Shown: piece by piece, positions 1 through 23,167 of the stretch
How positions within the stretch are numbered: the stretch's first letter is position 1
How the letters are laid out: each line of letters opens with the position of its first letter
IMG/VR virus record: IMGVR_UViG_3300010157_003426
Coordinates: 1-23,167 of that record
Reading direction: 5' to 3' (one strand)
Origin: a virus
Length of the DNA stretch: 23,167 bases
Notes under the pieces: model-generated
Databases searched by the model: none
Told to the model about the DNA's origin: nothing
The model's input: only the letters and a program-made list of their open reading frames with translations
Translations under genes and position numbers: made by a program

Positions 1-31
1 GACCAGGGGGCGGTACCCTGCCACTCCACCA
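1..31 (+). ncRNA. ssrA: tmRNA acceptor piece (permuted, 5' end outside window)
   Basis: This is the 3' half of the tRNA-like domain of a circularly permuted, two-piece tmRNA. The sequence ends in ACCA (28-31). Bases 21-27 (CCACTCC) pair with 51-57 (GGGGTGG) to form a 7-bp acceptor stem whose third pair is G-U, the alanine identity element. A 5-bp T stem is visible, CAGGG (4-8) with CCCTG (16-20). Its 7-base loop, GGCGGTA, is not the usual TTCRANN. A 19-base AT-rich spacer (32-50) separates this piece from the coding piece, as expected for the segment removed in processing. The rest of the acceptor piece lies to the left of the window. Confidence 0.85.
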
Positions 32-50
32 TTTATATAATGAAATATAA

Positions 51-205
51 GGGGTGGAAACTAGAATCGACTACTAAGTAAACCTATTTGGAGTTAAATC
101 GCTGATATCGTTCTATCAAATTACAGACGCTAACGAAAGTTATGCTCTTGCTGCCTAGTAATAGGTAACGGCGTTGGCCTACACGTGGCAACAGAAGTAG
201 GCCGC
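51..205 (+). ncRNA. ssrA: tmRNA coding piece with proteolysis tag frame
   Basis: This is the mRNA-like half of the permuted tmRNA, which rescues stalled ribosomes. It opens with GGGGTGGAAAC and a GAATCGAC segment typical of tmRNA 5' ends. The tag frame most likely resumes at GCT (129) and reads A-N-E-S-Y-A-L-A-A before tandem stops TAG-TAA (156-161). With the charged alanine the tag would be AANESYALAA, ending in the classical ALAA degradation signal. After the stops, GGCCTAC (176-182) pairs perfectly with GTAGGCC (197-203), probably a pseudoknot or end stem. The exact resume codon and 3' end are inferred. Confidence 0.85.
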
Positions 206-234
206 TTGACAAATCAATCAAATTAGTATATAAT
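206..234 (+). promoter_or_regulatory. sigma70-type promoter TTGACA-17-TATAAT
   Basis: TTGACA (206-211) and TATAAT (229-234) are both perfect and are separated by 17 bp. A start near 241 gives a roughly 25-base leader to the ATG at 266, with an AAAAGGAA Shine-Dalgarno-like element. The -35 box abuts the end of the tmRNA coding piece. Confidence 0.85.
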
Positions 235-265
235 ATAATATACATTAACTAGAAAAGGAATAAAC

Positions 266-415
266 ATGTTTACGTATAGAAATATAGCAATTGCTGTAGT
301 AGCACTATTTGTTTTAATAGTAGGATTTTATACATTAGTAAAACCTTCTAAAAAAGTAGATGTAACACCAGTAAAACCTGCTGTTACGCAGCCAGTTGCA
401 CCAGTAAAAAAGTAA
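266..415 (+). CDS. small single-pass membrane protein with Pro/Val-rich tail
   Basis: This 49-residue protein begins at an ATG 8 bases after a purine-rich ribosome site. Residues 6-23 (NIAIAVVALFVLIVGFYT) form one hydrophobic segment. The rest is Lys- and Pro-rich with a repeated V-x-P-V motif (VTPVKP, VAPVKK), as in short periplasmic linkers. It is the first gene after the strong host-type promoter at 206-234, so early expression is likely. The family is not recognised. The shape would fit an inner-membrane spanin-like or host-modifying microprotein, but nothing in the sequence decides this. Confidence 0.6.
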   Translation: MFTYRNIAIAVVALFVLIVGFYTLVKPSKKVDVTPVKPAVTQPVAPVKK

Positions 416-430
416 TTAAAAAATTTATAT

Positions 431-458
431 AGACTAGATACAATAGGGTGTTTAGTCT
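431..458 (+). terminator. 11-bp hairpin, possible terminator or processing element
   Basis: AGACTAGATAC (431-441) pairs with GTGTTTAGTCT (448-458) around the loop AATAGG, including two G-U pairs. No T-run follows, so factor-independent termination is uncertain. It sits directly between the early gene at 266 and the late promoter at 459. Confidence 0.4.
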
Positions 459-466
459 TATAAATA
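459..466 (+). promoter_or_regulatory. T4-type late promoter TATAAATA
   Basis: An exact TATAAATA followed by G matches the T4 late -10 consensus, which is recognised by sigma factor gp55 with co-activator gp33. A start near 473 would give a leader of about 27 bases to the ATG at 500, including an AAAGGAG ribosome site. It would drive the 500-1244 gene cluster. Confidence 0.7.
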
Positions 467-499
467 GAAGTGCTATTAACACACACAAAGGAGAAAACA

Positions 500-838
500 A
501 TGGCAACAACATCAAAAAACGGATATGAAATCCGATCAGACTTATTAGGATTAGCGAAAGATATCGTTGATTTTAATTTTCAAGCTCAAGTAAAAGAGTA
601 TGAATACTCAATCAAAAAAGACGGCGATCAAATAGTGCAAGAGTTTAAAGCACCAACTGTTACACCAACAGATATTATTGAAATTGCAAAACAATTCAAT
701 GAATTTGTTACTAACGGTGATGTTATTAAACAAACGCAAGAGAACATACAAAAGGCTCAAGAATGGGTAAAACCTTATGCTGAAGTATATCAAAATACAG
801 TAAAAGCATTTTATCCAAATCTAAAGAACGGTAAGTAA
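500..838 (+). CDS. conserved hypothetical phage protein, soluble helical
   Basis: This is a 112-residue soluble protein. The start at 500 was chosen over the upstream in-frame GTG at 470 because AAAGGAG lies just before it and the late promoter start falls near 473. The sequence is Lys/Gln/Glu-rich and probably mostly helical from residue 55 on, for example KQTQENIQKAQEWVKPYAEVY, which gives it a phasin-like look. It has no signal peptide or membrane segment. It is first in a tight cluster, with the next ATG 2 bases after its stop. Late expression suggests a virion or morphogenesis role, but the function is not recognised. Confidence 0.7.
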   Translation: MATTSKNGYEIRSDLLGLAKDIVDFNFQAQVKEYEYSIKKDGDQIVQEFKAPTVTPTDIIEIAKQFNEFVTNGDVIKQTQENIQKAQEWVKPYAEVYQNTVKAFYPNLKNGK

Positions 839-839
839 T

Positions 840-1043
840 ATGTTTCCATATAACCCTTGTGAAAATAAATGGTTATCTGATACTAAAAAAGGTGGTCAAG
901 TTGATAAGAAACCTGGCCATCTTTTATCAGGTCAATCTTTTATAGATTATTTAAAAGATAAACTGAATATTAATAAGAATATTGACTTTGGTTTTGGTTA
1001 CACAGAAAAACACGATATATTAGTTAGAAAAGACGAGATATAA
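840..1043 (+). CDS. hypothetical protein
   Basis: This is a 67-residue soluble protein with no recognised family. It starts one base after the stop of the preceding gene and ends directly against the next ATG, so translation is probably coupled within the 500-1244 cluster. It is rich in Lys, Asp and Gly (KKGGQVDKKPGHL, DFGFGYTEKHD), with a single Cys near the N-terminus. There is no signal peptide or membrane span. Confidence 0.55.
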   Translation: MFPYNPCENKWLSDTKKGGQVDKKPGHLLSGQSFIDYLKDKLNINKNIDFGFGYTEKHDILVRKDEI

Positions 1044-1244
1044 ATGATAAGAACAATTATTATTACAACTATATTAATACTATTAGCATTATCAATTATA
1101 GGTGTTATACGTTCAGATAATACACAATTTACATTATTAAAAGCATCACCTGAAATTGATCGTAAAGAAAATATAGCATTTAAATTTATGTTAATAATGA
1201 TAATACTTTTTGTTTTATTAGGAATCACATCTTTATTTAAATAA
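1044..1244 (+). CDS. two-TM small membrane protein
   Basis: This 66-residue protein has two hydrophobic segments: residues 3-22 (RTIIITTILILLALSIIGVI) and about 48-63 (KFMLIMIILFVLLGIT). A polar loop between them carries a few charged residues. It begins immediately after the preceding stop with no spacer. The arrangement suggests a helical hairpin in the inner membrane. Family and function are unknown; a holin-like role cannot be excluded, but a better holin candidate lies at 6832-7119. Confidence 0.55.
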   Translation: MIRTIIITTILILLALSIIGVIRSDNTQFTLLKASPEIDRKENIAFKFMLIMIILFVLLGITSLFK

Positions 1245-1247
1245 TAC

Positions 1248-1276
1248 TTGACATCTTTCATAATATATGATATAAT
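1248..1276 (+). promoter_or_regulatory. sigma70-type promoter giving a leaderless gp33 mRNA
   Basis: TTGACA (1248-1253) and TATAAT (1271-1276) are perfect with a 17-bp spacer. The ATG of gp33 is at 1282, only 5 bases after the -10 box, so the expected transcription start coincides with the start codon. There is no Shine-Dalgarno sequence. Confidence 0.8.
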
Positions 1277-1281
1277 ATATT

Positions 1282-1494
1282 ATGAACTCAAAAGAATTTT
1301 CTTTACAAATAGAACAGATAGTAAAAGAGAGAAAAGGTATCTCTCACATGGATGCCGTACTTTTATATTGTGAACAAAATGATATAGATCCTTCAACAGT
1401 TGCACCTCTATTAACAAAGACTCTAAAAGATAAGATTGCTATAGAAGCACAAAACTTAAATTATCTTCCAAAAACTGGCCAGTTGCCGGTATGA
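1282..1494 (+). CDS. 33: gp33-like late promoter transcription co-activator
   Basis: This 70-residue protein resembles T4-family gp33, which bridges host RNA polymerase and the sliding clamp at late promoters. The pattern I recognise is an N-terminal acidic/basic helix, then SHMDAVLLYCEQNDIDPSTV, then LLTKTLKDKI and a C-terminal AQNLNYLPK. Short length fits the marine T4-like group. TATAAATA late promoters elsewhere in the window are the expected targets. It is transcribed from its own host-type promoter at 1248-1276, which makes sense for a factor needed before late transcription starts. The gp59-like gene follows after 3 bases. Confidence 0.75.
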   Translation: MNSKEFSLQIEQIVKERKGISHMDAVLLYCEQNDIDPSTVAPLLTKTLKDKIAIEAQNLNYLPKTGQLPV

Positions 1495-1497
1495 TAT

Positions 1498-2106
1498 ATG
1501 GTAAATGGATTTGATGTATATAAAATATATTTGGCAGTTAAACTACATTTTACCACAGATAGTTATGACTATCATAAATATGAAGGGAAAGTTAACTGTA
1601 AACTAGAAACATTTACTAAAAACAATGCTAGATATTTTTTTCACAAGCTTGGAACCAAATACAATAAAGATGATATATTGGACTTTTTTGTTTCTAATTT
1701 TCTTACTGATAGTAATAAATGGGTAGGAGATTTAACTAGAAATGATGGCACGGATATTTACCTTGATTGGAGAAAACGTAATGACGCTTTTGAATACCAT
1801 TTTAGAAGTGATTGTGTGTATATTGCTAATGACTTCAATGTTAAGCGCCTTTCTTTTGATGATGGTTTTAACTCTTTTGGTGGACAGCATCCTAGGTTTT
1901 TTCAATTGGTTCTATCAAAAAATATATCTTACGAAAGTGCGGTTGTATTTAACGAAATTTTATCATATAGTAAACGTTGGGATAAAGAAATTACTGAAAA
2001 AGTAGTTTGGCCAATACATTCAAAAAGAATAAAGAAATATACACAGTTTGTTAAATATAATCCAACGACAGCGAAATTAATATTGAAAGAAGTATTTGTA
2101 AAATGA
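1498..2106 (+). CDS. 59: gp59-like loader of replicative helicase
   Basis: This 202-residue protein matches T4 gp59, which loads the gp41 helicase onto gp32-coated forked DNA. Landmarks in common are the N-terminal DVYKIYLAVK, then RYFFHKLGTKYNKDDILDFF and NKWVGDL, and a helical C-terminal half with KVVW and a final KLILKEVF. The length is close to T4 gp59 (about 217). It starts 3 bases after gp33 and overlaps the next gene by 4 bases (ATGA). gp32, its physical partner in T4, is encoded about 2 kb downstream at 4247. Confidence 0.8.
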   Translation: MVNGFDVYKIYLAVKLHFTTDSYDYHKYEGKVNCKLETFTKNNARYFFHKLGTKYNKDDILDFFVSNFLTDSNKWVGDLTRNDGTDIYLDWRKRNDAFEYHFRSDCVYIANDFNVKRLSFDDGFNSFGGQHPRFFQLVLSKNISYESAVVFNEILSYSKRWDKEITEKVVWPIHSKRIKKYTQFVKYNPTTAKLILKEVFVK

Positions 2107-2327
2107 TTAGATGGATTGCTTGTTTACTTGGTATGATAGCTGCTACTATACATGCTAGTGCTATAATTTCATTGCAGTGGTTGGGGTGGATAATATGTTT
2201 ATTTTCAATATCAACATGGTTATATATTGCAATACAAGACAAAGATAAAGCTCGTTCACTTCAACAATCATATTTTTTACTATTAGCACTGATAGCAATT
2301 TACAATTGGCTAAAACATGTCATCTAA
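2103..2327 (+). CDS. small membrane protein, three hydrophobic segments
   Basis: This 74-residue protein starts inside the gp59 stop (ATGA). It has hydrophobic stretches at about residues 3-20, 24-44 and 57-72, separated by a short charged loop, QDKDKARSLQQ. Trp residues sit at likely membrane interfaces. The next gene begins 11 bases before its stop. The position in a replication-gene operon gives no functional clue, and the family is not recognised. Confidence 0.6.
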   Translation: MIRWIACLLGMIAATIHASAIISLQWLGWIICLFSISTWLYIAIQDKDKARSLQQSYFLLLALIAIYNWLKHVI

Positions 2328-3150
2328 TGTATTTCTAATAGGTAATGGTGAAAGTAGAAAAGGTTTTGATCTTAACAAGTTAAAACCTTATGGTAAAGTA
2401 TATGGTTGTAATGCAATCTATAGAGATTTTGTACCAGATGTATTAGTATCAGTAGATCATGGTATTATGCACGAGATATATCATAGTGGTTATTGTTATG
2501 ATAATGAAACATGGTTTAGAGATTGGACTAAATGTCCTGATTTTATGTATGAAGATTTGGTTTATGCAGGCCTATCAAAAATTGATATAGATGAATTAAA
2601 CAAATGGCACGTTAAAACAGAAAATAAAAGAATTGATGAAAAAGAATTTGTTATGCACGGTGCCAATTTATCTGGCTTAGTAAAAATTTTACATAAAGAC
2701 AAAAGAATAGAAGAAAAGAATATTAATTCAAATCAACTAGCTGTTAGTTGGGTAAAAGATAATGATAAGGCACATAATATAAACGAAATTATGCCTAATA
2801 ATATAGATATTGGTTGGGCCGCTGGTCCTACTTCAGGCTATATTGCAACTAAACAAGATAAACCTAAAAATGTTTATCTAATAGGACATGATTTAATAAG
2901 TGATAATTCATTTGTTAATAACATATACAAGAATACTAAACATTATGTTATATCTGAACATTCAGCAACACGAGCAGAAAATTGGATATTACAATGGAAG
3001 ATATTGTTTGAAGAAAACCCTAACATTAATTTCTATAAAGTAAATGAAAGTATTAATAATAAAGCAACGAATAAACCATTATATGTTTGGAAATCAATAA
3101 ATAACTTAACATATATAGATTATAAAACACTTGACAATATTTTAAAATAA
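2317..3150 (+). CDS. conserved phage protein with Rossmann-like N-terminus
   Basis: This is a 277-residue soluble protein. The N-terminus VFLIGNGESRKGFDLNKL, followed by YGKVYGCNAIYRDF and PDVLVSVD, has the look of a nucleotide- or nucleotide-sugar-binding Rossmann fold, like the DUF115/glycosyltransferase-type proteins found in marine phages. Later elements that look conserved are GWAAGPTSGYIA and NVYLIGHDLIS. I recognise it as a recurring protein in T4-like marine phages but not with an established activity. It overlaps the previous gene by 11 bases. The promoter for the nuclease gene lies inside its 3' end. Confidence 0.7.
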   Translation: MSSNVFLIGNGESRKGFDLNKLKPYGKVYGCNAIYRDFVPDVLVSVDHGIMHEIYHSGYCYDNETWFRDWTKCPDFMYEDLVYAGLSKIDIDELNKWHVKTENKRIDEKEFVMHGANLSGLVKILHKDKRIEEKNINSNQLAVSWVKDNDKAHNINEIMPNNIDIGWAAGPTSGYIATKQDKPKNVYLIGHDLISDNSFVNNIYKNTKHYVISEHSATRAENWILQWKILFEENPNINFYKVNESINNKATNKPLYVWKSINNLTYIDYKTLDNILK

Positions 3151-3159
3151 TGATATATT
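3131..3159 (+). promoter_or_regulatory. sigma70-type promoter for the nuclease gene, leaderless
   Basis: TTGACA (3131-3136) and TATATT (3154-3159) are 17 bp apart. The nuclease ATG is at 3167, 7 bases after the -10 box, so transcription should begin at or one base before the start codon. The -35 box is inside the upstream coding sequence. No ribosome binding site is seen. Confidence 0.75.
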
Positions 3160-3166
3160 ATAAGAC

Positions 3167-3940
3167 ATGATTAAAAATATATTAATAACATTATGGTTGT
3201 TAACAAGTGTGGTGTTGGCCAATCCTATAGACGACAAATGCCCACAACACGCTTACAAAGGCGCACCAGTGAGTGCCATTAAATCAGATGACCAGTATCT
3301 ATGTAAAACTAATTATGCAATACATTATAGATATGACACAAGAACAGCAGAATATGTTGTTGAACATGTAACAAAACAATCTGTATCTGGTCATGCAAAA
3401 AGACAAGATGATTTTAGACCAGATCCTGAAATCAAAAAAGAACATCAATCATTATTATCTGATTATAAAGGCCACCCTTATGATAGAGGTCATTTAGCAC
3501 CTGCAGGTAATAATACTCAAAACGATAAGATTATGAGTGAAAGTTTTTTTCTTTCTAATATGGTGCCACAAGAACCAAACAATAACAGAGGTATTTGGAA
3601 ACAATTAGAAACTTTTATTAGAGAATGGTCATTAAAAGGAATGGACATCTATGTTGTAAGTGGAACTATTTACAGTAGAAATAGTAAAACAATAGGTGAT
3701 AATAAAGTAGGTGTACCTGATAAAATATGGAAAGTTATTATAGATAAGAATACAGGTGAATCTATTGCATTTATATTCCCCAATACAGCATTGCCTGTTG
3801 TTGACTTATTGAAGTATTCAACTAGTGTAAAAGCAGTAGAAGATGCTACAGCAATTAAATTCATGCCTGCATTGACAGATGAAAAGAGTAAGAACTCATT
3901 TAATATAGATCATTGGCCTGAATTACATTTAATGAAATAA
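3167..3940 (+). CDS. exported DNA/RNA non-specific endonuclease (DRGH family)
   Basis: This is a 257-residue nuclease of the Serratia NucA/EndA type (PF01223), a metal-dependent enzyme that cuts DNA and RNA without sequence preference. The catalytic DRGH is at residues 106-109 inside YDRGHLAPAGN, and the metal-site Asn is N131 in LSNMVPQ, followed by NNRGIW. Residues 1-18 are a signal peptide (hydrophobic core ILITLWLLTSVVLA), so it should act in the periplasm or outside, not on host chromosomal DNA during infection. Two Cys, near 25 and 46, could form a disulfide. It has its own host-type promoter, so it is likely early. Possible roles are nutrient scavenging, exclusion of incoming DNA, or host lysis clean-up. 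Confidence 0.9.
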   Translation: MIKNILITLWLLTSVVLANPIDDKCPQHAYKGAPVSAIKSDDQYLCKTNYAIHYRYDTRTAEYVVEHVTKQSVSGHAKRQDDFRPDPEIKKEHQSLLSDYKGHPYDRGHLAPAGNNTQNDKIMSESFFLSNMVPQEPNNNRGIWKQLETFIREWSLKGMDIYVVSGTIYSRNSKTIGDNKVGVPDKIWKVIIDKNTGESIAFIFPNTALPVVDLLKYSTSVKAVEDATAIKFMPALTDEKSKNSFNIDHWPELHLMK

Positions 3941-3941
3941 T

Positions 3942-4028
3942 ATGATAATAGAAACATTAATAACTTTTAGTTTTATAATTTTACTCATTGCTTTCTGGGT
4001 AATTATAATAAAAGATATTTTTAAATAG
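3942..4028 (+). CDS. 28-residue membrane microprotein
   Basis: This short ORF begins one base after the nuclease stop. It consists almost entirely of one hydrophobic helix (about residues 5-24, including FSFIILLIAFWVIII) with a charged C-terminal KDIFK. Its position suggests translation coupled to the nuclease. The family is unknown and the small size leaves it uncertain. Confidence 0.4.
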   Translation: MIIETLITFSFIILLIAFWVIIIKDIFK

Positions 4029-4031
4029 TAC

Positions 4032-4060
4032 TTGACATCACATTAAAATTGTGATATATT
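4032..4060 (+). promoter_or_regulatory. sigma70-type promoter, leaderless
   Basis: TTGACA (4032-4037) and TATATT (4055-4060) are 17 bp apart. The ATG at 4067 is 6 bases after the -10 box, so the expected start is the A of the start codon. Confidence 0.75.
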
Positions 4061-4066
4061 TGAAAT

Positions 4067-4195
4067 ATGTATATCAGAATATTAAATTATTTAATTGGTA
4101 AATTGATCAATTTAAGAGATAAAGCAAGAACGCCAAACCTTAAAGGTATGACTGTTAAGGAATGGGCAACTAAAAAGAAAAAGTCATATAAATAA
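4067..4195 (+). CDS. 42-residue basic protein
   Basis: This small, strongly basic protein has an amphipathic N-terminal helix (YIRILNYLIGKLINLRDKA) and a C-terminal KEWATKKKKSYK. It is placed exactly at the predicted start of a host-type promoter, which supports it being real and translated without a leader. Its last codons contain the late promoter that serves gp32. It could bind nucleic acid or the membrane; the family is not recognised. Confidence 0.6.
   Translation: MYIRILNYLIGKLINLRDKARTPNLKGMTVKEWATKKKKSYK
4187..4194 (+). promoter_or_regulatory. T4-type late promoter upstream of gp32
   Basis: An exact TATAAATA overlaps the stop codon of the small gene before it. Initiation near 4201 gives a leader of about 46 bases to gp32. 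Together with the host-type promoter at 4032-4060 it would give gp32 both early and late transcription. Confidence 0.6.
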
Positions 4196-4246
4196 TAATG
4201 ATAGCGATTATACAGCTAACACAAATACAAACATACGGAGAATACA

Positions 4247-5143
4247 ATGGACTTTAATACATTAAAAACTAGTCATTCTAACTTTGATAAACTTACCAAA
4301 GCATTAGAAGCTAACCTCAATCCTGAGGATATTAATAAATCAAAAGACAAATATACAGACGACAGAATATGGAAACCTGAACTAGATAAAACTGGTAGTG
4401 GTTATGCCGTTATTCGTTTTCTACCTGCTTCTGAAAAAGAAGAAATGCCATGGGTAAGAGTTTGGTCTCATGCCTTTCAAGATAAAGGTGGTTGGTATAT
4501 TGAGAACTCATTAACAACTCTTAATCATAAAGATCCTGTTAGTGAAGAAAATACTAGACTATGGAATTCAGGTGTTGAATCTGATAAAGAAATAGCAAGA
4601 AAAAGAAAAAGAAAATTATCTTATTTCTCTAACATATTAGTTGTTAGTGATCCTGCTTATCCAGCAAACGAAGGTAAAGTATTCATATTCAAATTCGGTA
4701 AAAAGATATTTGATAAGATTACAGAAGCAATGCAACCAGCATTTGAAGATGAACAACCAATTAACCCATTTGATTTTTGGAAAGGTGCAAACTTTAAACT
4801 GAAAATTAGAAAAGTTGATGGTTATTGGAACTATGACAAATCTGAATTTGAGCCTGTTAAGGCAATTGCTGATACTGATGAAAGCATCAAAGCAATTTGG
4901 TCTAAACAGTACCCTCTAACGCCTTTCTTGGCCCCTAGTAATTTTAAGACCTATGATGAACTCAAAGAGAAACTGAATAGGGTAATTACGGGAACTAGAA
5001 ATACCGAAACAGTTGAAAGTGCTGATCTCTCTAAGGCAAAAACAAATGGTTCAGTAAAAAGTAATGGTAAAACCACTACTCAATCTGCTAGTGATGATGA
5101 CGATACGTTGTCTTACTTTAGTAAATTGGCAGATGACGAGTAG
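4247..5143 (+). CDS. 32: gp32-like single-stranded DNA-binding protein
   Basis: This 298-residue protein matches T4 gp32, which coats ssDNA during replication and recombination. Visible parts are a short basic N-terminal cooperativity region (FDKLTKALEAN), a core with YAVIRFLPASE, WVRVWSHAFQDKGGWYIENS, the basic KEIARKRKRKLSYFSNILVV and PFDFWKGANFKLKIRKVDGYWNY, and a flexible tail ending in an acidic cluster (DDDDTLSYF...ADDE) for partner binding. The protein contains no cysteine, so the zinc site of T4 gp32 (three Cys and one His) is absent. The ribosome site CGGAG lies 8 bases upstream of the ATG. Confidence 0.88.
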   Translation: MDFNTLKTSHSNFDKLTKALEANLNPEDINKSKDKYTDDRIWKPELDKTGSGYAVIRFLPASEKEEMPWVRVWSHAFQDKGGWYIENSLTTLNHKDPVSEENTRLWNSGVESDKEIARKRKRKLSYFSNILVVSDPAYPANEGKVFIFKFGKKIFDKITEAMQPAFEDEQPINPFDFWKGANFKLKIRKVDGYWNYDKSEFEPVKAIADTDESIKAIWSKQYPLTPFLAPSNFKTYDELKEKLNRVITGTRNTETVESADLSKAKTNGSVKSNGKTTTQSASDDDDTLSYFSKLADDE

Positions 5144-5166
5144 AATCTCTCTCTACTAGTACTTTA

Positions 5167-5190
5167 ATGGTGGTCAGAAATGGCCACCAT
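5167..5190. terminator. stem-loop between convergent gp32 and tail genes
   Basis: ATGGTGGTC (5167-5175) pairs with GGCCACCAT (5182-5190) around AGAAAT, a 9-bp stem with one G-U pair. An AT-rich tract follows on both sides, but there is no long T-run. It occupies the 49-base gap between gene ends facing each other, a typical place for a two-way terminator. Confidence 0.6.
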
Positions 5191-5192
5191 AT

Positions 5193-6827
5193 TTAAATTG
5201 CTATCGCAGGTGCATTTAAATTAATAAAAGAACGATCTTGATTTATAGGTGGCATACCCATCACAGTAGATTGATTAGTATTATTGACCACGTTATTAGG
5301 TGCAAGAACAACATTATTATTATCTCCTGCTTCTTTACCACTCATATTATCAACACTTAATTTATTTAAATCAACATTTTGTTTAGGTTTAGGTAAACCT
5401 TTTTTATCAGACAAAGGTTTTATAGTTTCAGGATTTGCAAGTAATGTGCCCATTGCAAGATCGCCATCCATTGCACCAGTCATACTAAAACCAGTTTGTT
5501 GGGTTTCTTCATTTACTTGATTTGCTAATTTCTTACCTTCTTCTGTTTTAGCAACGCCTGTAGCAGCAACAGTTGCAGCTGCACCTCCTACAGCAACACC
5601 ACCTGCAACCGCTGTTCCTGCACCTGCAGCTCCAACAGCAGTTTCTCCTGCACCAAATAACATTCTACCAATACTACCACCAATTCTACCTATTGCGCCC
5701 ATTATACTTGATACAGCACTTATTATAGTTGATATTAAACTCATTATCATAGAACCCAAAAATGCTAAAATAGGAATAATAGTTACTTTCATAATATTAC
5801 CAAAAATACCTGTACTTTTACCAGAACTTTCCGTTGTTTTTGTAAAAGAAGATAAACTAGAACCTAAACTTTTAAAACTACTACCAATACTACCTACAAA
5901 TCCAAAAGCAGATTTACCTACTCCAATTATACTTTTACCAAATCCAAATATCTCTTTACCCATTAAACGGAATTGATTATATGCGGCACCTATTGTTTGA
6001 GCAAAAGGCCCCTGTTCATTATCTCTGCCTGACAACATGCCAGCTTTTTCTTTTCTATCTTGTAATTTCTTTTGATCTTCTGTAAGTTGTTTTTCTTTAT
6101 TAATAAGTCTTTCTTGTGTTGTATCATGTATGAAATCTTTTCCTTTTGCTTCTTTTATTTCTCTATTTAATTGTTTTTCTTCTAATTTTAATCTTTTTTC
6201 TTCTGCTAATATTTGTAATTTTTCTATTCTTTCTTGTTCAAATGTTTTAATTTCTAATTTTTGATTTTTTTCATCAAGATAAGTATTGATACCACGTTCT
6301 CTTAATATATCTCTTTCTATTAGTAATTCTTTTTTCTTATTTTCTTTATCAATTTTATTTTTGTTATATAATTCTGATAGTCTATCAATACTTGAACTTA
6401 ATTCTTCACTGAAAGATTTGATATCCAAACCAACAGATTTCATAGCTTCAAGTTTTTCCATTCCTTTATCTTTATTTTCATCATCACTAGATTGTAATAG
6501 ACTTATTATATTTTTTAATTCAGATTCAATAGGTAAAAATTCTTTAAAAGCCGCTTGAGTTATATTGTTTATTTCACCAGTAACTGCTTTTAACATAGAT
6601 TTACCTAAATCAACTATTTCTTTTGTACCAATATTTTTATTTTGAGATTCAGCAAGTTTTTTAATTCCTTGGACAACTTCAAGATTATATTTTGGTAATG
6701 TTTGTTTTACTTCAACAACATCTTGTTGTGTAGCTTCTTGTTTGGCCTGCATTTTGTCAATCTTTTTAACAAATGTAGAACCTAATGCACCAACCAGTTT
6801 ATTTGAATCGTCTAAGAAATCGGCCAT
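5193..6827 (-). CDS. probable tail tape measure protein (gp29-like)
   Basis: This is a 544-residue protein. Residues 1-150 are helical. About 150-260 form a highly charged coiled coil (ERIEKLQILAEEKRLKLEEK). Residues 270-345 are Gly/Ser/Phe-rich, about 349-381 are a strong hydrophobic segment, and 398-424 are an Ala/Gly/Val-rich stretch. The C-terminus is Asn-rich. Long helix plus hydrophobic segments is the tape measure pattern, and the length is close to T4 gp29 (590). It ends the minus-strand tail block, downstream of gp54, gp26/gp51 and the holin-like gene; in lambda-like phages the tape measure also follows the frameshifted chaperone pair. The call rests on architecture and context, not on a motif. 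Confidence 0.55.
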   Translation of the reverse strand: MADFLDDSNKLVGALGSTFVKKIDKMQAKQEATQQDVVEVKQTLPKYNLEVVQGIKKLAESQNKNIGTKEIVDLGKSMLKAVTGEINNITQAAFKEFLPIESELKNIISLLQSSDDENKDKGMEKLEAMKSVGLDIKSFSEELSSSIDRLSELYNKNKIDKENKKKELLIERDILRERGINTYLDEKNQKLEIKTFEQERIEKLQILAEEKRLKLEEKQLNREIKEAKGKDFIHDTTQERLINKEKQLTEDQKKLQDRKEKAGMLSGRDNEQGPFAQTIGAAYNQFRLMGKEIFGFGKSIIGVGKSAFGFVGSIGSSFKSLGSSLSSFTKTTESSGKSTGIFGNIMKVTIIPILAFLGSMIMSLISTIISAVSSIMGAIGRIGGSIGRMLFGAGETAVGAAGAGTAVAGGVAVGGAAATVAATGVAKTEEGKKLANQVNEETQQTGFSMTGAMDGDLAMGTLLANPETIKPLSDKKGLPKPKQNVDLNKLSVDNMSGKEAGDNNNVVLAPNNVVNNTNQSTVMGMPPINQDRSFINLNAPAIAI

Positions 6828-6831
6828 TTAA

Positions 6832-7119
6832 TTATTTTGTTTCTTCTGTTAATGATTGACTATTTTCAGTATTAATCTTTTCTTTAGTACGACCGTACGA
6901 AGTAATACCTAATACAGCACCCATAGCAATATGAAAGAAACCCGCACCTTGTAATGTTAAAGGTGCCCATTGAGTAAATACTATATGTTTTAAATAAGTT
7001 GCTTGTGCTACATTCCATAAAATAGGAAACAACACAAAATCACATAAACAAACAAATAGATACAACCAACCCATAAGTGGTCGCCATAATCCTTTTATAT
7101 CTTCTTTATATTTACTCAT
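6832..7119 (-). CDS. holin-like membrane protein (3-TM gene-transfer-agent type)
   Basis: This 95-residue protein has hydrophobic stretches at about 14-36 and 55-75 with an amphipathic segment between. WRPLMGWLYLF near the start and GITSYGRTKEK at the end of the last span resemble the GTA_holin_3TM family (PF11351) seen in alphaproteobacterial phages and gene transfer agents. Such proteins open the inner membrane at lysis. It starts 3 bases after the gp51 frame stop and is followed after 4 bases by the tape measure gene, so it would be expressed late with virion genes. The ribosome site is GGGAGAAA. A structural membrane role is the alternative. Confidence 0.6.
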   Translation of the reverse strand: MSKYKEDIKGLWRPLMGWLYLFVCLCDFVLFPILWNVAQATYLKHIVFTQWAPLTLQGAGFFHIAMGAVLGITSYGRTKEKINTENSQSLTEETK

Positions 7120-7122
7120 TAC

Positions 7123-7305
7123 TTATTTCTCCCTTTGTTTTCTATCGTTTTCTTCTTTAATATAATTAACCAACAACGCAACATATATATCACGTTCCCA
7201 TGGCAACATATTTTCAATCTCAGTTAATGAATATTTATGATGTTGCATCAGCGCAAAATTGGTTTCAAAGTAGGCCTCTAGCGTATTGTGGGCGAGGCCA
7301 ATTCG
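7123..7305 (-). CDS. 51: gp51-like extension, expressed by -1 frameshift from gp26
   Basis: This 60-residue reading frame overlaps the 3' end of gp26 in the -1 frame and has no start codon before its Met-20. Its sequence (NFALMQHHKYSLTEIENMLP, then WERDIYVALLVNYIKEEND) resembles the baseplate hub assembly protein gp51 of T4-like marine phages. It begins right after a slippery TTTTTTC, so -1 slippage would give a 297-residue gp26-gp51 fusion (237 + 60). This copies the logic of lambda gpG/gpGT tail assembly chaperones. An internal start at Met-20 (7248) would give 41 residues, but has no ribosome site. Coordinates are those of the extension only. Confidence 0.8.
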   Translation of the reverse strand, partial: RIGLAHNTLEAYFETNFALMQHHKYSLTEIENMLPWERDIYVALLVNYIKEENDRKQREK

Positions 7306-7311
7306 AAAAAA
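7273..7311 (-). promoter_or_regulatory. -1 programmed frameshift signal (slippery site and stem)
   Basis: On the minus strand the gp26 codons GAT TTT TTC contain the heptamer T-TTT-TTC (7311-7305). After a 5-base spacer (GAATT), GGCCTC (7299-7294) can pair with GAGGCC (7278-7273) across a 15-base loop. The zero-frame stop TAG (7280-7278) lies in this element. Slip motif, frame order, spacing and stem all meet the usual rules for -1 frameshifting. Confidence 0.8.
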
Positions 7312-8015
7312 TCTGCTATTCCTGATAAAGTAACTTTATTTGTTACATTTGTTTTAGGGTTGATTACTTCAACATCATGTTTCAATTTAGGCATAGTTTC
7401 AAAGAATTTTTTAATTTTATTAAATGATTCTGGTGGTAAAGAATCAATAAATTCTTTTAATTCAGTTTTTGTGCTATCTTTTGCAGGATATATCTTTTCT
7501 CCTTCAAAAATATGATCAATACAATCTATTAAGATAGTAAATACTTTATCAATTTCTAATGTTTCTATACCTTTACCCACATCATAATTATTTAACGTAG
7601 GATATCTTAATACTAAACCCAAGTTTCTTTTTTCATCAACTATTATTTTATTAGTATGATCATCATCAACTTGAACTTCAACTTTAGTTAAATCAACTTC
7701 AGCTTCAGCATAAGTTTTACCATCATCAGGACATATAGTTTTAAATCTAGCAATCTCTGATACAGATTTTGCACGAATATTTAAAAAGATATACTCAACA
7801 TCAAATATTGGTAATTGTTCTATTTTTAATATATCAAATGTACAAGCATTAATAACTTCTTTTAAAGCATTAACCATTTGTTTATTATCACCTGTTTCAA
7901 GTGCTATAAACAGTATTTTTTCTTCTTTAACAAGAAATGGTCTGTATTTGATTTTTTTATCTTCTGATGGTAACGTCAATTCATACGTTGGCACATCAAC
8001 TCTTGGTAACGCCAT
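7278..8015 (-). CDS. 26: gp26-like baseplate hub / tail assembly chaperone
   Basis: This 245-residue protein carries the T4 gp26-type signature (PF12322 family as I recall it): PRVDVPTYELTLPS, KIKYRPFLVKEEKILFIAL, then CTFDILKIEQLPIFDVEYIF and LNIRAKSVSE. In T4, gp26 and gp51 are needed for hub assembly. The CPDDGK stretch retains a single Cys. The last nine residues (from 237 on) are replaced by the gp51-like 60 residues when ribosomes slip at TTTTTTC. The ribosome site AAGGAG lies 6 bases before the ATG. It follows gp54 by 17 bases. Confidence 0.8.
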   Translation of the reverse strand: MALPRVDVPTYELTLPSEDKKIKYRPFLVKEEKILFIALETGDNKQMVNALKEVINACTFDILKIEQLPIFDVEYIFLNIRAKSVSEIARFKTICPDDGKTYAEAEVDLTKVEVQVDDDHTNKIIVDEKRNLGLVLRYPTLNNYDVGKGIETLEIDKVFTILIDCIDHIFEGEKIYPAKDSTKTELKEFIDSLPPESFNKIKKFFETMPKLKHDVEVINPKTNVTNKVTLSGIADFFELASPTIR

Positions 8016-8032
8016 AATTAACTCCTTTTATA

Positions 8033-9034
8033 TTATAAATTAAGTGGTGGTAAACTGCCGAATGGAGGGAATACTCTACCACCTGTAATACCCCCAATTG
8101 GAATACGTCTTTTTAATCCTTCTAATACATCTATACCAGCACGTCTTAATTCTGGTGGTAGATTATTTAGAATGCCTCCAAAAGCACCATATCCACTTTT
8201 AACCGAAACATCTCTAAATGCTGGATTGCCTACAGTAATTTCACCTGCTTTATCTAAGAAGTAATTAATCCAATATCTAAATGTAAATGTAACTGTAAAT
8301 GTTTGAACAGCATTTGCTTCGTAATTGTATTCAACCGGTCCAATAATTTTAGGAAATACATCATACAATTGAACAGCATAAGTTATATCATCTCTTTCAT
8401 TACGACTTGCAAATTGCCCTAGTTGATAAATGTTAACATCAGATACATAATTATCATAAAAATTATAATTGTTAGATTGATTACTATAGATAGCCGATTG
8501 CCATAATTCAAAATAAGATCTTTCTCTTAAAAACTTATCACAATAGAATGTTGCTTGAATATCTGCTGATTTGTGGTCAAATGCAATCTTATATGCTGGC
8601 CCATGATGTCTAATTTCTTTTGTTTGTATGTCTCTATCAGGCATAGCAATAGCAGAACAGAATGCTCTCACTCTACGACCATTTGTTGTTTGTACGGAAT
8701 TCATTGTTGATGAATTTTTAAATGTAAGTTCTGATTCTTGTGTTGAATTTGAAATACCAACCTGACTTAAATCATCTATGCCTTGCAAACTACCCAATAA
8801 ACCACCTGAATTTCCTTTTGGTAAATTAAATTCAACATAAAATCTGGCTTTACGAGCAAATCCTTCTGCCTCATTAACATAAGATAGAAAACGGCCAATA
8901 GTAGTTTCTGGATTGGCACCTGCCTGGTGTCTAAAACGTGGATCTGATTCAACGTTGTCTAATGATCTATCTCTAGGAATACCTAATCTGATATCAAAAC
9001 CACCAATACGAACACCGCCTCTTAATATTGCCAT
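8033..9034 (-). CDS. 54: gp54-like baseplate-tail tube initiator
   Basis: This 333-residue virion protein has the tail-tube fold pattern in its middle: RVRAFCSAIAMPDRDIQTKE, then SYFELWQSAIY, the strand pair DDITYAVQLYDVFPKIIGPV and AVQTFTVTFTFRYW. This arrangement matches gp54 and gp19 of T4-like phages; the size (T4 gp54 is 320) and the presence of gp48 elsewhere favour gp54. It would sit on the baseplate hub and start tube polymerisation. It overlaps the preceding gene by one base. A divergent gp19-type tube protein is the alternative. Confidence 0.65.
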   Translation of the reverse strand: MAILRGGVRIGGFDIRLGIPRDRSLDNVESDPRFRHQAGANPETTIGRFLSYVNEAEGFARKARFYVEFNLPKGNSGGLLGSLQGIDDLSQVGISNSTQESELTFKNSSTMNSVQTTNGRRVRAFCSAIAMPDRDIQTKEIRHHGPAYKIAFDHKSADIQATFYCDKFLRERSYFELWQSAIYSNQSNNYNFYDNYVSDVNIYQLGQFASRNERDDITYAVQLYDVFPKIIGPVEYNYEANAVQTFTVTFTFRYWINYFLDKAGEITVGNPAFRDVSVKSGYGAFGGILNNLPPELRRAGIDVLEGLKRRIPIGGITGGRVFPPFGSLPPLNL

Positions 9035-9588
9035 TAAATCATACTCCTAGATGCACGATAAACTCCTGTATCGGATGCACCAACAAATCTTTGAACTGGT
9101 AAATAACATGCAATAGCTGCTGCTTGAGCATCAATCTTTAAAAAGTTTGATCGAACATGTTTATACAAATATTTTTTGATAGTCGGCTTAACTAATGGAA
9201 TAGTTTTAACTCTACGCCAACTAACGTCAAATTTTGTAGTCGAATCTAATTTATTGTTTGTAGCCCAACGTTGCATATTTTCTAATAACCTTAATCTCAG
9301 TACAGGTGGTAAATAGTGAAAGTTTAATCCACTGAAGCCTCCTGGTATTACTTCTAATGGTAATACTAATGGAAAAGTATCATAATAAGGTAAAGTTTTT
9401 TTATATTTTGGATCATAAAAAAACATATTCAATGAACCAACATTCGGTCTTGGTGTCAATTTACCTTGTGCCATCAACTTGTTAGCACTAATTTTATCAG
9501 CAATAGATGCAATAGAATTTTTATACCATGCAGCTGATTTTGTAGTGTCGCCTTGTTTACTAACCAGTTTATCTAAAATACTAACCAT
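9034..9588 (-). CDS. conserved T4-like virion or assembly protein
   Basis: This 184-residue protein is of a type I recognise from marine T4-like phages but cannot assign to a numbered T4 gene. Noticeable stretches are LNMFFYDPKYKKTLPYYDTF, PLVLPLEVIPGGFSGLNFHY and LPPVLRLRLLENMQRWA. It is basic, soluble and has a C-terminal Arg/Ser-rich tail. It lies between gp4 and gp54, so a baseplate or neck role, perhaps equivalent to the small hub protein gp28 (177 residues in T4), is possible. That equivalence is only a guess from size and position. Confidence 0.65.
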   Translation of the reverse strand: MVSILDKLVSKQGDTTKSAAWYKNSIASIADKISANKLMAQGKLTPRPNVGSLNMFFYDPKYKKTLPYYDTFPLVLPLEVIPGGFSGLNFHYLPPVLRLRLLENMQRWATNNKLDSTTKFDVSWRRVKTIPLVKPTIKKYLYKHVRSNFLKIDAQAAAIACYLPVQRFVGASDTGVYRASRSMI

Positions 9589-9594
9589 TTACTA

Positions 9595-9602
9595 TATTTA
9601 TG
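9595..9602 (-). promoter_or_regulatory. possible late promoter CATAAATA
   Basis: The minus strand reads CATAAATAT, one mismatch from TATAAATA, ending 6 bases before the ATG at 9588. If used, the transcript would be leaderless. This is a weak call in AT-rich DNA. Confidence 0.3.
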
Positions 9603-9603
9603 T

Positions 9604-10038
9604 CTAATTATAGACACCTATATCTTTTTCAGTGAAGATTTTAAATTCTAAATCATTACCTTCACAATAGGTTTTGGCCGCTGTCCATTTAGCTTGATTT
9701 TTAATATATTCTAATTGTTCTTTTAGAAAGTAGTTTGTTTTTTTCTTAGGTGTTTTTGGTGGAAAACATTGTTTATAAGGTTTAATCTCAACCATATATT
9801 TTTTACCAGTTTTTAACTTGAAAATAAAATCAGGAAAATATCTATGAATACGATAATCAATAGGTGAACGATAAACAATAGGTACTTCTTCACTTGCCCA
9901 AAATTCAATTTGATCATTTTTATCTAAATAAACCATCATTCTGCGTTCAAGCATGGAACGATAGACTATTCTATTTGGATCTCCAATATATTTTTTAGGG
10001 TTGATTGGTTTGTATATTCCTTTATAACTCTTTACCAT
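9604..10038 (-). CDS. 4: gp4-like head completion protein (PD-(D/E)XK fold)
   Basis: This 144-residue protein resembles T4 gp4 (gp50/65), which completes filled heads before tail joining. Matching landmarks are KPINPKKYIGDPNRIVYRS, EFWASEEVPIVYRSP, RIHRYFPDFIF and YMVEIKPYKQCFPPKTP, then QAKWTAAKTYC and EFKIFTEKDIG. The PD (69-70) and E-I-K (84-86) pattern, with an upstream Glu (31), is that of a PD-(D/E)XK nuclease-like fold related to TnsA. It is the first gene of the minus-strand virion block and diverges from gp48 across 45 bases. Confidence 0.82.
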   Translation of the reverse strand: MVKSYKGIYKPINPKKYIGDPNRIVYRSMLERRMMVYLDKNDQIEFWASEEVPIVYRSPIDYRIHRYFPDFIFKLKTGKKYMVEIKPYKQCFPPKTPKKKTNYFLKEQLEYIKNQAKWTAAKTYCEGNDLEFKIFTEKDIGVYN

Positions 10039-10044
10039 ATCACA

Positions 10045-10052
10045 TATAAATA
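10045..10052 (+). promoter_or_regulatory. T4-type late promoter for the gp48 operon
   Basis: An exact TATAAATA lies 31 bases before the gp48 ATG. It would start RNA near 10059 and drive gp48-gp53-gp27 late in infection. Confidence 0.7.
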
Positions 10053-10071
10053 TTACTATTAATCATAAAGG

Positions 10072-10079
10072 TATTTATC
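10072..10079 (-). promoter_or_regulatory. late-promoter-like GATAAATA facing gp4
   Basis: The minus strand reads GATAAATAC, one mismatch from the late consensus, 33 bases before the gp4 ATG. It lies downstream of the plus-strand late promoter, so the two leaders would overlap. Confidence 0.45.
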
Positions 10080-10083
10080 AACT

Positions 10084-11229
10084 ATGGGTATATCAGATAT
10101 AGTACAAAAAAACTTAGGCAATCTTACAGGAGGCGGATTAGTAGGTATAGCAGGTGGTATTGCTGGTAGTTTATTTGATAAAGCAAAAAATGGTATGGCA
10201 CAAAATGCTGCTGCTGCCAAGATATTAAACAAATCACCATTAGAAATAGCAAATGATACAAGTCCTGTTTCTCACATGAAATCCAATCCTTATGAATATG
10301 GAACGGCATGGTATCCTGAAAATGTACAAAATTTAGGCACAGGTCATTATATGATATTTGATATATTAGAAACTGATACAGCTTATGGTCAAATTTTTAA
10401 TAGTATGAAAAAAGGTGCTAATGCAATTGCAAAATCTTTAGGTAAAGATCCCGTAGCAGATCCTGCAGGTTTATTAGAAAATAAAATGGGGACATATAAG
10501 AATACTAGAAGTAAGGAAGCTGCTCAAGCACGAGTAGTTAAAGCATCATCAGGTATTAATGCTGGTTATGTAGGCGATAGACACAGTAGAGTTTGTGATA
10601 CATTAATTTTATATACGCCGCCAGGATTAAAAACAAGTTATAATGTTTCACATGAAGGAGTAGAAGGAGGATTTTTAGCTGATCTTGCAGGAATAGGATC
10701 ATTATCAGATTTAATGAGAATACCAAATGTAGTTGGTAAACTCGGAATGGAATTAGCAAGTATGGCTCTTGCGATAGTACCGGGTGCAGGAGATTTAAAG
10801 GCAGTAGTACAAAAGGTAACAGGTAGAGCAATTAATCCTAATTTAGAAATGGTGTTCAAAGGTGTACCAATGAGAGAATTTGATTACACATTCGAATTTG
10901 CACCAAAGAATAAAAAAGAATTAGAAAGCGCACAAAAGATAATACAGAAATTTAAATATCACATGCACCCAGAAATTGGTGCAGGTAATGATTTTATAGT
11001 GCCATCACAATTTCAAATAACTTATATGTATATGGAAAATAGAAACTCATATATTCCTAAAATTAGTAAGTGTGTATTGAAATCTATGGACTTACAACAT
11101 GGAGATGAAGGAGTATTCAGTACTTTTGCTTCTGATGCTTTTGGTGCTGCCCCAATTTATACTAAAATGACTTTAAAATTTGCTGAGACAGAGATTATGA
11201 CTAAACAAACAATAAACTCAGGATTCTAA
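10084..11229 (+). CDS. 48: gp48-like baseplate tail tube cap protein
   Basis: This 381-residue protein has an N-terminal Gly/Ala-rich region and a C-terminal half that matches T4 gp48: NPNLEMVFKGVPMREFDYTF, EFAPKNKKELESAQKIIQKF, KYHMHPEIGAG, FIVPSQFQITYMY, PKISKCVLKSMDLQHGD and a final TKMTLKFAETEIMT. T4 gp48 (364 residues) sits on the hub and is topped by gp54, which this phage encodes on the opposite strand. The gene starts a forward operon: gp53 follows after 1 base and the gp27-like gene after another. Confidence 0.85.
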   Translation: MGISDIVQKNLGNLTGGGLVGIAGGIAGSLFDKAKNGMAQNAAAAKILNKSPLEIANDTSPVSHMKSNPYEYGTAWYPENVQNLGTGHYMIFDILETDTAYGQIFNSMKKGANAIAKSLGKDPVADPAGLLENKMGTYKNTRSKEAAQARVVKASSGINAGYVGDRHSRVCDTLILYTPPGLKTSYNVSHEGVEGGFLADLAGIGSLSDLMRIPNVVGKLGMELASMALAIVPGAGDLKAVVQKVTGRAINPNLEMVFKGVPMREFDYTFEFAPKNKKELESAQKIIQKFKYHMHPEIGAGNDFIVPSQFQITYMYMENRNSYIPKISKCVLKSMDLQHGDEGVFSTFASDAFGAAPIYTKMTLKFAETEIMTKQTINSGF

Positions 11230-11230
11230 T

Positions 11231-11764
11231 ATGTATTTTACATATTTTCCAAAAGGTTTATATGATCTAAAAGGTGATGGTAATGAAAAACTAGTTACTA
11301 ACTTAATGCGTAGAGTTAAAGTCAGATCAAAGATTTTAGATCAAGCAAGTTTATATGATCTATATGATGTACCAGAAGGAGAAACACCAGAGATAACATC
11401 ATTAAAACATTTTGGTAGTTCTTATTATCATTGGGTAATTTTAATGACAAATAATATTACAGATAGATATTATGGATGGCCATTAACAACTTATGAATTT
11501 GAACAATATGTAAATGACAAATATAATAATCCAGATGCAATACATCATTATGAAATTGATCAATCAAGTGGTAACATATCAAGTAATGGGCCTAGTGATT
11601 ATTCACATAAGATAGAAGTTAATGAGGGCACACCTTTTGCAGTATCAGTATCTAATAGAGAATACGAACAAAGAATACAAGATCAAAAGAGACAAATCAA
11701 ATTATTAAATCCAGCATACTTAACTATATTATTGGAAGAATTTGAAAACTTGATGGCAGAATAA
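11231..11764 (+). CDS. 53: gp53-like baseplate wedge protein
   Basis: This 177-residue protein resembles T4 gp53 (196 residues), which helps join the six wedges of the baseplate. Landmarks are the start MYFTYFPKGLYDL, the LysM-like segment SLKHFGSSYYHWVILMTNNI, RYYGWPLTTYEFEQYV, and the C-terminal QDQKRQIKLLNPAYL followed by an acidic helix. It follows gp48 by one base and precedes the gp27-like gene by one base, so these three are probably translated from one late RNA. Confidence 0.8.
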   Translation: MYFTYFPKGLYDLKGDGNEKLVTNLMRRVKVRSKILDQASLYDLYDVPEGETPEITSLKHFGSSYYHWVILMTNNITDRYYGWPLTTYEFEQYVNDKYNNPDAIHHYEIDQSSGNISSNGPSDYSHKIEVNEGTPFAVSVSNREYEQRIQDQKRQIKLLNPAYLTILLEEFENLMAE

Positions 11765-11765
11765 A

Positions 11766-13265
11766 ATGAGTATATATAATACACTTGATGCCAGTTCAAT
11801 AAAAAAACCTGGTGCATATTATCTTTCAGATGTAAGATTAATTTCATATCGCAGTAAACAAGGAGATAGTGAACCTGATTCTATAGGTATTGATACAATG
11901 GTTGTAGATTTAAACATTTATGAAAGTATATTTAATAAAACATTATCAGGCAGTATATTAGTTGTAGATGCAAACAACGTAATAGGTAAATTGCCGTTAA
12001 CAGGTAATGAACGCCTAGAGTTTAAATTCTTTACACCATCACTATCAAAAGGTTACGATTTCACATCTAAATCAGGCAATCCAATGTACATTTACAAAAT
12101 AGAAAATAGAGCAAATATTGCACCAAGAGCGCAGGCATATCTATTACATTTTTGTAGTAAAGAAATGATGACAAACGAATTAGTTGTAGTAAGTAATGCA
12201 CAAACAGAATCTTATTCAAATATGGTCGCTAATATAACTAAAAATGAAGATTTCTTGGCGTCAGTAAAAGATTTTTATTTTGAACCATCATGGGGATTAC
12301 ATAAACACGTATTTCCTAGAATAAGACCTTTTGATGCTATTGATACATTGTCTTTACAAACACGAAGTACAAAATTTGAAGGTGCAGGTTATTACTTCTA
12401 TGAAACATCATCAGGTTTTAATTACAGATCATTAGAATCAATGATGGCAATAGAAGGCAATACGGCACGACCTGCCTTAGCAAGATTTAGACCTAAACCG
12501 GCCAATGTAAATCAAGGCGGTGAAAAAGACATTAAGAACGAAATGCAAATCGCAATAGAATATAGAATAGTAAATCAATTTGATACATTGAAGAATTTAA
12601 GAAATGGTATATTTGCATCTAAACTCATTACACATGATCAACTTAACAAAACATACGAAGAAACTGATTTTAGTTATCATGATGAATACGCCAATTTATT
12701 TCATTTAGAAACAGGCAAAGATGGAGTAAGAACAAACAATCAAGGTATCTTGCCGTTTTATATAAGAGAAGGACAAACATTATCTGATTATCCTGAATCC
12801 ACATTATATCTATGGTCGCAAACATCAGACACACATTACTCAGGTGATAAACCTTTATACAATCCTGATATGAAAGAGATATTACAAAAACGATTATCTC
12901 AAAGACTGGCATTACATTCATTTAAACTAGAATTGACTGTGCCAGGATTTACAGGTTTACAAGCAGGCGACATCATTAACTTTGATATGCCTTCTTACGA
13001 ACCGGCAGGTGGTTCAGAACCATTAGATCACGACCCATATCTATCAGGACGATATCTGGTTACGTCTATCCGCCACCAATTAAATCGTAAACAAAACAAA
13101 CACTTCATGGTCTTAGAGTGCATGAAAGATAGCGTTAAACGACCTTATCCTGAAGAATCCATAGATACTTTTATTAATAGGGAAAAGGCTAATTCAGGTA
13201 TCGTAGATATATACGAAGTTGATAAATTGGTTACAGACGTTTCAAGTGGTATATTCAGTATCTAA
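11766..13265 (+). CDS. 27: gp27-like baseplate hub protein
   Basis: This 499-residue protein fits the gp27/gpD hub fold, the trimer that holds the gp5 spike. N-terminal strands (VVDLNIYESIFNKTLSGSIL, VVDANNVIGKLPLTGNERLE) are followed by a central segment with the motif FPRIRPFDAIDTLSLQTRST and GYYFYETSSGFNYRS. The C-terminus has LELTVPGFTGLQAGDIINFD and GRYLVTSIRHQLN, which resemble the end of T4 gp27. It is about 100 residues longer than T4 gp27 (391). A gp5-like spike follows after a 460-base interval of small ORFs, as in the T4 gp27-gp5 pairing. Confidence 0.7.
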   Translation: MSIYNTLDASSIKKPGAYYLSDVRLISYRSKQGDSEPDSIGIDTMVVDLNIYESIFNKTLSGSILVVDANNVIGKLPLTGNERLEFKFFTPSLSKGYDFTSKSGNPMYIYKIENRANIAPRAQAYLLHFCSKEMMTNELVVVSNAQTESYSNMVANITKNEDFLASVKDFYFEPSWGLHKHVFPRIRPFDAIDTLSLQTRSTKFEGAGYYFYETSSGFNYRSLESMMAIEGNTARPALARFRPKPANVNQGGEKDIKNEMQIAIEYRIVNQFDTLKNLRNGIFASKLITHDQLNKTYEETDFSYHDEYANLFHLETGKDGVRTNNQGILPFYIREGQTLSDYPESTLYLWSQTSDTHYSGDKPLYNPDMKEILQKRLSQRLALHSFKLELTVPGFTGLQAGDIINFDMPSYEPAGGSEPLDHDPYLSGRYLVTSIRHQLNRKQNKHFMVLECMKDSVKRPYPEESIDTFINREKANSGIVDIYEVDKLVTDVSSGIFSI

Positions 13266-13422
13266 AACCTACTGAAAGAATCTCAGAGTCCGACCGCTCC
13301 GAGGGTTTTTGAGACCGCAATTTTTTAGGGCTATGTAGATAACGACTATTTGGCTGGCCGATATTACAGGTACCGAGAGAATGGCCTTCTAAATATTAGA
13401 GAGAAACTAAGGAAATGAAACT
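13266..13422 (+). other. non-coding leader region before microprotein cluster
   Basis: No gene is seen in these 157 bases. The GC content is higher than in the surrounding DNA. A weak outer pairing TCTCA (about 13281) with TGAGA (about 13309) encloses a GC-rich stretch, and a TTTTTT run follows near 13321, so a terminator for the hub operon is possible but poorly formed. The first two GGCC copies of the dense cluster lie at 13356 and 13383. An AAGGA ribosome site ends the region. Confidence 0.4.
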
Positions 13423-13536
13423 ATGATATACAACATATTAAAGACACCATTAAGAACACTGCAAGGCATATTCTCACTAAGGGTATGTAAGTGTAAAGGT
13501 TGTAAGTGTAAACCAGGCATTTTAAGAAGAAAGTAA
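13423..13536 (+). CDS. Cys-rich microprotein (CxCxxCxC)
   Basis: This 37-residue basic protein has a compact VCKCKGCKCKPG motif at residues 22-33, four cysteines spaced C-x-C-x-x-C-x-C, which could bind one zinc ion. The rest is Arg/Leu-rich with a final LRRK. A three-codon ORF (ATG AAA CTA TGA, 13414) sits between the AAGGA site and this ATG and overlaps it, so the two could be coupled. The family is unknown. The ordered cysteines are the main reason to believe it is coding. Confidence 0.5.
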   Translation: MIYNILKTPLRTLQGIFSLRVCKCKGCKCKPGILRRK

Positions 13537-13539
13537 ACT

Positions 13540-13659
13540 ATGAGCGGCCATGTAGATATATTTGTAGATAAAGTCATGCTAGCGCATGCCTGGCTCATGA
13601 ATAATATAGAAATGGTAAGTATTTTGGTATTTACTGGTGCGGCCAGCTGGCCTGCGTAG
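13540..13659 (+). CDS. 39-residue hypothetical microprotein
   Basis: It starts 3 bases after the Cys-rich microprotein. The sequence is mildly hydrophobic with His and Met residues (SGHVDIFVDKVMLAHAWLMN, then VSILVFTGAASWP); a membrane association is possible. Three GGCC tetramers lie within its 120 bases. There is no recognised family and no clear ribosome site, so confidence is moderate to low. Confidence 0.4.
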   Translation: MSGHVDIFVDKVMLAHAWLMNNIEMVSILVFTGAASWPA

Positions 13660-13679
13660 AAAAAAGGAAATGATTACAA

Positions 13680-13736
13680 ATGACGTATGTTGAAGTGTTA
13701 TTATCAGGCCATATAACGAAAGGCCGAAATGAATAA
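13680..13736 (+). CDS. 18-residue possible leader ORF for the gp5-like gene
   Basis: The ATG lies 10 bases after an AAAAAAGGAAA ribosome site, and the stop (TAA, 13734-13736) overlaps the start of the gp5-like gene at 13729. Ribosomes finishing this ORF could re-start on the spike gene, which has only a weak site of its own. The peptide itself (MTYVEVLLSGHITKGRNE) is unremarkable. The coupling role is inference. Confidence 0.3.
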   Translation: MTYVEVLLSGHITKGRNE

Positions 13737-14604
13737 CGATAATTATATGGGCCTAGGAGGTTTTTACTGGTTCACTGGTGTTGTTGAGGATAGAAACGAT
13801 CCTCTCAAAGTCGGCCGTGTAAAGGTAAGAATCATCGGAGCACACACATCCGATAAAACAATTCTGCCAACTGAAGATTTATTCTGGTCGTCTGTAATGT
13901 TACCAATTACGGCCAGTGGTATATCTGGGATTGGCCAGTCGGCGACCGGACTACTCGAAGGAAGTTGGGTGTTTGGTTTCTTTCGTGATGGCCAAAGAAG
14001 TCAAGATGCGGTTATATTAGGTAGTTTACCAGGAAGGCCAACACAGGGAGCAAATAGCTCACAGGGCTTTTTTGATCCTAATGGAGTTTATCCTCGTTAT
14101 ATAAATGAACCAGATACCAATCGTCTGGCCGTTAACAATGGTGAGAAACCACATCCAAGTCTAGCCACAGATGCGGCTTCTAGGGTTACAGGAATACAGG
14201 CCTATAATTCACAGTGGTCTCAGCCGGCCAGTACCTACGGAGCAATCTATCCATACAATCAAGTATATGAATCAGAGTCGGGTCATATAGTCGAGTTTGA
14301 TGACACTACAGATCACGAGAGAATACACATCCGCCATAGGTCTGGTACTCGCCTTGAAATCACGGCCAATGGCGACCAACTGGCCATTACCAAAGGCGAC
14401 AACTATATAATCATAGATGGTAATAACAAGGTCTATATAGCAGGTTCATCCGATATCACAGTAAATGGCAATGCAAACATAAGAGCGGCCGGTGATGTAG
14501 GTGTGCTGGCCAGTAATATAGACATAACGGCCACAGGCGATATCAACATGAACGCAGGCGGTGATGTAACCATTCAAGGTAACAGAATTGATCTAAACCC
14601 TTAG
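13729..14604 (+). CDS. 5: gp5-like baseplate central spike without lysozyme
   Basis: This 291-residue protein combines an N-terminal OB-fold (GFYWFTGVVEDRNDPLKVGR, VKVRIIGAHT, SWVFGFFRDG, DAVILGSLPG) with a C-terminal beta-helix made of short V/I-x-x repeats (DITVNGNANIRAAGD, VGVLASNIDITATGDINM, GGDVTIQGNRIDL). T4 gp5 has the same ends but a lysozyme domain between them (575 residues in total); that domain is missing here. It should form the needle under the gp27-like hub, capped by the PAAR protein at 21086. The base composition differs from its neighbours, with about sixteen GGCC tetramers in the gene. Confidence 0.8.
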   Translation: MNNDNYMGLGGFYWFTGVVEDRNDPLKVGRVKVRIIGAHTSDKTILPTEDLFWSSVMLPITASGISGIGQSATGLLEGSWVFGFFRDGQRSQDAVILGSLPGRPTQGANSSQGFFDPNGVYPRYINEPDTNRLAVNNGEKPHPSLATDAASRVTGIQAYNSQWSQPASTYGAIYPYNQVYESESGHIVEFDDTTDHERIHIRHRSGTRLEITANGDQLAITKGDNYIIIDGNNKVYIAGSSDITVNGNANIRAAGDVGVLASNIDITATGDINMNAGGDVTIQGNRIDLNP

Positions 14605-14793
14605 TGATAGAAGATGGCCAGGCAGTACTGGAGAACTTTTGCTAATCTATAAAGACTCACCTATGGTTACTACAACTAAGACAGGCCGTTAATCTGGTGT
14701 AAACCCTTATGTTATTCCTATAGGAAACCTCGGAGGTTCCAGGATCTGTTAAAATGTTGGTGTATCTTTAGTGTCAAAAAATTCCCTGGTATA
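14605..14793 (+). other. intergenic region with a bulged hairpin
   Basis: No gene is supported here. GGAAACCT (14723-14730) pairs with AGGTTCC (14734-14740) with one bulged A around the loop CGG, extended by CCT (14717-14719) with AGG (14741-14743). It could end the spike transcript, although only a mixed AT tract follows. The last two GGCC copies of the cluster are at 14616 and 14684. Confidence 0.4.
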
Positions 14794-14822
14794 TTGACAT
14801 TGTTCCAGGTTTGATATATAAT
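14794..14822 (+). promoter_or_regulatory. sigma70-type promoter for the exported-protein cluster
   Basis: TTGACA (14794-14799) and TATAAT (14817-14822) are perfect with 17 bp between. The ATG at 14830 is 7 bases after the -10 box, so the RNA should be leaderless. An inverted repeat CCTGG (14785-14789) / CCAGG (14805-14809) flanks the -35 box and could be an operator. Confidence 0.85.
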
Positions 14823-14829
14823 GGTGGTT

Positions 14830-15210
14830 ATGAGATGTCTTATTATACTCTTATTATTATGTTCTAATGCTATGGCTGGTTCATCAACTGCAACTATGAC
14901 GGTCACGGTTACAGTACCAGAACCAAACTCTACTCCTCTTCCAAAGAAAGAACCAAGAAATATAGACGTAAAGGATGTTAAAATTGTTGTAAACGATTCT
15001 GCTAATCAAAATTTAAAGGTTATAGAAAATACGACTATGGACTGTTGTTATTGTACAAAGAAATACAGTAATGGTTCTTATATTGATGAAGAAAGAAATT
15101 CTTATCTATTTGATAGACAAACAGGCACCTTTGCAATTAATCGTTTGAATAAAGATAATAGATATGCTATAAGATGTCCTACTTCTGATTGGGGTAAGCC
15201 TAAAAATTAA
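14830..15210 (+). CDS. exported small protein with signal peptide
   Basis: This 126-residue protein begins at 14830; the in-frame ATG at 14821 lies inside the -10 box and cannot be used from this promoter. Residues 1-16 form a signal peptide (RCLIILLLLCSNAMA, cut after AMA). The mature part starts with a Thr/Val-rich segment (STATMTVTVTVPEPN), then a Pro/Lys linker, and a C-terminal domain with a CCYC cluster, YLFDRQTGTFAINR and a final Cys. Four cysteines in the periplasmic part suggest disulfides or a metal site. The family is not recognised. It heads a run of three lipoproteins. Confidence 0.75.
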   Translation: MRCLIILLLLCSNAMAGSSTATMTVTVTVPEPNSTPLPKKEPRNIDVKDVKIVVNDSANQNLKVIENTTMDCCYCTKKYSNGSYIDEERNSYLFDRQTGTFAINRLNKDNRYAIRCPTSDWGKPKN

Positions 15211-15214
15211 AGAC

Positions 15215-15243
15215 TTGACATTGTATTGAATTTGGTATATAAT
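15215..15243 (+). promoter_or_regulatory. sigma70-type promoter before lipoprotein genes
   Basis: TTGACA (15215-15220) and TATAAT (15238-15243) are perfect at 17 bp. The start should fall near 15250, leaving about 8 bases before the ATG at 15258 and no Shine-Dalgarno sequence. Confidence 0.8.
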
Positions 15244-15257
15244 GAATAAATAAGCTT

Positions 15258-15419
15258 ATGTACAAATATCTATGGTTGTTATGTCTCATAACGGCCTGTA
15301 CAACGGTTGAAAATACAAGTAACAGTATTGGACCTAATTTAAGTTCATTCAAGCAACCTACGGATAATATTTTTAGTACACCATCTCCGCCTTATAAAAA
15401 TCATACGAAAATAAGATAA
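15258..15419 (+). CDS. small lipoprotein (lipobox ITAC)
   Basis: This 53-residue protein has an N-terminal YKYLWLLCLITAC, a lipobox-type signal with the modified Cys at residue 14. The mature part is about 40 residues, Asn/Ser/Thr/Pro-rich and without predicted structure (PNLSSFKQP, STPSPPYKN). Its stop overlaps the next ATG (TAATG). Short phage lipoproteins are often outer-membrane spanins or superinfection-exclusion factors; which applies here cannot be told. Confidence 0.65.
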   Translation: MYKYLWLLCLITACTTVENTSNSIGPNLSSFKQPTDNIFSTPSPPYKNHTKIR

Positions 15420-15661
15420 TGAATAAATGGTACTCTATTGTTCTGTTGCTTTGTTGTACCTCTTGTGTAGGTTTAACAAGCACTAATTTAATCAGTACTC
15501 TTTTCACACCAACAAATGTGGTCTCAACTATAACGGATTTGGGTATAGAACAAGAGACCGGAAAAAAGGTATCGGAGCATACTCTTTCAGCAGTAACGGC
15601 GAAAGACTGCAAGATCAATCTTTCGGATATGACGTTGTGTAAAGATATAACTAAATATTGA
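15419..15661 (+). CDS. lipoprotein with C-terminal AKDC motif
   Basis: This 80-residue protein starts with MNKWYSIVLLLCCTSC, giving a lipobox with a Cys at 16. The mature region has TNVVSTITDLGIEQETGKKV and SEHTLSAVTAKDCKINL, followed by LCKDITKY. The segment G-K-x-V-x-[DE]-H-x-x-S-A-V-x-x-K-D-C resembles a short conserved motif I recall from proteobacterial envelope proteins, without a known function. Two Cys in the mature part may pair. It is translationally coupled to the lipoprotein before it, and the Fe-S carrier ATG follows after 1 base. Confidence 0.65.
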   Translation: MNKWYSIVLLLCCTSCVGLTSTNLISTLFTPTNVVSTITDLGIEQETGKKVSEHTLSAVTAKDCKINLSDMTLCKDITKY

Positions 15662-15662
15662 T

Positions 15663-15995
15663 ATGTCCGATATCATTACATTAACAGAAAAAGCAAAGGC
15701 ACATTTAATTACACAGATGGCCATTCACAGAAAGAGTCATGTTTTTTTACAAGCTAAAGGTGGTGGTTGTGCCGGGTTTAAATATGATTGGTCTTTTCCT
15801 GATACAGTTGATTTAGACAGTAAAGATACTTACATTGTTTTAGATGAGAATTATAATTTAGTAATAGATCGTTATAGTGCGTTTAAATTAATAGGTATGA
15901 ATATTGATTATATTGAAAATATATCTGGTTCTACTTTAGAGATCAGTAATCCAAACGCTACATCTACATGTGGATGTGGTGAATCTTTTAGTTAA
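15663..15995 (+). CDS. A-type iron-sulfur cluster carrier (IscA/ErpA/HesB)
   Basis: This 110-residue protein is a complete A-type carrier, which accepts and hands on Fe-S clusters. The three cluster-binding cysteines are present: C36 in GGGCAGFKY, and C103 and C105 in STCGCGES. The length and the N-terminal ITLTEKAKAHL helix are typical. Such genes occur in T4-like marine phages and may keep host Fe-S enzymes active during infection. It sits between lipoprotein genes under the promoter at 15215 and next to two iron-dependent oxygenases, a possible iron theme. Confidence 0.9.
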   Translation: MSDIITLTEKAKAHLITQMAIHRKSHVFLQAKGGGCAGFKYDWSFPDTVDLDSKDTYIVLDENYNLVIDRYSAFKLIGMNIDYIENISGSTLEISNPNATSTCGCGESFS

Positions 15996-15996
15996 T

Positions 15997-16188
15997 ATGT
16001 TAAGACAATATCTTTATATTATTATATTATTGTTTTGTTTAGTAGGTTGTTCTAATGTAAGAATGGCCTGTACTGTTGATAATAATTTAAAGGCGATTAA
16101 AGATAATAAAGAGACCACACCTACAATCTCTGATAAAGCAAAAGATTGTGTTAATAATCCAACTGTAATTGTATTTAAAGAGTTTTAA
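15997..16188 (+). CDS. small lipoprotein (lipobox LVGC)
   Basis: This 63-residue protein begins at 15997, one base after the Fe-S carrier stop; the longer frame from 15970 would overlap that gene and hide the signal peptide. The N-terminus LRQYLYIIILLFCLVGC is a lipoprotein signal with the modified Cys at 18. The mature part has two more Cys, in RMACTVDN and DKAKDCVNN; the latter echoes the AKDC of the lipoprotein at 15419. It ends 4 bases inside the convergent oxygenase gene. Spanin or exclusion roles are possible. Confidence 0.65.
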   Translation: MLRQYLYIIILLFCLVGCSNVRMACTVDNNLKAIKDNKETTPTISDKAKDCVNNPTVIVFKEF

Positions 16189-16754
16189 GGATTGTTTGCT
16201 GACATAGGCACATCAAAGATAAAAGCAATACGTTCTGCTGGCCCTATATTTTCAGCCATGTGATTCTTCTTATTATCAAACCAAAAGAATACTCCTGGTT
16301 CTACTGTAATAATTTCTTTAGTGGTATCGTCATCGCCATCGTCCCAAACTGTATAACGATATAGGCCTTTAATTGATAAATGATAACGATCTTTAGTTGA
16401 ATAATAATTACCTTGATCAATATGTTTACCTGTAATTTTACCTGCAGGTGTATTTAAAAAAGCACAACGGCCTACTTTTAATGATTTAGATGCTAACCAT
16501 TGTTGAATTGCAATATGTCTTTTAGTTGCATCTGTTGGTACACAAATTTCTGTATCACCAATAAATTCTTCTGGTTTAGAAATACCACCCATAACTAATT
16601 GAAGTACATCTGCTGTTACAAGTTTACTATGAGGGTCTTGACGATCAACACCTTTTAAGCGACTAGCATTACCCCAATCTTCTGGGTATTGTTCTAACTG
16701 TTCACGTATTTTAGATACGTCTATATTTTTTTCAATAATACGAATATTCTTCAT
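16185..16754 (-). CDS. 2OG-Fe(II) oxygenase, Asp/Asn hydroxylase type
   Basis: This 189-residue enzyme has the facial triad of 2-oxoglutarate dioxygenases: H111 and D113 in GKHIDQG and H165 in NKKNHMAEN, with R175 in AERIAFIFD as the likely 2OG-binding Arg. The strands YHLSIKGLYRYTVWD and PGVFFWFDN resemble the aspartyl/asparaginyl beta-hydroxylase fold (PF05118). The substrate is unknown. The ATG at 16754 was chosen because the upstream ATG at 16766 is within the -10 box. The -35 box of its promoter overlaps the stop of the other oxygenase gene. Confidence 0.8.
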   Translation of the reverse strand: MKNIRIIEKNIDVSKIREQLEQYPEDWGNASRLKGVDRQDPHSKLVTADVLQLVMGGISKPEEFIGDTEICVPTDATKRHIAIQQWLASKSLKVGRCAFLNTPAGKITGKHIDQGNYYSTKDRYHLSIKGLYRYTVWDDGDDDTTKEIITVEPGVFFWFDNKKNHMAENIGPAERIAFIFDVPMSANNP

Positions 16755-16764
16755 GTATAGTTCC

Positions 16765-16793
16765 ATAATATACTTATTTGTTCATATTGTCAA
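16765..16793 (-). promoter_or_regulatory. sigma70-type promoter for the oxygenase gene
   Basis: On the minus strand TTGACA (16793-16788) and TATTAT (16770-16765) are 17 bp apart. The ATG at 16754 lies 10 bases after the -10 box, leaving a leader of about 4 bases. Confidence 0.75.
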
Positions 16794-17326
16794 GCTGTTT
16801 TATCTAATGATGGTACGTTATAATCAAATGTCATTACACGTCTATTTACATTATCAGTATTAATATTACCTTTATGCTTAAACGCATCACTTACATTTAA
16901 CATGAACAAATCACCTTTCTTAGGAAATAGATTAAATTCTTCTGTTGCAGTTTTAATATCAAAACCGTTATTATGTTCTTTAGTATCATCTAGGTATAAA
17001 TTAAAAACTAAAGATATATTTAAAAATGCCCAAGTATCTCTATCATCATGCCATTTGCGAGCTTTAACATGACAACCATTTACGGCCAATTTACGTAGAT
17101 TTGTATAATTAGAACCAAAAAAACTTACATATCGTTGTTCTATCAATAAACGAAATTCGTCTATTATAGGAAGTATTCTTACATCATTATTATAAACATA
17201 ATCATCTGGTTGATTGTCAGCCTTAATGAAGTTATAATTATCGTAATTATATTTAAATGCTTCTGTAAATGGCAGTATAATATAACCATTAATATAAAAA
17301 TTATTTAAATCTTTAGTTGTCAACAT
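16790..17326 (-). CDS. 2OG-Fe(II) oxygenase, second type
   Basis: This 178-residue protein has H93 and D95 in RKWHDDRDTW, the distal H151 in AFKHKGN and R162/R163 in NRRVMTFDY, the order expected for a 2OG-Fe(II) dioxygenase. NISLVFNLYLDD and LFPKKGDLFMLNV form the core strands. It differs clearly from its neighbour and is closer to the phytanoyl/prolyl hydroxylase-like proteins common in T4-like marine phages. The substrate is unknown; protein or nucleotide hydroxylation are options. A late-type promoter lies 7 bases before its ATG. Confidence 0.75.
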   Translation of the reverse strand: MLTTKDLNNFYINGYIILPFTEAFKYNYDNYNFIKADNQPDDYVYNNDVRILPIIDEFRLLIEQRYVSFFGSNYTNLRKLAVNGCHVKARKWHDDRDTWAFLNISLVFNLYLDDTKEHNNGFDIKTATEEFNLFPKKGDLFMLNVSDAFKHKGNINTDNVNRRVMTFDYNVPSLDKTA

Positions 17327-17333
17327 ATACTAT

Positions 17334-17345
17334 TATTTATAAATA
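17334..17345. promoter_or_regulatory. palindromic two-way late promoter
   Basis: The 12-base palindrome TATTTATAAATA holds TATAAATA on the plus strand (17338-17345) and on the minus strand (17341-17334). It could start RNA towards the acidic protein gene (ATG 17373) and towards the oxygenase gene (ATG 17326). Confidence 0.6.
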
Positions 17346-17372
17346 CTATTACCAATTAACCAAGGAGTTATA

Positions 17373-17546
17373 ATGGGCAGAAAAAAAACAAAGACTCCTG
17401 AAGATATAATTGAAGCTATAAAAGAAAAACAATCTGAAATTGACGATTTATTGTGGGACTTAGAGGACACTATAAGTGTTTCTTCTGATTCAGATATTTC
17501 CGACTTTGATGAGGACGAGGAAATAGATGAGACAGACGAAGAATAA
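17373..17546 (+). CDS. small protein with basic N-terminus and acidic tail
   Basis: This 57-residue protein starts after an AAGGAG site. Residues 1-8 are basic (MGRKKTKT), 9-33 form a helix (EDIIEAIKEKQSEIDDLLWD), and the final 23 residues are a Ser/Asp/Glu run (DSDISDFDEDEEIDETDEE). The charge pattern resembles prohead core proteins such as T4 gp67, or a DNA-mimic or chaperone tail. Late transcription from the palindromic promoter fits a capsid assembly role, but there is no motif to confirm it. Confidence 0.65.
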   Translation: MGRKKTKTPEDIIEAIKEKQSEIDDLLWDLEDTISVSSDSDISDFDEDEEIDETDEE

Positions 17547-17560
17547 TAATCTATATTTCA

Positions 17561-17582
17561 GGTGCCTAGGTAACTAGGCACC
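17561..17582 (+). terminator. perfect 9-bp hairpin, likely terminator or RNA end
   Basis: GGTGCCTAG (17561-17569) pairs with CTAGGCACC (17574-17582) around GTAA. Only CTTT follows, so it is not a classical T-run terminator. Its last three bases are shared with the next hairpin. Confidence 0.6.
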
Positions 17583-17601
17583 CTTTGACACAACAAAGGG
17601 T
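17580..17601 (+). promoter_or_regulatory. hairpin sequestering a ribosome site
   Basis: ACCCTTTG (17580-17587) pairs with CAAAGGGT (17594-17601) around ACACAA. The AAAGGG in the right arm is the likely ribosome site for the ATG at 17605. It shares ACC with the preceding hairpin, so the two stems compete. Confidence 0.5.
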
Positions 17602-17604
17602 TAA

Positions 17605-17763
17605 ATGTTTAACAAATACGCAGGCCTAATCATACTTGGCGTTATATTTTCATTTCTAGCGTGGTTGTATATTTCAATCTATTGTCAATCTAAACGTTAT
17701 AATAAAAAAATGAAAAGATTAAAACTACTATCAAAAAGAATAAGGAGAGGTCGTGTTAGGTAA
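17605..17763 (+). CDS. single-TM protein with strongly basic tail
   Basis: This 52-residue protein has one membrane span (about residues 6-26, AGLIILGVIFSFLAWLYISI) followed by a cytoplasmic tail of Lys and Arg (KRYNKKMKRLKLLSKRIRRG). It overlaps the next gene, whose GTG start is at 17753, by 11 bases. The shape could tether nucleic acid or proteins to the membrane. The family is unknown. Confidence 0.55.
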   Translation: MFNKYAGLIILGVIFSFLAWLYISIYCQSKRYNKKMKRLKLLSKRIRRGRVR

Positions 17764-18004
17764 TTTATTTAAAAAAAGAAAACCAAGTTTAAAAAAATTA
17801 AAGAAAAAAGCACCAAAGATACCAGACTTTACTTGTCCTGATATAGATCATATTGTCGAATACGTGGAAAAAACTGATAAATTAAATCGTATTCAATTAT
17901 CATACTTTAAAAGACGTATGGAAAAATTAAGAACATCTAATGACAAATTGCGAGATAGTGGTGTCTATTGGTATGATGTTGTAAAAGATTTACTAAACAA
18001 ATAG
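17753..18004 (+). CDS. basic hypothetical protein (GTG start)
   Basis: This 83-residue soluble protein starts with GTG, supported by an AGGAGAGG site 2 to 9 bases upstream and by the overlap with the gene before it. The N-terminal third is Lys-rich (FKKRKPSLKKLKKKAPKIPD), then CPDIDHIVEYVEKTDKLNRI and a helical end with WYDVVKDLL. Possibly nucleic-acid binding. No family is recognised. The next ATG follows directly on its stop. Confidence 0.65.
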   Translation: MLGNLFKKRKPSLKKLKKKAPKIPDFTCPDIDHIVEYVEKTDKLNRIQLSYFKRRMEKLRTSNDKLRDSGVYWYDVVKDLLNK

Positions 18005-18082
18005 ATGGAAATATTAGATATTATTATTATTATTTGGTATGGTCTTATGATAGGTTATTTATTTTTAAATAGAGATAAATAG
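18005..18082 (+). CDS. 25-residue membrane microprotein
   Basis: It begins immediately after the preceding stop (TAGATG). One hydrophobic helix (LDIIIIIWYGLMIGYLFL) and a short charged end (NRDK) make up the whole protein. It is probably coupled to the upstream gene. No family is known. Confidence 0.4.
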   Translation: MEILDIIIIIWYGLMIGYLFLNRDK

Positions 18083-18086
18083 TATT

Positions 18087-18245
18087 ATGTACACACACAG
18101 ACAGAACGAGCCTCAGTATAATGCAGGCAATTTCCAAGAATATGATTACGAATTAGAATGGATTGAATGTTCTTGGAATATCACATATAAACAAATTGAA
18201 TTAGTAACTGCTTTTTTTTATCCTTGGATTAGAAATTCTGTCTAA
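18087..18245 (+). CDS. 52-residue hypothetical protein
   Basis: This small, acidic, aromatic-rich protein (QYNAGNFQEYDYELEWIECSW) has no membrane segment. It starts 4 bases after the microprotein stop, with a late-promoter-like GATAAATA at 18074-18081 just upstream. Its 3' end overlaps the TonB receptor gene on the other strand by 17 bases. No family is recognised. Confidence 0.5.
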   Translation: MYTHRQNEPQYNAGNFQEYDYELEWIECSWNITYKQIELVTAFFYPWIRNSV

Positions 18246-19968
18246 ATCCTATTAGAAAATTTCTACCCAATTGAGAATAACCATCGGGTCTTTGATAAGT
18301 TTTATCGGTAATATTATTTAATTTACCATAAAGAATTGTATTACCTAAAGTGTAATCAGCACTTAAATCAAATGTACTTACAGCAGGCATAATTTTATTA
18401 TTATAAGTTACGCTATCAACATCTATATGAGAACCATAATAATTCCAATTTGCTTTTAAAGATGTATTTTGAATTTTATTATATGATGCTTCTAAATTGT
18501 TTACCCATTTAGGACGTCTTGTTAATTCATTACCTGAACTATCTTCAGCAATTAAAAATGTATTTGAGTTTTTAAAATCTATAACAGATATATTATAATT
18601 TAATTTTGTTTCAATACCTTTTCTTGTACTTATTCCAGTATCATTTACATAGGTGTTGTTTTTATAAACAAATAAATGTTTTATATCACTTTGAAATAGT
18701 GCAATGTCTATAATTTTGTTTTTGTAACCTACTTCGTATGTATTACTTTCTTCTGGTATCAATTTTGAATTACCTAAAAATCCATAATTGTCTTTACCGT
18801 ACATTTCATACAACGTAGGCATTTTATAACCTGTTGATACACTTGTTCTAAATCCATTATAGTATGCACCAACTCTTTCAGTTAATTGATTATCAAAATT
18901 ACTAGGCATATCATAACGGCCCCCTGCTGTTACAAAAAAATCATCAGATAAAAATTTGATTGCATTAGTATAATAGGCATGATTTTCTCTTTTTTTATCT
19001 ACTGAAGAAACATAATCATCTATGTTAGTATCAAATTTACCATGAGTGAATGTATGTTCTGAACCTACACTAATATCAGCAAACGTATGAATAGTTGTTT
19101 TGGTTAATAATGTTTTGTTATTACTATCGTAAGTATCTTTAACACCATTTTTATTATAATCTCTATTATGATCGGTATTATTAATCGTTAATTCATTATC
19201 TTTATTTTGTAATGATAGATATTGATTTGAAAATTTATATAAACCTGTATAGTTACGAGTATCTTCTCCTAAGCCATCTAAATTAGTATGATTAGTTTGA
19301 TTAATAAAATTTGATTTTAAATTGTAACCGCTATCTAATAGTGATTGAGTTTGAAATGTATAGTTTCTAAAATGATATGGATCTTTTTCAGAACCATTAG
19401 GATAAACACTTATATTTTTACTACTTTCATTTTCACCTTGAAAATCTATTATAGTTTTGCCTATTGTTTGTCCTAATTTAATTTTTTCATTCCATGTATT
19501 GTTAGAACCGTAAGATAGATCAATCCAATTTTTATCATTTGGTTGTGTTACCATATTAACAACTCCACCAATTGCATCTGGTCCGTAGATACTACTCATT
19601 GGACCTTTTATAATTTCTAATGATGAAACTCCAGAAAAACTATGTTGAGTTAGATCATCGCTGCCCGTAGGTGTACTAGCATCTTTAATAGGAATACCGT
19701 TTAAAGTAAATAATGTATGATTAGAATTTGTACCACGAGTAAAGGTACTACTAAATTGTTGTTTAGGTCCGCTTTGAATTATATTTAAACTTGATGATGA
19801 TTTTATATCATTTGGTTCTATAACGTCATAAGAATATGTTAATGGAAGATGTTCCTCCGCCGTTCTAAATGCTTGTATTGTAATTTGTGGAATATTTTCG
19901 TAAGTGTATTGTGAATACGAAGTATTAGTTACTAATATGAATAATAGTAATTTAATGAATAAGCGCAT
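18229..19968 (-). CDS. TonB-dependent outer-membrane receptor, BtuB-like
   Basis: This 579-residue protein has a signal peptide (residues 1-19, cut near SYS), a possible TonB box (about 26-33) and a plug domain that follows BtuB closely: QQFSSTFTRGTNSNHTLFTL, NGIPIKDASTPTGSDDLTQ, IIKGPMSSIYGPDAIGGVVN. The rest alternates strands and loops like a 22-strand barrel and ends in a terminal Phe, the outer-membrane assembly signal. E. coli BtuB is 614 residues and imports cobalamin. Finding an intact receptor in a phage genome is unusual. It ends an operon of small, mostly membrane, proteins. Roles could be nutrient uptake for the infected cell or replacing or masking a receptor. Cobalamin is only the closest guess. 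Confidence 0.88.
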   Translation of the reverse strand: MRLFIKLLLFILVTNTSYSQYTYENIPQITIQAFRTAEEHLPLTYSYDVIEPNDIKSSSSLNIIQSGPKQQFSSTFTRGTNSNHTLFTLNGIPIKDASTPTGSDDLTQHSFSGVSSLEIIKGPMSSIYGPDAIGGVVNMVTQPNDKNWIDLSYGSNNTWNEKIKLGQTIGKTIIDFQGENESSKNISVYPNGSEKDPYHFRNYTFQTQSLLDSGYNLKSNFINQTNHTNLDGLGEDTRNYTGLYKFSNQYLSLQNKDNELTINNTDHNRDYNKNGVKDTYDSNNKTLLTKTTIHTFADISVGSEHTFTHGKFDTNIDDYVSSVDKKRENHAYYTNAIKFLSDDFFVTAGGRYDMPSNFDNQLTERVGAYYNGFRTSVSTGYKMPTLYEMYGKDNYGFLGNSKLIPEESNTYEVGYKNKIIDIALFQSDIKHLFVYKNNTYVNDTGISTRKGIETKLNYNISVIDFKNSNTFLIAEDSSGNELTRRPKWVNNLEASYNKIQNTSLKANWNYYGSHIDVDSVTYNNKIMPAVSTFDLSADYTLGNTILYGKLNNITDKTYQRPDGYSQLGRNFLIGFRQNF

Positions 19969-20062
19969 AGGCCAAACACCATAACTCTAGGCCTAATTTG
20001 TATAATAAAAATGCAATTACAGGCGCTAATAATAAACTCAAATAAAGATATTTTTCTTCCAT
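19952..20062 (-). CDS. 36-residue membrane microprotein before the receptor
   Basis: Reading on the minus strand, this ORF starts 10 bases after a host-type -10 box and overlaps the receptor start by 17 bases. It has one span (YLSLLLAPVIAFLLYKLGL) and a Trp/Cys end. Its translation probably feeds ribosomes onto the receptor gene, which has no ribosome site of its own. No family is known. Confidence 0.55.
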   Translation of the reverse strand: MEEKYLYLSLLLAPVIAFLLYKLGLELWCLAYALIH

Positions 20063-20072
20063 ATCTTTATTT

Positions 20073-20101
20073 ATTCTATCAGGAATTGTTTAAATTGTCA
20101 A
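20073..20101 (-). promoter_or_regulatory. sigma70-type promoter for the receptor
   Basis: On the minus strand TTGACA (20101-20096) and TAGAAT (20078-20073) are 17 bp apart. The ATG at 20062 follows 10 bases later, leaving a leader of about 4 bases. It lies inside the upstream small gene, so the receptor can be transcribed on its own. Confidence 0.75.
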
Positions 20102-20225
20102 CCTCTTTACACCAATCTTTTATGTCCTCTTTTAATATTACGTTAGAAAAACCTTTATACTTGACAAGGTAACATTTACCAAATACACCAACATAGTTGA
20201 TGTCAATAATTTCTGGTTTATCCAT
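20079..20225 (-). CDS. 48-residue soluble hypothetical protein
   Basis: This ORF overlaps the stop of the gene before it by 8 bases and ends over the -10 box of the receptor promoter. The sequence (YVGVFGKCYLVKYKGFSNVI, then EDIKDWCKEVDNLN) suggests a small beta hairpin plus helix with two Cys. Unknown family. The longer frame at 20138-20323 on the same strand is a shadow of this and the next gene. Confidence 0.55.
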   Translation of the reverse strand: MDKPEIIDINYVGVFGKCYLVKYKGFSNVILKEDIKDWCKEVDNLNNS

Positions 20226-20442
20226 AGATATGATATAACAATGCAACAGAACTTACAATCACTAATGCTCCGTTTGTAATAATTAATGCTGATTCTTTCC
20301 ACATAAAACTTACTATTAACCAAATAGCACTTCCTGTAATAAGAACAATAGGTCCTGCTGGGTAATAACCTAAAGAATTTACAACACTACCTATGATCAA
20401 TATTACAGTAGCAATCCATTTTAGTATTATATCCGATTTCAT
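20218..20442 (-). CDS. two- or three-TM small membrane protein
   Basis: This 74-residue protein has hydrophobic stretches at about 6-22 (IILKWIATVILIIGSVV), 28-47 (PAGPIVLITGSAIWLIVSFM) and 53-71 (IITNGALVIVSSVALLY). It starts with an ATGA overlap on the preceding stop. The PAGPIVLITGSAIWL pattern is common in small membrane proteins of marine phages, but I know no function. Confidence 0.6.
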   Translation of the reverse strand: MKSDIILKWIATVILIIGSVVNSLGYYPAGPIVLITGSAIWLIVSFMWKESALIITNGALVIVSSVALLYHIYG

Positions 20443-20567
20443 ATTTTAAATTGTTCGTAGATTCCTAACCATTTGGAGAAATAATAGAAACCATATATTG
20501 AACCATAAGCAGCTGCAATAAAAATACCAGCGTAAACTAGAGCTTTTATATCATCTTTTGTAAACAT
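20439..20567 (-). CDS. 42-residue single-TM protein
   Basis: It starts right after the stop of the preceding gene (TAAATG), with an AAGGAG site 8 bases upstream. One span (about 9-30, ALVYAGIFIAAAYGSIYGFY) precedes a short amphipathic end (KWLGIYEQFKI). It overlaps the next gene by 4 bases. Unknown family. Confidence 0.55.
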   Translation of the reverse strand: MFTKDDIKALVYAGIFIAAAYGSIYGFYYFSKWLGIYEQFKI

Positions 20568-20708
20568 TTAGTTAACTCCTTTCACATACATTAAGTGTTC
20601 AATACCATTTTCTTTTTTAATCAATTGAATATAGTTTTTTCCGTCTTTTGACTTCAAAAACTTCTTGGTATCTGCTTTTACCATTTTTATTAGTTGTTTT
20701 ATTTTCAT
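20568..20708 (-). CDS. 46-residue basic protein, first gene of receptor operon
   Basis: This small Lys-rich protein (KIKQLIKMVKADTKKFLKSK, then NYIQLIKKENGIEHLMY) could be an antiparallel beta unit after a basic helix. The ATG lies 8 bases after a host-type -10 box, so its mRNA is practically leaderless. It may bind nucleic acid; no family is recognised. Confidence 0.55.
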   Translation of the reverse strand: MKIKQLIKMVKADTKKFLKSKDGKNYIQLIKKENGIEHLMYVKGVN

Positions 20709-20716
20709 ATAGGTAT

Positions 20717-20745
20717 AATATACACTGTATTTTTACTTAAAACAA
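20717..20745 (-). promoter_or_regulatory. sigma70-like promoter for the receptor operon
   Basis: On the minus strand TTGTTT (20745-20740) and TATATT (20722-20717) are 17 bp apart. The -35 box is poorer than in the other promoters. The ATG is at 20708. Confidence 0.55.
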
Positions 20746-20801
20746 GCGAAAAAGGCATTTTTTTAAAGAAATAAGGCAACAAAATCAGTAACTTAAATCA
20801 A

Positions 20802-20819
20802 TGTTGTAAAAATACAACA
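20802..20819. repeat. perfect inverted repeat in divergent intergenic region
   Basis: TGTTGTA (20802-20808) and TACAACA (20813-20819) are separated by AAAA. The 138-base gap between the receptor operon and the structural genes otherwise holds only AT-rich DNA. It could be an operator for a dimeric regulator or a short hairpin; it ends 11 bases before the late promoter. Confidence 0.55.
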
Positions 20820-20830
20820 ACAAAAATCGG

Positions 20831-20838
20831 TATAAATA
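20831..20838 (+). promoter_or_regulatory. T4-type late promoter
   Basis: An exact TATAAATA followed by G, 8 bases before the ATG at 20847. RNA would start within about 2 to 3 bases of the start codon. It should drive the structural genes to its right. Confidence 0.65.
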
Positions 20839-20846
20839 GTAAATAT

Positions 20847-20978
20847 ATGATTGATTTTGACAAAATTGATGATTTATCGTTTATGATTGATGATATTGAT
20901 TCGAAAAAACTAAAAAAGGCAAAAAATTATGGCAAGAAAAGTAGCAGGAAACACAAACGCATCAAAAAAAGTAAGTAA
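20847..20978 (+). CDS. small protein with acidic head and basic tail
   Basis: This 43-residue protein has an acidic N-terminal half (MIDFDKIDDLSFMIDDIDS) and a basic second half (KKLKKAKNYGKKSSRKHKRI). It starts just after the late promoter and overlaps the next basic gene by 50 bases in another frame. A scaffold, DNA-condensing or RNA-binding role can be imagined but not supported. The promoter position is the best evidence that it is real. Confidence 0.5.
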   Translation: MIDFDKIDDLSFMIDDIDSKKLKKAKNYGKKSSRKHKRIKKSK

Positions 20979-21078
20979 ACCAAAAAGAACAAGCATTGGC
21001 CGTGGATTCCACAGTAAATGTATGATGAACAAACATAAAAGAAGAAGTTTTAAGAAGTATAGAGGCCAAGGAAGATAA
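20929..21078 (+). CDS. highly basic 49-residue protein
   Basis: The protein contains mostly Lys, Arg, Ser and Gly (MARKVAGNTNASKKVSKPKR, then SIGRGFHSKCMMNKHKRRSF) and ends KKYRGQGR, the composition of a nucleic-acid-binding or DNA-packing peptide. It starts inside the preceding ORF in the +1 frame, and ATG choice is uncertain because no ribosome site is evident. It lies 7 bases before the PAAR gene, in a late structural cluster. Confidence 0.55.
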   Translation: MARKVAGNTNASKKVSKPKRTSIGRGFHSKCMMNKHKRRSFKKYRGQGR

Positions 21079-21085
21079 AAAACAA

Positions 21086-21376
21086 ATGCCGGGAATTGTT
21101 AGAGTAGAATTAGACAAACATATCGGGCATGCTAAGGCAAAAGTTCCATATCATCAGACTCCTTACAAAATAGGATCAGAAAATGTATTTGTAAATGGAA
21201 AATCTGCTGTTAGAATTGGTGATTTATGTGCTTGTAAAGATCCTGCGTCAGAAGGAAGTGAAACTGTGTTTATAAATGGCATAGGTGTTCATAGAGAAGG
21301 CGATGCAACTGCTGGTCACGAAGGATATGCACCAACTAAAGCATCTACAGGTTCAACAAACGTATTTGCAGGATAA
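21086..21376 (+). CDS. PAAR-repeat spike tip protein
   Basis: This 96-residue protein has the PAAR pattern twice: ENVFVNGKSAVRIGDLCACK and ETVFINGIGVHREGDATAGH, with His and Cys residues (H14, H23, C48, C50, H78 by count) that could coordinate the metal at the tip. Such proteins sharpen the gp5 spike (T4 gp5.4) and pierce the outer membrane. The gene lies about 6.5 kb from the spike gene at 13729, next to fibre genes. Length is typical for phage PAAR proteins. Confidence 0.85.
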   Translation: MPGIVRVELDKHIGHAKAKVPYHQTPYKIGSENVFVNGKSAVRIGDLCACKDPASEGSETVFINGIGVHREGDATAGHEGYAPTKASTGSTNVFAG

Positions 21377-21377
21377 T

Positions 21378-21554
21378 ATGGCACAATTAGATACATCAGG
21401 TTATACTTTTACATCTCAACCAACAAAAGCAGAAACTGAACGTTTTGAATATGCTGCTTTTGGTTATTTTGATCAAAATCCAGGCATAGTTGGTAACGCT
21501 TTTAAAAGTTATATTGGCATTTACTATAATGATAATGGAGATAATACGGAATGA
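21378..21554 (+). CDS. small structural protein, unknown
   Basis: This 58-residue protein begins one base after the PAAR stop and overlaps the next gene by 4 bases (ATGA). It is acidic and aromatic-rich (YTFTSQPTKAETERFEYAAF, GYFDQNPGIVGNAFKSYIGI). The frame continues upstream to 21285, but that part is a shadow of the PAAR gene. Context suggests a baseplate or fibre accessory; the family is not recognised. Confidence 0.6.
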   Translation: MAQLDTSGYTFTSQPTKAETERFEYAAFGYFDQNPGIVGNAFKSYIGIYYNDNGDNTE

Positions 21555-22117
21555 CAATAGTCAAAAGAAATATAAAAGGTACAGCTTTAACTTATGATGA
21601 AATGGATGAAAATATCCGTGATTTATATCAAGACACAACAATTGATAGAGTTTTAGGAAATGGTAATACAACTACAAAAAATTTAAATGTAAATACATTA
21701 AATGCTAATTTGATAACGATTAATAATCAATCAGCATTTAGTTCTCCTCCTGTAATTGGAGATATTACACCAAATACAATTGTAGGAACTACTATAACTG
21801 ATAATAAAGGAGAAGTTAGATTAATACCAATAAATGTTCAAGCATCAACATATACATTACAATTATCAGATCATGGTAAATTTATATCTACTGCATCAGG
21901 AGTTACTATTCCTGCTAATATTTTTTCAATAGGACATAATATAACTATTTACAATAGTTCGACTTCAGATATAACTATAACACAAGGTTCGGGAGTAACA
22001 ATGTATCAAATTGGTACAAACACTACAGGAAATAGAACATTAGCTCAAAAAGGTTTGGCCACTATTCTTTGTGTTGCAACAAACACTTTTGTTATAGCGG
22101 GCGGAGGGTTATCTTAA
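21551..22117 (+). CDS. fibre-like structural protein
   Basis: This 188-residue protein starts with VKRNIKGTALTYDEMDENIR, a short motif (G-x-x-L-T-x-x-E-M-D-x-N) that begins many phage fibre and structural proteins. A Thr/Asn-rich stretch with repeated short strands follows (NGNTTTKNLNVNTLNANLIT), then a beta-rich C-terminal domain (YTLQLSDHGKFISTASGVTI, GHNITIYNSSTSDITITQGS) ending in FVIAGGGLS, like the small jelly-roll ends of fibre proteins. It probably joins the baseplate to a receptor-binding protein. Confidence 0.7.
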   Translation: MTIVKRNIKGTALTYDEMDENIRDLYQDTTIDRVLGNGNTTTKNLNVNTLNANLITINNQSAFSSPPVIGDITPNTIVGTTITDNKGEVRLIPINVQASTYTLQLSDHGKFISTASGVTIPANIFSIGHNITIYNSSTSDITITQGSGVTMYQIGTNTTGNRTLAQKGLATILCVATNTFVIAGGGLS

Positions 22118-22123
22118 TGAATT

Positions 22124-23167
22124 ATGAGTATCTATAATTTATTACCTTCTGTTACATCATCAAATTCTTTTTTAAAAGTAATAGATCAATATATAAATTT
22201 AAATGATTATGAAAATCTTCCATTTGATAAGGAAGTTTTTTATCAAGGATACACATTAATACCATATCCTCATTTAGGAGTTGTCAGTTATGACGGATCA
22301 GTTACATATGATGTGGGTTATGGAACACTTAAAGGAAATTATACTATATATAATATATCTCCTTATATTGAATTATATGACGATAAAGGCAATTTAATAC
22401 TTTCTAAAAAATTTCCTGTAATTGTTGATACAACATTAGGTGTTACTTCAAATTTTTATCCTTTTTTTCAAATATATGATAATTTTATATTGGCTATATA
22501 TTATTGTTTGATACCAAACTCTGGATCTCCAACATATAGATCACGTTATATAAAAGCTTTTGATTTTTCAGGAAATTTATTATACACTTTAGAACCAGAC
22601 AATCCTGATACTAGGTCTTTAACGTATGGTAGAAGAATTGTTACTCCAAATAAAGAAAATTTTGGATTTACAGGAGGAATAGGTAATAATAAAATAATAT
22701 TATATAGAAATGATCCAGAACTTGAAACACCTTCATTGTATTTTTATAATATAAATGGCAGTTTAATAAAAAAAGTAACTATATCTTCTTTTGATGGACC
22801 TTTATTTTTATGGACAGGATATCCATCTCAAACTTGGAATAATAATATAATTATAAAAAATAATTGTATTTTGATGAGTGAATCAAGCTCGACATATGGA
22901 AGACAAAATAATAATGGAAGTTATGGAAAAGTTTTTGTATTTGATGAAAATTTAAATTATAGATTTACTATAACAAATCCAACAACACCCAAAGATACAA
23001 ACACTCAAGATGGTGTATTTGGTAGCACTATTTATTGTAATAATAATTATATATATATTAGTTTTATTAATTATGATAGTGTCTCAAATCCTAACGTAAA
23101 CGGTTTTTTTATATATGATTTAAATGGAAATTTAATAAATACATTTTATCTTCCACTCGCAGGAACA
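22124..23167 (+). CDS. propeller-like receptor-binding or fibre protein (partial)
   Basis: This frame is open for 348 codons from the ATG at 22124 to the window edge, so it is truncated at the right. A motif of the type hydrophobic-Y/F-D-x-x-G-N/S-L-hydrophobic recurs: YDDKGNLILS, FDFSGNLLYT, YNINGSLIKK, FDENLNYRFT, YDLNGNLINT. The central Gly (or equivalent) codons are near 22388, 22571, 22757, 22949 and 23126, a period of 59 to 64 residues. This looks like blades of a beta-propeller, each strand pair carrying the motif. Position after the PAAR and fibre genes suggests a host-recognition protein. It starts 6 bases after the preceding stop. Confidence 0.7.
   Translation, partial: MSIYNLLPSVTSSNSFLKVIDQYINLNDYENLPFDKEVFYQGYTLIPYPHLGVVSYDGSVTYDVGYGTLKGNYTIYNISPYIELYDDKGNLILSKKFPVIVDTTLGVTSNFYPFFQIYDNFILAIYYCLIPNSGSPTYRSRYIKAFDFSGNLLYTLEPDNPDTRSLTYGRRIVTPNKENFGFTGGIGNNKIILYRNDPELETPSLYFYNINGSLIKKVTISSFDGPLFLWTGYPSQTWNNNIIIKNNCILMSESSSTYGRQNNNGSYGKVFVFDENLNYRFTITNPTTPKDTNTQDGVFGSTIYCNNNYIYISFINYDSVSNPNVNGFFIYDLNGNLINTFYLPLAGT

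Follow-up and report, generated by a model that had tools for sequence, protein, structure and literature searches.

The window analysed here is the whole stretch of 23,167 nt formed by positions 1 to 23,167 of the IMG/VR virus record IMGVR_UViG_3300010157_003426, and the locus under study occupies positions 7123-8015 on its minus strand, in what is best explained as the genome of a T4-like (Kyanoviridae-related) phage. The zero frame of the locus encodes a gp26-like protein of 245 residues (7278-8015, minus strand, with a TAG stop at 7280-7278), a putative short tail assembly chaperone (TAC-N), which is a member of PF12322 (T4_baseplate; E 1.5e-61, 208 bits, gathering cutoff 24.5) and matches phrog_150 in a profile search (E 1.5e-67). 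Upstream of it, on the same strand, lies the gene for a gp54/tail-tube-like protein (8033-9034; phrog_45 tail tube, E 1e-39). On the other side, also on the minus strand, a small membrane/holin-like ORF (6832-7119), whose match to PF11351 (E 2.7e-4) is below the gathering score, separates the chaperone gene from a tape-measure-like gene, a 544-aa ORF (5193-6827) assigned to the tape measure position by synteny.

A second coding segment (7123-7335, minus strand) overlaps the end of gp26 in the −1 frame, which is bounded upstream by a TAA at 7338-7336 and stays open from 7335 to a stop at 7125-7123. The segment encodes a gp51-like C-terminal domain (TAC-C), which belongs to the gp51 family phrog_634 (E 1.2e-29, residues 8-68) and also matches phrog_150 near its C-terminus (229-277 of 282, E 4.7e-7), meaning that the phrog_150 profile already contains the extension. 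Counted from the conserved Phe-Phe, the gp51 frame has no ATG before residue 22, and its first in-frame ATG (7248-7246) falls within the conserved domain; an earlier note on this DNA was thus right in describing a gp51-like segment that lacks a start codon and lies in the −1 frame of gp26. The lengths given there were reproduced on recomputation from the sequence: a slip after codon 237 adds 60 residues and gives a 297-residue fusion beside the 245-residue gp26, the predicted slip-site peptide in the window being ...VTLSGIADFF/RIGLAHNTLEAYF....

Inside the overlap stands T-TTT-TTC (7305-7311, minus strand, read from 7311 to 7305), a heptamer of the X-XXY-YYZ type placed in the register of a −1 programmed ribosomal frameshift. 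Its conservation was followed in 160 loci from two IMG/VR scans, the second of which was queried with gp26 only and therefore carried no junction bias; the window and one isolate are counted, along with the relatives, among the 160 sequences with both parts. The alignment of gp26/gp51 junctions in related phages, which the earlier note had suggested, showed for every one of them (160/160) that gp51 follows in the −1 register and that the overlap holds a T6 run in slip register, and all 79 usable loci of the gp26-only scan read TTTTTTC or TTTTTTT in slip register. A search with a diverse gp51 alignment gave nothing usable, the alignment being too divergent, and additional scans that used the gp26 of Rhizobium and of Vibrio phages as queries returned one and two loci, respectively.

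Chance does not account for the motif: T-TTT-TTN occurs in slip register at 0.18% of the other gp26 codon positions and at the junction in 106/106 distinct contexts. The first Phe codon of the junction is TTT in all 106, while the second is TTC in 90; elsewhere in gp26, TTC accounts for 14% of the Phe codons, and 2 of 115 Phe-Phe pairs read TTT TTC. An arginine codon read in the −1 frame partly dictates this preference for TTC, which therefore points to dual use and not to slipping alone.

The heptamer is followed, after a spacer of 5 nt (GAATT), by a 6-bp hairpin whose 5′ arm GGCCTC (7294-7299, minus strand) is separated by a 15-nt loop from the 3′ arm GAGGCC (7273-7278, minus strand). Heptamer, spacer and stem were all located where the earlier note had placed them, so that in the window a 3′ RNA structure is present within the range of 5-9 nt. 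The further claim that the zero-frame stop falls inside the stem holds only in part: the codon straddles the border between loop and stem, with its last base, G, paired and the rest unpaired. The fold of a 46-nt segment of the window reaches -11.1 kcal/mol (z -2.5), whereas that of a 61-nt segment has a z of only -0.96. All five core pairs are formed in 60/106 distinct contexts and are incomplete or missing in the other 46. The stem GCCTC/GAGGC is kept in each of the 56 contexts with a GAGGC 3′ arm, and four contexts have GCCTG/CAGGC, probably a compensatory change from one event; overall, arm pairing amounts to 76%, against 24-50% for shifted arms. The hairpin is real in the clade of the window, but lineage-specific and not a general part of the signal, and it is not essential in the family, given the contexts in which it is incomplete or missing. 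A universal hairpin was rejected on the same 46/106 contexts; other lineages lack it. An upstream Shine-Dalgarno-like sequence is commoner in contexts without the hairpin (30/46) than in those with it (17/60; Fisher p 1.8e-4, relatedness ignored). A conceivable, though rather doubtful, reading is that T4-like phages share an unchanging slippery site and differ in the stimulator, which would be a hairpin of 5-6 bp in one lineage and an upstream Shine-Dalgarno-like sequence together with an immediate stop in others; if true, the frameshift rate would be maintained through exchangeable signals.

Down to about 25% identity, isolates of distant lineages retain both the −1 register and a slippery site rich in T. 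This was found in the Kyanoviridae isolates P-SSM2, HTVC008M, Melnitz, ACG-2014e and BUCT-ZZ01, in Emdodecavirus phiM19, Schizotequatrovirus phi-ST2, Menderavirus Marzo and Chakrabartyvirus pf16, as well as in Pootjesviridae RHph_I1_9 and AF3 and in the Aeromonas phages Ahp1 and P19. In Pseudoalteromonas phage XG4, which is unannotated, the gp51 domain likewise lies in the −1 frame.

In T4, gp26 and gp51 are two divergent genes. The N-terminal part of T4 gp51 is a gp26-like domain (PF12322, residues 1-201, E 3.9e-52) and its C-terminal part a gp51 domain (phrog_634, 147-246, E 1.2e-23), with which the −1 segment of the window can be aligned by eye; with this domain make-up, the predicted fusion product is present in T4 as one gene. 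The two T4 genes are paralogues, gp26 corresponding to the short form and gp51 to the long fused form. To treat the T4 proteins simply as separate genes is accordingly incomplete, since the short and the fused gene are copies related to each other. In an unrooted tree of the shared domain, the frameshift phages are separated from the T4-type copies (95/92) and the gp51 copies form one clade (100/100). The test neither establishes nor rules out that the T4-type gp26 copies are monophyletic (p-AU 0.35). The frameshift arrangement also occurs within Straboviridae (phi-ST2, P19), and because of this the split T4 form is most simply regarded as derived by duplication, although the tree does not itself give the direction. 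In phage RB43, the two copies stand in tandem on one strand in the order 51 then 26, both matching PF12322; this tandem may be an intermediate stage of the duplication observed in T4.

The order tail tube, gp26, gp51, small membrane ORF and long ORF corresponds in outline to the V, G, GT, H order of lambda genes. For the position of the locus between tail tube and tape measure genes, the tail tube side is clear, while on the tape measure side the window offers position only: its 544-aa ORF had no family match in Pfam and PHROG searches. The positional counterpart of this ORF in HTVC008M is annotated as a putative tail tape measure (phrog_58, E 8.4e-12), and the counterparts in phiM19 and phi-ST2 have weak matches to tape measure families. 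According to PMC3004832, which lists T4 gp26 as well as T4 gp51 among the hub assembly chaperones, gp51 is required for assembly but does not occur in the particle. AlphaFold gave a confident model of gp26 (pLDDT 85) and, for the C-domain, a helical one; the gp26 model has no match with E < 0.001 in the PDB, solved tail chaperone folds included, and sequence searches with both parts found no solved relatives. The gp26 model does match viral gp26-like models in BFVD. Some of these gp26-like folds come from outside the T4-like groups, e.g., SP-15, phiRSL1 and a siphovirus, and the gp26 type of chaperone may, as far as models go, be wider than described.

Taken as a whole, the locus is very probably one tail assembly chaperone gene that gives a short gp26 and, by a −1 frameshift, a long gp26-gp51 fusion, in a manner similar to lambda G/GT. 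Standard decoding would produce the 245-aa short form (TAC-N); a part of the ribosomes, with TTT and TTC occupied by tRNA-Phe, would slip back one base at T-TTT-TTC, assisted in the clade of the window by the downstream hairpin, and would continue through the gp51 segment to yield the 297-residue long form (TAC-NC). If lambda gpG/gpGT is taken as the model, the short form may coat the tape measure protein, and the rarer long form may recruit tail tube subunits through its C-terminal helical domain; the likeness is meant as "works like", with no homology to gpG claimed. The proposals of a frameshift fusion, of a likeness to gpG/gpGT and of a chaperone role thus find support in comparative evidence, namely the register, the slippery motif, the −1-frame selection described below, the synteny and the T4 paralogy; slippage itself, its rate and the chaperone function are inferred.

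A gp51 made as a separate small protein from the internal ATG (7248), with the overlap and the T run being incidental, would agree with those of the examined GenBank records that annotate gp51, all of which assign it an independent short ORF with its own start; in no annotated record examined is this ORF joined to that of gp26. The annotated starts, however, vary from one phage to another and often remove the conserved first helix, the ATG 7248-7246 of the window has no visible Shine-Dalgarno sequence, and T4 retains the domain only as the extension of a second gp26 copy. Moreover, selection was assessed in 49 contexts in which the gp26 stop comes right after the slip, using the non-overlapping stretch from this stop to the first shared ATG: the −1 frame has a pN/pS of 0.25 there, against values above 1 for both alternative frames, and stops are found in 0/49 contexts in the −1 frame against 44/49 and 48/49 in the others, a pattern of conserved −1-frame coding without a start of its own. 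Since purifying selection on the codons ahead of the first shared ATG is thus confined to the −1 frame, this comparison argues strongly against initiation at the annotated gp51 starts as the sole route; an independent start was rejected on this ground, and a separate gp51 is very improbable.

A fusion could also arise by transcriptional slippage on the T run instead of ribosomal frameshifting, as a run of 6-8 T might make the RNA polymerase slip and some relatives do have T7 or T8; most of them, however, have precisely six T and then a C, placed as tandem tRNA slippage requires, and the suitably spaced hairpin, with its one compensatory change, is in keeping with a stimulator that acts on the ribosome, which leaves little likelihood for slippage at the level of transcription. 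As for one continuous gene split by a sequencing or assembly error, single-base indels in homopolymers are indeed a common type of error, but the same −1 junction is conserved in independent assemblies and in finished isolate genomes from several families; this explanation was therefore rejected and is practically excluded. Programmed −1 ribosomal frameshifting thus stays the preferred reading of the locus.

Compared with known systems, the candidate frameshift shares with lambda gpG/gpGT, reportedly described by Xu, Hendrix and Duda in 2004, a late −1 slip just before the tape measure gene and the pairing of a short with a rarer extended chaperone, but no sequence relation was found and the heptamer is T-TTT-TTC in the window and G-GGA-AAG in lambda. 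With T4 it shares homology, of gp26 to the short form and of gp51 to the full fused form, the difference being that T4 has two divergent genes and no need for a frameshift. The abstract of a 2022 study by Vladimirov, Gautam and Davidson is said to name T4 genes 26 and 51 and to report frameshifting conserved in several T4-like groups. As related in PMC10885494 and PMC12846349, this study (Virology 566:9-15, doi 10.1016/j.virol.2021.11.003) identified the tail chaperones of T4-like phages; citing it, the PRFect paper describes one short and one fused copy in some T4-like phages (PMC10885494), and a second paper poly-T slippery sequences in T4-like TAC-N genes (PMC12846349). On these accounts, the window exhibits a short/long scheme already known from its own phage group. 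In Vandenendeviridae and Andersonviridae, which are phage families different from that of the window, a myovirus tail chaperone gene likewise has a conserved −1 frameshift, its motif being GTTTTT (PMC12846349).

As far as the cited accounts extend, the proposal of the earlier note is correct, its main idea is already published and the locus in the window is itself new; it is unlikely that the study of 2022 covered this uncultured phage, and the conservation and compensatory change of the hairpin may be details beyond it. The gain made here is one of confirmation and detail. Most of the records examined label gp26 and gp51 as baseplate hub protein and hub assembly catalyst, and let gp51 begin at an internal start that is arbitrary; recognition of the frameshift would correct the annotation in very many genomes of marine and other T4-like phages. 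The same scheme would explain why the essential T4 gp51, described as of unknown function, resembles gp26 with an added C-terminal domain.

Other genes of the window were noted in passing. A TonB-dependent receptor gene (18229-19968, minus strand; barrel E 6.8e-26, plug E 4e-13), an unusual cargo for a phage, has relatives with 40-100% identity on 16 IMG/VR contigs of up to 69 kb, and its possible roles include receptor decoy, uptake gene and superinfection exclusion. A DNA/RNA non-specific endonuclease (3167-3940, plus strand; PF01223, E 2.5e-48) has an N-terminus resembling a signal peptide. An A-type iron-sulphur cluster carrier (15663-15995, plus strand; PF01521, E 3.1e-14) is found near two oxygenase-like ORFs with weak matches (16185-17326), and a PAAR-repeat spike tip protein (21086-21376, plus strand; PF05488, E 1.1e-14) is encoded far from the gp5-like gene (13729-14604).
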